A stretch of DNA of 60,670 nt from Candidatus Poribacteria bacterium (GTDB lineage Bacteria; Poribacteria; WGA-4E; WGA-3G), in the NCBI GenBank assembly GCA_026702755.1, contig JAPPBX010000054.1, positions 1 to 60,670 on the forward strand, read 5' to 3'. Both the position numbers and the translations under genes were made by a program. The notes beneath the pieces were generated by a model. It was not told the origin of the DNA. It saw nothing but the letters and a program-made list of their open reading frames with translations, and searched no databases. Below are positions 1 to 60,670 of this stretch, piece by piece; position 1 is the stretch's first letter; each line of letters starts with the position of its first letter.

Positions 1-2
1 CT

Positions 3-116
3 GCGTATTGGGATGGCAGGAATGCTGTAGGAGAGCGCGTAGCGAGTGGTATCTATTTCTACACGCTGCAGACGGCAGACTTTACTGCAACCCGACGGAT
101 GGTTATCCTCAAATAG
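3..116 (+). CDS. C-terminal fragment of a secreted protein with FlgD-like Ig tail
   Basis: An open frame runs from the window edge to a TAG stop at 114-116 and encodes about 37 residues. It contains WDGRN, then VASGIYFY, then RRMVILK at the very end. This is the classic end of a FlgD-like Ig domain (family knowledge), in which a W-D-G-x-(N/D) strand is followed by (A/S)-G-x-Y-x-Y and a basic final strand. Such tails end many large secreted proteins and are often linked to export or surface anchoring. The gene starts upstream of the window, so the rest of the product is unknown. A strong terminator hairpin follows. Confidence 0.8.
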   Translation, partial: AYWDGRNAVGERVASGIYFYTLQTADFTATRRMVILK

Positions 117-141
117 AGGAGACAATAAACACGATTCACAT

Positions 142-174
142 AAACGCCTTGGTGTCACCATCAGGGCGTTTTTT
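142..174 (+). terminator. Rho-independent terminator
   Basis: A long hairpin is seen: outer arms AAACGCC (142-148) and GGCGTTT (165-171), with an inner palindrome TGGTG-T-CACCA in the loop. A T-run ends at 174. It lies 26 bases after the stop of the upstream fragment and just before the next gene's ribosome binding site, so it should separate the two transcription units. Confidence 0.8.
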
Positions 175-206
175 CGGCACGTTTTGTTGTTTTGAAGGGG
201 AATAAA

Positions 207-1013
207 ATGATTCGGAATACTATATTGCTCATCATACTGCTTTGTGCTTTTGTCAGCGTAACCGATGCACAGAACTATTATCCCGCGGATGTCGGGAATA
301 CTTGGGTGTTGGAGAGTGAGGACGGTGCCGAACGTGTCACTTACGCAATTGAGGCCGCCGACGAATCCATTGACGGCGAAGAGGTCCGTATCCTTAAGCT
401 TACAACAGAAGTCCTTGGTACAAGCACGATCAATACAAACACTTTCCTTGTGCAGGTGACAGAGAACGGAATGAAACTCCATAGAATTGTTGCAGAACTG
501 GGTGATATTTTTGGTGTGGCGCGTGTGGATTTTTCACCGCCTGTCATCTTTTTCCCCGAAACGCTTCAACTTGGAGAGGTTTGGGAGACTCGTGGAGAAA
601 CAGAGGTAGATCTAATAGGTGCCGTTACGATTTCCAGTGTGAATGAAGTGGTCGCCGTTGAGAGCGTTATCACATCGGCAGGAACATTCAAGAACTGCTT
701 AAAAATTCGGATGCGCACGAGAACGACTGCTGCGATAGGGACAAGTCGCTCCACAACCTACCAGTGGCTCGCACCAGACCTTGGACCCGTCAAGTTTGAA
801 ACAGATCAGGATATCGTCTTTAGATTGGTAAGTTCAAATCTGCTCGCGACCGAGGTGCCTTATGACGTGAATACTGATGGTGTTGTGAATGTCTTGGACC
901 TCGTCTTTGTGGCTTCTCGCTTTGGAGAGGCAGATCCGAAGGCTGATGTAAATGGCGATGGCACCGTTAATATTCTTGATTTAACGCTTGTCGCACAGAA
1001 TTTTGGAAATTAA
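207..1013 (+). CDS. Secreted protein with C-terminal dockerin type I repeats
   Basis: The product is 268 aa. The ATG at 207 is chosen because GAAGGGG lies just upstream at 194-200; an in-frame TTG at 192 has no better signal. The N-terminus is a signal peptide (MIRNTILLIILLCAFVSVTDAQ). The middle is beta-rich with no family recognised; a line such as NYYPADVGNTW resembles proteins exported to the cell surface. The last ~50 residues hold two calcium-loop repeats, D-V-N-T-D-G-V-V-N-V-L-D-L and D-V-N-G-D-G-T-V-N-I-L-D-L, the signature of dockerin type I. Dockerins bind cohesins, so the protein is probably docked to a partner on the surface. No cohesin is seen in the window. Confidence 0.85.
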   Translation: MIRNTILLIILLCAFVSVTDAQNYYPADVGNTWVLESEDGAERVTYAIEAADESIDGEEVRILKLTTEVLGTSTINTNTFLVQVTENGMKLHRIVAELGDIFGVARVDFSPPVIFFPETLQLGEVWETRGETEVDLIGAVTISSVNEVVAVESVITSAGTFKNCLKIRMRTRTTAAIGTSRSTTYQWLAPDLGPVKFETDQDIVFRLVSSNLLATEVPYDVNTDGVVNVLDLVFVASRFGEADPKADVNGDGTVNILDLTLVAQNFGN

Positions 1014-1031
1014 GTCAGTAGTAAACAATCT

Positions 1032-1784
1032 CTAACGCAACGACTTTATCTGTCCCCAAGTGATTGTCAGTTTATCTTGTGGTTCGACAGGACTCGCGTT
1101 TAAGTCTGGAATACCGGGACCGGTGATGCGGACGTTATCGTAATGCACAACTTTGTCCTGATTACCCAATGCCACTGTTCCACTTTTGTACAGATTATTC
1201 TTTACGTTAATCATTTCTTTACCGTCATAGAAAACCTTGATGGTGGTCCCCTGAAAACTCAATTTGACTTTGTGCCACTTATCCACTTCTGGTTTATAAG
1301 CGGCTTCACCGTGGTTTACGAGTCCGGTATTAATGTCCCAGCCTGGATTGCTAAACAGATTCATCTTTGCCGATCCTGGGTATAGCCAGACAACGTAATG
1401 TGAACCTGTCTCAAGGTCAACGCGCCCGCGGATGCCACCTGGAAAGTTGGCGACCGCTGTGTGCCGTAAATCAACCTCTACGTCATAGTCTGTCCATTTG
1501 CTTGGATCACCGGCGTTTAGTCCTTCGCCGGTAAAATTAAACTGAGAGATTGCCTCGCTCCACACAAGCCCTTGTGGGTCAAAAGTGACAAAAGTTTCCC
1601 CTTTCTTTATACCCCAGAAAACCTTGCTATCTGGATTCTGAGGGGAGCGTTCCCATCCTACTGTATCGCCATCTTCAAAGTCATCAAGGATTTCTCCACT
1701 AAAGCTAACGGGAACCGATACAAAAATCAAGATTGAAATAGAAATAACAAGTTGAGTGAGCGAAAAATTTTTTGCACGTAACAT
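1032..1784 (-). CDS. Exported LamG/DUF1080-like protein with C-terminal TWG-x-IK motif
   Basis: The product is 250 aa from the ATG at 1784, which has AAGGAG six bases upstream; an ATG 24 bases earlier lacks a site. After a signal peptide the mature protein is a beta-sandwich typical of the concanavalin-like (LamG/3-keto-disaccharide hydrolase) fold: DDFEDGD near the start, a W-H-K-V-K-L strand, F-Y-D-G-K-E, and H-Y-D-N-V-R-I at the end. These folds bind or process carbohydrates; no catalytic site could be assigned. The C-terminus reads KLTITWGQIKSLR, closely matching the end of the unrelated LamG gene at 39987-40760. It is last in a minus-strand series with the two sugar-related genes upstream. 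Confidence 0.65.
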   Translation of the reverse strand: MLRAKNFSLTQLVISISILIFVSVPVSFSGEILDDFEDGDTVGWERSPQNPDSKVFWGIKKGETFVTFDPQGLVWSEAISQFNFTGEGLNAGDPSKWTDYDVEVDLRHTAVANFPGGIRGRVDLETGSHYVVWLYPGSAKMNLFSNPGWDINTGLVNHGEAAYKPEVDKWHKVKLSFQGTTIKVFYDGKEMINVKNNLYKSGTVALGNQDKVVHYDNVRITGPGIPDLNASPVEPQDKLTITWGQIKSLR

Positions 1785-1812
1785 CTCTATCTCCTTTAAT
1801 GCTTTCATTATG

Positions 1813-3381
1813 TCAGGTTGGATTTTGTTGCATTTCGCCTGCGTCGAGTGTTATTGTATCCCATACATCCGCTTTGCCGGTCTGCAATCGCCATGAAAAC
1901 GTGAGGGGTGAATCACCCCCGTTGTAGAAGACGACCTCTGCCTTCTTTTCTGTTCCGAGAATAGGTCGTACCAGAGAGAGAAGCGTCTGTGGATGGCTTT
2001 GCTGATCGCCGTGTCGAACTTCCAGAAGCGGTGTAACTTCACTCTGAACCTCACGCGTGCCGAGAAGCAGAGGACCATAACACGCTGTGACCGCGCCTTG
2101 CCCCCAATTCCGTCCGTGTCCCGCTGCAATTGAGCAGACTGCGCCGCCCATATCGGCGTGTTCCCGTCCACCTCGTAACACACGTCTTGCGATACGGAGG
2201 CGCGTCGCAGCACTTTGCAATGCTCGCATCGCATAAGCAATCTGTCCCGTAACTTGATAGGCGAGTGTTAAGGTCGCCGTTGAGGGTTCCTGAATCGGTT
2301 TCACAGATCCGTCATCTGACCATTCTCCCCAATATGCCATATCCGATCGCTTGCCGACACCGGGTTCCCGACGGCGTGTTTCTTGCGGGAAAATCAACGC
2401 CAGCAGCTCGGGCGGTTCATCAGGAAGTTCTACCAATCCTGCACGGATGTCCTCATCAAATTGGGTATCCTCGAATGTCCAACGGTAGTAACTCAGTGCT
2501 GCCGCTGCCGGATCGTTATATGGATCGCTCAACGAAGACACTAACGGTTCTACAATCCGTTTCGCCGCCGTTTTGAAAATCTCTTCTCCAGATAGCAGAT
2601 AGAGATCGCCGAGTGCATAAATAGCACCAGAAGCCAGTAAGACTTCAATGCCAACGAGCGGGTCACCAGGGATGTGGTGCGTACTTGCGGTGAGTCGATT
2701 TAAATTCTTCTCATTGACGGCTGCTTCGTCGAGTCCCTCTCCGTCGTGCGTCCAGAGCAGTGGCATCGGGTCCGGTGCCGCAATAAGCTGCTCAGCGCGT
2801 TTGCTTCCATACCGTAACGCCCACGTCAGGTAACGTTCTTCACCCGTCACACGATATGCCGCGATTGCAATATGGATAAATCGGAAATGTTCCGCCATTT
2901 CATACGCGTTCTTTTCATCGTTCGCTACATCTCGACTACCAATGTTATAGCCGATGAACGTATCTCGGTCGTAATCATACCACGGCGGAATCTCTGGCAC
3001 CCAATTCCCGATGTGTTCCGCCGCATCCGTCAAAAGCATGATCGCTTCTGTATCTTTCGGCATCAGACCGATGTAACGAGGCAAGAAAAGGAGAAATGGT
3101 TCCGGTCCGTGATGTGCTTCCGCCTTCGGTTCGTAGCCGTGAAGGCAATCGCGTTTCACCCAACCGAGCAGTGCTGCCTTCAGTGTATCAAAGTGCTGTA
3201 GCACGGTCGCATCACCCGTGATTAAATAGTGTGGAAACCACGCGAGCGCGTAGTTCGCTTCATCTTCGCCACCGTCGTTTGGACCGGGTGGATCGAGCAG
3301 CATGCTCTGTTTCAACCACCGTCCCATTTCGTTTCTAAGTGTACTGTATGCCTCGTAGCATTCGTGGATAATGCCGTTCAT
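1813..3381 (-). CDS. Alpha-helical-barrel (six-hairpin glycosidase-like) protein of unknown function
   Basis: The product is 522 aa, with AGGAGAG before the ATG. It is cytoplasmic as read, with no signal peptide. The sequence alternates helices with loops such as DDPYNDPAAAALSYYRW and has W-x-x-D-G and H-x-P-G-D-P segments, consistent with an alpha/alpha toroid like that of polysaccharide lyases and glycosidases. I do not recognise a specific family. It starts 9 bases after the isomerase-like gene on the same strand, so the two are likely co-transcribed and share a carbohydrate role (inference). Confidence 0.5.
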   Translation of the reverse strand: MNGIIHECYEAYSTLRNEMGRWLKQSMLLDPPGPNDGGEDEANYALAWFPHYLITGDATVLQHFDTLKAALLGWVKRDCLHGYEPKAEAHHGPEPFLLFLPRYIGLMPKDTEAIMLLTDAAEHIGNWVPEIPPWYDYDRDTFIGYNIGSRDVANDEKNAYEMAEHFRFIHIAIAAYRVTGEERYLTWALRYGSKRAEQLIAAPDPMPLLWTHDGEGLDEAAVNEKNLNRLTASTHHIPGDPLVGIEVLLASGAIYALGDLYLLSGEEIFKTAAKRIVEPLVSSLSDPYNDPAAAALSYYRWTFEDTQFDEDIRAGLVELPDEPPELLALIFPQETRRREPGVGKRSDMAYWGEWSDDGSVKPIQEPSTATLTLAYQVTGQIAYAMRALQSAATRLRIARRVLRGGREHADMGGAVCSIAAGHGRNWGQGAVTACYGPLLLGTREVQSEVTPLLEVRHGDQQSHPQTLLSLVRPILGTEKKAEVVFYNGGDSPLTFSWRLQTGKADVWDTITLDAGEMQQNPT

Positions 3382-3390
3382 TGCTCTCTC

Positions 3391-4200
3391 CTACAGCAGT
3401 GATTTCACAAATTCGATGCTTCGTTTCGCTATCGTCTGTGGATCTGGATTGAAGTCGAAAACCTCTGTGGAGACATAGCCACTATAGTCAATCTCTTTCA
3501 GTGCCTCGATGATGGGTGGATAGTCTACGTTTCCAGAACCGGGCAGATAGCCGTTATCGTCGTTGGAGTGGAAATGCGCAACGTGCTTCGCGTGGTTACG
3601 GATCTGCGTCGGCATATCCAAACCCTCTTTTGCTGTGCTGCAGACATCCAGAATCATCTGGAAATTCGGGTGATTGACAGCGTTCACCATCTCAGCTGCT
3701 TTGTCGGGGTTCGTAATGAAGTTCGTCTGGTCGCTTGACAAGGGTTCCATGCACAACATCACGTCTCTTTCGCCTGCGAGTGCCGCGCTTTCTGAGAAAG
3801 TCGCACGCGCATATTCCCACGCCTCTTCAAATGAGAGCGGCTCCATCACGTTCCGTTGTTGTGGCGAACCGATCACCATCACTTTACCGCCTAAATCCGC
3901 ACATAAGTTAATCAGTGCGAGGAAATAGTCCCGCGTTTCCTCACGAATCTCCGCCTCTGGGTGGTTAACATACAGTCCCGGTGGTGAGACAAGCAGCCAG
4001 TGGAGTCCGGCAATCTCTATCTTCGCACTTTCTGCTGCTTTGCGGATGCGTGTACGTTCGGCATCACTGATGTCTAAGACCGAGTCTGCTAAGGTGAACG
4101 GCGCGATCTCGACCGCCTCGTAACCGAGTTCAGCAGCATAAGTGAAAACATCTTCGATTTTCCAATTTTCAAACATTTCGTTGCATATTGCAATTTTCAT
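3391..4200 (-). CDS. Sugar phosphate isomerase/epimerase family protein (TIM barrel)
   Basis: The product is 269 aa starting MKIAICNEMF at 4200. An in-frame ATG at 4218 is possible, but it lies only about 10 bases from the predicted -10 box, so the inner start is preferred. Family marks of the xylose isomerase-like TIM barrel (AP endonuclease 2 family) are seen: GYEAVEIAPF on strand 2, GLHWLL, a metal-ligand Glu in MLCMEPLS, and HVAHFHSNDDNGYLPGSG carrying the metal-binding His and Asp. A final Y-V-S-T-E-V-F-D supplies the last Glu. Members isomerise or epimerise sugars and inositols; the substrate cannot be read. First gene of the minus-strand unit. Confidence 0.8.
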   Translation of the reverse strand: MKIAICNEMFENWKIEDVFTYAAELGYEAVEIAPFTLADSVLDISDAERTRIRKAAESAKIEIAGLHWLLVSPPGLYVNHPEAEIREETRDYFLALINLCADLGGKVMVIGSPQQRNVMEPLSFEEAWEYARATFSESAALAGERDVMLCMEPLSSDQTNFITNPDKAAEMVNAVNHPNFQMILDVCSTAKEGLDMPTQIRNHAKHVAHFHSNDDNGYLPGSGNVDYPPIIEALKEIDYSGYVSTEVFDFNPDPQTIAKRSIEFVKSLL

Positions 4201-4227
4201 TCTGTGTCCTACTTTCATTTTTCTTCT

Positions 4228-4256
4228 ATTCTAAAGGGACGGTGCTTTTTTGTCAA
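4228..4256 (-). promoter_or_regulatory. Sigma-70-type promoter for the isomerase gene
   Basis: On the minus strand a perfect -35 TTGACA (plus positions 4251-4256) and -10 TAGAAT (4228-4233) are separated by 17 bases. Transcription should begin near 4221, consistent with translation starting at 4200 rather than 4218. Confidence 0.65.
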
Positions 4257-4342
4257 ATTTCGCTTCAGGTAGGAGGGAATTCCGATTCCCGACTCTCCTT
4301 CTAAAACGTGAGTGCAACCTACAAATGGATCTTTGGTATTGT

Positions 4343-6577
4343 TCAGAAACGTCGCACCGCCTCAAGGCTCCAGAACCGCGGTTCATTGACATAGCCAGTC
4401 AGATTGTTGAAGTCGATACCGCCAGTCGGAGATGTATCGTTGAGGATGTTGCGCCCGATAATTGCCACCTCTACGTCGGCGTGTGGGAGTAGACAGGCGA
4501 GCCGGACCCCGCCTTCCAAGAGCCAATCATCGGCATATTCCACAGAATCGTAGAGAAAGAACCGCACGCGGCTGCGATACGCCCAGTCCGTCGATGCGAT
4601 GAGACGAACACCTGCCGGAAGTTCGAGCATATAGCGCAGCGTCACATCTGCGATCCAACCCGGTGCTTGTGGCAGACCGTTACCGTCGATGGAAAAAGTT
4701 CCCTCGGCAGTGCCGCGCGGATCCAATACCGTACACGGTGCTCCACAGCCTTGTATCGCCAAATTCGGATCGTCAATGCGTGTTTGATTGTAACTGAGTC
4801 CCGCTGAAACCTCCAGTGCCGTGATGGGTAAGAAAGCTAATTCCACCTCAACACCGCGCCCAATCGTACGCTCAGCGTTCACCAACCGATTGAAGTTTGT
4901 CTCTCCACCCACCGCAGTGAGCTGCTGGTCTTGCATGAAGTAGTGGAACGCTGCCATATTCAGGTGCAGCCGCTGCTCCCACAAACGTAACTTTGTGCCA
5001 CCTTCAAACGAGAGAATGGTCTCTGTGTCCGCCACCGTAACGGTGTCCCCAAACAGTAAGCGTCCCTGAATGCTCGGTGCGCGGAATCCTCTCGCCGCAC
5101 GTAGATATGTCTGCACGTTAGGAGACACGCTATAACGCAGACTCAGATCACCACTCCACACCGTATCCTCAGGATTCCGGTGGATAGGCGCGAGTGGACC
5201 TGCCCCCGTAACCGCAGGTGCTGCTTCTCGCCACGCTGTATAGTCCTTTACATCATGAGACAATCTCAGTCCGGCTCCCAACTCCAAATCCTCAAGCATT
5301 TGGAAGGTCAACGCCGCGAATGCCGCTTGTGCTGTGGCTTCCTGCTCTTGACGTGCTACGCCGTCCAATGCACCGCCAGCCAGCGTATTGTAGTTCAAAT
5401 CTTCCATCTCTACGAACTCACGGAAATAGTACAATCCGAACTGATAGGTGAGACGACGCGCTGCCGGACTCATCAGGCGGACTTCTTGACTCAATTGGCT
5501 GAGTGAGGGAATACCGGACGCGGTTTCAGAAGGAAAGGGTATCTCGCCGGGACCACTCGGTGGACTGAACACTGCACCGTAACCGCCATCGATGTCGCCG
5601 CGCGAAAAATTAGTAAGGCGTTCCAATCCTGTCAGCGAAATTAGTTGGAAGTCTCCAATGTCGTAGCGCACTTCAGCAGCGAAGCCTTGTGTGCGCAGCG
5701 TTTGCTCGTTGCGTCCGTCGTGCGCGATTCGGTCACGGGCAAAATCTTTTACCAAACCGCCTTCACCCGGCGACAAGATATTCGCTCGAAACAGACGTGC
5801 AGTCCCGTCGAGATCGCGAGCGTGGAACTTGAGGCGTGCTTCCAATTCCGGCATAGGGGTCCACAACAACTGGATACGACCCGCCAGGTCGCGATGTCCG
5901 CCTAAAGCACTTTCCGCGCCTGCGTGTCCGTTGTTTACCCAGTCGTCCCGCCACTGCGCAAGTAGTGAGAGTCGAGCGGAGAGCACAGACGGAACGAGCG
6001 GACCTGAAATCGCCCCTTCAAAATTACTCGTGTTAAATCGTCCGTAACCCAACCTGCCGTATCCTTCCAGTGTCTGTGTAGGACGCGCCGATTCAAATTT
6101 CACAGTGCCAGCGGGTGTATTGCGTCCGAACAGGGTGCCTTGTGGTCCCCGTAGCACCTCAATCCGATCCAAGTCAAAGGCAGGGAATCCTTTCAACAAA
6201 GCATTTTCAAGCACAACGCCATCGTAGAGCACCGAGACTGGCTGCGAAGCGTTGAGGTCGAAGTCCGTATTGCCGAGACCGCGGATATAGAAGCGTGGAA
6301 AGATCCGTCCAAACGACGACTCCATCTGAAAACTGGGGGTGCGGTTTGACAAGAAACGCACGTCCATACCCGATGAACGCAAGGTATCGAATCTCTCACC
6401 TTGGAGCGTCGAAACGGAGAGCGGGACTTCAAAAGACCGCTGCTCCCGCTTGCGGGCGGTAACCACGACCTCTTCCATTCTAATAACTTCGCCGGTTTCC
6501 TCCTCAGCAACAGTTGGTAAAGGTATAGATAGTATCATCAAGAAAGCCAAAGCATAAAAGTGTTTATTAAAGTTCAT
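4343..6577 (-). CDS. TonB-dependent outer-membrane receptor
   Basis: The product is 744 aa from the ATG at 6577, preceded by GAGGA and followed by a clear signal peptide (MNFNKHFYALAFLMILSIPL). A TonB-box-like segment EEVVVTARKREQ sits near residue 35. The plug domain follows, with the conserved IRGLG and the line RIEVLRGPQGTLFGRNTPAGT. The rest is a beta-barrel with many aromatic, charged strands, ending in Phe (EAVRRF) as outer-membrane barrels do. The role is energy-dependent uptake of a bulky substrate (siderophore, cobalamin or glycan); sequence alone does not say which. The reading frame stays open upstream to 7045, treated separately. It points the same way as the sugar genes but 124 bp separate them from it, with a promoter between. 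Confidence 0.92.
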   Translation of the reverse strand: MNFNKHFYALAFLMILSIPLPTVAEEETGEVIRMEEVVVTARKREQRSFEVPLSVSTLQGERFDTLRSSGMDVRFLSNRTPSFQMESSFGRIFPRFYIRGLGNTDFDLNASQPVSVLYDGVVLENALLKGFPAFDLDRIEVLRGPQGTLFGRNTPAGTVKFESARPTQTLEGYGRLGYGRFNTSNFEGAISGPLVPSVLSARLSLLAQWRDDWVNNGHAGAESALGGHRDLAGRIQLLWTPMPELEARLKFHARDLDGTARLFRANILSPGEGGLVKDFARDRIAHDGRNEQTLRTQGFAAEVRYDIGDFQLISLTGLERLTNFSRGDIDGGYGAVFSPPSGPGEIPFPSETASGIPSLSQLSQEVRLMSPAARRLTYQFGLYYFREFVEMEDLNYNTLAGGALDGVARQEQEATAQAAFAALTFQMLEDLELGAGLRLSHDVKDYTAWREAAPAVTGAGPLAPIHRNPEDTVWSGDLSLRYSVSPNVQTYLRAARGFRAPSIQGRLLFGDTVTVADTETILSFEGGTKLRLWEQRLHLNMAAFHYFMQDQQLTAVGGETNFNRLVNAERTIGRGVEVELAFLPITALEVSAGLSYNQTRIDDPNLAIQGCGAPCTVLDPRGTAEGTFSIDGNGLPQAPGWIADVTLRYMLELPAGVRLIASTDWAYRSRVRFFLYDSVEYADDWLLEGGVRLACLLPHADVEVAIIGRNILNDTSPTGGIDFNNLTGYVNEPRFWSLEAVRRF

Positions 6578-7045
6578 ATTTTCCTCTAAACAGGGTGTGG
6601 AGGGTTTTTTGTAGAATAATGATATAGTGGCAGAAAATGCCGTATCTAACATTTGGTTGCGAACAATATTGAAGCATACTGACAAAAAAAAGTCAATCAA
6701 CGTCTGATACGGGGGTGTGTAAATATTTTGGCAGCGATTCGTCCGTTGATGCGGCTTATGAAATATATCAAAGCCTCTCGGAGCAGGAGAAGAATTTTCT
6801 GCTCTTACGAAAACCTTTACGATCGCGTCCCAGACCGCATGGCGACTGATTTGTCTGTCAATTTCGAGATAATCGAGAATTCTTCTCCTTTCTTCTCCTG
6901 AATCGTTGTTTCTGTGCCGAGTTGATTGATGAAAAGCATCGTCAAGACAGATAGAGATATTGGCTGTGAAGCCTTTTCTGGGTGTCTCGCCGCGGGGTTG
7001 TGCGAACCCTTCTTTGTCCTTTTTTGAAGTTTTCAGCGTTTTCAT
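6578..7045 (-). other. Open leader frame upstream of the TonB receptor, possible small gene
   Basis: A frame of 156 codons without a stop begins at an ATG at 7045 with AAAGGGA upstream and runs straight into the receptor start at 6577. The receptor has its own signal peptide and ribosome site, so this stretch is unlikely to be part of it. The encoded sequence is basic and polar at first (KTSKKDKEG), includes an ISICLDDAF stretch, and matches no family I recognise. It may be a decayed gene, a small regulator whose end is blurred by a frameshift, or a chance open frame. Confidence 0.25.
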
Positions 7046-7069
7046 TTTTTATCCCTTTAGATGTAAAAG

Positions 7070-7205
7070 GGCGAGGTTACATGAAGATTAAGAATTTAAT
7101 CGGGTAATTTTTTCCGATGCCCGGTGCGGTTACAAACCGCACCTACCGGGTCTGAGGGAACATAGAATTACCCAAATATTTTATTAAACTTCATCAAACC
7201 TCGCC
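7070..7205 (+). repeat. Palindromic MITE-like element, copy 1 of family A
   Basis: About 135 bp with imperfect ~40-bp terminal inverted repeats: the left end begins GGCGAGGTTACATGAAG and the right end, on the other strand, GGCGAGGTTTGATGAAG. Both arms run to a GGGTAATT block, with roughly 80% identity by eye. The centre is a hairpin GGTGCGGTT-ACA-AACCGCACC (about 7119-7139) followed by TACCGGG. A related copy is at 17900-18037. Too small to encode a transposase. Confidence 0.7.
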
Positions 7206-7944
7206 AGCCGTGGTGAGGTGTTTTGTGTTTTCCAAAGTGCCCTCTTATTTTCGGGTTTTACTATAGTTTCAATGAGGCGTGTTTGAAGAATCGTATTGGG
7301 TTCTGCAGAGATGGTCTGCTGTGTGCTAACGATTCAAATACGTTATGGGTATATTATAGCATATATATTAACATTTGTAAAGTTAAAACAAATTTAGTTA
7401 TTAAGTTGGGTTTTAGTAGAACTTGTAATTGCTTATACACCAACGCAAGGGTGCCCCTTCCCGTAAAACACAAATTATGCATTTTTTTTCCCGGCTTTGC
7501 CCGCGAACGCCCTAAAAAAAGTCTTTTATATAACGTGAACTTGATAATAAAAATTGGGATATGACCGTAGGTTGGGTTGAGCGGTAAAAGACTAAAAAGT
7601 CCCCAGTTATACCGAGAACCCCCATGTGCCATAAACCCTTCCTGGAGATAAATATAGCGAAACCCAACAATCCACTCAAGTGTCGATAATGCGTTGGGTT
7701 TCACTGGGTTCTTGGCTGTATGTGCGGATATATGAGGTCTGATGTTCTTTGGGAGACCGGCATCTGATTTTCAACACCGTTCAACCCAACCTACAAGAAC
7801 CCATCTCTTTTATCAAACTCACGTTTTTATATAGTATGGGATTGTGATTTATGACATTTTTTGCATTTTATGCACGAAAAGGGCTTAAAAAAGGAGTCTA
7901 TATAAGTATAAAGATGTTCATGTCCAGCAGATGAAAGGGAGATT
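7206..7944. repeat. Intergenic stretch with repeat fragments, no convincing gene
   Basis: This AT-rich gap holds no gene I can support. About 7254-7271 and 7410-7457 carry fragments of a dispersed repeat (TAGTARAAC-type box, then GTAATT, TTATA, ACCAACGCAAGGG) also seen near 19101-19137 and 60597-60620. Around 7568-7580 is a GTAGGTTGGGTTGA box seen again near 59661. At 7871-7882 lies TGCACGAAAAGG, whose reverse complement recurs upstream of the second sigma-54 promoter (60416-60427). Confidence 0.5.
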
Positions 7945-8894
7945 ATGGCGTTACAGACCGAATTTGAGACGAACCATTCCTTTGGTGAAATCATCGGCAA
8001 AAGCGAAAAGATGCAGCAGGTGTTCGCCGAGATTCGAGTGGCGGCAACAGGCGATATTAGCGTCCTGATTCAAGGCGAAACCGGGACCGGTAAAGAACTG
8101 GTCGCAAAATCAATACACGATAACAGCCCGCGAAAAGCACGCCCTTTCGTTGGGATTAATTGTGCTGCGATACCAGCCGACTTGATTGAAAGTGAGTTAT
8201 TTGGCCATGAGCACGGAGCTTTCACCGGGACAATTGAGCAGCGGATCGGATATTTTGAACAAGCGAACCCCGGAACGCTTTTTCTTGATGAAATTGGGGA
8301 TATGCCACACACTTTGCAAAAGAAGTTGCTGCGTGTATTAGAAGAACGCGAATTTCAGAGGCTTGGTTACTGGCTGCTACGAATCAGGATTTAGATAATG
8401 CTATGAGAGAGGGACGTTTCCGTCCGGACTTGTACTATCGACTTGCGGCGTTTCGCATCATGGTTCCGCCGCTGAGAGAACGGCGCGAAGATATTCCTAT
8501 CTTGGCACATCATTTCTTGGAAAAATTTGCCGCAGATGCCAAAAAACCCATGCGCACCATTTCTGATGATGCCTTACACGTGTTGATGCAGCATGACTTC
8601 CCCGGCAACGTGCGCGAACTGAAACACGCCATTGAAAGTGCTGTTTTGCGTGAGACGACAGACCAGCTGCAACGAAAGAGTCTCCCACCGCATCTGACAC
8701 AAGAGGGTTCACAAGCCGCTACAAGCGACCCGACGGATACCACCGATATTCTTACGCTTAAGGAAGCTGAACGGAGAGCCATTATCCAAGCACTCGAAGC
8801 GACGGACGGTAATATCCCCGATGCAGCGCGGGCGTTGCGCATCGGTAGATCCACACTTTATCGGAAATTGGAGAAATATAACCTGCGACCGTAA
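7945..8894 (+). pseudogene. Sigma-54-dependent activator (NtrC-type AAA+), frameshifted
   Basis: Two frames (7945-8394 and 8403-8894) together make one bacterial enhancer-binding protein. The first has Walker A GETGTGKE (residues 44-51), the sigma-54 contact loop GAFTGT (91-96; canonical GAFTGA) and Walker B TLFLDE (111-116). The second has REGRFRPDLYYRL, the arginine-finger region and a C-terminal Fis-type helix-turn-helix (DAARALRIGRSTLYRKLEKY). At ~8361-8366 roughly 31 bases are missing compared with the family: RLG is followed directly by the out-of-frame codons for [16 protein letters not shown]. This removes the strand before sensor I and shifts the frame. There is no receiver or other sensing domain before the AAA+ core. 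It is a real decay or an assembly error. Confidence 0.85.
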
Positions 8895-8898
8895 AAAT

Positions 8899-9007
8899 GT
8901 TGTCTCAATATGGGATACTGTTTCATATTGAGACAACACGCCGGAACCTGCTTTATCACAGGCTTTGAAACCTACACTGCTTCCAAATGTGTTCCATTTT
9001 GGGACAC
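8899..9007 (+). promoter_or_regulatory. Candidate upstream activator sites for sigma-54 activator
   Basis: A perfect 14-bp inverted repeat (arms 8899-8912 and 8924-8937, 11-base loop) starts 5 bases after the activator gene. It lacks a T-run, so it is not a standard terminator. Its left half, TGTCTCAATATGGGATAC (8901-8918), resembles TGTTCCATTTTGGGACAC at 8990-9007 (13 of 18 identical), itself a near-palindrome. Both lie 110-220 bp upstream of the -24 box, the usual place for enhancer sites bound by NtrC-type proteins. Confidence 0.5.
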
Positions 9008-9120
9008 TCGACAAAAAACAACTTTAAGCGATCGCATCACACGGTGTACAGCCCGTATCCCGCGTGCCGCCTTGACGGATAAAGTTATAACAGGGCAATG
9101 ATAAGAATGGTTTCACCTAT

Positions 9121-9136
9121 TGGCACGATTTTTGCT
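9121..9136 (+). promoter_or_regulatory. Sigma-54 (-24/-12) promoter
   Basis: The sequence TGGCACG-N4-TTGCT matches the RpoN consensus at all key positions. GG is at 9122-9123 and GC at 9134-9135 with exactly 10 bases between them. The predicted start is near 9147, about 120 bases before the cysteine-rich peptide gene. No other gene lies between. Confidence 0.85.
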
Positions 9137-9269
9137 TACTTAAATAACTTTGTTAAGCCAAACTCTTGAATAGGCGCGTTGCGCGTCTGTCCTGTTAATT
9201 GTTTGGATATAATTCGTGGAGACGTGCTATATTGATTCACGTCTCTTTTACATAAAGGAGAATTTTAGG

Positions 9270-9614
9270 ATGATTAGAAATTTTTTCTCAATCCCGAATG
9301 TCATCGGTAAACTGATGATTGTCATGTTTTTCGCCGGCGGAGTTGTATTCGCTGGGGCATTTGATGGGTTTGTTGTAGAAACCAAAGCTTCCTGTTGCTG
9401 TGGCGGCGAAATGGATACTGCTCTCTTCTCAAGCAGTGAATGCTGCGACACGCGCACAAAAAGTTGTAAGAGCGGTTGTAATGAAGGCGAGGCAGGCAAA
9501 TGTGGGCCAGACGCTGGTAACTCTCTTTGTGAGACTAAGGGTGATGAATATGAATATACAGGGACAGAAGAGTATTGTTGCGAGCCCGACTATAATGGCA
9601 CCTGCGATACGTAA
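9270..9614 (+). CDS. Exported cysteine-rich small peptide with bacterial N-glycosylation sequon
   Basis: The product is 114 aa from the ATG at 9270 (AAAGGAG at 9254-9260). Residues 1-30 are a signal peptide or leader (hydrophobic core IGKLMIVMFFAGGVVFAGAF). The remaining ~80 residues contain 12 cysteines in clusters: SCCCGG, ECC, SCKSGC, KC, LC, YCC, TC. They are acidic and Gly/Ser-rich. The C-terminus has D-Y-N-G-T, matching the D/E-x-N-x-S/T sequon used by bacterial oligosaccharyltransferases. The family is not recognised. It is first behind the sigma-54 promoter and sits 24 bases before a WD40 gene in a cluster that includes a permease and an STT3-like enzyme. It could be a structural surface peptide, metal-binding peptide or secreted effector. 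Confidence 0.75.
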   Translation: MIRNFFSIPNVIGKLMIVMFFAGGVVFAGAFDGFVVETKASCCCGGEMDTALFSSSECCDTRTKSCKSGCNEGEAGKCGPDAGNSLCETKGDEYEYTGTEEYCCEPDYNGTCDT

Positions 9615-9638
9615 CTCGAAATATGCGAGGAAACTGTT

Positions 9639-11651
9639 GTGTATAGAAAACCAGCTGATGGTGCTGATATAACGACCTGGGTGCCCCCTAACGGGGCAAC
9701 TGCCCGATTAGGTCGCGGCGGAGTAAGTGGTAAAATGGCGTTTTCGCCCGATCGAACTTCTCTTGTCGTTGCAACCACAATCGGGTGCTGGTGGTATGAC
9801 ATCGCTGCAAGGCAACCGGTTGCCTTGTGGGCAACCGAAAGGGGGATGGTCTCTGCCATCTCCTTTTCCCGCGATGGGCGATGGATTGCCACAGGCAACT
9901 GGGATGGTATCGTTAAGGTGTGGGATTCACAAACCCTACAGTGCGTCGCTGAAATAGATGTCCCCGAACATCCGGTGGGCAAAGGAAAGGAGATTTCCCG
10001 TCTTATCTTTTCGCCGGATGGACAGTATTTTGCCGTATCCGGTCGTCACCGGTGTGCTGTTTATGCCTGGCGAAGGAACCTCAGCATGCCTATCGTATGG
10101 TTCACTCTTAGTGAAACCCCCGAGACAGCGTCAGTGGCGGGGTTGCCAATATCGTTTTCTCCTAACAGCAGCCTACTCGCATACAAGTCTGACTATCAAG
10201 TGACATCCGTGATGCATGTAGAAACCGGTGAAAACATCGCGGAATTTCCCAATGCATATACTGAACGCTTGGGCTACTACCAACTCGCCTTTTCGCCTTG
10301 TGGACAGTATCTTGCCGCCTGCAATAGAAAAGGTACTGTCCATGTCTGGAATGTTCACACTGGCACCCTGGAAATGGAACCAACGGTGTGTGGTAGCATC
10401 CAGGTGCTACCTAGCTATACATCGGATGGTACCTTACGGGTTGCTGGTCTCTATGAGAACGAAGTTGTGATCTGGGATGCAGCGCAGGAAAAAAAAGTGG
10501 ACACCTTTGAATATCGGGCACGGTTCAGAAACCCAGCCTGTTTTTCAGCCGATGGCACGCAATTCGCGATCGCCAGCGAACGCGGTGAAGTTCATGTGTG
10601 GACGGAGGGATCCCCATCAACGGTAGTGTCTCTCCCGGGACATATACTCAATACTCATTCGTTGGTTTTTTCTAAGGATGGTAGCACGCTTGTCAGTGGA
10701 ACTCGTGGACACAGCGGAATCCTATTTTGGAATGTCGCACAGCGGCAGGTAGAACGAATATTTCCAGCCCTACCGTACCACGATCGTCCCAGTTCAAGTC
10801 ATTTTGCTTTTTCCCCCAGTCAGGAGCTATTAGCCACCAGTGGCCGGAGAAACACTAATGAAGTAGGTGTCATCAAAATCTGGAATCTTGTATCTGGTAC
10901 CCAGGTTGCAGAACTCGTTGGACATCAAAAGTATGTGTATGTTCTTGCGTTCTCGCCAACAGTTGAATACCTCATCAGCGTCTGCCCAGAAAGTATTATT
11001 ATATGGGATGCCCTGAGGTGGAAGAAACGACACGTATTCAGCGGGAATATTGATGCAATTAGAGCGACGGCGGTATTCCATCCGAATGGCAAAAACTTTG
11101 TCACTGCCTCGTCCGATGGACGTGTTCTCCTTTGGGATGTCGAGCGTGGTGAGCAGCTTTTCTCGTTCTGCACAACAAAACTCTTGGACACGACCTTATA
11201 TAAAGGGAGGTCGGAGGATATCCAGCGCGTCATTAAACAGCAGGAATCAGATTCTCGGAGTACCAGCGGTTTAACCTTTTCTCCATGTGGTACTCTCCTC
11301 GTCGGTGCGATACGAGACGAAGGCGAAATTAGAGTTTGGGATGCAAGGACTTCGGAAACACGTATGGCAATATTGCTACCACAGAGCTGCCAGCGGCAGC
11401 ACCCGCTTACCTTTTCGCCTTGCGGTGACTATCTCGCCTCCGGGGCATGGTGGCAAGAAGGGCAGGAAAAAGTCTCCATCCGGTTGTGGGAGGTTGCCAC
11501 GGGTGAAAATATCGCCACTTTCTGCGGACACACTACCGATGTCCATGATCTCGCGTTTTCACCAGATGGCACACTTTTGGCGAGCGCGAGTTTCGACGGC
11601 ACTATCCTCTTATGGGATATGACTCCTTATCTACAAAATGAAACCCCGTGA
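9639..11651 (+). CDS. WD40-repeat protein
   Basis: The product is 670 aa from a GTG start at 9639 (GAGGAA seven bases before). No signal peptide, so it is cytoplasmic as read. Most of the chain is WD40 blades with the recurring pattern (L/F)-x-F-S-P-D-G-x-x-L-A-(S/T)-G ... (V/I)-x-(V/L)-W-D, for example VHDLAFSPDGTLLASASFDGTILLWDM at the end, split across residues ~635-665. The number of blades is about 10-12 by eye, suggesting two propellers. WD40 propellers scaffold protein complexes; no enzyme domain is attached. Its end overlaps the start of the permease gene by 14 bases, which points to translational coupling and a shared complex (inference). Confidence 0.88.
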   Translation: MYRKPADGADITTWVPPNGATARLGRGGVSGKMAFSPDRTSLVVATTIGCWWYDIAARQPVALWATERGMVSAISFSRDGRWIATGNWDGIVKVWDSQTLQCVAEIDVPEHPVGKGKEISRLIFSPDGQYFAVSGRHRCAVYAWRRNLSMPIVWFTLSETPETASVAGLPISFSPNSSLLAYKSDYQVTSVMHVETGENIAEFPNAYTERLGYYQLAFSPCGQYLAACNRKGTVHVWNVHTGTLEMEPTVCGSIQVLPSYTSDGTLRVAGLYENEVVIWDAAQEKKVDTFEYRARFRNPACFSADGTQFAIASERGEVHVWTEGSPSTVVSLPGHILNTHSLVFSKDGSTLVSGTRGHSGILFWNVAQRQVERIFPALPYHDRPSSSHFAFSPSQELLATSGRRNTNEVGVIKIWNLVSGTQVAELVGHQKYVYVLAFSPTVEYLISVCPESIIIWDALRWKKRHVFSGNIDAIRATAVFHPNGKNFVTASSDGRVLLWDVERGEQLFSFCTTKLLDTTLYKGRSEDIQRVIKQQESDSRSTSGLTFSPCGTLLVGAIRDEGEIRVWDARTSETRMAILLPQSCQRQHPLTFSPCGDYLASGAWWQEGQEKVSIRLWEVATGENIATFCGHTTDVHDLAFSPDGTLLASASFDGTILLWDMTPYLQNETP

Positions 11652-12900
11652 TGCAACTGTCTCAGGGATAGTGCACCTCACGGAAAATAAACTCCGTGCT
11701 GGGTTATCCATCCTCGGTATTCTTATCGGTGTTACCAGTGTGCTGTGCATGATGGCTATCGGTGATGGGGCGAAACTTCTCGTCGCGGATCAAGTTGACA
11801 AACTCGGCGGTGCAAATCAATTTCAATTCACTACCCGTTACTCAATCATTCGCGGAGGCCGGCGGGTACGGACAAAAGAACGGTTCAATCTCGGTGATGC
11901 CCATGCCATTGAAGCGGTGTGTCCCGGGGTGCTCTATGTGCTGCCGAAAAATGAAAGGTATCGGATGCTCGTCACAAGCCGCCAGGGGAGAGAGACTCGC
12001 GCCTTTCTGGAAGGTGTCACAGCCAACTATGCAACCGGCATGCGGTGGCACATCCAAGCAGGCAGATTTCTCACTGAGAACGATATTAACCACGCGCTGC
12101 AAGTCTGTGTGTTGGGGAGTGAAGCGGCGACAGATCTGTTTGGTGCAGATTCACCACTCGGGCAAGAGGTAAAGGTGCGGTATTATTGGAGGCAAGTGCC
12201 GGTCCGGTTTCGTGTCGTTGGTGTCATGATGCCGCGCGGGCTGAATCTTCGATGGGGCTGGTCTTTGGATAATGCGATGGCAATCCCGTTGACGACCTAT
12301 CAGGAACGGCTGACGGGGAACGACTACATTGAACGTCTGACAGTTTTTACTGAACCGGGGGCGGATATGACACCGATTATCGCCTCGGCACGCGGAGTGC
12401 TTCTTAAGCGGCACCGTAACCAAGATAATTTTTTCCGATATTGGATTCCAACAGGTGTGCACAGTCGGGTTGCCCGTATTGAAAAGGTCATAAAAATCGC
12501 GCTGGGCAGCATTGCCGGTTTCTCTCTATTTGTTAGTGGTATCGGTATTATGAATATGTGCCTTGTCTCCGTCGGCGAGAAAACGCGGGAGATAGGACTG
12601 CGGAAATCGATTGGTGCGAGACAGATTCACATTTTCTGGCAATTTTTGACGGAATCGATATGTCTCTGTTTCTGTGGCGGAGTTTTTGGCATTGTGGGGG
12701 GCTGGTTAGCAGCGCATGGAATGGCACGCCTCGCTGTCCGCATCGTCCCAGTTGTGCCAGAGTGGCCCGTCGTCCTTTCTTTACATTGGATACTCATCTC
12801 CGTCATCTTTTCGATTTTTATGGGCGTTGGCTTCGGGGTCTATCCTGCAATGCGGGCGGCGCGACTTTCACCTATTGATGCACTTCGTGCCGAGAACTAA
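11638..12900 (+). CDS. ABC transporter permease, MacB/FtsX type
   Basis: The product is 420 aa and starts inside the WD40 gene. Layout is as in MacB-type permeases without an ATPase domain: one N-terminal membrane helix (LRAGLSILGILIGVTSVLCMMAI), a large extracytoplasmic domain from ~50 to 280, then three helices (IALGSIAGFSLFVSGIGIMNM, the segment after FLTESICLC, and the one ending VYPAMRAARL). The cytoplasmic coupling motif EKTREIGLRKSIGA and the closing LSPIDALRAEN are family hallmarks. MacB-type exporters move peptides, lipoproteins or antibiotics by mechanotransmission. No ABC ATPase is encoded nearby. With the exported peptide two genes upstream, a role in its export is plausible but unproven. 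Confidence 0.88.
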   Translation: MKPRDATVSGIVHLTENKLRAGLSILGILIGVTSVLCMMAIGDGAKLLVADQVDKLGGANQFQFTTRYSIIRGGRRVRTKERFNLGDAHAIEAVCPGVLYVLPKNERYRMLVTSRQGRETRAFLEGVTANYATGMRWHIQAGRFLTENDINHALQVCVLGSEAATDLFGADSPLGQEVKVRYYWRQVPVRFRVVGVMMPRGLNLRWGWSLDNAMAIPLTTYQERLTGNDYIERLTVFTEPGADMTPIIASARGVLLKRHRNQDNFFRYWIPTGVHSRVARIEKVIKIALGSIAGFSLFVSGIGIMNMCLVSVGEKTREIGLRKSIGARQIHIFWQFLTESICLCFCGGVFGIVGGWLAAHGMARLAVRIVPVVPEWPVVLSLHWILISVIFSIFMGVGFGVYPAMRAARLSPIDALRAEN

Positions 12901-12906
12901 AAAGAA

Positions 12907-14928
12907 ATGAAACTTCTACAAAAACTGATACCGTGGGCACTCTTGGGTGCTATTTTCCTTATCGCCTTCTATATTCGGATTCAAGGCGTTCCGAACATTC
13001 CGGAAGGACAATTTACTGGAAACGATCCGTATCTCCACTATTGGCAAGCACAAATTGTGTCTGAACAGGGCAGGCTGCCGGCACGCGATATGCACCGCTG
13101 GCTCCCCGTCGGTAGAGACCATGGACAAAGCATGACTGCGTATGCTTACGGTGTCGCTTACACGCACAGAGCAATAACGGTTCTCTTTCCGAATGTCTCA
13201 CTCTATCAGGTCTCACTGTTTTCGCCTGCTGTCTGTTTTGTGTTCGGGTTGGGGGTGCTTTGCTTCTTCCTTTATCGGACCTTTGGATTGCTTTTTTCAA
13301 GCGTCGTTGGTATATTTTTAGCAACGCTCCCGGGTGTCATTGAGCGCAGTGCCGCTGGGTTCAGCGATAGGGACAGTTGGTGTCTGATGTTAGGCATTTT
13401 CGCAGTTACAACCTATCTTGCGTCCTTACAAACCCAATCCTCCCGCCGCCGACTACTCTTAGTGCTTACTTCAGGTCTCTCTGTGTTTCTCGGCGGTATG
13501 AGTTGGGAAGGCTTCGGCGTGTTTGTTAGTGTCATCCTTGTTGTGGAGCTTTGGAGATTCCTCACATCTGAAAAGGAGGAAGGTTTATGGTTATATGCTC
13601 TCTGGGTGTGTACCTTTGTGCCGACGCTTTACCTTGCATTGCCTGCCTATCGGAGTGGAGAGGGTTTCACAACGCACCTCTTTGCCTTTGTGCTGATGCC
13701 TCCACTTATCTTATTAGGGATTCGTGCGCTCCGACACGTTTTAATCACAACATCATCGCTTGCAAACAAATTCCGTCCACACGTCAGAAATCTGTCTCTT
13801 GGGTTAGTGCTTGCGAGTTTTGTGCTTGCCCTCGGGTACGTTTGGATACAATTGGACACTTTTGCCAGCACCACCGTCCCCCTAAGCCAAAACCAGCTGA
13901 TGCAGACCGTGGGAGAACTTGAAACGCCAGATTATAGGTATTGGGTGTTCCGATACGGCAGCCTCTTTTTCTTGGGCAGTCTGGGATTCATGAGTGTCGG
14001 CATCCATTTCTGGAAGAATAGCGGGACGGTGTTAGCCGTGTTTATATTCTTGTTTATGCTCAGCACCTTTTTTCAAGCGCGACTTGAGACACTTTTAGGC
14101 ACAATGGGGTGTAGCATCCTCTTTTTCACATCGCTTGCAGGCATTTCTCTTGTGCTCCTCTTCATCGCATGGCGACAGCGAGAATCACCGACATACGAAC
14201 TCGTTTATGTTGCGATGGCTATCTGGTTTCTGTTGTGGGTGGCACTTTCGCGTGATGCGAAACGGTATGATTTCTTTATTGGACTTCCGATTGCCTTCTT
14301 TACCACTGACTTGATACGCCGCGTCGGCACCTACATAACTGAAAACCTCAAAAACGCCCGATTCCTCAGTGCAGATGTCAGAGAACAGTTGCCGTTGCGT
14401 GTCATAAAAATCGGCATTGCTGTCGTTATCGTCACCGCTCTCATGTACTGGACACCCGCAGGAGAACACGCAAAACGCTCAGTTGCAGCTGCAACACGGA
14501 TGCGCGAAGCCGCCCCGGGGGACACACCGGCTGCAAAGGCTTTTGAATGGATGAAAGCGGAACTTCCTCCTACGGCTGTTGTCGCGGCGAGATGGGGGTT
14601 CGGCAGTATGCTCAACGTCCTCGGTGGTGTCAAGACCGTTATTGATCAGGATCATTACATCCAGCACTGGATCCACCTCTACAAAGAAAATGTCCGCGAT
14701 GCGACTGATGCACGAGCGGCGTTGGAATTTCTAAAAACCCACGGTGCGACCCATCTCATGCTAACGCAACAGCAGCCCTCGGAAGTATTTCTACAAGGCG
14801 AGTTGAGCGAGGCGTTTGTTCCTGTCTATCCAACGGAGAATTTTACGGAGGCAAGCGTCAAGGTATGGGAGATTCACTATCCATCGGACATCCAGTCGAA
14901 TCCGAAATATCTCGCAACAGAACCGTAG
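12907..14928 (+). CDS. STT3/PglB/AglB-type oligosaccharyltransferase
   Basis: The product is 673 aa, beginning six bases after the permease. It has an N-terminal half with many membrane helices and a short C-terminal soluble part. STT3 marks are visible: the first acidic loop GNDPYLHYW with Asp at residue 40, a second acidic motif AGFSDRDSW (D154, D156) that binds the metal and lipid-linked sugar, and a C-terminal ARWGFGS segment (W563) where the family has WWDYG. The last is clearly altered. The enzyme should transfer a glycan from a lipid carrier to Asn of exported proteins outside the membrane. Alternatives are other GT-C glycosyltransferases. Position next to a peptide with a D-x-N-x-T sequon is notable. 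Confidence 0.8.
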   Translation: MKLLQKLIPWALLGAIFLIAFYIRIQGVPNIPEGQFTGNDPYLHYWQAQIVSEQGRLPARDMHRWLPVGRDHGQSMTAYAYGVAYTHRAITVLFPNVSLYQVSLFSPAVCFVFGLGVLCFFLYRTFGLLFSSVVGIFLATLPGVIERSAAGFSDRDSWCLMLGIFAVTTYLASLQTQSSRRRLLLVLTSGLSVFLGGMSWEGFGVFVSVILVVELWRFLTSEKEEGLWLYALWVCTFVPTLYLALPAYRSGEGFTTHLFAFVLMPPLILLGIRALRHVLITTSSLANKFRPHVRNLSLGLVLASFVLALGYVWIQLDTFASTTVPLSQNQLMQTVGELETPDYRYWVFRYGSLFFLGSLGFMSVGIHFWKNSGTVLAVFIFLFMLSTFFQARLETLLGTMGCSILFFTSLAGISLVLLFIAWRQRESPTYELVYVAMAIWFLLWVALSRDAKRYDFFIGLPIAFFTTDLIRRVGTYITENLKNARFLSADVREQLPLRVIKIGIAVVIVTALMYWTPAGEHAKRSVAAATRMREAAPGDTPAAKAFEWMKAELPPTAVVAARWGFGSMLNVLGGVKTVIDQDHYIQHWIHLYKENVRDATDARAALEFLKTHGATHLMLTQQQPSEVFLQGELSEAFVPVYPTENFTEASVKVWEIHYPSDIQSNPKYLATEP

Positions 14929-14930
14929 GA

Positions 14931-14945
14931 GGGGTTTGTAACCCC
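14931..14945 (+). promoter_or_regulatory. Hairpin overlapping the ribosome binding site of the next gene
   Basis: Arms GGGGTT (14931-14936) and AACCCC (14940-14945) enclose three bases. AGGAGG just upstream is the best Shine-Dalgarno for the ATG at 14951, but is ~16 bases away unless the hairpin folds, which would shorten the distance. The same GGGGTT-TG(T/C)-AACCCC hairpin is at 52682-52696, so it may simply be a dispersed repeat. Confidence 0.4.
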
Positions 14946-14950
14946 GACAC

Positions 14951-15484
14951 ATGATTGCAAACACCATAACGCTCTGCCGCTTGTTGTTAACTTTCGTCGT
15001 TATTGTCCTATTTGGCACGCATCACACACTGGATATAGGGTTGATTGCAACTATTGCGCTTATCTTCGTGCTTGATGGTGTCGATGGGTATATTGCCCGC
15101 AGACGCAACGAGACATCGAAACTCGGCGAAGTTCTTGATACTGTCGCGGATAGAATCATTGAAAACACCTTTTGGATTTACTTTACCGCGACAGGACACC
15201 TCCCGTTATGGATGCCTCTCGTTGTTATGGCACGCGGCTTTATCACAGATGCCTTACAACGGCATTTTGGATACCCAGGAAGCGGATGGACACACGCCCT
15301 CACGCGCTCACGTATCAGCCGTGCCCTTTCCGGCATCACCAAAATGTTAGCCTTCACAAGTCTTGCGAGCGCGAGTCTTTTGAAAACCCCTACCTTGGCA
15401 CAAGGAAGTCTCATACTTGCTGTCATTGCCGTTGGGTTCTGTCTCCTCCGTGGATTGCCATTCCTTTTCTTCATTACCAGATAA
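14951..15484 (+). CDS. CDP-alcohol phosphatidyltransferase family protein
   Basis: The product is 177 aa, an integral membrane protein. The family signature D-x2-D-G-x2-A-R-x8-G-x3-D-x3-D is complete at residues ~41-63 (D-GV-DG-YI-AR ... G-EVL-D-TVA-D). These enzymes join a CDP-activated diacylglycerol or other CDP-alcohol to a second alcohol, making phosphatidylglycerol phosphate, phosphatidylinositol and related lipids. The second substrate cannot be told from sequence. It is the last gene of the plus-strand run that begins at the sigma-54 promoter, 22 bases after the STT3-like gene. A link to lipid-carrier supply for glycosylation is possible but speculative. Confidence 0.85.
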   Translation: MIANTITLCRLLLTFVVIVLFGTHHTLDIGLIATIALIFVLDGVDGYIARRRNETSKLGEVLDTVADRIIENTFWIYFTATGHLPLWMPLVVMARGFITDALQRHFGYPGSGWTHALTRSRISRALSGITKMLAFTSLASASLLKTPTLAQGSLILAVIAVGFCLLRGLPFLFFITR

Positions 15485-15592
15485 ACTCGTGGCATCGCCG
15501 GTGATCTCTGTATTGTTACAGGTATTTCCTCAGCGCGCTTGGACTTTTCGGTGAACTGCACTCGCTTTTCTCACACATAGTTGAATATTTCC

Positions 15593-15620
15593 TTGACACT
15601 CAATCTGATGTCCATATAAT
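15593..15620 (+). promoter_or_regulatory. Sigma-70-type promoter, consensus boxes
   Basis: TTGACA (15593-15598) and TATAAT (15615-15620) are both perfect, with a 16-base spacer. It points towards the oxidoreductase gene at 15808. Its leader would contain the inverted-repeat element at 15650-15782. The interval 15485-15807 holds no gene. Confidence 0.7.
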
Positions 15621-15649
15621 AGCCATACAATAGGACGTTGTAAATTTCA

Positions 15650-15782
15650 TAGGACTTACGCAAAATTCCATCATTTGCTTGTGGAATTGGAAGACTGGAA
15701 GATTGGAATCGTGGAGGAGGTCCCCATTCTGCCCTGCCTTCCATTCTTTCATCCATCAATATCTACGTTGTGCGTAAGTCCC
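15650..15782 (+). repeat. MITE-like element, copy 1 of family B
   Basis: About 133 bp bounded by inverted repeats TAGGACTTACGCA (15650-15662) and, at the right, TGCGTAAGTCC (15771-15782). The inside carries GATTGGAA/GACTGGAAG tracts and their complements. Related elements lie at 24200-24463 and 41762-41855. It encodes nothing convincing. Confidence 0.7.
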
Positions 15783-15807
15783 GTTTCAGATTTTGGAGAT
15801 GCAAAAT

Positions 15808-16809
15808 ATGGCGAAAATACGGATGGCACAATATGGCACGAAACATGGACACGCGCGGGGCAAGCTGCAGGCAATGCTTGTGAATCCTGATGTTGAAGTC
15901 GCGGGTGTGTTTGAACCCGACGCACAACAACGCGAGAAACTTCAAAATGGTGAAGGAGCATTTGCCGATGTCCATTGGTTTGCGGATGCGGCAGAAATGC
16001 TCAGCGATGACACGATCGTCGCAGTCGCGTCGGAAGGCAATAACGCCGAAAGTTTGGATCAGACCGAACAGATTGTAAATGCTGGCAAACATGTATGGTA
16101 CGACAAACCCGCTGGCGAGAACTGGGAGCAGTGGCAGCGCGTTATTAGCACCGTCCAAGAAAAATCCTTACACGTACAGATGGGATATATGCTTCGGTAT
16201 CACTCCGCCTTTAAGCAGGTTGCAGAGTGGGTGAAATCCGGTTTTTTGGGGGACGTTTTTTCCGTTCGCGCGCACATGTCAACCAATATTTCTCACGAGT
16301 CGCGCACCCGCATCAGCCAACATATCGGTGGTATCTTTTTCGATCTGGGTGGGCATGTACTTGACCAGGTGCTTTGGCTTCTCGGACGACCGGAAAAGGT
16401 GACCTCTTTCCTCCGAAACGACGGCGATTCGGTTGAACCTTTCAAAGATAATACCCTGACTGTGTATGAATTTGAAAAAGCAGTGGCGTTTATCTCGATT
16501 TCTGCTTTGGAACCGAGACCGGTTGCGCGCCGTTTTGAAGTCTATGGGAGTGAAGGGAGTGCCATTATCGTTGAACCGTTTGAGCCGGGCTTGAAGATTC
16601 GTCTCTGTTTGAACACAGCGAAGGACGGATATTCGGAAGGTGAACAGATCGTAGAGATAGATGGTGAGAGCCGTCAACGCACTTATGAACTTGAACTTGA
16701 CGCGTTTTTAGGGACGATTGCGGGGGAACAAGCACCTGATCGTCCAGTATCACATGAGTTGCTGGTGCAGGAAACGCTTCTGCGGGCTACGGGTGTTATA
16801 CCGAGTTAG
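15808..16809 (+). CDS. Gfo/Idh/MocA family oxidoreductase
   Basis: The product is 333 aa from the ATG at 15808 (GGAG nine bases before); an ATG at 15799 touches that site and is less likely. The N-terminal Rossmann part has AQYGTKHGHARGKL rather than the usual GxGxxG, which weakens the dinucleotide-binding loop. The active-site EKP motif appears as DKPAGENW. The C-terminal alpha/beta domain has MGYMLRYHSAFK and GGHVLDQVLWLLG, where the His is the usual catalytic one. Members are NAD(P)-dependent dehydrogenases acting on sugars and inositols. The modified nucleotide loop is worth noting. It stands alone with its own promoter. Confidence 0.8.
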   Translation: MAKIRMAQYGTKHGHARGKLQAMLVNPDVEVAGVFEPDAQQREKLQNGEGAFADVHWFADAAEMLSDDTIVAVASEGNNAESLDQTEQIVNAGKHVWYDKPAGENWEQWQRVISTVQEKSLHVQMGYMLRYHSAFKQVAEWVKSGFLGDVFSVRAHMSTNISHESRTRISQHIGGIFFDLGGHVLDQVLWLLGRPEKVTSFLRNDGDSVEPFKDNTLTVYEFEKAVAFISISALEPRPVARRFEVYGSEGSAIIVEPFEPGLKIRLCLNTAKDGYSEGEQIVEIDGESRQRTYELELDAFLGTIAGEQAPDRPVSHELLVQETLLRATGVIPS

Positions 16810-16825
16810 CGGATGTGAATTGAGT

Positions 16826-16846
16826 GGGCAGGCACAAGACCTGCCC
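16826..16846 (+). repeat. Small hairpin repeat, GGGC...GCCCCTAC type
   Basis: Arms GGGCAGG (16826-16832) and CCTGCCC (16840-16846) followed by CTAC. It belongs to the same class as the hairpins at 22138-22158, 22323-22343 and 45820-45943. It sits between two converging genes and could act as a weak terminator. Confidence 0.6.
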
Positions 16847-16886
16847 CTACAATTTTTATGACTGTTTGCTGTGGGTTAGACGGCGG

Positions 16887-17552
16887 CTAATCTTCCAGTC
16901 CGGCTGCCCATTTGATGCAGCCCGTGATGTGTTCGTGGAACCATTTTTCACTCCAGAGCGCGTCGGGGTGCCCCAATGCGGTGTACATCACGCGTCCTTT
17001 TCCGTAGGTGTGGCACCAACCGAGTGCGTAATCGTGGTCCTCACGGTTACCGCGGGAGAGATCGATGGAGTCGTTGTCCAAACGCATTAGCACGTGTGTT
17101 TTAGAGCGATCCCACTCTTTGAACGTATAGATTTCGTCAACAACTTTAAAGCTGCTCCCCAGCATACGGGTTGATGGATGATCGCTATCTTCAACGATGA
17201 CGTTCACTTCTTCGTGCCACGGATGTCCGGCGAAATAGCCACCGAGCATCTCGCCGTATTCGGGCCAATCGTAGCATGTATCTGTTGCGTTATGGATGCC
17301 GAAAAACGCTTTTCCGTTGCGCACGAAACTCAGTAGTGCTTCTTTTTGGTCATCGTCAAAAGGCAAGTTGCCTGTTGTTGCGAACGCGAGGATGTCTTGA
17401 TTTTCGAGGTTTTCAGCCGTAATCCGGTCGCATCGGTGTGTTGTGGTGACGTTCCAGCCGTTTGCTGCGCCAATCTCCTTCAGCGTAACCTCTGCATTCG
17501 GTAAGTAGGAATGCTCGAAACCAGCGGAATGGCGTAACATCAGAATGTTCAT
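16887..17552 (-). CDS. ThuA-like domain protein
   Basis: The product is 221 aa and consists of one ThuA-like domain, related to class I glutamine amidotransferase-like folds. Seen are MLRHSAGFEHS at the start, DILAFATTGNLPF, VRNGKAFFGIHNATDT (the site where the family carries G-x-H), and a closing GKGRVMYTALGHPDALW. ThuA is named for trehalose utilisation, but its biochemical role is poorly defined; homologues often sit with Gfo/Idh oxidoreductases in sugar clusters, as here where one lies just upstream, converging. AAGGAG is seen before the ATG on the minus strand. Confidence 0.85.
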   Translation of the reverse strand: MNILMLRHSAGFEHSYLPNAEVTLKEIGAANGWNVTTTHRCDRITAENLENQDILAFATTGNLPFDDDQKEALLSFVRNGKAFFGIHNATDTCYDWPEYGEMLGGYFAGHPWHEEVNVIVEDSDHPSTRMLGSSFKVVDEIYTFKEWDRSKTHVLMRLDNDSIDLSRGNREDHDYALGWCHTYGKGRVMYTALGHPDALWSEKWFHEHITGCIKWAAGLED

Positions 17553-17899
17553 AAAAACTCCTTTGTGATATTGTGGTACGCGAGATCGTATCAGAATTGA
17601 TTAAGCAACATTGAGAAATAAATTTTCGGTTTTGAAGAGGGATGGAAGGGAAGGAAGACTGGAAGAAACAGCACCCTATCTATCTTCCAACCTTCCAATC
17701 CTCCAACGGATATGGAACTTAAAAATCTGAATTTAATATTGAAACTTGCTTAAGTTTTGGAATCGTGCACTTTTTGGTATACGTATTATACAAAATTGTC
17801 AGAAAAAATGTTAAACTATTTTGTGTTGTGTTGTAACATCTATAGTAAAATCTGAAAACATATAGACAGTTAGCCAATGAACGAAACCCTCACTACCGC
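17553..17899. other. Intergenic stretch with GGAAG/CTTCC palindromic tract
   Basis: No gene is seen. Around 17640-17705 a run of GGAAGACTGGAAG and its complement CTTCCAACCTTCCAATCC forms a loose palindrome related to the inside of the family B elements (15650, 24200). The rest is AT-rich. Confidence 0.4.
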
Positions 17900-18037
17900 G
17901 CGAGGTTTGATGAGGATTAAAAATTCGGTAATTTCTTGGCGAAGTCCGGTGCGGTTGCAAACCGCACCTACCGGGCCTGGGGTGCGGTTGCAAACCGCAC
18001 CTACCGGGCCTGGGGTGAATTAGAATTACCGATGACG
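17900..18037 (+). repeat. Palindromic MITE-like element, copy 2 of family A
   Basis: The left end GCGAGGTTTGATGAGG matches the family A end at 7070-7205, and a GAATTAGAATTACC block is kept near the right. The hairpin core GGTGCGGTT-GCA-AACCGCACC is present twice as a perfect 33-bp tandem unit (17948-17980 and 17981-18013). The right end has diverged. It lies just upstream of the Mrp gene. Confidence 0.7.
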
Positions 18038-18090
18038 AGATCTCTAACCTTGTCAGTGTCAGTAAAATCGAATCAATTAGGAGCGTAGTT

Positions 18091-19047
18091 ATGCGATTTT
18101 TAAAGAAAGGCGAGAAAGAGAAGCCAAAATCTCAGCCCAGTTCTGCAGCGAAGGGACATCCCGAACTTCAAGTTATCAGCGGTTCACAGATTTCTGGGCG
18201 ACAACCGCGGCAACCGACACCACAGCCACAGCCACAGCAGCAACAACAGAATATAACGTTACCAAATATCAAATATAAAATCGCGGTTGCCAGTGGAAAG
18301 GGCGGCGTAGGAAAATCTACTGTCGCCACCAACCTCGCGATCTCCTTGGCGAATGCAGGAAGTGCAGTCGGCTTACTGGATGCGGATGCCTACGGTCCCA
18401 GTATTCCGACGATGATGGGTATCCAGGAGCAGCCGAAGACGAGTCCGGAACGTAAGATTATTCCGCTTGTTCGGCACGACATTAAGCTCATGTCAATTGG
18501 GTTTATGGTGCCGGAAGAGCAGGCGATGATCTGGCGAGGACCGATGTTACACGGTGCCATTCGCCAACTTCTCGGTGATGTAGACTGGGGTGAACTGGAT
18601 TATCTGATCATTGATCTCCCGCCGGGGACGGGTGATGTCGCCCTCTCTCTAACGCAGGCACTTCCGCTTACCGGTGCCCTCATTGTTACGACCCCTCAAG
18701 ATGTCGCGCTCGCCGATGTCCGACGCGGTGTTGCGATGTTTGAACGCCTCGGTGTTCCTATTCTCGGTATTATTGAAAATATGAGTTATTTCCTCTGTCC
18801 GCACTGCAATGAAAAGACGGAGATCTTTAGAGCGGATGGTGGTAGAAACACCAGCGAACGATTCGGTGTTGCGTTCTTGGGGCAGATTCCGCTTGACGCT
18901 GAGGTCTGTACTGCGGGTGATATCGGTGTGCCGATTGTCGCTGGACATCCAGAATCGCCGCAATCCGAAGCGTTCGGTGCGGTCGCGCAGGAATTAGGGG
19001 TTGTTTTAGAAGAGAGCGGTGAAGAAGATGAATTAACAATACTCTAA
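18091..19047 (+). CDS. Mrp/NBP35-family iron-sulfur carrier ATPase
   Basis: The product is 318 aa, with AGGAG upstream. Residues 1-60 are a low-complexity basic and Pro/Gln-rich stretch (PTPQPQPQQQQQ). This replaces the DUF59/MIP18 domain that often begins Mrp proteins. The P-loop is the deviant Walker A GKGGVGKST at ~69-77, followed by LLDADAYGPSIPTMMG, DYLIIDLPPGTGD and TPQDVALADVRRG, all Mrp hallmarks. The CxxC that holds the bridging Fe-S cluster is FLCPHCNE near 235. The enzyme carries and delivers Fe-S clusters to apoproteins in the cytoplasm. It appears monocistronic. Confidence 0.93.
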   Translation: MRFLKKGEKEKPKSQPSSAAKGHPELQVISGSQISGRQPRQPTPQPQPQQQQQNITLPNIKYKIAVASGKGGVGKSTVATNLAISLANAGSAVGLLDADAYGPSIPTMMGIQEQPKTSPERKIIPLVRHDIKLMSIGFMVPEEQAMIWRGPMLHGAIRQLLGDVDWGELDYLIIDLPPGTGDVALSLTQALPLTGALIVTTPQDVALADVRRGVAMFERLGVPILGIIENMSYFLCPHCNEKTEIFRADGGRNTSERFGVAFLGQIPLDAEVCTAGDIGVPIVAGHPESPQSEAFGAVAQELGVVLEESGEEDELTIL

Positions 19048-19100
19048 GCGATAAAAATAGAATAAAGTTTACGCAGCTTTCTTTGTTGACGAAGTTTTAT

Positions 19101-19171
19101 AGTAAAACCCGTAATTATTTATATACCAACACAAGGGCGAAGTTCCAAACCTCGCCAGCGGCGGTGGGGGT
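19101..19171 (+). repeat. Dispersed repeat fragments next to the transposon
   Basis: TAGTAAAACCC, GTAATT, TATA and ACCAACACAAGGG (19101-19137) match the repeat fragment at 7410-7457. Then comes AAACCTCGCCAGC (about 19148-19160), one arm of the GCTGGCGAGGTTT palindrome seen at 24417 and 41807. The transposon coding remnant begins at about 19186, so this repeat may mark its truncated left side. Confidence 0.5.
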
Positions 19172-19185
19172 TTATTCCGTGATGA

Positions 19186-19740
19186 ATAGATAGGCTCCGA
19201 CGCTTAGCAGAGAATGGCACCATCTCTACTATCCGAACGCCTGGCGGACAAAGGCGTTATGATGTGCAGGGTTATCTTGATGAACAGACCGGAACAGATA
19301 TTACTACCGTTGGATATTGCAGGGTTAGTGGAAAAGGACAAGCAGACGATCTTGCGTCCCAAGTCGCCTACTTGCAAAAGCACTATCCGGACGCAGAAAT
19401 CATCAAAGACTTCGGTAGTGGTATCAACTTCAAACGGAAAGGACTTAGAACCTTACTGGAACGCATCTTGCGAGGTGATAAACTCCGCCTTGTTGTTGCC
19501 CATCGGGATCGACTCGCCCGATTCGGAGGAGAAGTCATACAGTTCTTGGTCGAACAAAACGGTGGAGAAGTCGTGGTTCTCAACGAAACTATTTATAGCC
19601 CCCAGGAAGAACTTACTGCCGATCTCCTCGCAATTTTGCATGTCTTTTCCTGTAGAATGTCCGGACTCCGGCGATACCGTGACCAGATCAAAGAAGATAG
19701 AAATCTTTCCCACGGTAAAACAGAAAGCAATTCTTCATAA
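19186..19740 (+). pseudogene. tnpA: IS607 serine recombinase TnpA, 5'-truncated
   Basis: The open frame begins right after a TGA at 19183-19185. The first residues (RLRRLAENGTI, then RTPGGQRRYDV) are the second helix and wing of the MerR-like domain of IS607 TnpA; the initial helix and start codon are missing. A GTG at 19264 could start a shorter protein without DNA-binding domain. The catalytic domain follows: YCRVSGKGQ with the nucleophilic serine, and VVAHRDRLARFG. The end (LHVFSCRMSGLRRYRDQIKE) matches the family's closing helix. It overlaps the TnpB gene. Confidence 0.8.
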
Positions 19741-20869
19741 ATGGTTTGGCACATCCCGGTATGTCTACAATGAATCTGTGTCTGCCTTAGAAGCGAAAGA
19801 CACGCCTAAAAACTTCAAAGGACTTGTCCCGATTGTTTTTGACCAACTCCCGGAATGGCATGTAGAGACACCGCGTCAGGTCAAAGTGGGCGCGGTGATG
19901 GACGCGTGCCAAGCGGTTAGCAATGCGAAGATAAAGGCAAGTGCCACAGGCGAGCGTCAAAATGTTAAGTTTCGGTCAAGAAAGAACCCTCGACAGACGC
20001 TGTATCTTCGTGCGGATTCGCTGAAGAAAAACGGGTTCTACGTGCGATTTTTAGGTGAGATGAAGATGTCAGAAGCGTTGCCAGCCAAACCGCAAGGCAC
20101 AGGCAAGGTGTCAGAACGAGAGACGGATGCGGAAGTCAAGGATTCTCAACTGATAATGGAAAACGGAAGATATTTTCTGTGTGTTTCTTGTGTTGAGAAG
20201 AAAAAGACGCGAGAACCAAGCGGTAGAATAGTAGCTCTTGACCCCGGTGTTCGTGATTTTATGACGTTTTTCTCTGAAGATAGTTTCGGTTGGTTAGGTA
20301 TGCAGTGTATCAACCGTATTCAAAGGCTTTGTCAACACTGCGATAATCTCTATTCACGCGCGACGCAAGAGAAACGCCCGCTACGGCGTGCTTTGCGGAA
20401 AGCCGCGAATAGAATAAAGTTAAAAATCCGTAATCTCATTGATGAACTTCACAAGAAGGTTGCACACTTTCTCGTAAACAACTTTGACATCATTCTGCTT
20501 CCGACTTTTGAGACGAAACAGATGACGAAACGGGGTGGGAGAAAGTTGCGAAAGCAATCTGTTAGGCAGATGCTGACGCTTTCACACTACCGTTTCAAAG
20601 TTTTCTTGAAACAGAAAGCCAAAGAATATGGTGTTCAAGTGATAGATGTGTGTGAAGCGTATACTTCCAAAACGGTGTCTTGGACTGGCGAACTTATCAC
20701 CAACCTTGGTGGTTCGAGAGTTATCAAGTCATCGGAAGGTCATCGGATGGATAGGGATTTGAACGGCGCACGTGGGATATTTATCAAAAATGTCGCACGT
20801 GCTTTGACGGTTCGTCCTTGCACTGCGAACCTTGGTGCAAGCAAGTCGCTTATACCTTCTGCCACGTAG
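19679..20869 (+). CDS. tnpB: TnpB-type RNA-guided nuclease of the IS607 element
   Basis: The product is 396 aa from a GTG at 19679, chosen because TRSKKIEIFPTVKQK fits the normal TnpB start; an in-frame ATG at 19640 is the alternative. RuvC-like acidic residues are all present: D188 in ALDPGVRD, E278 in LLPTFETK and D360 in HRMDRDLNGARG. The zinc-ribbon between the last two is reduced to a single Cys (C325 in VCEAYTSKT), with no CxxC pair, so zinc binding is doubtful. TnpB proteins cut DNA guided by an RNA from the transposon's right end and favour its retention. The gene is intact although its partner recombinase is broken. Confidence 0.88.
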   Translation: MTRSKKIEIFPTVKQKAILHKWFGTSRYVYNESVSALEAKDTPKNFKGLVPIVFDQLPEWHVETPRQVKVGAVMDACQAVSNAKIKASATGERQNVKFRSRKNPRQTLYLRADSLKKNGFYVRFLGEMKMSEALPAKPQGTGKVSERETDAEVKDSQLIMENGRYFLCVSCVEKKKTREPSGRIVALDPGVRDFMTFFSEDSFGWLGMQCINRIQRLCQHCDNLYSRATQEKRPLRRALRKAANRIKLKIRNLIDELHKKVAHFLVNNFDIILLPTFETKQMTKRGGRKLRKQSVRQMLTLSHYRFKVFLKQKAKEYGVQVIDVCEAYTSKTVSWTGELITNLGGSRVIKSSEGHRMDRDLNGARGIFIKNVARALTVRPCTANLGASKSLIPSAT

Positions 20870-20935
20870 CAGGTTGCGTTGGGTGTAGGCAGGCTAAGAC
20901 ACTGACGGGTGTCGTAACAGGGGATTAAGGACCCT
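20800..20935 (+). ncRNA. Possible omega-RNA region at the transposon right end
   Basis: TnpB guide RNAs usually span the end of the gene and the element's right end (family knowledge). Here the stretch after the tnpB stop has a hairpin GACAC-TGACGG-GTGTC and AGGGG...CCCTT complementary blocks. Exact ends are not determined, and the RNA is inferred from position and folding potential only. Confidence 0.35.
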
Positions 20936-20992
20936 TTAAGAATGCTATGGATTTCTTCAGAAAAACATAGGTTTTTAAGAACAGGCTGTCTC

Positions 20993-22114
20993 ATGGCGAA
21001 TACAGGTTGGGGAAATGTCTACAAAAAACTCGGCGCACGACCCGTCATTAATGCGACTGGCAACCAGACTGTCCGCGGCGGTTCTACACCCTCTGCAACC
21101 GTCCGAGACGCGATGCGCCAAGCAGATGAAAGTTACGTCGAAATGGAAGAATTGCTCGAAAAATCGGGACAATTCATCGCTGAACAGTTGGGAGTTGAAG
21201 ATGCGTATATCACGTCTGGATGCTATGCTGCACTCGTCTTGGCATCGGCAGCGGTCATGACTGGGGACGACCCTGACAAGTGCGCACAACTTCCAGATAC
21301 CACCGGACTGAAGGACGAAATCGTTTTTCAGAGGATGCAACACTATTCCTACGACCGGGCGTTTACAATTCCGGGAAGTAAACTCATATCTGTGGGTGAC
21401 GAAAACGGCTGCACCGCTGAAATGTTGGAGAGTGCCATCGGCGAGAACACAGCCGCAGTCGCGTATCTCATCCAACCCAATCAAGGGAACGCTGTTCCAC
21501 TAAAGGAGGCGATTGGGATTGCGCATGCGCACGGCTTGCCGCTGATTGCTGATGCTGCCTCTCAAATCTATCCGCTTGAGTACTTCTATCGGAACGCCCA
21601 ATCTGCCGACCTCGTTTGTTTCGGTGGCAAGTATTTCAACGCGCCGCATTCTGCAGGATTCGTCTGTGGAAGGAAGGATCTCATTGAAGTCGTGCGGAGG
21701 CATGGGTTCATCGGACCGAGACCTGTTGGACGGGGTATGAAGGTAGATCGGCAGGAGATTATCGGGTTGGTGACTGCGATTGACATCTGGCTATCGACGA
21801 ACCATGAGGCGCGGTCGAAGGAGCAGGACGGGCGATATGCTGTGCTTGCGGAAAACCTTGAAAATCTCGACGGTGTGTCGTGCAAGGTTCATTACCAAGA
21901 AAAGAGCCATACGTTGTCGAATCTGCACGTGACATTTGATCCCGCCAAGAGTGGCAAAGATGCTGCACAGGTCGCTCAAGAATTGGATGCTGGCACGCCG
22001 CGTATCAAGGTGAACACGCAGGGCAAAGAAACCGTTGTGATTAATGCTTACACCCTCAATGCAGGGGAGGAGGATATCATCGCAAACGCGTTGCGGCATC
22101 TCCTGCGTGGGTAG
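20993..22114 (+). CDS. SelA-like PLP-dependent enzyme
   Basis: The product is 373 aa from the ATG at 20993 (MANTGWGNVYKKLG); an in-frame ATG at 20942 with AAGGA upstream would add 17 residues from the transposon flank and is less likely. The pattern is that of the SelA/DgaE group: LGARPVINATGNQTVRGGS, a glycine-rich TSGCYAAL loop, PLIADAASQIYP with the PLP-binding Asp, and the Schiff-base Lys in CFGGKYFNAPHSAGFV. Members act on amino acids or amino-sugar phosphates (selenocysteine synthase, glucosaminate-6-phosphate ammonia lyase). No selenocysteine genes are nearby, so the amino-sugar type is more likely (inference). The last 106 bases are repeated just downstream. Confidence 0.75.
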   Translation: MANTGWGNVYKKLGARPVINATGNQTVRGGSTPSATVRDAMRQADESYVEMEELLEKSGQFIAEQLGVEDAYITSGCYAALVLASAAVMTGDDPDKCAQLPDTTGLKDEIVFQRMQHYSYDRAFTIPGSKLISVGDENGCTAEMLESAIGENTAAVAYLIQPNQGNAVPLKEAIGIAHAHGLPLIADAASQIYPLEYFYRNAQSADLVCFGGKYFNAPHSAGFVCGRKDLIEVVRRHGFIGPRPVGRGMKVDRQEIIGLVTAIDIWLSTNHEARSKEQDGRYAVLAENLENLDGVSCKVHYQEKSHTLSNLHVTFDPAKSGKDAAQVAQELDAGTPRIKVNTQGKETVVINAYTLNAGEEDIIANALRHLLRG

Positions 22115-22382
22115 TGTTTCCGTTTTCTAAAGTTTACGGGCATCCACAAGGGATGCCCCTACGAAATGTTTTTTATTTTTAGGTTTCACTATAACGGTGA
22201 ACACGCAGGGCAAAGAAACCGTTGTGATTAATGCTTATACCCTCAATGCAGGGGAGGAGGATATCATCGCAAACGCGTTGCGGCATCTCTTGCGTGGGTA
22301 GTGTTTCCGTTTTCTAAAGTTTAGGGGCATCCACAAGGGATGCCCCTACAAAATGTTTTTTATTTTTAGGTTTCACTATAAC
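22009..22382 (+). repeat. 187-bp tandem duplication covering a gene 3' end
   Basis: The segment 22009-22195 is repeated at 22196-22382 with only a handful of changes. Each copy has the last ~35 codons of the SelA-like gene, its TAG, a GGGCATC-hairpin repeat and a run ending in TTTCACTATAAC. The second copy is a pseudo-3' end with no start. The near-identity points to a recent event. Confidence 0.92.
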
Positions 22383-22611
22383 AATGTAGCGGGTCAATGT
22401 CGAGTGTGTGCCTTGTCTGAATCAGGATTCACAGGATTTTGGGATTTTCAGGATTATGTACATGATACAACCATCATTAGTTGAGGCATCGGGAATTGGA
22501 GCCGGAAAGAGTCGGGAATCGGAATTACCTCCTACCGATGGGGGAGGCGGTTATTTTTCCAAGGAATCAACACGCTAAATTGACCCCTATTGGGTTTGAC
22601 GGAAACTGAGA
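22383..22611. other. Intergenic stretch without a recognisable gene
   Basis: It contains CAGGATTCACAGGATTTTGGGATTTTCAGGAT-like GGATT repeats near 22424-22455 (described, not quoted in full) and a GGGAATTGGAG / GGGAATCGGAATTACC tract at 22489-22528. Nothing coding is seen. Confidence 0.4.
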
Positions 22612-23043
22612 TTACCAGACCACAAAATCTGCCCACGGTTTTATCTTAATCATCCCTAATAAGCAGAACACAGTCGCCCCGCCGAGGGCTCCCTTTGCGG
22701 CGGCACTCAATCTCAGGTTACGTGAGCTTGCCTTGTAAGCATCTGTGTAAGCACTGACGTATGCTGGCGGTTTGCCAAGGAGCCTCTCTGCAGATGGGAC
22801 AGGCTGATAAAAGTAAGCCCCACCGACAGCAACAGCACCGAGCGGAAGATTACCCGCCACACCCAAAATCCCACCGGCAGCAAGCCACAACATTGTGTTC
22901 ACGTCGTCTTCGGCATCGTATTCAGCGTCCGATTTTGCATCCAAAGCTACACTGTTCTGCTGTGCCAAGCAGGGCAAGGACATGTTCAAACTCAGTCCTA
23001 ACATCAAAACGACTAAGATGTGAAACAGTAGACCTCTTTTCAT
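22612..23043 (-). CDS. Small exported/membrane protein of unknown function
   Basis: The product is 143 aa from the ATG at 23043 with AAAGGAG upstream. The frame is open further up, but that part overlaps the next gene and is an artefact. The N-terminus is a signal peptide ending LPCLAQQ; the Cys sits as in a lipobox-like L-P-C-L, but a lipoprotein is uncertain. A short acidic tract (DAKSDAEYDAEDDV) is followed by a hydrophobic segment (LWLAAGGILGVAGNLPLGAVAVGG) and another near the end (GALGGATVFCLLGMI). No family is recognised. It lies 16 bases after the oxidoreductase gene on the same strand. Confidence 0.6.
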   Translation of the reverse strand: MKRGLLFHILVVLMLGLSLNMSLPCLAQQNSVALDAKSDAEYDAEDDVNTMLWLAAGGILGVAGNLPLGAVAVGGAYFYQPVPSAERLLGKPPAYVSAYTDAYKASSRNLRLSAAAKGALGGATVFCLLGMIKIKPWADFVVW

Positions 23044-23059
23044 CACAGCTCCTTTGTCC

Positions 23060-24115
23060 CTATGGCGGTGGAATTTCAATGGCGCGACGTTCCGTCGTCG
23101 CTTTACGCGCTGCTTCAATAATCGCAAGATTGTGATATGCCTTCTCTGCAGGCACCGGCAGTGCTGTCTCCGCCGCAAGTGCATTGAAGGTCTCCTTGAA
23201 ATAGCGGGCATGTCCACTTGCGTCCTGCTGCTCGGCTTCGTCAAATTCAGGGAGTTCCAACTCCTTCCATCCATCTGCCCTCGTGAAACGACGAAGGGCA
23301 TTTTCAAGGTTGTGGCGATGGTTGACACGTAGAGAGCCGTTTTCAGCGTGCATCTCACACCAGCCGGAATCCGTCCCTGGCACGCACCACGCCCCTGAAA
23401 CCGTCGTGACAGCACCGTTTTCATGTTCACATAACAGCATAGCGATGTCGTCAACATCAATGTCGAGCCGTAGCGTTTGTACGCGAGCCTCAACATAACG
23501 TACCGGGGATCGCATCAGTGTACAGACGGAATAGATTTCATGGTAACTCGTGTCGATGATACAGCCACCACCTTTCGCTTTACTGGCGCGCCACGCGAAT
23601 GCAGGCGTAGGGTGATCCGCTGAGAAATCAGCAGGCTTCAATCCCATGCCAACGCTCCGTCCGAAATGCGATTCACCGAGGGCATCCAGTTCTGTCATCG
23701 CTGCACGCATCCCGGCAGTGAAGATATAGTTATGCACCACCGTGTAAGGCACGCAGTTGCGGCGGACTGCTTCCATAATAGTATCCGCTTCTTCCAGCGT
23801 TGTTGCCATCGGTTTTTCGGAGATAACTGCTACGCCTGCGCTTGCGGCTTCGATGACCTGTTCAGCGTGAAGTGAGTGCGGTGTGGCAATCGTCACGACA
23901 TCAATTTCCGCGTGTGCTAACATCTCTTGATAACTTGTATATTGCTCTTCCGCGGGGATGTCAAACAGTTCCCCGACTTTTTTCAGGTTTTCGGGAACGA
24001 CATCTGCAAGGGCGGTTACCTGAACGGTATCTGTGAGTGCACGATAGGCGCGGGCATGCGTAATTTGCACAATCCCACCACAGCCAATCAGTCCTAAGCG
24101 AATCGGTTTTTTCAT
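23060..24115 (-). CDS. Gfo/Idh/MocA family oxidoreductase
   Basis: The product is 351 aa from the ATG at 24115 with AAAGGAG eight bases before. The Rossmann motif GLIGCGGIVQITHARAY is canonical. The catalytic EKP motif is VISEKPMATT and the second domain carries GGGCIIDTSYHEIYSVCTLM with the catalytic His. Substrates are sugars or polyols, with NAD(P) as cofactor. It is expressed from a near-consensus promoter and is followed by the small exported protein. Confidence 0.92.
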   Translation of the reverse strand: MKKPIRLGLIGCGGIVQITHARAYRALTDTVQVTALADVVPENLKKVGELFDIPAEEQYTSYQEMLAHAEIDVVTIATPHSLHAEQVIEAASAGVAVISEKPMATTLEEADTIMEAVRRNCVPYTVVHNYIFTAGMRAAMTELDALGESHFGRSVGMGLKPADFSADHPTPAFAWRASKAKGGGCIIDTSYHEIYSVCTLMRSPVRYVEARVQTLRLDIDVDDIAMLLCEHENGAVTTVSGAWCVPGTDSGWCEMHAENGSLRVNHRHNLENALRRFTRADGWKELELPEFDEAEQQDASGHARYFKETFNALAAETALPVPAEKAYHNLAIIEAARKATTERRAIEIPPP

Positions 24116-24135
24116 TGTGTGTCTCCTTTGTGCAG

Positions 24136-24163
24136 AGTTTAGCATATTTTGGGATTATGTCAA
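24136..24163 (-). promoter_or_regulatory. Sigma-70-type promoter for the oxidoreductase
   Basis: On the minus strand a perfect TTGACA (plus positions 24158-24163) and TAAACT (24136-24141) are 16 bases apart, just upstream of the ribosome site. Confidence 0.55.
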
Positions 24164-24199
24164 GTGCTTTGGGCAATGTGTAAATATTTTGTCATAAAG

Positions 24200-24463
24200 T
24201 AGGACTTGCGCAAAATCCTTTCGTTTCTTGGGGATTGGAAGACTGGAAGATTGGAAGCGTGGAGGGAAGTCTTCCATCCTTCCTTCCGTCTACAATTGTC
24301 CCAACGATTGATAGGTGTTATCTACATGTCTTGACAATTCGCTGTGTGATTTTTATCATACCTGTTTTTGCGAAATGTGCTATAATGCGTTCAATGGATC
24401 CTAAGGATTGTGTGCTGCTGGCGAGGTTTCAAACCTCGCCAGCAAGGGGACTGCGTAAATCCT
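24200..24463 (+). repeat. MITE-like element, copy 2 of family B
   Basis: Left end TAGGACTTGCGCA (24200-24212) and right end TGCGTAAATCCT (24452-24463) are inverted. The inside has the GATTGGAAGACTGGAAG tract of copy 1, and near the right end the 13-bp-arm palindrome GCTGGCGAGGTTT-C-AAACCTCGCCAGC (24417-24443) also found in copy 3 (41807-41833). The element fills most of the gap before the carboxypeptidase gene and contains its likely promoter. Confidence 0.7.
24331..24359 (+). promoter_or_regulatory. Sigma-70-type promoter for the carboxypeptidase
   Basis: TTGACA (24331-24336), 17 bases, TATCAT (24354-24359). It lies inside the family B repeat; the leader then includes the strong palindrome at 24417-24443. 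Confidence 0.6.
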
Positions 24464-24488
24464 GAAAAAATCAGAAAGGGAGTTCAGT

Positions 24489-25967
24489 ATGAGTCAAGAA
24501 GAAAAAAAAGAGTCTGAAGAGACTACGGATGAAGAAAAACAACCCGATGTACCTGAAGATAAACTTTCGGTTACACACCACACCGCTACGATTAATGGCG
24601 AAGAGATTCGCTATACAGCGACAACGGGGACGCTTGTTCTGAAAGAGGAAATCGACAAGGAAGGGGAAAAGCCGAAAGCCTCCGTTTTCTTTATCGCCTA
24701 TACGCGTGACGATGTGGAAGATGCGTCTAAACGTCCGATAACCTTCTCCTTTAACGGTGGTCCTGGATCGTCCTCGGTGTGGCTACATTTGGGTGTCCTC
24801 GGACCGCGGTGTGTCAAACCGGATGAAGATGGCGAATTGCCGCAACCGCCTTATGCACTAACCAATAATGAATGCTCTATTTTGGACAAAACCGATCTGG
24901 TCTTCATTGATCCCGTCAGCACAGGGTTCAGCAGAGCGGTCCCCGGTGAAGAGGCGAAGCAATTCCACGGGTTCAAACGGGATATTGAATCGGTTGGCGA
25001 TTTTATCCTGCTCTATTTGGGACGCTACAAACGTTGGGGGTCCCCTAAACTTCTCATCGGTGAAAGTTATGGAACGACGCGGGCAAGCGGGCTTGCAGGG
25101 TATCTTCAGGGACGACACGGCGCCTACCTTAACGCCATTATGCTTGTTTCGGTTGTGCTGAACTTTCAGACGATTCGGTTTGCACCGGGCAACGATCTCC
25201 CGTATATCCTCTACCTACCGACTTATGCAGCGACTGCACTTTATCATGACAGGTTGGACGGAATTGATACCGAATTTGAGGCGTTCATGGACGAAGTGAG
25301 AGCGTTCGCCACAGGCGATTACACCATCGCCTTGATGCAGGGGAGTGCCATAACCGCCGATCAACGTGCGAACATCGTTCAACAACTCGCAAAGTATACC
25401 GGACTGACACCGGAATACCTTGAACGGACAGACTTGCGGATTAATATTGCGCGATTCTGCAAGGAGCTGCTCCGAGATGAGGGACGCACAGTTGGACGTT
25501 TCGATAGCCGCTACAAGGGAATTGACCGCGATTCCGCAGGTGAAAATTATGAATATGACCCAAGTTCGGCAGTCGTCCAAGGGGCATATACCGCTGCACT
25601 CAACAATTACGTTCGCGGCGAACTTGAGTTTGCGTCCGATTTACCCTATGAGATTTTAAGTCGGCGTGTTCATCCGTGGGACTACAGCGACCATCAAAAC
25701 GAATACGTTAACGTCGCCGACACACTTCGTCAGGCGATAACTGTCAATCCTGCTTTGAAGGTTTTTGTGGCAAACGGTTATTACGACTTGGCAACACCGT
25801 TTCTGGCATCGGAGTATACCTTCAGTCACCTCGGACTTGATGAATCTTTGCAGGATAACATTACAATGGCTTACTATCAAGCGGGGCACATGATGTACAT
25901 TGACCAAGCGGAATTGCGAAAAATGAAAGACGATTTGGATGCGTTCCTTGACGATGTACTTTCGTAA
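24489..25967 (+). CDS. Serine carboxypeptidase, peptidase family S10
   Basis: The product is 492 aa. The first ~30 residues are highly charged (KKESEETTDEEKQPD) with no signal peptide. That is unusual, as most S10 enzymes are secreted. Family marks: FSFNGGPGSSSVW at ~86-98 (oxyanion and substrate site), the nucleophile S193 in GESYG, the Asp in VANGYYDLATPF (~430) and the His in YQAGHMMY (~465). The catalytic triad is therefore complete. It removes C-terminal residues from peptides. The gene is alone behind its own promoter. Confidence 0.92.
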   Translation: MSQEEKKESEETTDEEKQPDVPEDKLSVTHHTATINGEEIRYTATTGTLVLKEEIDKEGEKPKASVFFIAYTRDDVEDASKRPITFSFNGGPGSSSVWLHLGVLGPRCVKPDEDGELPQPPYALTNNECSILDKTDLVFIDPVSTGFSRAVPGEEAKQFHGFKRDIESVGDFILLYLGRYKRWGSPKLLIGESYGTTRASGLAGYLQGRHGAYLNAIMLVSVVLNFQTIRFAPGNDLPYILYLPTYAATALYHDRLDGIDTEFEAFMDEVRAFATGDYTIALMQGSAITADQRANIVQQLAKYTGLTPEYLERTDLRINIARFCKELLRDEGRTVGRFDSRYKGIDRDSAGENYEYDPSSAVVQGAYTAALNNYVRGELEFASDLPYEILSRRVHPWDYSDHQNEYVNVADTLRQAITVNPALKVFVANGYYDLATPFLASEYTFSHLGLDESLQDNITMAYYQAGHMMYIDQAELRKMKDDLDAFLDDVLS

Positions 25968-26000
25968 CCCTATGCCTTAACCGCAAGGTAAATTAAAAAT

Positions 26001-27047
26001 ATGAGTTATCAAAGAGAGTTTGAGAAGCGGTTAAATGTTGCTGTCGTTGGTGTTGGTTCACACGGTTATCGCAATATTTTACCGACACTGACGTTTCTTC
26101 CGATTCGGCTTAAGGCGTTGTGCGACCTTGATATTGACCGTGCCCGTATCACTGCAGAGCAATATGCTGTTAAGGCGTGTTATCCGAGTATGGCGGAGAT
26201 GTTTCGCAACGAAGCGTTGGATGCCATCTTTCTCTGCGCGCCGCCGCGTCTTCACCCCGAATTGGCTTGCGAAGCACTGGATGCAGGGATGCATGTCTGG
26301 ATGGAAAAACCGCCGGGGATGTTCGCTGATGAAGTTAGGGAAATGATTCAGCACCGGAAGGATCGGGTCGTTGTTGTCGGGTTTAAAAAGGCGTTCATGC
26401 CCGCTACACAGAAGATTATTGAGATTTTTGCAACTGACGAATACGGTCCCTTGCGGAGTATTTTGGGGGTCTATCCGATGCAGATACCGAGCGATGGAAA
26501 GCGTGTGCTGCGCGAGAAAGAGCATACGAATTGGCTCCAAAACGGATGTCATCCATTGTCGCTGTTTGTGGCAGTCGGTGGAAAGGTTTCCGCTGTAACC
26601 GTTCGCAGAGGACAACGGGGTGGTGGCGCGTGCATCTTGGAATACGAAAGCGGTGCACTCGGAAACTTTCATCTGGCGGATGGTGCGCGGCATGGACAAC
26701 CTTCTGAGTTGTATCAGTTTTTCGGGGATGGATGCCACGCCGAAATTCGGAACAATAACCGTGTACTGCTACAGCGCGGGATGCCCTTCAACTATAGCGG
26801 CAGCACCAGTTATGTTCCTGAAGGCTTTGATAGCGGTGCTGTCGTCTGGGAACCGCAATACAGTCTTGGTACGCTTGAAAACAAGGGGCTTTTCATCCAA
26901 GGTTTCTACCAAGAGATGCGGTATTTCTGTGATTGCATTCTGGAGGGCGAATCGGCAGAGCAAGGATCGCTTGAATTTGCGCTGGAAGTGATGAAGGTCT
27001 ATGAGGCAGGACTCCGTTCTGAAGGTGAAACCGTACCTGTTTTGTGA
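26001..27047 (+). CDS. Gfo/Idh/MocA family oxidoreductase
   Basis: The product is 348 aa. The nucleotide-binding loop is [16 protein letters not shown], and the EKP motif is [10 protein letters not shown]. The second domain has [20 protein letters not shown], with a His in the usual catalytic region. Substrate is unknown. The start has AAGG nine bases before; its leader CCGCAAGGTAAATTAAAAAT is almost identical to that of the Rieske gene at 39508. It lies 33 bases after the carboxypeptidase gene, possibly co-transcribed. Confidence 0.88.
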
Positions 27048-27071
27048 GGATGACTACAATCGGAGACCAAG

Positions 27072-28808
27072 ATGCTAACAAAATTGATTTGCCGTAATTT
27101 CAAGAACTTTGGAGAGGTTGAGGTTGAATTAGGGAATCCTGTCGTCTTCATCGGACCAAACAACTCCGGGAAAACGACTGCTTTGCAAGCCCTTGCCTTA
27201 TGGGAAATAGGACTCAAACGGTGGAACGAGAACCGTAAAGGGAGAACAAACCCGGAAAAACGACCAGGTGTTGCTATAAACCGACGTGATCTTATCTCAG
27301 TTCCAGTGCCGAGTGCGCGATTACTTTGGCGAGATTTGCAAGTTCGTGATGTGGAAAGGGTTGAAGGTAGACAACTAACCCAGAATGTTCGTATAGATAT
27401 TATTGTGGAAGGTGTTACGGATGGCAAAGGTTGGCAGTGTGGTTTCGAGTTTGACTATGCCAACCAGGAGTCCTTTTATTGTCGCCCTTTGAGAATATCA
27501 GAAACAGATGAGAAAGGAATTGAGAGGATGCCTGTTCCTGATGAAGCGGAAAAACTTTCTGTTGCTTTTCTTCCACCAATGTCTGGACTTGCGTCAAATG
27601 AAATACGACTTGATGAGGGGGCAATCAAAGTCCGTATCGGGGAAGGACGGACGGCAGAGGTCCTGCGTAATCTCTGTTATCAGGTTTCACAGGATGAAAA
27701 AAAATGGGAAGATCTCTGCAAGAAAATCAGTGATCTGTTCGGTGTCCAACTTGATAGACCCGATTACATTCAGGAGCGCGGGGAGATTGCAATGAATTAT
27801 CAGGATGAATCTGGTATCTCTCTAGACCTCTCTTCATCAGGACGTGGTTTACAACAAACACTACTGCTACTTGCCTACATTGCTGCACATCCGGGGGCTG
27901 TTCTGCTCCTTGACGAACCGGACGCGCATCTTGAGATCCTTCGACAACGCCAGATTTATCAGATTCTTACAGAATCAGCAATCGAACATGGCAGTCAGAT
28001 TATTGCTGCCAGTCATTCTGAAGTTATCCTCAACGAGGCAGCAGATCGCGATGTCGTTATCGCTTTTCTCGGTAAACCCCATCGAATTGATGGTCGCGGT
28101 AGTCAACTTCTCAAATCGCTTCGGACTATTGGCTTTGAACAATATTATCAGGCTGAACAAAATGGATGGGTCCTTTATCTTGAAGGTCCAACGGACCTCG
28201 CAATCTTACGCGCATTTGCCGAAAAACTTTCGCATGACGTGTTAACTGTGTTGAAACGTCCTTATGTTCACTATGTTGGTAACCAACCTGGAAAAGCCCG
28301 GGACCATTTTTATGGCTTGCGCGAGGCAAAGCCTGATCTTGTGGCATTCTGTCTCTTTGATCGAATCTCCGATGAACTTCGGATGCGCCCCGAATTAATA
28401 GAATATGCATGGCAAAGGCGTGAGATTGAGAATTACATTGTATCCAGCAAGCAGGTGCTAATTGATTGGCTACAGGCAAAGGCAGAAGAACGAGCTGAAG
28501 GTCCCTTGTTCTCAGCACTCTGGGTGTCTATGATGAAGGAAAGAATACAGGAAATTGAGAAAGCCCGGGAAACGCTCGGTCAAGAATCACCGTGGTCACC
28601 AGATATTAAAATAACTGATGATTTCTTAGATCGGCTTTTTGAAACTTTCTTTCAAGAATTGCAAATCCCAAATCTTATGCAAAAAACAAATTATCATACT
28701 TTAGTCCGGTACGTGACATCAGACCAAATTGATCCAGAAGTTATCAAGGTGCTGGATGGTATTTTAGAGGTTGCCAATAAAGCAGTGCCATTGAGCGGTA
28801 GTGTGTAG
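27072..28808 (+). CDS. OLD-family ATPase with TOPRIM nuclease domain
   Basis: The product is 578 aa with GGAG before the ATG. The ABC-type ATPase half has Walker A GPNNSGKT (28-35), the signature-like LSSSGRGLQQTLLL (~257), Walker B AVLLLDEPDAHLE and the switch His in AASHSEVIL. From ~370 a TOPRIM domain begins with LYLEGPTDLAILRAF and has an Asp-containing VAFCLFDR. This order is that of overcoming-lysogenization-defect (OLD) nucleases. Some are phage-defence effectors, alone or with a partner such as a helicase. No partner is seen: flanking genes are an oxidoreductase and an aldo/keto reductase. Role in defence or DNA repair is inference. Confidence 0.85.
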   Translation: MLTKLICRNFKNFGEVEVELGNPVVFIGPNNSGKTTALQALALWEIGLKRWNENRKGRTNPEKRPGVAINRRDLISVPVPSARLLWRDLQVRDVERVEGRQLTQNVRIDIIVEGVTDGKGWQCGFEFDYANQESFYCRPLRISETDEKGIERMPVPDEAEKLSVAFLPPMSGLASNEIRLDEGAIKVRIGEGRTAEVLRNLCYQVSQDEKKWEDLCKKISDLFGVQLDRPDYIQERGEIAMNYQDESGISLDLSSSGRGLQQTLLLLAYIAAHPGAVLLLDEPDAHLEILRQRQIYQILTESAIEHGSQIIAASHSEVILNEAADRDVVIAFLGKPHRIDGRGSQLLKSLRTIGFEQYYQAEQNGWVLYLEGPTDLAILRAFAEKLSHDVLTVLKRPYVHYVGNQPGKARDHFYGLREAKPDLVAFCLFDRISDELRMRPELIEYAWQRREIENYIVSSKQVLIDWLQAKAEERAEGPLFSALWVSMMKERIQEIEKARETLGQESPWSPDIKITDDFLDRLFETFFQELQIPNLMQKTNYHTLVRYVTSDQIDPEVIKVLDGILEVANKAVPLSGSV

Positions 28809-28829
28809 TTTATAAATGGAGGAAAAAGC

Positions 28830-29843
28830 GTGGAATATAGACGATTAGGAAAGAGCGGACTTAAAGTGTCCGAAATCTGCTTAGGGACGATGACCTTTGG
28901 GCACGGTGCTGACGAGACAGAATCGAACCGTATGGTGGATATCGCTTTGGATGCCGGTGTAAACTTTTTTGACACGGCGAACTCTTATGCCGAGGGCGAA
29001 TCCGAAGTGCTCCTCGGCAAGGCACTCAAGGGCAGGCGACGCGACGCGGTCATCGCAACCAAATTTTTCAACCCAATGGGCACCGGTCCCAACGATTCTG
29101 GCATGTCTCGCGTCCACATTATGCAGGCGATTGATGATAGCCTTAAACGCCTCCAGATGGATTACGTAGACATCTACTATATTCACCACGTTGACTCGCA
29201 AACCCCATTAGAGGAGATGCTGCAAGCACTGGATGATCTCGTCCGACAAGGGAAAGTCCGCTATACGGCGTGTAGTAACTACCAAGCGTGGCGATTATCC
29301 GAAGCATTATGGCTCAGCGATACGAACAATTGGGCGCGGTTTGCCTGCTATCAACCGCAATATAGTCTCGTTGTGCGGGATATAGAACAGGAACTCGTTC
29401 CGCTCTGCGAACTGAAAGGGTTGGGTGTTGTCGTATGGAGTCCGTTAGCGGGTGGATTTCTTTCTGGTAAATACAAGCCGGGTGAACGCACACACGGTGG
29501 AACGCGATCGGAAGAGGGATGGGCATATCCTGAACGCTATTTTGCGGACAACGCCGATGAAACGTTGCAGACACTCCTTGATGTTTCTGATGAACTTGGA
29601 CATAGTCCTGCGCAAGTTGCGCTCCGTTGGGTGCTTGAGCAACGCGCGATGACTTCAGTGATTGTGGGCGCAAGGCATACGGCGCATTTGCGCGATAACC
29701 TCGGTGCGGCGGGGTGGCGACTTGAAGGGGATGCGCTCCAAAAACTCAACGAGGTTTCACATCTACCGGATCGTTACCCTGAAGCAATGGAGAAGAACAT
29801 GCACGAACGCAGGGATAGTGCTGTCGATATGCCTCAGTTGTAG
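28830..29843 (+). CDS. Aldo/keto reductase
   Basis: The product is 337 aa from a GTG (GGAGGA eight bases before). The (beta/alpha)8 barrel motifs are clear: GLKVSEICLGTMTFG, the Asp/Tyr pair in FFDTANSYAEGESE, the Lys in AVIATKFF, and the His in VDIYYIHHVD. The NADPH-binding end is GARHTAHLRDNLGA. It reduces aldehydes or ketones, probably sugar-derived. It is close to the shaker-beta-like group (AKR11/13-type). It follows the OLD gene by 21 bases. Confidence 0.92.
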   Translation: MEYRRLGKSGLKVSEICLGTMTFGHGADETESNRMVDIALDAGVNFFDTANSYAEGESEVLLGKALKGRRRDAVIATKFFNPMGTGPNDSGMSRVHIMQAIDDSLKRLQMDYVDIYYIHHVDSQTPLEEMLQALDDLVRQGKVRYTACSNYQAWRLSEALWLSDTNNWARFACYQPQYSLVVRDIEQELVPLCELKGLGVVVWSPLAGGFLSGKYKPGERTHGGTRSEEGWAYPERYFADNADETLQTLLDVSDELGHSPAQVALRWVLEQRAMTSVIVGARHTAHLRDNLGAAGWRLEGDALQKLNEVSHLPDRYPEAMEKNMHERRDSAVDMPQL

Positions 29844-29981
29844 AAGTCAATTGCAGCAGAAATCCGAACTTTTCTCTTGTGGATTTGACTAACTTAAACA
29901 ATGAACGCTTTTTAGCGAATAATGGGTGGCGCGAAAGGACATACTGTACCATTTCGGGCTTTAAGCTCAGGAGGGGTCTCC

Positions 29982-32054
29982 ATGATAGGAAAATTAGGAA
30001 AATGGAAAATTGTTGCGATTGTCGGCGTAGTGTTACTGGTAGTAGCCGCAGTCGCCGTAGGACGCATCATCTTTACAAATGCAAACGGAACAAACAGTGC
30101 TGAGGCAACAGAAATAAAGACAGCAATGGTAGAGCGGGGTAATATTGCGGTAACAATAGACGCAACAGGTACTATCAAACCTTTGAATATTGTCAAGGTT
30201 AGTTCTAAGGCGAGTGGAAAAATCTTGGAACTCAAGGTTGATGCCGGTGATTACGTCGAGAAGGATGAAATCATTGCGGTTATTGAAACGACCTACGTGC
30301 AGATTAGTTTGGAGCAGGCTGAAGCCGATGTGAGAACCGCGGAAGCGCGCCTGCAGCAGGCGGAGCTTGATATCCAACTCCAGAGGGAGCAATCGGCAGT
30401 TCAGATTCGTCAAGCGGAGGAATCTCTCGCTGAAGCCAAGCAAAGACTCGTCCAGTTAAAGGAACAAATTCGCCTTGAAAAGATAGCGAATGCCCGCGGC
30501 GTGTTAGATGCTGAAAACAATCTCAAGATTGCCAACATTCGATATAGTTTGCTAACCTCTGATGAGGTCCGGGAGGAAAATAGGCAGCGCGCGAAAAACT
30601 CCTTGGAACAGGAAGAAGCAAACTTAGAGTTGGTAACAGCAGAACATGAGAGAAATACGAAACTTTACGAGAAAGAACTCATCTCACAAGCCGCATTGGA
30701 GTCTTCACAGGCACAACTTAAATCGGCACAGGCACGGCACCGGTCCGCTGAAGAAAACCTAAAACTGGTAGAGAAGCCTGCTACTGAAGCTGAACTTGAA
30801 TTGGGTCAAGCCGATATTAGAAAGGCAGAATTCAACCTTGAAGTCGCTAGAGAACGGGTGGAGGCTGAAGCCACCCGAGACATGGATATTAAACTTCAGG
30901 AGCAACGGATTGTGCAAGCTGAAGAGTCTTTGAAACTCACAAGGGCGAATCAGAAACAGATTGAGCGTAGGGAACGCGACCTGGAGACCGCTCGCTCATC
31001 GGTCAAACGCAGTGAAACGCAGTTGGAACTCCGTCGAATTGAGTATGACGATACGACCATCAAGGCACCCATCTCTGGAACGATTCTTGAAAAACTGGTT
31101 GAAGAGGGACAGGTGATTACTTCACGTCTCTCCTCAATCGCCTCAGAAGAAGGACAGACGCTTGTCACGATGGCAGACCTTGACACTGTCTATGTCGTAA
31201 CAGAGGTCGATGAAACCGACATTGGTAAGGTGGAGATAGGACAACCGGTAACGATTACAGTCGAAGCGTATCCCGATACGCCGTTTCAGGGGGAAGTTTT
31301 GAAAATCGCCCCTCTGGGACAAGCAATTCAGAACGTGACGACCTTTGAAGTAACCTCCGAGTTGAAAAATGTCAAGGCTACCGAATCACCACAAGGCTTC
31401 GGACGTGGCGGTGGAAGGGGACAAGGCGGCGGGTTCCGTGGCGATATGGCGAATATGACTGATGAACAACGCGAACGTTTCCGGGCAATGCGCCAGCAAC
31501 GCCAAGCAGAAAACGAAGGTGCTGCGCAAACCCCAACCCCTGCACCTGATACCACCTCCTCGCAACCCTCCGAAGAAACATCTGTTGCGGAGACAGAAGA
31601 AACTGATGAAGAAGACGATTGGGGTGGACTTTTCGGCGGATTTTTTGAGGAAGCACCGGCTGTAGAAGCACCGACACAACCTGAACCAACAGAGACTGAG
31701 GATATGAAGATACCGTTCCTCAAACCCGGCATGAACGCTTCTGTGCAGATCTCAGCTGTCAACAGAACAGACATTCTCACCCTTCCACCCGAAGCGGTTC
31801 TTGATATGCGGGGCAGGAAAATGGTGCGGATTGTTGGTGAAGACGGTCAACCCGGGAGGCCGCAACCTATCGTGACGGGGGTCAGTAGTTTTGAAAAGAT
31901 TGAGGTTATCTCTGGGCTTGCTGAAGGAGATGTCGTCGCAATCGGCGGCTTTACGGCTGGTGGCGGTGGTGGTCGCAGTGCAGAATGGCGGCAACGCATG
32001 ATGAATCCAGCCTCCACAATGCGTCGAATGACCGGTGGTGGTCGTGGGCGATAG
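29982..32054 (+). CDS. MacA/HlyD-like periplasmic adaptor of an efflux system
   Basis: The product is 690 aa from the ATG at 29982 (AGGAGGGG upstream); the open frame extends upstream but lacks a site. After a membrane anchor (VAIVGVVLLVVAAVAVG) come the membrane-fusion elements: lipoyl half VEKDEIIAVIET, a long coiled-coil hairpin rich in Glu/Ala/Gln (~residues 110-340), and the second lipoyl half PISGTILEKLVEEGQVI. The following beta-barrel is interrupted by ~110 residues of Gly/Arg then Pro/Thr/Glu/Asp low complexity (about 31386-31710). MacA proteins couple an inner-membrane MacB to an outer-membrane duct. The MacB-type permease follows; no TolC-like gene is seen. Confidence 0.9.
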   Translation: MIGKLGKWKIVAIVGVVLLVVAAVAVGRIIFTNANGTNSAEATEIKTAMVERGNIAVTIDATGTIKPLNIVKVSSKASGKILELKVDAGDYVEKDEIIAVIETTYVQISLEQAEADVRTAEARLQQAELDIQLQREQSAVQIRQAEESLAEAKQRLVQLKEQIRLEKIANARGVLDAENNLKIANIRYSLLTSDEVREENRQRAKNSLEQEEANLELVTAEHERNTKLYEKELISQAALESSQAQLKSAQARHRSAEENLKLVEKPATEAELELGQADIRKAEFNLEVARERVEAEATRDMDIKLQEQRIVQAEESLKLTRANQKQIERRERDLETARSSVKRSETQLELRRIEYDDTTIKAPISGTILEKLVEEGQVITSRLSSIASEEGQTLVTMADLDTVYVVTEVDETDIGKVEIGQPVTITVEAYPDTPFQGEVLKIAPLGQAIQNVTTFEVTSELKNVKATESPQGFGRGGGRGQGGGFRGDMANMTDEQRERFRAMRQQRQAENEGAAQTPTPAPDTTSSQPSEETSVAETEETDEEDDWGGLFGGFFEEAPAVEAPTQPEPTETEDMKIPFLKPGMNASVQISAVNRTDILTLPPEAVLDMRGRKMVRIVGEDGQPGRPQPIVTGVSSFEKIEVISGLAEGDVVAIGGFTAGGGGGRSAEWRQRMMNPASTMRRMTGGGRGR

Positions 32055-32108
32055 ACTTATCAACCGCTTTATAGGCGCAGTTCATAATTGCGCCAAGGAG
32101 AGAGCACC

Positions 32109-33320
32109 GTGAGTATCTTGGAGAGTCTTACAAATGCATTGAGTGCCTTATTGGCAAATAAACTCCGATCTATGTTGACAATGTTGGGAGTGATCATCGG
32201 TGTGGGTGCCATTATAACCACGACCTCAATTGGTGAGGGTGCGAAGGCCGATGTAACCGAACGGATTCAGACATTAGGCGCGAATATTCTCGCTGTTCGT
32301 CCAGGGCAAAGCAGGTTTCGAGGACGCGGTTCTGCTGATGCACGCAGAAGTCTCACCGTTAAAGACATAGCAGCGCTACAGGAACACGGAACGACTTTTG
32401 GTTATGTTACACCCGAGGTCAGCAGTCGCGCACAAGTGAAGTACCAGAATAAAAATACGAACACAACCATCGTTGGTACATCCCCGGAGTATCTTGTCAC
32501 CGCTAACTTTACCGTCGAAAAGGGCAGGTTTTTTACAGAGAGTGATATCCGGTACCGTGAACGTGTGTGTGTTCTCGGAAAGAGCGTTGTTGACAATCTC
32601 TTTGAAACGATAGAACCGGTCGGCAAGACGGTCAAAATTAAAGGGGTCGGTTTTCATGTCTTGGGTGTTATGAAAGAGAAGGGCGCGAGCGGATGGCGAA
32701 ACCCGGACGATCAGGTTTTCATTCCGTATTCGACTGCCATGAAACGCGTTTTTGGAAATGATTATCTATCGAGCATCAGTATACAGGCAAATGACGGTAA
32801 ACTTCTTGAGGCGGCAGAAACTGAGGTAACCGAGCTTCTCCGTAAGCAACACAAGATCCCAATAAACAAGGATCCCGATTTTCACATCCGTAACCAAGCG
32901 GAATTCATGGAAACACTCGAAGAATCAAACCAAACCTTTACGAACCTGATTTTAGGGATTGCTGTGGTATCGTTAGTTGTCGGTGGCATTGGTATTATGA
33001 ACATTATGCTCGTTTCTGTGACGGAGCGGACAAAAGAAATCGGTCTTCGGAAAGCGGTTGGTGCACAACGTTCCGATATCCTCGCTCAGTTCCTTGTAGA
33101 ATCCACGAGTCTTGCACTCGTAGGCGGTATTATTGGTATCGGTGTTGGCATAGCGGGAGCGGAACTGGTAACGTCGTTCTGGGAATGGCGAACTCTTGTC
33201 TCGCCGATGTACGGAATGGTGTCTTTTGTTGTCAGCGCGTTGGTAGGTATCTTTTTCGGTGCTTATCCAGCATGGAAAGCAGCAAAGCTTCATCCGATTG
33301 ATGCGCTCAGACATGAGTAG
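32109..33320 (+). CDS. ABC transporter permease, MacB type, without ATPase domain
   Basis: The product is 403 aa from a GTG at 32109 with AAGGAG nine bases before. The N-terminal helix (LRSMLTMLGVIIGVGAIITTTSIGEGAK) is followed by the extracytoplasmic domain and three C-terminal helices; TERTKEIGLRKAVGAQ and LHPIDALRHE are family marks. It is co-oriented with the MacA-like gene, 54 bases away. The ATPase that should power it is not in this window. A possible arrangement is an ABC protein elsewhere in the genome. Full-length MacB would be ~650 aa. Confidence 0.9.
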   Translation: MSILESLTNALSALLANKLRSMLTMLGVIIGVGAIITTTSIGEGAKADVTERIQTLGANILAVRPGQSRFRGRGSADARRSLTVKDIAALQEHGTTFGYVTPEVSSRAQVKYQNKNTNTTIVGTSPEYLVTANFTVEKGRFFTESDIRYRERVCVLGKSVVDNLFETIEPVGKTVKIKGVGFHVLGVMKEKGASGWRNPDDQVFIPYSTAMKRVFGNDYLSSISIQANDGKLLEAAETEVTELLRKQHKIPINKDPDFHIRNQAEFMETLEESNQTFTNLILGIAVVSLVVGGIGIMNIMLVSVTERTKEIGLRKAVGAQRSDILAQFLVESTSLALVGGIIGIGVGIAGAELVTSFWEWRTLVSPMYGMVSFVVSALVGIFFGAYPAWKAAKLHPIDALRHE

Positions 33321-33484
33321 ACTACACAAGAGGTGCGGTTTCTGGTCGCGTCTCTTTTCGCGAAGAATGTAGGGTGGATTGAACCGCGAGTGAAACCCAA
33401 TTCCTAAATTTTCGTCTATATAGAGCATATTGTACTCAAGGTAGACCAACTCCCAAATTTTCATAAGTCCTACAAGGAATTACT

Positions 33485-34201
33485 ATGGAAAAAATAGCGG
33501 TTATCGCAGGTGTAGGGCCCGGTTTAGGGGCTGCACTCGCCCGTAAATTTGTAGAAGAAGGATGTAACGTAGCACTCCTATCGCGCTCATCCGCCTACAT
33601 TAAAAACCTATCCACGCGATTGGCAAAATCCGGACGCACAGCCATTCCGATCCCGACGGATATTACCGAACCTGAGCAGGTGGATCAAAGTTTTGATCGT
33701 ATTCGAGAAGAACTTGGTGATCCTGATATCTTGGTAAATCATGCTGGAAACGCTGCGTGGGGAAGTTTCGCAGACCTCACACCCGAAGCGTTTGAGGGGG
33801 CGTGGCGCGTCTGTACCCTCGGCGGGTTCCTCTGTTCAAAACAGGTGGTACCGGGGATGCTTAAGAAGGGCGGTGGAGACATTATATTTACGGGTGCTAC
33901 CTCTGCTGTCCGTGGGAGGGCAGGGGCGTTGGCGTTTAGTAGTGCCAAGTATGCGACCCGAGGTTTGGCATCGGCACTCGCGCGCGAAGTCGGTCCGCAC
34001 GGCATCCATGTTGCTCATGTTATCGTTGACGGTGTTATTGATACGCCGGGTGTGCGACAACGCTATAAGCTCAGCGAGAATGAACCGCTCCTTGAACCCG
34101 ATGCGATTGCGGATACCTATTGGGCTTTAGTGCAGCAGGAACGGAGCGCGTGGACGTTTGAGGTGGATGTCCGTCCTCATAATGAGGAATTTTTCACATA
34201 G
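33485..34201 (+). CDS. Short-chain dehydrogenase/reductase lacking the catalytic Tyr
   Basis: The product is 238 aa. The nucleotide-binding segment is IAVIAGVGPGLGAALA. The NAG segment is HAGNAAWG. The active-site region reads GATSAVRGRAGALAFSSAKYATRG: the usual Y-x-x-x-K has Phe in place of Tyr while Lys remains. This matches the divergent SDR group close to cd05373 (SDR_c10), in which the fingerprint reads F-x-x-A-K (recalled from family knowledge). So activity may be unusual or lost. It is alone, with AAGGA before the ATG. Confidence 0.85.
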   Translation: MEKIAVIAGVGPGLGAALARKFVEEGCNVALLSRSSAYIKNLSTRLAKSGRTAIPIPTDITEPEQVDQSFDRIREELGDPDILVNHAGNAAWGSFADLTPEAFEGAWRVCTLGGFLCSKQVVPGMLKKGGGDIIFTGATSAVRGRAGALAFSSAKYATRGLASALAREVGPHGIHVAHVIVDGVIDTPGVRQRYKLSENEPLLEPDAIADTYWALVQQERSAWTFEVDVRPHNEEFFT

Positions 34202-34340
34202 ATTTTCTTATCACATCATGGTAGGCGCGGTTTGGAACCGCGCCGGTCGTCCAACGAGAACGTTGCCTTTCCAGTTAGCGTAGTTTGGAACCTCGCCCTA
34301 CTTCGTTTGTGAATCTACCGCGACCGAATCTCGACCTAAC

Positions 34341-35714
34341 CTAAAACGTGCTTTCCCTTGAGGTTAGCGGGCACCAGCGCGTCGTTTGAAGGTAGTGGAG
34401 CAATGCCTCCTTTGCCGCCGGTGTCCCGATCCGGTAAAGCGCGTGAACCGCATCGCCGCGCACATAGCGATTTTCATCGAACAGCACATTTTGTAGACCT
34501 TCAACTGCACCATCGGCATCCTTACCGATCCGCGCCAATGCGAATACTGCATTCCGTCGTGCGCCATCGTGCGGATCTTCCAGTGCCTTCACGAGACCCG
34601 GAACTGCAATTGAACTCGATTGGCTTGTTGTGCCTAATGCCTCTATCGTGTGCGAACGTACGGAACCGGATGCATCCTTTAGCATCTCTACCAACGCAGG
34701 CACTGCCGGTTCTGCCTTATTTCCTAAATCACCGAGTGCTTCTGCTGCGTTATCCCGCACGTATTCACGAGAATCTTTCAACGCCTCCTGCAACGCCTCA
34801 ACAGCCGGGGTTCCGACTGCATTGAGCGCATAACAAGCATTTCGCCGCGTCATCTCAGACTCATCTTGCAGGCACCGTACCAAAGCAGACACTGCCTTCT
34901 CGCCAAATCCGGGCAAGTCGTAAGCCGCCTGCAGCCCTGTCGATTCCGATGTGCTATTAAGTGCACTGATTAAACCCGACAGTGATTCACCGTTTGATGT
35001 TCCGTCCGTGTCGCTATCTTCCACTGCTCGATGCCAGTTCCAAAGGTGTCGGAACATCTCCTGATATTCCGCAGGTCCCACAGGCGTGCCGTTTGCCCAA
35101 TCGGTTTCCTTATTCGCCCAAGTGGGTTCCTGCGGTTCTGACATCCGAGCGTAGAGGAATTTCATCATATAGCGTTTCTTCTCGCTGCTGTTAGGCATTG
35201 CGCGGTGCCACAGGTCATAGTTCGCGAACGCGACTGTTCCCGCTTCACCTATGATAGGTTGTTCCGGTGAGACCCCTGAACCTTCGCTTGTACTAAAGTA
35301 GTGACTCATCGGTACCACACCGGTCGGTCCCAATTCAGTGGGTGTGTCTTGTGGATAATAGAAAACCAGCAGCCTGCGTGTATGGTGCGACCACCGTTTC
35401 CCCCCGTCTTGATGCATCCCTTGCCCACCGCTACCGGGTGGATTGTAGTGTGGATGGCGGTGTGGTTGCATATAGTGGTCCTCACCGAGCAAACTTGTCA
35501 ATGCACCGCTAACGTTTGGATCGTCAAAGACCTGCTGAATTTCCGGGATTCGCGGCAAAAGGTTATTGCCGGGATTTCCTTCCTTATCAAAGACACTTAC
35601 CGTCTTCTCGTAGACGGCATCGTGAAATTGCGTGGGCAACTCAGTCGTGACGGTTACGAAACCGTTCACAATGAACTGCCGCATCTGCGCGTCACTTAAG
35701 AGGTGTACTGCCAT
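34341..35714 (-). CDS. Phytanoyl-CoA dioxygenase-like domain fused to HEAT repeats
   Basis: The product is 457 aa. Residues ~1-240 form a PhyH-type Fe(II)/2-oxoglutarate oxygenase: the iron ligands are H and D in GMHQDGG and a later His in YDLWHRAMPN. From ~245 to 440 come HEAT-like repeats, e.g. ALVRCLQDESEMTRRNACYAL, SREYVRDNAAEALGDLG and ENRYVRGDAVHALYRIG, the layout of PBS-lyase-type HEAT repeats. The oxygenase would hydroxylate a small molecule or a protein; the repeats would bind a partner. I am not aware of this fusion as a standard architecture. It is a single gene on the minus strand. Confidence 0.85.
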   Translation of the reverse strand: MAVHLLSDAQMRQFIVNGFVTVTTELPTQFHDAVYEKTVSVFDKEGNPGNNLLPRIPEIQQVFDDPNVSGALTSLLGEDHYMQPHRHPHYNPPGSGGQGMHQDGGKRWSHHTRRLLVFYYPQDTPTELGPTGVVPMSHYFSTSEGSGVSPEQPIIGEAGTVAFANYDLWHRAMPNSSEKKRYMMKFLYARMSEPQEPTWANKETDWANGTPVGPAEYQEMFRHLWNWHRAVEDSDTDGTSNGESLSGLISALNSTSESTGLQAAYDLPGFGEKAVSALVRCLQDESEMTRRNACYALNAVGTPAVEALQEALKDSREYVRDNAAEALGDLGNKAEPAVPALVEMLKDASGSVRSHTIEALGTTSQSSSIAVPGLVKALEDPHDGARRNAVFALARIGKDADGAVEGLQNVLFDENRYVRGDAVHALYRIGTPAAKEALLHYLQTTRWCPLTSRESTF

Positions 35715-35898
35715 TTTTAATTCCTTCCTCTTTTCCGAAACTTGCTATAAATCCTATTCACAACACTCAAGTTATCCTATTATTGCATAAAATCAGGCAA
35801 TTTTTCAAGAAATTCTCCTGTCAAATCCAAAATTATGTTAAAATAGTTAAAATTGGAGCGGATTTAACACACAGCATACCGAAATTGGAGGTTTCTGG

Positions 35899-37104
35899 AT
35901 GGGACGGAGTTTTGAAAAATCACTCGCGTGGAAAGAACGCGCGAAAGCAGCATTAGTCGGCGGTGGGCAGCCCCATAAGCAGAGCCAGCCACCGAGACCT
36001 GTTATGGTCGCAGGCGCGAAGGGCGCGCATTTTTGGGATGCCGACGGAAACGACTATATTGATTATCTAATGGGATACGGACCTATGATCCTTGGACATG
36101 CATATCCCACTGTGATTGATACGGTCACGAAATACCTCGTGGAGCGTGGGAATGTCTATAATTTTGGGCATACGCTTGAGGTGGAACTCGCCGAGAAATT
36201 AGTGGAGATTATTCCGTCGGCGGAGAGAGTCGCCTACTTTGTCGGCGGATCGGACGCAACGACTGGCGCGATTAAGTTTGCACGGGCATATACCGGTAGA
36301 GAAAAAGTGATTCGATCGGGTTATCACGGATGGCATGATTGGTGTAGCCACGCACGCGGACACCTGTCGGGTGCCGCCGCCGCTACGCTCAGTGTCGATT
36401 TCAACGATCTTGAAGGACTTGCTGACCACTTTAAAGCGCACCTTGATGAGATTGCGTGTCTAATTATGGAACCCTCCGGGCATGATCTTCCCAAAGACGG
36501 ATACCTTGAAGAAGCAAAGAAACTCGTCAATGCCAACGGTGCGTTGATGATTTTCGATGAAGTCAAAACGGGATTCCGCTATTCTTTAGGCGGTGCACAG
36601 GAATACTTCGGGGTCACCCCCGATATGTCTGTTTTCGGGAAAGCACTCGCAAACGGTTTCGCGACTGCTGTCGTTGTCGGGAAAAAGGAAATCATGGATG
36701 AAGTGAGCGATGTTTGGGTCGCCGCGACCTTCCACGGCGAGGTATCGCTCGTTGCTGCAGCGATCGCTACAATTGAGGAACTCGAAGCGAAAGACGGTGT
36801 CGCCTTCATGTGGAAACAGGGACAGAAATTGTTGGATGGTTACAGAGAAATGACTGCGCGTCTCGGCATTGATAACGCCCGCATCGGTGGTATCGGCCCC
36901 ATGCCCTTCTTCGGTTTAAGTGCCGATAGTGATGACGACAAGCAACAGCGATTCCACAAAACCTTCTATGAAGCGACCTTGGATGGTGGTTTATACCTAC
37001 CAGAGGGACATATCTGGTTTATGTCCATGTCGCATACCGATGAAGACGTTGCGAAGACGCTCAGTGTTTCTGAAGATGCTCTCAAACGCGCAAAAGCTGC
37101 ATAG
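35899..37104 (+). CDS. Class III aminotransferase (glutamate-1-semialdehyde aminomutase-like)
   Basis: The product is 401 aa with GGAGG nine bases before. It has the fold-type I aminotransferase motifs GSDATTGAIKFARAYTGREKVI, SGYHGWHDW, FDEVKTGFR, and the Schiff-base Lys in VFGKALANGF. The PLP-phosphate loop and the Asp of DEV are in place. It resembles HemL, but the substrate entrance differs and no haem genes are near, so it probably acts on another amino or keto compound. It is followed by PhyH, amidohydrolase and Rieske genes on the same strand, which may form a degradation pathway. Confidence 0.85.
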   Translation: MGRSFEKSLAWKERAKAALVGGGQPHKQSQPPRPVMVAGAKGAHFWDADGNDYIDYLMGYGPMILGHAYPTVIDTVTKYLVERGNVYNFGHTLEVELAEKLVEIIPSAERVAYFVGGSDATTGAIKFARAYTGREKVIRSGYHGWHDWCSHARGHLSGAAAATLSVDFNDLEGLADHFKAHLDEIACLIMEPSGHDLPKDGYLEEAKKLVNANGALMIFDEVKTGFRYSLGGAQEYFGVTPDMSVFGKALANGFATAVVVGKKEIMDEVSDVWVAATFHGEVSLVAAAIATIEELEAKDGVAFMWKQGQKLLDGYREMTARLGIDNARIGGIGPMPFFGLSADSDDDKQQRFHKTFYEATLDGGLYLPEGHIWFMSMSHTDEDVAKTLSVSEDALKRAKAA

Positions 37105-37235
37105 CGATCAGCAGTCGGCAGTCAGCAATCAGCAAAAAGAGACTATTCTTAAACGAAAACCTCTTAAAACTGACCGCCGATGGAAACTGATAACCATTCC
37201 TCTGACCGCGATGGCCAATACAAAGGATGTCTATT
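37105..37235. repeat. CAGCAGTCGGCAGTCAGCAATCAGC-type and AACTGATAACC-type repeat
   Basis: The gap has runs of (A/G)TCAGCAGTC-like units (37107-37131) and an AAACTGATAACC segment (37186-37197). Similar wording occurs at 38125-38180 (GTTATCGG, ACGAAAACTGAAAG) and 55213-55252 (ACGGCTGA, TGAAAACTGAA). It looks like a dispersed palindromic repeat family. Confidence 0.45.
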
Positions 37236-38123
37236 ATGAAAGAAGTTACGAACCACACAAAGCCTTTTATTGTTGATAAAAATCTCGGGGCAGCACTCGA
37301 CATTGATAACGCACAGCTCACGGAAACAACTTCTGATGGCGCACCCGTCGTCCCACCGACGCAGGAACAGAAATACCTCTTTGATATGCGTGGGTGGCTC
37401 TTGGTGCCCGGTGTGCTGTCGGGCGATGAACTCGCAGAGATGCAGGAGTTCGGGTATAAACTCCGACACGAACCGGAGTCGATTCCGGAGCATGAACGCT
37501 CACCGCTCGGTGGTCCGATGCAACGCCTTGCTGACCATCCGAATGTCATCGGCTTTCTCAATGAATTTCTCGCACATCCAGCATTGTCGAGCCAAGAGTG
37601 CTACGGGTTTAGGATGGAATCGTGTAGCCTGTTTTACCGCACTGTCGGTGATGGAAATTTCGGACCCCACAACGGAAACGGGATGCTCCGTTTTCCCGGC
37701 GATTCGCACCTCTATCGGTGTATTCCGGGCAGAGGCTACAGTGGATTGACTCGCATCGTTTGGGAACTGAATCCTGTCAAATATCGGCAGGGAGGGACGC
37801 TCTTTATTACAGCAAGCCATAAGGCGGTCTATACAGCCCCCGACACAATCCGAAGTCAAGATTCGCTTATCTGGGATACCTACGAGTGTCCTGCTGGGTC
37901 GCTCCTCTTTTTCACGGAGGCGTTGACACATAGTACGCACACGTGGACGAATGAGGAAAACGATCGTCTCGCTATTTTCAGTTGCTACAACACGGTCAAT
38001 AGTAAGTGGCACGATTGGGATCCGCATCCAAAGCTGCTTGAAGAGATGCCTGCCAAGCGACAGACGCTGTTCCGACCCGTTCGCGCTGCCAATAACCTAA
38101 TCGGTGAGACATACCGGCATTAG
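37236..38123 (+). CDS. Phytanoyl-CoA dioxygenase family protein
   Basis: The product is 295 aa from the ATG at 37236 (AAAGG about nine bases before); an ATG at 37227 touches this site. The PhyH fold is recognised by the DMRGWLLVPGVLSGDEL start, a long central strand with HNGNGMLRFPGD, the WELNPVKYRQGGTLFITASHK segment and a distal His in EALTHSTHTW that would ligate iron. The first His-x-Asp pair is less clear than in the HEAT fusion gene. It is likely to oxidise a small molecule. Same strand as the aminotransferase and amidohydrolase. Confidence 0.78.
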   Translation: MKEVTNHTKPFIVDKNLGAALDIDNAQLTETTSDGAPVVPPTQEQKYLFDMRGWLLVPGVLSGDELAEMQEFGYKLRHEPESIPEHERSPLGGPMQRLADHPNVIGFLNEFLAHPALSSQECYGFRMESCSLFYRTVGDGNFGPHNGNGMLRFPGDSHLYRCIPGRGYSGLTRIVWELNPVKYRQGGTLFITASHKAVYTAPDTIRSQDSLIWDTYECPAGSLLFFTEALTHSTHTWTNEENDRLAIFSCYNTVNSKWHDWDPHPKLLEEMPAKRQTLFRPVRAANNLIGETYRH

Positions 38124-38206
38124 GTAATAGTTGTCGGTTGTCAGTTATCGGACAAGAGGGTGTTGTTAGACGAAAACTGAAAGCCACTGAAAAAGGAGGT
38201 GTTTAC

Positions 38207-39403
38207 ATGCGTCAAATTGGATCAACCCCTGTGACCGCGCTGGGTTGGACTGCGAAACCGAAAGATGGTATCGCCATTGTTGATTGTGATGTTCACCACA
38301 ATTTTCGTCACCCTACACAACTGCTGCCTTACCTGTCAAAATTCTATCAAGAACATCTCCTTGACCAAGGGTTGCATCTCGGCGGGTATCCCAACATCCC
38401 TATTCGGAGCAATCGTGTAGATCTCAAAGGACGAGTCGAAGATGCTATCGAATCGACACCTAAGAACTCTGGTGGCGATCCGCGGGATTTCAACTTCACA
38501 TTAGAGTTTCTCCAAGAGGAGCATCTCGATGTCTGGAACATTGATGTCGCGTTGCTCACCGGACCGCCCCCATTTTACGGGTATTCTGGATTACCGGACC
38601 CGGATTGGGCGGCTGCGCTTTGCCGTGCCTTTAACGATTGGACAATCGAACATTGGCTTGAGAAGGATGAGCGTGTTGTTAACGCCATTCTCGTTTCGCC
38701 ATCCGATCCGCCGCAAGCCGTAGAAGAGATTAACAGACTTGCACCTCGTAAGGACACTGCCGCTGTCATGGTGCCGATGGGGACGAGTCGTCCGTTTGGC
38801 AACCGTTTCTATCACCCCATTTGGGAAGCGTGTGAAGCGCATGGACTTCCCATCGTGTCTCATATCGGCGGTGGTGGCGGTGCGACCCGAAATACGCCGA
38901 CCCCTGTCGGGCACCCCACCTACTACATGGAATCTCGGATGAGCCGACCTTACGTCGCCAGTTCACACGCGACCTCTCTGATCTGTGAAGGTGTCTTTGA
39001 GAAGTTTCCCAACCTCAAGTTCGCCCTTATTGAAGCACAACAGATGTGGGCGGTGCCGGTAATGTGGCATCTGGATACCGATTGGAAAGCTTTACGCGAT
39101 CAAACCCCGTGGCTCAAACGTTTACCGAGCGAGTATTTCCGTGAACATATCCGAATTGGATCACAGCCGATGCACGAGCCTGAGAAACCGGAGCAGATGT
39201 ACCAGATGTTGGAGATGCTGCACGCGGATGAAACGTTGATATTCTGCTCGGATTTCCCGCATTTCGATTGGAACGATCCGGTAACGGTTTTCCCGAAGCT
39301 TCCAGAGGACTTGCACCACCGTATCTTTGCCCAGAACGCGCTCGATATCCTTCGATTGGATTTAGAGGAAACCAAAGGATCCGCGAATCCAGTAGCGAAT
39401 TAA
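38207..39403 (+). CDS. Amidohydrolase family 2 (ACMSD-like) protein
   Basis: The product is 398 aa from the ATG at 38207 with a strong AAGGAGG. The metal-site motif at the start is IVDCDVHHNF (D-x-H). PIWEACEAHGLPIVSHIGG carries the central His, and IFCSDFPHFDWNDP carries the last Asp, as in amidohydrolase 2 decarboxylases and hydrolases. Members act on carboxylated aromatics or lactones (family knowledge). It follows the PhyH gene by 83 bases and precedes the Rieske gene; the grouping suggests oxidative breakdown of an organic substrate. Confidence 0.88.
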   Translation: MRQIGSTPVTALGWTAKPKDGIAIVDCDVHHNFRHPTQLLPYLSKFYQEHLLDQGLHLGGYPNIPIRSNRVDLKGRVEDAIESTPKNSGGDPRDFNFTLEFLQEEHLDVWNIDVALLTGPPPFYGYSGLPDPDWAAALCRAFNDWTIEHWLEKDERVVNAILVSPSDPPQAVEEINRLAPRKDTAAVMVPMGTSRPFGNRFYHPIWEACEAHGLPIVSHIGGGGGATRNTPTPVGHPTYYMESRMSRPYVASSHATSLICEGVFEKFPNLKFALIEAQQMWAVPVMWHLDTDWKALRDQTPWLKRLPSEYFREHIRIGSQPMHEPEKPEQMYQMLEMLHADETLIFCSDFPHFDWNDPVTVFPKLPEDLHHRIFAQNALDILRLDLEETKGSANPVAN

Positions 39404-39507
39404 CCGAAACACAAAGCGGTAGCCTGCAACAACGGCGCAGGCGACTCATGAGAAAAGCAGTTGAAGTTTCAGATTCCTGTCATTTTTCCGCAAGGTAAGT
39501 TAAAAAT

Positions 39508-39885
39508 ATGGCACGTGTTGTTGTTGGAAAAGTATCGGAGATTCCACCGGGGAAACGCAAAATCATCGTGCCGTTTCGTGGCAAAGCAGGCATCGGTGTC
39601 TTTAACGTTGATGGCAACTTTTACGCGGTTCGCAACATCTGTCCCCATAGGCGTGGACCCCTCTGCACAGGTGAGCTCAGTGGTCGGTTTGCTGCCGATG
39701 CGCCGCCTTCAATTCACGGAGTGATGCTCTCTGTTGAGGGTTTAGGTGAAGTGCTACGTTGTCCGTGGCATCAGTGGACATTTGATATTGCGACCGGACA
39801 GTGCCTCGTCGATGAAACATTACGGGTAGCGACTTATCCCGTTAAGATTGAGGGTGATGATATTATAGTTGAATACGATGGCTAA
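39508..39885 (+). CDS. Rieske [2Fe-2S] ferredoxin-like protein
   Basis: The product is 125 aa. The two cluster-binding boxes are C-P-H-R-R-G (~residues 47-52) and C-P-W-H-Q-W (~84-89), giving the CxH...CxxH set. Between them an insertion (LSGRFAADAPPSIHGVMLSVEGLGE) is longer than in bare ferredoxins. Such proteins pass electrons to oxygenases. It is separated by 104 bases from the amidohydrolase gene, and its leader closely matches that of the Gfo/Idh gene at 26001. No oxygenase alpha subunit is near, so its partner is unknown. Confidence 0.92.
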   Translation: MARVVVGKVSEIPPGKRKIIVPFRGKAGIGVFNVDGNFYAVRNICPHRRGPLCTGELSGRFAADAPPSIHGVMLSVEGLGEVLRCPWHQWTFDIATGQCLVDETLRVATYPVKIEGDDIIVEYDG

Positions 39886-39986
39886 GTTATCTGAAAAATC
39901 GGTTTCTCTGGAATAGTTAGCAACTTAGGTAAATTAGGGGACTTAACTTGCTGAAAGGCACGCAATATGCCGAAACGGAGGACAAA

Positions 39987-40760
39987 ATGATTAACAGAAC
40001 TCTGAGACAAGTGTTTGTTTTAGCCGTTATAGCGACCGTTCTAATGGTTACAAACACAGCACACGCGCGTCAGGCGGTTACCGATGGGTTGGTGAGTTAC
40101 TGGTCCTTTAATAAGGATTCAGTCGCAGGTAAAACGGTTAAAGATATTTTTGGTGCTAACGATGGAACCATGGACGGGAATGTCGCAGTCGTTGACGGTA
40201 AAGTTGGTGAGGCGCTCAAGTTTAGTGGGGGGCATGTTGATTGTGGAGCAGACAAGAGCTTAACCGACATTGGCGATCAGATTACATTGGAGGCGTGGAT
40301 AAAACCTGAAAAACCGGGGTGGGCGATTTTCGCAGGCATCTCGAGGTCGGGAAATAATTCTTATGTGATTGCGTGGTCAGACCAAACTCGGGTTGATTTT
40401 AATCTCTGGAACGGTGCCTTAGAGACGTGGCCCTTTCACAGTGTAGGTCAGCCCGATGTGGGTAAATGGCATCACATTGCTGGTGTTTACGACGGTTCCG
40501 AAGCCCTCATTTATATCAATGGTGAAGTGGATAATGAGAAGAAATTCGAGGGTGCTCTCAAACATAATGGAGAGAATTTTTGGATGGGTGCCAGAAAATC
40601 GGATGGACTCCCTTACCACGGTCTTCTTGACGAGCTTCGCCTCTACAACCGCGGTCTCAGCCAAGAGGAGATTGAACAGAATCTTGAGGCGGAAGGGCTT
40701 GCCGTTGAACCGACCCAGAAATTGGCACTCACTTGGGGAATGATAAAGGTTTCAGAGTAG
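39987..40760 (+). CDS. Exported LamG-domain protein with TWG-x-IK C-terminus
   Basis: The product is 257 aa from the ATG at 39987 (GGAGGA six bases before). The signal peptide is MINRTLRQVFVLAVIATVLM through A-H-A. The LamG/jelly-roll domain follows: LVSYWSFNKDS, GKVGEALKFSGGHVDCG, LTLEAWIKP-like ITLEAWIKPEK, WHHIAGVYDGSEALIYINGE, LLDELRLYNRGLS. This is the LamGL pattern of extracellular binding domains. The end, LALTWGMIKVSE, mirrors KLTITWGQIKSLR of the gene at 1032-1784. The shared tail suggests sorting or anchoring. It is probably a surface carbohydrate-binding protein. Confidence 0.9.
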   Translation: MINRTLRQVFVLAVIATVLMVTNTAHARQAVTDGLVSYWSFNKDSVAGKTVKDIFGANDGTMDGNVAVVDGKVGEALKFSGGHVDCGADKSLTDIGDQITLEAWIKPEKPGWAIFAGISRSGNNSYVIAWSDQTRVDFNLWNGALETWPFHSVGQPDVGKWHHIAGVYDGSEALIYINGEVDNEKKFEGALKHNGENFWMGARKSDGLPYHGLLDELRLYNRGLSQEEIEQNLEAEGLAVEPTQKLALTWGMIKVSE

Positions 40761-40794
40761 GGACATCCGTTGTGGTTGTCCCTAAAAACTGCGG

Positions 40795-41307
40795 ATGAAC
40801 GAGCAAACACGCTTTTCCATTGAAGAATTCACGCCCGACCATCCGGATTGGCGGGAGTTTGTCGCGTTTGTCAATGACTTGAACCAAGAGGATTGGGCGT
40901 TTAATCCATATTTTGAGCAGTTTTCACGCTATTTCTTGGCGGCGAAACAGGATGGAGCTATCGTTGGATTTCTTATGTTTGTTGTGTGGGACATTGGTCC
41001 TCATGACCGTGATCATCCACCCATTCAGATAGACGGAAAAACACTGAGAGAGGCGAAGATCCTCGCGTTTGGTGTGAAGGACGGATACCGACGGCAAGGC
41101 ATCGGCACTGCACTTCAAGAATATACCATCCAGCAAGCGAAGTTGTTTGGCTGTTACCAAGTGCGGTCTGTCAGCGGCGAGAATCATCCTGAAAACCATC
41201 AACTTAAGCTTTCTATGGGATTTGCTGTCGAGCCGATGGAACGCGATGAAAAGTGTTTGGCTTTTGTCATGCCTCTTAAACGACGAAAAAGCAGTAACTT
41301 CTCATGA
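40795..41307 (+). CDS. GNAT family N-acetyltransferase
   Basis: The product is 170 aa. The acetyl-CoA binding motif A is seen as AFGVKDGYRRQGIGTALQEY with the R-R-x-G-x-G core; motif B follows with VRSVSGENHPENHQLKLSMGF. The substrate is unknown. Its last four bases overlap the next gene start (ATGA), so the two are translationally coupled. Confidence 0.88.
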   Translation: MNEQTRFSIEEFTPDHPDWREFVAFVNDLNQEDWAFNPYFEQFSRYFLAAKQDGAIVGFLMFVVWDIGPHDRDHPPIQIDGKTLREAKILAFGVKDGYRRQGIGTALQEYTIQQAKLFGCYQVRSVSGENHPENHQLKLSMGFAVEPMERDEKCLAFVMPLKRRKSSNFS

Positions 41308-41717
41308 AACAATTAACGGACGCTGAGAAGCAGCAGCTTGAGGGAAAAATTAAAAAAGAACAGGAACGCCAGCAGACACTTCGGGAAACGAATCCGGACC
41401 TACCAGAATCTTTTGAAGCGGCATCAACAAAAACGCTTCTTCCAAAGAGATTTGCGACGAAGCATCTCTGGAAATACGGTCTGCTCGGAATTATTCTTTG
41501 TCTGCTTGCCTTCAACGTGTTTCAATTTCTCAGGTGGGACGATTTTGGTTCTAACAGGGGTATCAATCTCAACCTTCTGATTGCATTGATGTTACTGTTC
41601 AATCATATTGCCATTTTCTTCACAAAAACAGGGTGGAAAAGTCATGTGATGAAAACGGTCGCGTATGCTTGGATAGTATTGGTATTCGTTTACCTATACA
41701 TCTCTTGGGGAGTTTAG
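41304..41717 (+). CDS. Small membrane protein, unknown function
   Basis: The product is 137 aa. The first ~55 residues are charged and helical (DAEKQQLEGKIKKEQERQQ); then three hydrophobic segments follow: LLGIILCLLAFNVFQFL, LNLLIALMLLFNHIAIFF and TVAYAWIVLVFVYLYISW. I do not recognise a family. It overlaps the acetyltransferase gene by four bases. Confidence 0.65.
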   Translation: MKQLTDAEKQQLEGKIKKEQERQQTLRETNPDLPESFEAASTKTLLPKRFATKHLWKYGLLGIILCLLAFNVFQFLRWDDFGSNRGINLNLLIALMLLFNHIAIFFTKTGWKSHVMKTVAYAWIVLVFVYLYISWGV

Positions 41718-41761
41718 GGATTGGATTGCTTGACAGATCGCCATTTTACGAATTTTTTAGT

Positions 41762-41855
41762 TAGAACTTACGCAATTTTTTGATAACCACGGACATCCCA
41801 CACGCCGCTGGCGAGGTTTCAAACCTCGCCAGCGAAGGGAGCTGCGTAAGTCCTA
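41762..41855 (+). repeat. MITE-like element, copy 3 of family B
   Basis: Ends TAGAACTTACGCA (41762-41774) and TGCGTAAGTCCTA (41843-41855) are inverted (12 of 13). Inside is the 13-bp-arm palindrome GCTGGCGAGGTTT-C-AAACCTCGCCAGC (41807-41833), exactly as in copy 2. It ends only 40 bases before the next gene's start. Confidence 0.7.
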
Positions 41856-41894
41856 TTAGTGTACAAATGGGCTGAATTGGGAAAATATCAGGTT

Positions 41895-42482
41895 ATGCCA
41901 CTGCTTGTTCTTGTGAAACACGCTTTATCGCAGATTGATCCGAAGGTTCCTGCTAATCAGTGGAGGCTTTCTGAAAGAGGGCAGCACCTTAGCCACATAC
42001 TTGCTCAGCAGTTAGCACAGTATGAGCTTGATCTCATTTTTAGTAGCGTTGAGCCTAAAGCAATAGAAACGGCGCGTATCGTAGCCACTACTCTTGAAAA
42101 GCGGATTGAGATCGTTGAAGGGTTACACGAACATGATCGAAGCAATGTAGGGTTTCTGAAGAAGAAAACGTTTGAAGCATCAGTCGCCCGATTTTTCAAT
42201 CAGCCGGATCTGTTAACCTTTGGTAGTGAGACCGCAAATCAGGCGCATCACAGATTTTCGCGAGTTGTGACTGAAACAATTAAGAAATGTGACAATAAAA
42301 ATATTGCCCTGATTACACACGGCACTGTCCTAACGCTTTTTGTAAGTCGCTTGGTCGGTATTGACCCCTTCGCTTTTTGGAAAGATTTAGATTTGCCGTC
42401 GTGGGTCGTTTTATCTCATCCAGATTTGGAATTAGTGAACGTATGCAAAAGTATTGACGGTCTTAATCTGGAGGAAGAATGA
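41895..42482 (+). CDS. Histidine phosphatase family (phosphoglycerate mutase-like) protein
   Basis: The product is 195 aa from the ATG at 41895; an in-frame GTG at 41859 sits in a repeat end. The phosphatase motif is VKHALSQID, so the R-H-G of the family is K-H-A, keeping the catalytic His. Then LSERGQHLSHILAQQL and LIFSSVEPKAIETARIVA follow, and the second His is in LITHGTVLTLF. It removes phosphate from small molecules; the Lys for Arg swap is found in a subgroup (recalled). Overlaps the next gene by four bases. Confidence 0.85.
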   Translation: MPLLVLVKHALSQIDPKVPANQWRLSERGQHLSHILAQQLAQYELDLIFSSVEPKAIETARIVATTLEKRIEIVEGLHEHDRSNVGFLKKKTFEASVARFFNQPDLLTFGSETANQAHHRFSRVVTETIKKCDNKNIALITHGTVLTLFVSRLVGIDPFAFWKDLDLPSWVVLSHPDLELVNVCKSIDGLNLEEE

Positions 42483-43186
42483 TTAAGGCAATATTCTTTG
42501 ACCTTGACGGCACACTCTGCGATTCCGATACAGCATGGGACATCGCGCAAAGAGATATGTTTCAACTTTTACGCGAGCATTATCCAGATGTTTCGGAAGA
42601 GACTCTTACAGCGGCATGGAGAACGATCCATCAAGAACTTTTTCAGCAACTCAACGCTGGAAAATGCTCTATGGCAGACGTAAGAGATTCACGTTTCCAG
42701 TGTTTATTTGAAGAATTGGATCTACCCATAGATAAGGTTATGGAAGAATTAAGCGACTTTTTCTGTTCGCGTTATCTCACAAGTTTGCATCTTTACGAAG
42801 ATGTCACCGTTCTTGAGGAACTACACGCGTACCATGTCGGTATCATTACGAACGGTGCCCACGATGAGCATACTGACAGTCAACTTTCTAAAGTCCGACA
42901 CCTTGGACTCAGTGAACGTATTCAATCACTAACAATTTCCGGTGAAGTCGGAATCAGAAAACCGAAGGTTGGAATCTTCAAAGTGGCTTGTGAACGTGCT
43001 GATGTTTTACCGGAAGAGGCTATGTTCGTCGGCGATACGGTTGAAAACGACATCATTGGTGCCAACCGGGCAGGTATGACAAGCGTTTTTATCGACCGAG
43101 AATCAGATGTGTTGGTGCCGAAAATAACAGGTGAACGACCGGACTACTCAATCTCAAATCTATATGATGTTTTGTCCTGCTTGTAG
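42479..43186 (+). CDS. HAD-superfamily hydrolase
   Basis: The product is 235 aa. Motif I is FFDLDGTLCDS with both catalytic Asp residues, motif II is IITNGAHDEH, motif III has the Lys in IRKPKVGIF, and motif IV is FVGDTVENDIIGANRAG. A helical cap from ~15 to 100 places it with the phosphoglycolate-phosphatase/haloacid dehalogenase group. It probably removes phosphate from a sugar or nucleotide. The start overlaps the histidine phosphatase stop (ATGA), so these two phosphatases are made together. Confidence 0.92.
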   Translation: MIKAIFFDLDGTLCDSDTAWDIAQRDMFQLLREHYPDVSEETLTAAWRTIHQELFQQLNAGKCSMADVRDSRFQCLFEELDLPIDKVMEELSDFFCSRYLTSLHLYEDVTVLEELHAYHVGIITNGAHDEHTDSQLSKVRHLGLSERIQSLTISGEVGIRKPKVGIFKVACERADVLPEEAMFVGDTVENDIIGANRAGMTSVFIDRESDVLVPKITGERPDYSISNLYDVLSCL

Positions 43187-43218
43187 CACAAAACAGAAAA
43201 AAATAAGAGGGGTCTCTA

Positions 43219-44220
43219 ATGGACAAGAGCTACAACGTTGCAATAGTTGGGTGCGGTGGAATTTCTCACATGCACGCTGGATGGTATGTGAATGAACCGA
43301 GGGCTTCTCTGACTGCGATTGCTGATATTAATGCAGAGGGGTTGAAAGCTTATGGTGAGCAGTACGGTGTCGAAAAACAGTATACCGATTACATTGAGAT
43401 GCTCGAAACAGAAGAGATCGATCTGGTTTCCGTGTGTACGCGTCCGAAACTGCATGCCCCGGTTGCAATTGAGGTTGCGAAACGGGGTGTGAAAGGGATT
43501 CTATCTGAAAAGCCGATGGCGGAGAACCTCGGACAGGCGCGGGAGATGCTTGAAACCTGTTCGCAACACGGTGTGAAATTAGCGATTGACCATCAAGTCC
43601 GGTTTAGCGCGCCCTACGAAGCCGCCAGACAGATGATAGCCGAGGGTGTTATCGGTGATATCTTTCGCATCCATGCTGTTTGTGGTGGTGGTGACCTGAA
43701 AGACAATGCCACACATACTGTTGATCTTATGCGATATGTCTATGGTGACCGCGCCGTAAGTTGGGTGATCGGTCAGATTGAACGCATCGGCACACCGACT
43801 AAATACGATTTACACTCTGAGGATTTCGCTGTCGGTTACTTCAAGTTTGAAGACAACGTTCGGGCTATCATTGAATCGGGCAGCGATACCGCTCCCGGTT
43901 ATCACCACATCTACTGCTATGGGACGGAAGGTGAGCTTGAATTGGCTGCTCCGGGCGGTCCCTCTATCCGCTACCGCACCTCAGAATCGGGTGGAGATTG
44001 GGTAACACCGGAACTCCCGTCAGAAAGCAATCCTGTGCGAGACATGATTGCGGCTATTGAAGAGGATCGGGAACATCGCTCAAGTGGTCATCAGGGATAC
44101 GCGACGCACGAGCTGCTCATGGCGATTTATGAGTCGTCTCGGAAGCGGCAGCGTATTCAGTTACCCCTTGAAGAGATGGAATCACCCTTAACGTTGATGA
44201 TTGAGGATGGATGGATATAG
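43219..44220 (+). CDS. Gfo/Idh/MocA family oxidoreductase
   Basis: The product is 333 aa (GAGGGG before the ATG). The Rossmann motif is NVAIVGCGGISHMHAGWY. The EKP motif is ILSEKPMAEN. HTVDLMRYV holds the catalytic His in the second domain. It is NAD(P)-dependent and sugar-directed by family. It sits 78 bases upstream of a beta-propeller hydrolase and close to a GH32 enzyme, so a sugar-oxidation role is likely here. Confidence 0.92.
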   Translation: MDKSYNVAIVGCGGISHMHAGWYVNEPRASLTAIADINAEGLKAYGEQYGVEKQYTDYIEMLETEEIDLVSVCTRPKLHAPVAIEVAKRGVKGILSEKPMAENLGQAREMLETCSQHGVKLAIDHQVRFSAPYEAARQMIAEGVIGDIFRIHAVCGGGDLKDNATHTVDLMRYVYGDRAVSWVIGQIERIGTPTKYDLHSEDFAVGYFKFEDNVRAIIESGSDTAPGYHHIYCYGTEGELELAAPGGPSIRYRTSESGGDWVTPELPSESNPVRDMIAAIEEDREHRSSGHQGYATHELLMAIYESSRKRQRIQLPLEEMESPLTLMIEDGWI

Positions 44221-44298
44221 CATAACGTCGGTTTGACTTAAACACTTACATCTACTTCCATTGTTATTTGCTTGACCTGGCTGATGCGAGGTGTCCAC

Positions 44299-45798
44299 AT
44301 GAAAGCGTTATTTATTGATGACCATGATGTTGAGGAAGTCAACAATCTCGCCCGGAAACTACACCCGCTGCAAAAGTTCGACAAGAACGTTGTGCTTCGA
44401 CCTGAACACCGTTGGGAAAACTGCGGTATTATGATGTGGACAACCCCGGCGTGGGTTCCGGATGAAGCAATTTTCAAGGTGCTTTACTATGCCAGTTCGG
44501 AGTCAGATGATCCGGAGGTTAAACTTGACGTAACGGGTGCCCCGATTGGTGGACGGAGTTTTATCTGTTATGCAACCTCGGAAGACGGTGTGAACTGGGA
44601 GAAACCAGCTTTGGGACTTCAGGATTATGATGCCCTCACGTGGAGAGGCACCGCGATTGGCACAGAGAACAACATCCTACCGACGGGAGTACCGCTGGGA
44701 CCGATCTACGATCCGCATGACTCCAATGAACAACGCCGCTACAAAGGCATGGGATGGGGGAAAGGGGGTGGCGGATTGACACCAGCAGTTTCCCCCGATT
44801 GTCTTCACTGGACATACCTTGATACACCAGTTGTTCCAAGTTCAGACGAGGCGCATTTCGGTTATGACGAGGAGGAGGGTCTATTTATCGCGACCGTCAA
44901 GCACGCTGGACCCGATGGCAGATCACCTTATGGACGCAGCTTCTGTTTGAGTACCAGCGAGGACTTTGAGAACTGGAGCGGGTTGGAACTTGTTTTTCAT
45001 GCCGACCAGATTGATCAGGAGAACGGGGAGGAACGGATACGAAAATTTATTGAGGATCCCGATTATCTCACCCCGATATACAACCGACCTGAAGAATGGC
45101 GCACCGACGTTTATAATTTTCCGGTGTTTCGCTATGAGGGGTTGTATCTGGGGTTACCTGTGATGCACCACTGGACTGGGAAGCATCCGCCGCTGTATGA
45201 AAACGTGGACAGTCGCAAGTCGGTGGAACTGGCTTCGAGTCGAGATTTACGACAGTGGGAGCGGGTCGCGAACCGCACGCCGTTTATTGAATTATCACCT
45301 GTAGGAGATGGCAGTGCTTACGATACAGGGCAGATCTCGGTCGTCAACGGACCGATTAGACGTAACAATGAGTTGTGGTTCTACTATCTCGGCGTTCGTC
45401 ACCGCAGTCAACCTTTGACAGACGTAATGAACAGAAAATACCTCAATAACTTTGCCATGGCACTTGCAAAGCTTCGCGTTGACGGTTTTGTGTCGCTCAA
45501 GGGGGGTATTGAATGGGGTTCGGTGCTGACCAAGCCGCTGGTTGTGGAGGGTAGCGAACTGCGCATTAATGTGGACGCTTGGCGCGGGCGGGTTAAAGTA
45601 GAGGTGCTCAATGCGGACGATGGACAGTCCTTCCCTGGGTACACCTTCGACGAAAGTATCCCGGCAATGGTCGATAGTATTGACGAACCGGTACGCTGGA
45701 GGGAGAAGGCTGACCTCGCTGAGCTACGTGGCAGGACTGTGCGTCTTCGCTTTTCCGTGCTTCAGGCGGAACTTTATGCGTTCTGGTTTACTGGGTGA
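44299..45798 (+). CDS. Five-bladed beta-propeller glycoside hydrolase-like protein (GH43/GH32 superfamily)
   Basis: The product is 499 aa from the ATG at 44299 (GAGGTG six bases before). Repeated blade patterns end in (T/S)-S-x-D-G-x-x-W, e.g. YATSEDGVNWEKPALG and SPDCLHWTYLD. The last ~130 residues form a beta-sandwich (LRINVDAWRGRVKVEVLNADDG ... VRLRFSVLQAELYAFWF). The paralogue at 57398-58789 has the same outline. A catalytic residue set was not identified. By neighbours (Gfo/Idh, GH32) it belongs to a saccharide-degrading set. Confidence 0.7.
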   Translation: MKALFIDDHDVEEVNNLARKLHPLQKFDKNVVLRPEHRWENCGIMMWTTPAWVPDEAIFKVLYYASSESDDPEVKLDVTGAPIGGRSFICYATSEDGVNWEKPALGLQDYDALTWRGTAIGTENNILPTGVPLGPIYDPHDSNEQRRYKGMGWGKGGGGLTPAVSPDCLHWTYLDTPVVPSSDEAHFGYDEEEGLFIATVKHAGPDGRSPYGRSFCLSTSEDFENWSGLELVFHADQIDQENGEERIRKFIEDPDYLTPIYNRPEEWRTDVYNFPVFRYEGLYLGLPVMHHWTGKHPPLYENVDSRKSVELASSRDLRQWERVANRTPFIELSPVGDGSAYDTGQISVVNGPIRRNNELWFYYLGVRHRSQPLTDVMNRKYLNNFAMALAKLRVDGFVSLKGGIEWGSVLTKPLVVEGSELRINVDAWRGRVKVEVLNADDGQSFPGYTFDESIPAMVDSIDEPVRWREKADLAELRGRTVRLRFSVLQAELYAFWFTG

Positions 45799-45819
45799 TT
45801 TGGTCCGCTAAATATTTGT

Positions 45820-45943
45820 GGGCAACCACAAGGGTTGCCCCTACAGATACCATAATCCATATTTATGGGCAACGGCAAGGGTTGCCCCTACAGGCATTTC
45901 GGGTAAGCACAACCGATGTTTAGGGCAACCACAAGGGTTGCCC
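45820..45943 (+). repeat. Three tandem GGGCAAC hairpin repeats
   Basis: Hairpins with arms GGGCAAC and GTTGCCC occur at 45820-45840, 45867-45887 and 45923-45943, each followed by CCTACAG-like sequence (the GGGC...GCCCCTAC family). The 5' extension of the GH32 frame through this stretch is an artefact. They could stabilise or terminate the upstream transcript. Confidence 0.8.
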
Positions 45944-45979
45944 CTACAGTTCAATTCTCCTGAAAGGAATAACAGGACT

Positions 45980-47503
45980 ATGAACACAGCCATCGAAAAG
46001 ACAGAAGCACTTATACATTCTACACGAGTATTGGATGCAATGTATGCGGATGATCCTTATCGACCGTGTTATCACTTCACCCCGCCGTTCGGTTGGATGA
46101 ACGATATCAACGGTTCGATCTTTTGGAAGGGACGGTACCATATCTTCTATCAGCACAATCCTGAGGGTGGCTATTGGAAATGGATGCAGTGGGGGCACGC
46201 GTCGAGTGTTGATCTGGTGCATTGGGTGCATCATCCAATCGCTTTAACGCCTGATCTCGACGGACCGGATCGTAACGGCTGCTTCAGCGGTGGTGCCCTC
46301 GTGAATCTGGAGGATGTCCCGACATTCATCTACCATGGAGTCCCGGACGGAACGTGTATCGCAACGAGTGATGATGACTTGCTCATTACGTGGGACAAAC
46401 ATCCAGCCAATCCTGTGATTCCGGTCCCAAAACCCGGTGAGGAAGGGCATGGCGAATATATTGTGTTTGATCCGTGTGCCTGGGTGGAAGGCGATACCTA
46501 TTATGCGCTCATCGGGAACACGATACCCGGACAGAGTGGAGACGGAACTGCTCTGTTTAAGTCGTCTAATCTTGTGGATTGGGAATTTGTGCGCTCCTTT
46601 TATCAATCGCGGCGCGAGTGGACAGATGCAAAAGAGGACTGTGCCGTCCCTGATTTCTATTCATTAGGTGATAAGTACATGCTGCTGTTTTGTAGCCATT
46701 GGCAAGGCACGCAGTATTACCTCGGCAGATTTGAAAACGAGCGGTATTATGTCGAAAATTATGGACGGATGAGTTGGGAGGGCGGACTGCTCGGTGGACC
46801 GCGTTCGCTGTTGGACGCGCAAGGACGCCGTATCTTTTTCGATTGGATTCGCGAGATTCGCGGGGTTGATCAGGAACGTGCGTCGGGTTGGTCCGGGGTG
46901 ATGACAGTACCACGAATTCTTTCCCTCGCTACCGATGGCAGTTTGCAGATTAAACCGGTGCCAGAGTTAGAGTGCCTACGGATGAACCCGAAGGCACTTG
47001 AAAATATTACCTTGAACACCGATGATGAGATGAATTTAGAAGAGGTTCAGGGGAATTGCCTTGAGTTGGCTGTCGAAATTGACCCCGGCGATGCAACTGA
47101 GGTGGGCGTTCAAGTGCTCTGTTCACCAGATCAAGCTGAACGAACCGGAGTTCTGTATGTTCCGGCGGAAAGAACGTTAAAAATTGACATCAGTCGTTCT
47201 ACCTTAAACGAAGCCATTCAGTATCCACACTACCGAGACGCAGGAGGCAATGCGAGATTGCCAGAATCGGAGCGGTTTGTTGACGCACAGCGTGCACCTT
47301 TCGCACTAAAAGACAGCGAAACACTTCAACTCCGCATCTATGTTGATAAGTCTGTGGTTGAGGTATTCGCGAACGGTAGGCAGTGCATTACACAACGCGT
47401 CTACCCAACGCGAGCCGACAGCATCGGTGTAAAATTAGTGAGCCGTGGTGGGCAGGCACATTTCCGATCCGTTCAGGCGTGGGAAATGGCACCCGCATTT
47501 TGA
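45980..47503 (+). CDS. Glycoside hydrolase family 32 (beta-fructosidase-like)
   Basis: The product is 507 aa from the ATG at 45980 (AAAGGA upstream); the open frame before it is only repeats. GH32 motifs: the nucleophile Asp in HFTPPFGWMNDINGS (family consensus WMNDPNG), then YHIFYQHNPEG and WMQWGHASSVDLVHW. FDPCAW takes the place of RDP, and EDCAVPDFY the E-C acid/base box. A C-terminal beta-sandwich ends in LRIYVDKSVVEVFANG, another GH32 mark. It should hydrolyse fructose-containing saccharides (sucrose, levan, inulin). No signal peptide is seen, so the substrate is probably taken up first. Confidence 0.9.
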   Translation: MNTAIEKTEALIHSTRVLDAMYADDPYRPCYHFTPPFGWMNDINGSIFWKGRYHIFYQHNPEGGYWKWMQWGHASSVDLVHWVHHPIALTPDLDGPDRNGCFSGGALVNLEDVPTFIYHGVPDGTCIATSDDDLLITWDKHPANPVIPVPKPGEEGHGEYIVFDPCAWVEGDTYYALIGNTIPGQSGDGTALFKSSNLVDWEFVRSFYQSRREWTDAKEDCAVPDFYSLGDKYMLLFCSHWQGTQYYLGRFENERYYVENYGRMSWEGGLLGGPRSLLDAQGRRIFFDWIREIRGVDQERASGWSGVMTVPRILSLATDGSLQIKPVPELECLRMNPKALENITLNTDDEMNLEEVQGNCLELAVEIDPGDATEVGVQVLCSPDQAERTGVLYVPAERTLKIDISRSTLNEAIQYPHYRDAGGNARLPESERFVDAQRAPFALKDSETLQLRIYVDKSVVEVFANGRQCITQRVYPTRADSIGVKLVSRGGQAHFRSVQAWEMAPAF

Positions 47504-47578
47504 GACTCCTTATCATCGGGGTTCGTGAGACTTGGTAGGTTGCTGATTTTGCAACTTTTTAGGATATAGAGAAACGTA

Positions 47579-48448
47579 ATGATTGACCCGAAGTTAAGCA
47601 GTAAGGTTGCCCTAATTACAGGTGCCAACCACGGCATCGGTGCTGCAACAGCGTTGGCACTCGGCAAACAAGGTGTAAAGATATTCGCATCCTTTTTTCG
47701 TCCATCGTGCCAATACAGTGAAGCAGAATTAAAACGCGCCGAAAAAGCAGGAATAGGTGGAGATACCTATTACCGAGCCATGCAACAAAAGCCTATTTCT
47801 CAACTTGTCGACGAGTTTAGAGGCACCGGAATGACAATATCTGTTTTAGAGGTGGACCTTGCTGATGAAACAAATATCTCAAAACTTTTCGATGTATGTG
47901 AAGAAGAATTGGGTCCTGTTGATATCCTAATTAACAATCATACCCACTGTGTACTGGAGACTTTTGATCCAGAACAAATTTCAACAGATGGAAGCGGTGT
48001 TTTCTTATCCACTGCTGCAAACATTGATGCCCACTTCGTTATTAATTCCCGAGCGTATGCATTGATGATGCAAGCATATCTGAATCAATACCTTGAAAAT
48101 GGGCTGAGTTGGGGACGTATTGTAAATACCAGTACGGATGCTGCACACTGCCACCCCCTGAACATTAGTTACGCTGCCAGCAAACACGCAATTGAATCTT
48201 ACAGTCGCTCTGCAGCGTGTGAGTTAGGGAAATACGGTATTACGGTAAATGTGATTGCACCAGGACCGGTGCAAACAGGTTACATTGTACCGGCGGATGA
48301 AAAGACGATTGCAAAATCTACACCGTTAGGGAGGGTCGGCACACCTGAAGATGTGGCTGATGTTACAGTCTTTCTCTGTTCTGAACAGGCGCGCTGGCTC
48401 ACAGGACAGTTACTGTATGTTGGCGGTGGTTACCGAATTCCACAATAA
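47579..48448 (+). CDS. Short-chain dehydrogenase/reductase
   Basis: The product is 289 aa. The nucleotide loop is ALITGANHGIGAATALAL. The active-site S and Y-x-x-x-K are present as NTSTDAAHCHPLNISYAASKHA, and the C-terminus has NVIAPGPVQTGY and a GQLLYVGGGYRI end. It is a classical NAD(P)-dependent SDR with unknown substrate, in a stretch of sugar genes. The ribosome site before the ATG is weak. Confidence 0.9.
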   Translation: MIDPKLSSKVALITGANHGIGAATALALGKQGVKIFASFFRPSCQYSEAELKRAEKAGIGGDTYYRAMQQKPISQLVDEFRGTGMTISVLEVDLADETNISKLFDVCEEELGPVDILINNHTHCVLETFDPEQISTDGSGVFLSTAANIDAHFVINSRAYALMMQAYLNQYLENGLSWGRIVNTSTDAAHCHPLNISYAASKHAIESYSRSAACELGKYGITVNVIAPGPVQTGYIVPADEKTIAKSTPLGRVGTPEDVADVTVFLCSEQARWLTGQLLYVGGGYRIPQ

Positions 48449-48509
48449 ATATGTAGCGTATTTTCGGCTGGTAAACTAAAATGTTAATCTGAACTTTTGA
48501 GGTAACATA

Positions 48510-49316
48510 ATGGCTTATGAGATTCCGAAAACAGTTTTAGGTCGCACAGGTCTGACGGTTACGCGACTCGGTAGCGGGGGCGCGTATTGTGAATCCGTTG
48601 AGGGTTATCGGAAAGCGATTGATGCCGGTATCAATTATATGGATACAGCACGATCCTACAGAGATGGCGAGGATGAGAAGGTCATCGGAGCCGCTATAAA
48701 GGGACAACGCGATAAACTCATTCTTGCGACGAAAACCGCTAAACGCGATGCAAAAGGTGCACGGGCAGAACTTGAAACATCGTTATGGATGCTTGGCGTT
48801 GACTACATTGATATTTATCAGCTGCATCACCTGAACTCGCAAGGGGAACGAGAGCAGGCGTTGGCACCCGACGGCGCATTGGAAATGGCGCAGAAGGCAC
48901 GAGATGAGGGACTTATCCGCTTTATCGGTGTTACCGGACACGATTGGATTGAGATACAACACGCCGTTGACACAGGATTCTTTGACACCGTCCTCTGTTG
49001 GTATAACTGTGCGATGAAAACGCCAGAGGATACAGTTTTCCCTGCTGCTGACAAGCATAATACCGGTGTCGTCATTATGAATGCTTCGCGCAATGACAGG
49101 CTTTTTGGGGACGCAGGCGCGCCATCTCCAGAGCAGTTCTACCGATATGTGCTCAGCCATAAGAGTGTAAATCTGACGATCATGGGATTGAGGGACGTTG
49201 AACGATTCCATCGGATTGCAGAGGCACTCTCCGAGCAAGAAACCTTGACATCGGAAGAACAAGCGGTTTTGGAAGAATATGGAGCACGGCGGCTCGAAGA
49301 AGGCGCGCTGACATAA
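48510..49316 (+). CDS. Aldo/keto reductase
   Basis: The product is 268 aa, with GAGGTA before the ATG. Barrel motifs: GLTVTRLGSGGAYC, YMDTARSYRDGEDEKVIG with the catalytic Asp and Tyr, LILATKTAKR with the Lys, and IDIYQLHHLNS with the His. The end is shorter than in the paralogue at 28830-29843. It precedes the MFS gene by 56 bases and may be co-transcribed. Confidence 0.92.
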   Translation: MAYEIPKTVLGRTGLTVTRLGSGGAYCESVEGYRKAIDAGINYMDTARSYRDGEDEKVIGAAIKGQRDKLILATKTAKRDAKGARAELETSLWMLGVDYIDIYQLHHLNSQGEREQALAPDGALEMAQKARDEGLIRFIGVTGHDWIEIQHAVDTGFFDTVLCWYNCAMKTPEDTVFPAADKHNTGVVIMNASRNDRLFGDAGAPSPEQFYRYVLSHKSVNLTIMGLRDVERFHRIAEALSEQETLTSEEQAVLEEYGARRLEEGALT

Positions 49317-49372
49317 CTCCGATGCTGAAGTGACGGAACGAGTGAATTTGCTAACAAACGACTGGAATTTCA

Positions 49373-50647
49373 ATGGATAAAAGCGCACCAGATCAGACGA
49401 ATGAGCGTTCAGAAGAGTCTTATCCGCACGAAAAGCGCAATTTAATTGTATTCGCGCTAAACCAGATTTTGATGCGTCTCGGTTGGATGTTCAAATCCGA
49501 GTCTGTGGTCATTCCAGCGTTTATTGATGTCTATACTTCGTCTGGAACCATCCGTGGGCTGCTACCGCTCATTCTGCGAATTGGACAGAGTTTGCCCCAG
49601 TTTCTGGTCGCGCAACGTGTCGCCCGAATGCCGAAAAAGCAGGGGTTCTTCATTCTCACAGGATTCGGGTTCGCGATTCAGTGGTTCGTGTTGTCTGGGA
49701 TATTAAGCCTGACACGCTGGTCAGCAAACGTTATTGTCGTTGTTTTTCTCGTGCTGTGTACCCTGCACTGGCTCGCGGTTGGTTGCAATCATCTGGCTAC
49801 CGGAACGCTACAGGGCAAACTCATCAGTCCTGAAAAACGGGGGCGGTTACTCGCCTATTCCAATATCATCGGTTGTACACTCGCGATTGGTGTCGCTTTT
49901 TACCTCTTACCGCGTTGGCTTTCTGGGGATGCTCCACGTTATGCGATGCTCTTTAGTGCAACAGCCTTTTTCTTTGGGGTCGCAGCAGCAGTCAGTTTCT
50001 GGTTTAGAGAACTCCCTTCACGTCCAGAGGGCACGGCACCTTTTTTCAGATTTCTCGGCGACGCGCTCCTATCGTTGCGATACGACAGAAATTTTCGGCG
50101 GTTTGCAATCGTTATCCTGCTGTTTTACTCAATCTGGCCCCTTTTCCCACACTATACGGTTTTTGGAAAGCGGACATTAGGGTTAGTTCCTTCTGGTTTC
50201 GTCACGTTGATAATTGCACAAAATGCGTCCAATGCTATCGGTGCCGGTATCATGGGCAACATCGCAGACCGCTCAGGGAACCGATTCGTCTTGCGTATTT
50301 TGATATTAATCAGTGCCTGTATGCCACTGTTGGCGGTTGGTATTAGTCGAATGCCGTCTGGTGCGCAGTTTTATTGGATTATCTTTGCTCTTATGGGATT
50401 CACACCGGTGTCAGCGCGCATTGTCACAAACTATACGCTTGAAATTGCACCACAGGAGAAACACCCGCAATATCTCGGTGTGATGAGTCTTTTTCAGGCG
50501 ATTCCGTTGTTCGTTTCCCCTTTGATTGGGGCGTTAATCGAGGAGTTCGCTTTTGAACCGGTTTTTATCGGGTGCGGTATCCTTGTTTTGTTAGGGTTTT
50601 TGCTAACTTTCCGATTGGCTGAACCGCGATTTAGCCAAAGCTCGTAA
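49373..50647 (+). CDS. Major facilitator superfamily transporter
   Basis: The product is 424 aa with 10-12 hydrophobic helices. The loop between helices 2 and 3 is RVARMPKKQGFF, where the family has G-x-x-x-D-R-x-G-R-R. A half-way basic loop follows FWFRELPSRPEG, and NIADRSGNRFVLRIL is the matching loop in the second half. It would move a small solute; the nearby GH32, SDR and AKR genes suggest a sugar or sugar acid. Poor ribosome site, so coupling to the AKR gene is likely. Confidence 0.88.
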   Translation: MDKSAPDQTNERSEESYPHEKRNLIVFALNQILMRLGWMFKSESVVIPAFIDVYTSSGTIRGLLPLILRIGQSLPQFLVAQRVARMPKKQGFFILTGFGFAIQWFVLSGILSLTRWSANVIVVVFLVLCTLHWLAVGCNHLATGTLQGKLISPEKRGRLLAYSNIIGCTLAIGVAFYLLPRWLSGDAPRYAMLFSATAFFFGVAAAVSFWFRELPSRPEGTAPFFRFLGDALLSLRYDRNFRRFAIVILLFYSIWPLFPHYTVFGKRTLGLVPSGFVTLIIAQNASNAIGAGIMGNIADRSGNRFVLRILILISACMPLLAVGISRMPSGAQFYWIIFALMGFTPVSARIVTNYTLEIAPQEKHPQYLGVMSLFQAIPLFVSPLIGALIEEFAFEPVFIGCGILVLLGFLLTFRLAEPRFSQSS

Positions 50648-50689
50648 GAATCGGTGTTCCGTTGTGGGGATATTGTTGGAACGTAAAGT

Positions 50690-52426
50690 TTATTTTCCTG
50701 GCTGAACGGTTTTATCCAAGTCCCAGAGGAGAATAGTATCATCATGACCGCTGCTGGCGAGGGTTTTTCCATCAGGTGAGAATCGCAATGCCCTGACGGT
50801 ACTTGTGTGTCCAGTGAGAGTTGCCAGTATCTGTCCACTTGGAATTTCCCACAGACGAATTGCGTCAGAGCGACCTTGCGTGTGATCATACACACTGCCA
50901 CCCGCGAGGATTTTCCCATCAGGTGAGAATGCCACAGCGAACACTGTGTTTGTATAGGTTTGGAGCGTAAGGATTTCGTTACCGGTGATGGCATTCCATA
51001 GCCGGATCGTCATATCGTCGCTGCCACTCGCAAGGGTTTTCCTATCGGGTGAAAACGCGAACGTCCAGATATCGCCTTTATGTTCAGTGATTCGATACAT
51101 TTCGCGACCAGTTGCGACATCCCGTATCTGAATGTGCTTTCGGTCTTCGTCAATCTTTGCTGAGATTACGCGATTGGGTAAATTCGGGGATCGTTTTCCG
51201 AGCGTTTCTTTAAGGTCAGGTGCTGAAATTTGGACACCGGTGATTGTATCCCAAAACAGCAGTTGATCTTCGCTACCATAACGCACAAGCCGACTGCTAA
51301 GTGTCTGTCCATCATCAGAAAACGCCAGTACGTCGGCACCTCTGCCGTGCCCTGTGGCGAAAGTAGAGAGATATGTTCCTGTTGCCGTGTCCCACTGGTG
51401 AATTGTGCCGTCCCAGCTGCCAGTTAAGATAGTATCACCATCAGGGGAAATCGCTAAGGCTTCATGTTGATCCGTATGTTTTGTGTAAATGGATTGAAGA
51501 CGTTCACCAGTTTCTGTGTTCCATACGTGGAGGTCTTCGTTTTCTCCTTTCCAAGACCGCCAGTCGAAACTGATGAGTGTTTTGCCATCGGGAGAGAACA
51601 CCAAGTGTTTCGTGGAATGCTTTATCGTAAGGGGTGCCTGGGGTTTGCCTTTTTGGAGTGTATATAATATGATGTTATCTATTGAAGCACTGGCAAGCGT
51701 TTTCCCATCAGGTGAAAATGCCAACTTATCAATGCCGCCCCGTTTGTGATCTCTCAGGGTTGAAAGTTTTCGTCCGTTTTCTGAATCCCAGAGTCGTAGA
51801 ATTCCATCCCGATGTCCGCTCGCAAAGATTTTCCCATCGGGTGAAAAAGCGAGTGCTCCAATAGCATTTGGATATGTTACGGTTCTATGCTTATCAAAAG
51901 AAATTTGGAGTCTGCGCATCAAGTTGTCCGTGTATAGGGTGTGGCGTTCAAGTTGTTCGCCTGTCTCTGTATCCCAGAGGATCAGCGTACTTTTCCATGT
52001 GTCGCCACTGACGACGGTTTTTCCGTCGGGAGACACTGCAATGGCTTCAATTCCGCCCAAGTGTCCAGCGAAAACGGCGGTCTGTTTGCCGGTGTCTATG
52101 TCCCACAATCGGACTGTTTTATCGGAACTTCCACTTGCGAGGAAACGTCCGTCTGCGGGGAAATCCAATGCGGTAACCCTACCCGTGTGTCCCGTCAGGA
52201 GAGCGAGTTCCTTTCCAGTCTGCGCCTCGTATATCCAAATGCCTATATCCGTTGCGACTGCTATGCGGTTACCATCTGGTGTATATTTGATGTCATGCAA
52301 GTTGCCTTTTCCGAGCCGAAATTTGACACCTTCGGGAAGTTGCCATTGATTATAATCTTCTGCTGAGAGATTTGGAATGAACTGGAGTGAAATAAAAAAT
52401 AGTATGAGAGCGATACGTTGTGTCAT
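50690..52426 (-). CDS. Exported WD40-repeat protein
   Basis: The product is 578 aa with a signal peptide (MTQRIALILFFISLQFIPNLSA). WD40 blades fill the rest, with repeated L-x-G-H-x-x-x-V-x-x-(L/V)-x-F-S-P-D-G-K-T-L-A-S-G-S-x-D-x-T-I-x-L-W-D, e.g. LTGHTGRVTALDFPADG, FSPDGKTLASASIDN and FSPDGKTLASSGHDDTILLW. About 10-12 blades by eye. Unlike the WD40 gene at 9639, this one is sent out of the cytoplasm. It is likely a surface or periplasmic scaffold. Alone on the minus strand. Confidence 0.9.
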   Translation of the reverse strand: MTQRIALILFFISLQFIPNLSAEDYNQWQLPEGVKFRLGKGNLHDIKYTPDGNRIAVATDIGIWIYEAQTGKELALLTGHTGRVTALDFPADGRFLASGSSDKTVRLWDIDTGKQTAVFAGHLGGIEAIAVSPDGKTVVSGDTWKSTLILWDTETGEQLERHTLYTDNLMRRLQISFDKHRTVTYPNAIGALAFSPDGKIFASGHRDGILRLWDSENGRKLSTLRDHKRGGIDKLAFSPDGKTLASASIDNIILYTLQKGKPQAPLTIKHSTKHLVFSPDGKTLISFDWRSWKGENEDLHVWNTETGERLQSIYTKHTDQHEALAISPDGDTILTGSWDGTIHQWDTATGTYLSTFATGHGRGADVLAFSDDGQTLSSRLVRYGSEDQLLFWDTITGVQISAPDLKETLGKRSPNLPNRVISAKIDEDRKHIQIRDVATGREMYRITEHKGDIWTFAFSPDRKTLASGSDDMTIRLWNAITGNEILTLQTYTNTVFAVAFSPDGKILAGGSVYDHTQGRSDAIRLWEIPSGQILATLTGHTSTVRALRFSPDGKTLASSGHDDTILLWDLDKTVQPGK

Positions 52427-52498
52427 TTCTTAATTCCTTTTTCTTTTTTGAGGCACTTGTCTGTAGAAGTCTGTTTGGCAATCGAAACGTCTTACAGA

Positions 52499-52528
52499 AG
52501 TATAACATTACCGACTTTAGATTGTCAA
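52499..52528 (-). promoter_or_regulatory. Sigma-70-type promoter for the exported WD40 gene
   Basis: On the minus strand TTGACA (plus positions 52523-52528) and TATACT (52499-52504) are separated by 18 bases. Confidence 0.5.
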
Positions 52529-52681
52529 ACGGCACGGCAAAACGTCCCTGTTTTCCATAGACTTAGCTTCATATCTATGATAACATGTCCACCAAGTGAA
52601 AGTTGTTTCGCTGATAGTTGTGTTTGAACCTTGCATTTCATTGAAGAGGACGGACAGAGATGGGTTTAATCTTTTGTAGAA

Positions 52682-52696
52682 GGGGTTTGCAACCCC
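52682..52696 (+). repeat. Small GGGGTT hairpin repeat
   Basis: Arms GGGGTT and AACCCC around TGC, identical in design to the hairpin at 14931-14945; it lies before the kinase-like gene's AAGGAGG. Confidence 0.55.
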
Positions 52697-52716
52697 GATG
52701 AAGGAGGAACACCGCT

Positions 52717-53856
52717 ATGCTAAAAACAATAGCGTGCCCAATTTGTGGTACTCAAGTCGAATACGCTATCGAAAATTCGCCCGATTGGTACCGAGATCCA
52801 TCCCTACCCGTCTACCGAATTGATTGTCATGAGAAATGCAGACGGTATTGGCTTGCAGCAATTTCTGACCCGCGACCACAAATCGACCCAGCTATTCTGT
52901 CCGTCCTTGATGAACTAAATGATAAACAACGGATGTTTATCTCCGAATCAACACAGCGTGTTTGTGACACCGATAGTTGGGTAATTTATGACAGTAGTGA
53001 ATTCCAACGACTTGTCAACGATTATCACTATGCAAAGGCGGCTATTATGCTGTATGGATGGCGTAATGCCACCTTCCAGGTCAGCGGTACCGGATTGGAT
53101 GCTGAGAACCGGCTGTTTTTTGTAGAGAGTGAGGGCACACGGTGGACCCTGAGACTCCATCAGCTTGGAACTTCTGTCGATAAAGTCCGCTCTGAAATCT
53201 ATTGGTTAAAAGCACTGTGGAATAAGGCGAAGGTCAAGACCTTATCCCCGGTGCAGGGATGTGACGGAGAATCGGTTCAATGTCTCTCTGGAAACGCTCT
53301 ACCGGTGCGATATGCTACCGCCTACAATTGGATTCCCGGCAAGACGCTTAACCTACTCTCCGAGGCTGAAAAAACGCCTGAACTGATTCGGAGTCTTGGG
53401 ACCATGCTGGGTCGCATGCACGCTCTCTCGGAGACCTTAAAACTGCCGCACTGGTTCACTCGTCCTCGATATGACATTGACTGGATCAATCTGAAAGTTA
53501 AGAAGGCATTTGGAACGGATTACAAGCTTTATTCATCAAGGGAGCACGAAAAACTCTCCACCGTTTCTTCGCGCTTCTCGCGGTTTGCCACGGAACATGG
53601 GGAAGGTAGACACGTTTTTGGACTCATTAACTTGGATTTTGAACCTCATAATATCGTTATTTCGGAGACACAGCCCTGTCCAATCGACCTGGTCCACTTG
53701 GGGTTTGGTTATTACATTTCAGATATTCTGAATGTTTCGCGCTGTTTTGATACGGACGAACAGCCGATTTTCTTCGAGGCGTATCAAGAAATTCGATCAC
53801 TACCGAAAGATTACCGTCAACAGTTTGCTTTATTTGATGATATAGGCTTACTGTAA
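52717..53856 (+). CDS. Zinc-ribbon plus APH-like kinase, copy 1 (altered active site)
   Basis: The product is 379 aa with AAGGAGGA before the ATG. Residues 7-41 form a zinc-ribbon with C7, C10, C37 and C41. The kinase-like part (~120-379) resembles aminoglycoside/choline phosphotransferases: ALWNKAK, a linker with LGTMLGRMHALSETLKLPHW, and the catalytic loop INLDFEPHN (D307, with N305 where copy 2 has His). The metal Asp sits in PIDLVHLGFGY. Compared with copy 2 the loop is altered, so activity could be changed. It is immediately followed by its paralogue (88 bases away). The APH fold phosphorylates small molecules or proteins; the N-terminal metal ribbon suggests it binds another macromolecule. 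Confidence 0.75.
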   Translation: MLKTIACPICGTQVEYAIENSPDWYRDPSLPVYRIDCHEKCRRYWLAAISDPRPQIDPAILSVLDELNDKQRMFISESTQRVCDTDSWVIYDSSEFQRLVNDYHYAKAAIMLYGWRNATFQVSGTGLDAENRLFFVESEGTRWTLRLHQLGTSVDKVRSEIYWLKALWNKAKVKTLSPVQGCDGESVQCLSGNALPVRYATAYNWIPGKTLNLLSEAEKTPELIRSLGTMLGRMHALSETLKLPHWFTRPRYDIDWINLKVKKAFGTDYKLYSSREHEKLSTVSSRFSRFATEHGEGRHVFGLINLDFEPHNIVISETQPCPIDLVHLGFGYYISDILNVSRCFDTDEQPIFFEAYQEIRSLPKDYRQQFALFDDIGLL

Positions 53857-53943
53857 TCCAGTGGGTAAGTCTACCCCTAACAAGAATAGATGGAATGGTA
53901 GACATGCAAAATTGGAAAAAGATGGTGCAGGAGGAAGGCAATC

Positions 53944-55083
53944 ATGACAAGGAAAATGTCATGCCCATTTTGTCAAACCCAAGTTGAATATGCTATTGAG
54001 AATTCTCCTGATTGGTATCGCGATCCGTCTCTACCGGTCTACCGGATCGATTGTCATGATAAATGTAGGCAGTACTGGCTTGAAGCAATTTCTGACCCAC
54101 ACCCACAGATTGATCCCACCATTCTTGCCTTCTTGGATTCACTTGATGACGAACAACGAACCTTTATATCTGAATCGACACGGCACGCTTGTGACAACGG
54201 CATTTTGATAGTTTATAACGGAAACATTTTACAATACCTTATCACCGATTGGCACTACGCAAAAGCGGCTGTTGTGTCGTATGCGTTGAATAACGTTTCA
54301 TTCCGAATTAGTGGTCTTGGATTTGATTTTGCGAATATATTGTTTTTCTTAGAGGCTGAGGACGCTCGGTTCACATTGAGACTCCATCGCGCTGGAACCT
54401 CTATCCATGAAATTCGATCTAAAATCTATTGGTTAGAGGCTCTTTGGAACAAGGGACGCGTCAAGACCCTCTCCGCTATTCCAGGACGTGATGGCGAAAT
54501 GCTCCAATGCATCACTCCAAACGACCTACCTTCACGCTATGCAACTTTGTACGATTGGATTTCCGGTGAGACGCTTAGCGCACTCTCTGCAGCGGAAAAA
54601 ACGCCTGAACTGATTCGCGGTCTTGGGAACATGGTTGGTCGCATGCACTTTGTGTCGAAAACGTTGGAATTACCGCACTGGTTTACCCGTCCTCGGTACG
54701 ACATAGACTGGATTATCTCTAAGGTTGAAAAGGCACTTGAAAGTGATCACACAGACGCTTCAGCGGAGGAGTTTGCAAAACTCTCCTCACTTTCTTCGCG
54801 CTTCTCACGGTTTGTTGCGGAACACGGAGAAGGACGGGACGTTTTTGGGCTGATTCACTCGGATCTGGAACCCCATAATATCGTTGTTTCGGATGGACAG
54901 CCCTGCCCAATTGACGTGCGCGAATTTGGGTTCGGTTATTATCTCTCAGATATTCTGACGCTTTCACACCATTTTAGTGAAGATGAACAACTGATTTTCT
55001 TTGAGGGGTACCAAGAAATCCGCGCACTTCCGACAGATTATCGTCAACATTTAGCTCTATTTGAAGAGTTGCACACACTGTAA
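53944..55083 (+). CDS. Zinc-ribbon plus APH-like kinase, copy 2
   Basis: The product is 379 aa, the same length as copy 1 and clearly homologous along its length: zinc-ribbon with Cys at the same places (C-P-F-C ... C-H-D-K-C), and the same segments through to the C-terminus. The catalytic loop here is IHSDLEPHNIVV (H305, D307) and the metal site PIDVREFGFGYYLSDIL, which is closer to the family than copy 1. Some regions differ widely, such as residues 73-95. Likely a gene duplication with copy 2 keeping the original activity. AGGAGGA before the ATG. Confidence 0.78.
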   Translation: MTRKMSCPFCQTQVEYAIENSPDWYRDPSLPVYRIDCHDKCRQYWLEAISDPHPQIDPTILAFLDSLDDEQRTFISESTRHACDNGILIVYNGNILQYLITDWHYAKAAVVSYALNNVSFRISGLGFDFANILFFLEAEDARFTLRLHRAGTSIHEIRSKIYWLEALWNKGRVKTLSAIPGRDGEMLQCITPNDLPSRYATLYDWISGETLSALSAAEKTPELIRGLGNMVGRMHFVSKTLELPHWFTRPRYDIDWIISKVEKALESDHTDASAEEFAKLSSLSSRFSRFVAEHGEGRDVFGLIHSDLEPHNIVVSDGQPCPIDVREFGFGYYLSDILTLSHHFSEDEQLIFFEGYQEIRALPTDYRQHLALFEELHTL

Positions 55084-55458
55084 CCCAACGGGTAAGTCTG
55101 ATACTTTGTCAAGTTCACATTATAGATGATCCTGTTTGTAGTAGGGCAATTCATTGTCCGTTGTTGACCTTTGTGAACATCTTTAGAAAAGAACCACTGA
55201 TCAGATAAATTACGGCCCTGACGGCTGATTATTGACGGCTGAAAACTGAATGTGTTACACTGGCAAAACCATTTTTTGACAATTTAACTTTTTTGTGGTA
55301 CACTTTAATTTACTCTTGGGTAATTTATGTTAAGTACAACTTTGCTGTTATAATCTGTCCACCCATAAGTACTCGGAGTCTAACATTGTGCAATCTGAAA
55401 GCATTGAAATAAACGATTTTACGACGAACCAGTTAGTAGGTTCGCGGGGATATGGATC
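55084..55458. promoter_or_regulatory. Intergenic region with TA promoter signals
   Basis: No gene seen. A dispersed ACGGCTGA...TGAAAACTGAA-type repeat is at about 55213-55252. A promoter with perfect TTGACA (55276-55281), 17 bases and TACACT (55299-55304) follows, and a TATAAT (55349-55354) lies 45 bases on. Either could drive the XRE-ImmA gene at 55459. Confidence 0.55.
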
Positions 55459-56631
55459 ATGGCTAAGTCCGTTAAAGCACTCATCACGCCAGAAGTTCTC
55501 AAGTGGGCGCGTGAAAGACGCATTAGATTAGAGATTGATTACGCGGCAAAAAGATTGAAGATTAAGTCCGAAGACCTTGAAGCATGGGAAAACGGGACCG
55601 AACAACCCACTTTCGCGCAGCTAAAGAAAATTGCGAAACTCTATAAAACCCATATTTCTATATTCTATCTGTCGGAACCGCCTACCGATTTTCAGCCACT
55701 CACAGATTATCGAGTACTGCCCGAACAACTTGTCACGGATGAAGAGCAGGTCTATAGATTGAATGCTAACATCATTGAAGCGTTTGAAAGGCGCGAGACC
55801 CTTATTGAACTGTACGAATTGTTAGAGGCACCGCCTCCGGAGGTTACACTAAATGTTAACAAGTATGAAAATCCGGGGCAAGCAGCGCGAAAAATAACAG
55901 AATTTCTTGAGCTCAATAGGGTACAACTACAAAGAGCGAATGACCAATATGCTGCGTTGAAATTTTGGAAACAGATTATTGAAGCAAAAGGCATCCTCGT
56001 CTGTCAAACATCTGTGAACACACATCTTTCTGTTGAACTGAAAACAGTACGTGGATTTTGCATTGCCCAGAGACCTTTCCCCATAATCGTGGTGAACCCC
56101 AAAGATAGTCCGTACGGTCGTATTTTCACACTCATTCACGAGTTAGTCCACATTGCACTCGGGGAAAGTGTCATCCAGAATACTGGATTTGAAGAGGTAA
56201 ATACCCTGAATCTGGATCCTATTGAAGTTTTTTGCAATCAGGTGGCCGCCGATTTTTTAGTTCCAGAGAGTGAATTGCTTGAGATCGTAAATTTGGAGAC
56301 GTTCCAAGAAGATTTACCTGGAATCTCCAAATTCTTCCATGTCAGTCCTGAAGTTATTATGCGGCGATTACTAACACTCGAAAAAATCTCGCGACGTAAC
56401 TACCAAATGTACAGAAATCGTCAATTGGCAAAGTATAGGGACGCTCCAAGACAAACGGGTGGATCTGCCCCTTACCATAATCGGCTTCTCAATACTTCCG
56501 GTGAACATTTCGCACGAACTGCTTTTACAGCTTATTACGAACAGAAAATTACACGCGCTGAACTCGCCTCCGTTCTTTCTAATTCTGACACAAAACATCT
56601 TGCTAAAATCGAGAGTGCTATCTTTGTATGA
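55459..56631 (+). CDS. XRE helix-turn-helix plus ImmA/IrrE-type metallopeptidase
   Basis: The product is 390 aa. Residues ~10-70 are an XRE-type helix-turn-helix (IDYAAKRLKIKSEDLEAWENGTEQPTFAQLKKIAKL). The metallopeptidase domain has the zinc motif H-E-L-V-H at 227-231 (LIHELVHIALGE) and a following acidic ENQV-like region (IEVFCNQVAADFLVP). This is the COG2856 architecture. Such proteins repress a partner toxin and are cleaved or cleave others on stress (family knowledge). It overlaps the next gene by four bases (ATGA), typical of a toxin-antitoxin or phage-regulator pair. Confidence 0.92.
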   Translation: MAKSVKALITPEVLKWARERRIRLEIDYAAKRLKIKSEDLEAWENGTEQPTFAQLKKIAKLYKTHISIFYLSEPPTDFQPLTDYRVLPEQLVTDEEQVYRLNANIIEAFERRETLIELYELLEAPPPEVTLNVNKYENPGQAARKITEFLELNRVQLQRANDQYAALKFWKQIIEAKGILVCQTSVNTHLSVELKTVRGFCIAQRPFPIIVVNPKDSPYGRIFTLIHELVHIALGESVIQNTGFEEVNTLNLDPIEVFCNQVAADFLVPESELLEIVNLETFQEDLPGISKFFHVSPEVIMRRLLTLEKISRRNYQMYRNRQLAKYRDAPRQTGGSAPYHNRLLNTSGEHFARTAFTAYYEQKITRAELASVLSNSDTKHLAKIESAIFV

Positions 56632-57125
56632 ATTCGTTGCTTAACCAAGGCCAGGTAATTTACAGTCTTGATACGAGCGCGCTGATCGCCGCTTTTCATG
56701 AACGATACCCCATCGAAAACTTTCCTTCTTTTTGGCGTAAAATTGAGGCTCTGATAAAAAACGGTCAACTGAAAATGTCGCAAATTGTTTTTGACGAAGC
56801 GATGAGAGATACAGAGATCAAGCAATGGTGCGATGAGAATCAATTAAAGCCAGACTTTCAAGTGGTTATTGATGAATCAGTGCAGGAGCAAGTCAGTGAA
56901 GTCCTATCGGAATTTCCAAGATTGGTGGACAATCGGACAGGGAAATCAGGTGCCGACCCGTGGGTTATTGCGTTGGCACTCACTATTGAGAACTGTGTTG
57001 TCGTAACAGAAGAAAACCCTACACATAGCCAAAATAGACCGAAAATTCCTGATGTTTGCGTTCATTTTAATCTTCAGTGTTTCAAAATAGTAGACTTGAT
57101 AGAAAAAGAAAACTGGATCTTTTAA
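56628..57125 (+). CDS. DUF4411 PIN-like toxin
   Basis: The product is 165 aa. The PIN-type acidic residue is in YSLDTSALIAAF (D15), then FDEAMRDTEIKQW. A second acidic cluster is GKSGADPWVIALAL, then VVTEENP. The layout matches DUF4411, a PIN-related family known to sit after XRE-ImmA genes. PIN domains cut RNA. The pairing and 4-base overlap suggest the toxin of a toxin-antitoxin pair with the gene before. Confidence 0.85.
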   Translation: MNSLLNQGQVIYSLDTSALIAAFHERYPIENFPSFWRKIEALIKNGQLKMSQIVFDEAMRDTEIKQWCDENQLKPDFQVVIDESVQEQVSEVLSEFPRLVDNRTGKSGADPWVIALALTIENCVVVTEENPTHSQNRPKIPDVCVHFNLQCFKIVDLIEKENWIF

Positions 57126-57329
57126 TCCCGAAAAAAAGTAAAGTAATTCGACCAAATTTACAGAAGCATTGAGTTTTCGATTCTTTAGTCTGGTTTTCAT
57201 CCAGCCGCTGGATGCTAATTGCTATGGTCTCTTGGTCGGTCCAGTTTCCTAACCTCACCAGATTGTTAAAAAAGACATTAAACCAGGCAATTTCAAACTG
57301 AATGGCTCTGTGAAACACGCCCGTTGTGA

Positions 57330-57358
57330 TTGACTTGTGTTCACGTTTATGATAACAT
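57330..57358 (+). promoter_or_regulatory. Sigma-70-like promoter for the second beta-propeller hydrolase
   Basis: TTGACT (57330-57335), 17 bases, TAACAT (57353-57358), 40 bases before the ATG at 57398. One mismatch in the -35 box, two in the -10 box. Confidence 0.4.
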
Positions 57359-57397
57359 GTCTGCCCAAAGGACACGGAATATCTAAGGAGCCGACAC

Positions 57398-58789
57398 ATG
57401 GAACACCGCTATCTTTTCCTTGACCTGCAGTACATCACCCGCATCGAGGGGTTGTATCGGCGGATGCACCAACCGCAACGGCATCCCGATAACCCGGTTT
57501 TGCGCGGTGAGCATCCGTGGGAGAGTGTCGCATCCCTCTACGGCACGGTGCTTTACGACCCGCAGGATTCACTCTTCAAAATGTGGTATCTCACAGGACC
57601 TTACGCGGATGGTATGGTGAAAGTCCGTCAACGGGACGCGCTCGGCAATATAACGCTCCTTGCTTATGCGACTTCAACCGATGGGGTGCACTGGGAAAAA
57701 CCTATCTTAAATCAGGTCGATTTTGAAGGCAGTACCGAGAACAATCTGGTTGACATCGGACGCACAAACTGTGAGGGTGCAGCTATCATCTACGATGAAG
57801 GTGAGACCGACCCTGCGCGTCGTTACAAGGGTTTTTATTGGGAGCACGGCGGAATCGACACCTTTGTTGAATACGAGGGACGCACGATCTGGGGACACGG
57901 TGAAGGAGACGGCATGTGGATGTCGTTTTCACCGGACGGCGTTCATTGGACGGACTGCGAAACCAATCCCGTCATTCCGCTCGGTAGCGACACAACCCAA
58001 TCCTTGGTGTGGGACCCAAAGATACAGAAGTACGTTGTATTTGGACGGTTCGGGGCAGGTGGTCGCAAAACGGCTCGCGCTGAAAGTCCTGACGCGATTA
58101 ACTTTAGTGAACCGAAACGTGTGTTTGCGTGCGATGAGGTCGATGAAGAAGGCACCCAGATTTACGGTATGCCGATCAACATCTACGAAGGTGTCTATCT
58201 CGGTATGATCTGGATCTATCGTGAAGGCGTTGATGGCACGATTGACACCTCGCTCGCTATGAGCCGTGATGGTATCCGCTGGCAACGCGTCTTGGATCGT
58301 CAGACATTCCTGACGCTCGGAGAACCGGGGAGTTGGGAAGACGGCATGGCGCGGATTAGTCAGAATTTCATCACACATAACGATCATATCTATTTCTATT
58401 ACGGTGGTGTCAACGGACCACACACCGGCAGGAAGTTCAAGCAGGTCGAGCGTAAGCACAAAACTATGCTCGGCTTGGCAACGTTACGCCGTGACGGATT
58501 CGTTTCCCTTGATGCTGGTGAAACCGAAGGGTGTATGCTGACGAAACCGTTGACGCTTGATGGTAGGAAGCTACACCTCAACACCGATGCGAGTCAAGGC
58601 TACGTCACCGTCGCTGTCACTGATGATATAGGTGTTCCTTTGGAGAATTATACCTCACATCAAAGTGTCGGGAATCAATTGGATATAGAAATTGAATTTA
58701 ATCATTCGTTAGCGGCACTTAAAGGGAAAGAGGTACGGCTCCGGTTTCAACTCAGGAACGCGAGTCTGTATTCCTATTGGTTCGCTTAG
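57398..58789 (+). CDS. Five-bladed beta-propeller glycoside hydrolase-like protein, paralogue
   Basis: The product is 463 aa with AAGGAG before the ATG. It shares the design of the gene at 44299: YATSTDGVHWEKPILNQ, SPDGVHWTDCETNPV, MSRDGIRWQRVLDR blades, and a C-terminal sandwich (LHLNTDASQGYVTVAV ... VRLRFQLRNASLYSYWF). Sequence shows no signal peptide. The catalytic acids were not fixed, so exact enzymatic type is open (GH43/GH32 superfamily). Followed after 29 bases by a HAD phosphatase. Confidence 0.7.
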   Translation: MEHRYLFLDLQYITRIEGLYRRMHQPQRHPDNPVLRGEHPWESVASLYGTVLYDPQDSLFKMWYLTGPYADGMVKVRQRDALGNITLLAYATSTDGVHWEKPILNQVDFEGSTENNLVDIGRTNCEGAAIIYDEGETDPARRYKGFYWEHGGIDTFVEYEGRTIWGHGEGDGMWMSFSPDGVHWTDCETNPVIPLGSDTTQSLVWDPKIQKYVVFGRFGAGGRKTARAESPDAINFSEPKRVFACDEVDEEGTQIYGMPINIYEGVYLGMIWIYREGVDGTIDTSLAMSRDGIRWQRVLDRQTFLTLGEPGSWEDGMARISQNFITHNDHIYFYYGGVNGPHTGRKFKQVERKHKTMLGLATLRRDGFVSLDAGETEGCMLTKPLTLDGRKLHLNTDASQGYVTVAVTDDIGVPLENYTSHQSVGNQLDIEIEFNHSLAALKGKEVRLRFQLRNASLYSYWFA

Positions 58790-58818
58790 AAATACGATCT
58801 CTATGAGAGGTGTCATCT

Positions 58819-59628
58819 ATGGCAATCAAGAGTATCCTCTTTGATTTGGACGATACCCTTGTTGTAGAGGGTGCCGCTGCGGACGCAGCCTTTCTGGCGA
58901 CGTGTGAGCGTGCATACGAGAAACACGGCATTGATCCAGAAGCACTTCATCAATCAGTCCGCTACCATGCCCGCCAATTGTGGCGTGCATCTACAACCAT
59001 TAGTTACTGCCGTGCTATTGGTATCAGTTCATGGGAGGGATTGTGGGCGCGTTTTCTCGGTAGCGACCCAAATCTAAAGCGTCTTCGCACATGGACTCCT
59101 ACCTATAGACGTGAAGCATGGTTCCGTGCCCTTGCTGACCACGGCGTAAGTGACTTATCCTTTGCTGAAGAATTGTCTGCTACCTTTCTATTAGAACGGC
59201 GTGCGCGGCATACGCTCTTTTCCGATGTTGAAGACAGTCTAACACATCTTCGCGATATCTACCAATTAGCACTCGTCACCAATGGCGCGCCCGACCTACA
59301 GCGTGAAAAAATTCAAGGTACTAACTTGGTACGATTCTTTGACACAATCCTGATTTCGGGAGAAGTAGGTGTCGGGAAGCCGGATTGCCGAATCTTCAGA
59401 CTGGTACTTGACGCACTTGCCGCTTCGCCACCTGAAACGGTGATGGTTGGAGATAGTTTAACGCGGGACATCTTGGGCGCGCAACGTGCTGGACTCAAAG
59501 GAATTTGGCTGAACCGCTCAGGGAGTGATGCGACCGATCAAGTTACACCGGATGTTCAGATTACAAGCCTGAGTCAATTGCATAAGCGACTGTTAACCTT
59601 GGACAATGTAAACCTAAATCATCTCTAA
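58819..59628 (+). CDS. HAD-superfamily hydrolase
   Basis: The product is 269 aa from the ATG at 58819 (GAGAGG eight bases before); an in-frame GTG at 58810 overlaps the site. Motif I is ILFDLDDTLVVEG, motif II LVTNGAPDLQREK, motif III VGKPDCRIF, motif IV VMVGDSLTRDILGAQRAG. Closely related in design to the HAD gene at 42479-43186. Substrate unknown; possibly a sugar phosphate. Confidence 0.92.
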   Translation: MAIKSILFDLDDTLVVEGAAADAAFLATCERAYEKHGIDPEALHQSVRYHARQLWRASTTISYCRAIGISSWEGLWARFLGSDPNLKRLRTWTPTYRREAWFRALADHGVSDLSFAEELSATFLLERRARHTLFSDVEDSLTHLRDIYQLALVTNGAPDLQREKIQGTNLVRFFDTILISGEVGVGKPDCRIFRLVLDALAASPPETVMVGDSLTRDILGAQRAGLKGIWLNRSGSDATDQVTPDVQITSLSQLHKRLLTLDNVNLNHL

Positions 59629-59930
59629 GGCGTTATATAATATGGGTGTGGCTTAGACCCGTAGGTTGGGTTGAACGGGAACCTCCTCTTGAATTTTTTA
59701 TTAAACTTATTGCTTTTTCCCTAAAAACACTATATAATATCAGTCATATATAGACTTTATAATTTTTGATAATTTAAATTATGATAATAAATTAACTATT
59801 TATAACCTAAGTTGCTGGTTATCCGTCTAAGCGAAACTCAACATCTCACTTTTATCAAACTTACGTTTTATTCTCTAACTCAAAGAGGGTTTTCAACTTC
59901 AGTTATGAAATTTAATCCTGGAGGGAAAAG
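59629..59930. other. AT-rich intergenic stretch with GTAGGTTGGGTTGA repeat fragment
   Basis: A GTAGGTTGGGTTGA box (about 59661-59674) matches one at 7568-7580. The rest is very AT-rich. No gene is seen. Confidence 0.45.
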
Positions 59931-60341
59931 ATGAAACATATCTATCACAAAGAAGATGCCGAAGTCGTACGAATTGAAGGCGAGGCACCGCGCACCTTAT
60001 ACACCCTCGTTGAACCGAATACCGTTGGTACTGAACATTTCTCAATGGGGTTAGAAGAGGTTGACCCCAATAGCGAGATTCCTATGCACTCACACAGCGA
60101 AGCGGAAGAGATTATTTTTGTCTATGGTGGACAAGGGAAGGCGTATGTCGGTGATGAAGTCGCCGACCTAAAACCCGGCACGGTGATCTATCTCCCACCG
60201 AATGTCGAACACCGCTTTGTCAACACAGGCGATGAACCGCTCTGGATCACGTGGACGCTTTCACCACCCGGCTTTGAGAAGCAGATTCGACGGATTGCAG
60301 ACGGCTCCGCCGGAATGGAAGTTTTCAGCGAATCTGAGTAA
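59931..60341 (+). CDS. Small cupin-domain protein
   Basis: The product is 136 aa with GGAGGGA before the ATG. One cupin domain: motif 1 is IPMHSHSEAEEIIFVYGGQGKAYVGDEVADL, seen across ~residues 50-80 (H-x-H and a Glu as metal ligands), and motif 2 is PPNVEHRFVNTGDEP with a final His. It is a metal-binding small-molecule sensor or enzyme; no substrate can be inferred. Confidence 0.9.
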   Translation: MKHIYHKEDAEVVRIEGEAPRTLYTLVEPNTVGTEHFSMGLEEVDPNSEIPMHSHSEAEEIIFVYGGQGKAYVGDEVADLKPGTVIYLPPNVEHRFVNTGDEPLWITWTLSPPGFEKQIRRIADGSAGMEVFSESE

Positions 60342-60670
60342 AAAATCTCTGAAACGTCAGTGCTGAAGATTTGTTAAGTCTGCCCCATTTTGTGCATGAG
60401 GGTATGAAATATGTACCTTTTCGTGCAGCATTTTCCGAAAGTATGGCGAAAACCCCGTCAATATAGTAGTATTCAGACTGGCACGCTATTTGCTAAGGTT
60501 TTTATAAGGTAAGAAATTCCTGCATTGTGAGATGAAAATATTGCACCTTTTTTGCCCCTAAAGTGCGTCACTTAAGGAACGCCACAGATATTTATAGTAA
60601 AACCTACAATTAATTGAGGGTGTTTCATAAATCATTAATATTCTATCGAAAGACAGTTTTAATGTGTGTG
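60342..60670 (+). promoter_or_regulatory. Terminal intergenic region with second sigma-54 promoter
   Basis: The -24/-12 element TGGCACG-N4-TTGCT lies at 60479-60494 (GG at 60480-60481, GC at 60492-60493, 10 bases between). Upstream TGCCCCATTTTGTGCATG (60381-60398) resembles the candidate activator box at 8990-9007 (CCATTTTG core), and ACCTTTTCGTGCA (60415-60427) contains the complement of TGCACGAAAAGG at 7871-7882. Repeat fragments (TAGTAAAACCT) are near 60597. The controlled gene lies beyond the window. Confidence 0.75.

Follow-up and report, generated by a model that had tools for sequence, protein, structure and literature searches.

A recurrent two-box sigma-54 enhancer-promoter unit at a Candidatus Poribacteria contig end and its predicted regulon of mainly envelope-type genes

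The window studied here (the whole stretch of DNA that was analysed, 60,670 bp) is the entire contig C54 of a 5.8-Mb Candidatus Poribacteria genome assembled in 126 contigs. Near its end, the 3' end of a cupin gene (59931-60341; Cupin_2, E=1.7e-18) marks the upstream limit of a regulatory region. This region holds, all on the + strand like the cupin gene, a distal box (60381-60396), a proximal box (60412-60427), a sigma-54 promoter (60479-60494) and a leader motif (60540-60577), followed by the left end of a MITE (60595-60615) and by the end of an IS nested in that MITE (60616-60670), where the contig stops. The same cupin gene precedes the region in genomes G017, G015, G001 and G007, and also in G006 and G020, which lack the sigma-54 module. 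No structured RNA with an Rfam match was found in the window, and the end region folds no better than its shuffles (z=-0.24).

The initial annotation had placed a second TGGCACG-N4-TTGCT sigma-54 promoter at 60479, with a box upstream, and both elements stand. The -24/-12 sequence TGGCACGCTATTTGCT is an exact match and also fits TGGCAC-N5-TTGCW, including its GG and GC. The pattern has exactly two sites in the window, 9121 and 60479, and 17 in the genome, against one for the reversed-pattern control; the -24/-12 words of the 60479 promoter are kept in four relatives. Upstream, CCATTTTGTGCA lies at 60385-60396 with 82 bp between its end and the promoter. It was also noted that the 12-mer TGCACGAAAAGG at 7871-7882 (+) recurs at 60416-60427 on the other strand. 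The recurrence is real, but the link drawn from it to the 7871 locus fails. On the + strand, the 12-mer at 60416 belongs to a second, direct copy of the CCATTTTG box, 31 bp further on. From 44 promoters of other genomes we built a matrix, thus independent of the window, that gives the box consensus TGCCC[CGT][AT]TTT[TC]GTGCAG, an imperfect palindrome of the form TGCCC-N6-GTGCA. Scored with this matrix, the distal box (TGCCCCATTTTGTGCA, 25.0 bits) and the proximal box (TGTACCTTTTCGTGCA, 20.9 bits) are the two best sites of the whole window, and surrogate sequences of the window yielded no site of at least 20 bits. Both boxes are kept at the orthologous loci of four relatives. The proximal box ends 51 bp before the -24/-12 promoter.

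Could the 9121 and 60479 promoters answer to one regulator through related boxes? Both match TGGCACG-N4-TTGCT, and CCATTTTG is found in both upstream regions. However, the site at 8990-9007, which had been likened to the 60385 box, is an unrelated palindrome, GTGTTCCATTTTGGGACAC, that scores -5.0 bits with the box matrix, and the 7871 12-mer reaches 2.7 bits, both far from the scores of the 60-kb boxes. At 9121, the promoter is accompanied by a palindromic site that adjoins the promoter's own activator gene, an arrangement that is kept in relatives, where the palindrome can change and stay symmetric (GTGTTGCATTTTGCGACAC in G007) and the activator is intact. The proposed likeness of the two boxes is thus abandoned, and a regulator shared by the two loci is very improbable. 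In the window itself, the activator gene (7945-8894) is frameshifted; its orthologues in G001, G005, G007 and G017 are intact and encode 326-338 aa. Just past the broken gene lies a near-perfect inverted repeat (8900-8938, GTTGTCTCAATATG...CATATTGAGACAAC), which is terminator-like or a second site. A dispersed repeat at about 7847-7916 (GATTTATGACATTTTTT.CATTTTATGCACGAAA...TCTATATAAG) has copies of about 90% identity here and in related genomes, often located before genes, and looks promoter-like. The 7871 12-mer falls within this repeat and has no sigma-54 promoter near it, which rules out the regulatory role considered for it.

The unit at the window end is one of many. The genome has 20 copies of the box word CCWTTTYGTGCA and three of its reversed control. 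Of the 20, 13 stand at set distances from a strong sigma-54 match (10 of 12 or better): eleven at 63-65 and 93-96 bp, one at 72 bp and one at 83 bp. Among the 17 exact promoters, six have two strong boxes, one has weak ones and ten, including 9121, have none. Across the genus, GTGCA-N49..56-TGGCAY-N5-TTGC is present in 38 of 38 genomes, with 219 matches (summed over the per-genome table for these 38) against four for the reversed control. The enrichment of boxes near other sigma-54 promoters, on which the initial annotation had staked its proposal, is borne out by these counts. Spacing is regular as well. In 34 of 44 tandem cases the two boxes are 31 bp apart (range over all cases 30-33), which is three helical turns. 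Gaps between proximal box and promoter fall mainly at 50-53 bp, and smaller clusters lie at 29, 38-39 and 59-63 bp. Regularity of this kind is expected of sites that are read from one face of the DNA. The layout expected of an enhancer, with specific sites repeated in helical phase some 80-200 bp upstream, is found here in the tandem and in gaps near helical-turn steps.

Units before unrelated genes resemble one another in the spacer as well (68-73% vs 37-39% when shuffled), and the homology fades upstream of -120 and past about +100. Together with the presence of the unit at the TPR locus in five genomes and its absence in at least two, this would fit a small dispersed repeat or mobile element of about 120 bp, carrying a chance sigma-54-like sequence and serving no regulon. 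However, all units examined in this genome face an ORF start, within about 60-530 bp, and the boxes and -24/-12 elements are more conserved than the spacer. Spacer classes vary among gene groups while the boxes stay constant, spacings in genus g11 shift by about whole helical turns, and no terminal repeats were seen on the unit. A mere repeat is therefore improbable. The 60381-60494 segment is probably a sigma-54 enhancer-promoter of functional type that belongs to a shared regulon.

A scan of 84,980 species genomes with the exact pattern returned 14 stretches, all from Poribacteria, and Candidatus Poribacteria MAGs are the nearest named relatives that carry the motif. Promoters with boxes are found in four genera of one family, g1, g12, g13 and g11; the assignment of g13 is by pattern counts, some of which fall by eye in WD40-type coding sequence, so that true units are fewer than the count. 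An apparent absence of boxes from g11 was an artefact of the fixed-gap pattern, as this genus has the same tandem boxes at other gaps. Other Poribacteria families, f2-f4 included, are near control level for the box pattern, except for four matches to the pattern string in G039. The cupin/TPR locus has the unit in G000, G001, G007, G015 and G017 but lacks it in G006 and G020; in G003 the unit was not found. Because five genomes have it and two lack it at the same locus, the unit has been gained or lost between genomes.

What lies downstream of the 60479 promoter is seen in four relatives, in which the unit is followed by the leader and then by the gene for an exported TPR protein. In G001, a TnpB/IS200-605-type insertion (L060, G001:C13) lies 3' of the promoter, between it and the TPR gene. 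In our genome the counterpart, 94% identical, starts at C63:187 and encodes an exported protein of 2937 aa. It is followed on C63 by genes for a 494-aa protein without a Pfam match, MoxR, DUF58 and BatA/VWA (AAA_3 4.7e-62, DUF58 2e-39, BatA 2e-14). The small exported peptide or further cassette that had been anticipated beyond the contig end thus gives way to a giant TPR protein heading a MoxR-type operon.

The interval between promoter and TPR gene is an insertion hot spot. The MITE (left TIR TAGTAAAACC, TA target duplication at 60593-60594) has a left end that recurs across the genome; its site is empty (GATATTTAAATTTGC) in G015 and G007 and filled in G017 and G001. The nested IS has the TIR GAGGGTGTTTCATAAAT and an 8-bp duplication, AATTAATT. 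The last 62 bp or so of the window also terminate at least ten other contigs of the assembly, and a mirror IS end with the same 8-bp duplication opens C63. From synteny and the shared duplication, we infer the join C54-IS-C63. The contig broke because the IS nested in the MITE sits between promoter and gene; both elements would thus separate the two here, and the 60479 promoter would be the putative driver of the C63 gene. The leader motif, ATTGCACC-T6-GCCCCTAAAGTGCGTCACTTAAGG (also written ATTGCACC-T6-GCCCCTAAAGTGCGTCACT), is kept in relatives, and at the TPR locus even where there is no sigma-54 module (G006 L282, G020 L289). A degenerate form with the AAAGTGYGTCACT part only lies downstream of the promoter of the MoxR operon on C59. 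The motif is perhaps a second regulatory site. G007 has a separate insertion of about 120 bp in its leader.

The genes behind other units give the predicted regulon its character. A second operon with adjacent MoxR AAA_3, DUF58 and BatA/VWA genes, the arrangement already seen on C63, stands behind the unit at C59 (AAA_3 1.3e-60, DUF58 3.4e-47, BatA 1.1e-14). DUF4159 proteins are encoded behind units at C48 (three similar genes in a row) and C122 (one), a VWA/YfbK-like protein at C112, YCF48-like beta-propellers at C37, C38 and C95, a PD40 beta-propeller protein at C38, and a LamG-like protein at C83 (recognised by sequence, with no Pfam match). In relatives, units also precede genes read from their sequence, without Pfam, as phytanoyl-CoA-dioxygenase-like and WD40-like. 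The predicted targets are mainly exported or envelope-type proteins, and some, such as the phytanoyl-CoA-dioxygenase-like ones, are not obviously of the envelope.

RNA polymerase with RpoN waits at -24/-12 promoters until an upstream-bound enhancer-binding ATPase opens the DNA. RpoN is encoded here at C96:49511, and in all six genomes checked. Besides the frameshifted activator of the window, the genome has 12 intact enhancer-binding activators. The single-contig genome G084 has box-pattern matches, yet of the activator classes compared it has only six, five of which are also found outside the family. The sixth, the C124 class, is present in all 13 family genomes compared and, among the matches listed (to about E=4e-21), not outside it. 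The C124 class is favoured because it alone of the six in G084 is family-limited among those matches. Its member here (G000:C124:17182-) has 486 aa, no receiver, a GSFTGA loop and a Fis HTH; no box lies near its gene. By phylogenetic profile only, a C124-class activator is the best candidate for the regulator of the boxes, and we put the chance that it is the regulator at about even.

Alternatively, the boxes may belong to a universal two-component activator that was rewired, either the NtrC-like C15 or C32, C94, C96 or C106. Each of these five would fit if one had been rewired, in which case a kinase signal, such as one of nitrogen status, would control the regulon. Every family genome that bears boxes and is listed in full has all five, and the C15 gene adjoins a sensor-kinase-like gene. 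The half-sites (TGCMC, GTGCA) and the three-turn tandem resemble the NtrC enhancers of enteric bacteria. The consensus of these, TGCACCAnnnTGGTGCA (PMC8743547, PMC4987338), is likewise an imperfect palindrome with TGC.C/G.GCA half-sites. At glnAp2, NtrC sites also stand in tandem, whole turns apart, upstream of a -24/-12 promoter. However, the Poribacteria box does not fit that consensus: it spans 16 positions rather than 17, its centre is one base shorter, and its left half is TGCCC rather than TGCAC. Unlike the enteric sites, it keeps a fixed gap of 50-53 bp to the promoter, and its regulator is a candidate only. Families f2-f4, in which the box pattern stays at control level, have the five activators too. 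No nitrogen-assimilation-like target, as an NtrC regulon would have, was found among the genes behind units, which are MoxR, BatA, DUF4159, TPR and beta-propeller genes. A rewired activator is less likely than not.

Whichever activator is involved, the unit, its conservation and recurrence, the RpoN gene and the downstream genes can be read directly in the genomes, and from them we infer, as the best explanation, the following mechanism. A sigma-54 activator would bind both boxes on one face of the DNA, three turns apart, where they could seat it as it oligomerises. Looping would then bring it to the RpoN-RNA polymerase that waits at the promoter, and ATP hydrolysis by the activator would open the promoter. 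In this way, scattered operons could respond to one signal. More tentatively, and as a scenario to which we give well under an even chance, a lineage-restricted, receiver-less activator of the C124 type may have arisen in one Poribacteria family with a portable enhancer-promoter module. This module would have been copied before many unlinked envelope genes and gained or lost between species, tying several MoxR/VWA/DUF4159 systems into a family-specific regulon.

A survey of sigma-54 regulation (Francke et al., 2011, PMC3162934) found that sigma-54 and several activators govern mainly functions of the surface and envelope; its text mentions neither Poribacteria nor MoxR. Our predicted targets share the emphasis on the cell exterior and envelope, whereas they are MoxR/VWA/BatA, DUF4159 and TPR genes rather than those for exopolysaccharide, flagella and lipopolysaccharide precursors. 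The operons on C63 and C59 are like MoxR-DUF58-BatA (Bat, aerotolerance) operons in containing AAA_3 MoxR, DUF58, BatA/VWA and TPR genes. They differ in that two copies and unlinked DUF4159/VWA genes stand under one sigma-54 box, and in the 2937-aa TPR protein as first gene. Literature text searches returned no paper on sigma-54 control in Poribacteria; they gave one incidental paper for the phylum with sigma-54 and none for it with an enhancer-binding protein. The mechanism is an ordinary one; the motif and its family-wide regulon appear undescribed.

Poribacteria are abundant sponge symbionts. The box would provide a precise handle on surface genes that are switched together in these bacteria, and it links MoxR-BatA operons, DUF4159 proteins and giant TPR proteins in one predicted regulon. 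With the box known, a single protein and a single DNA fragment would suffice to test the regulator.
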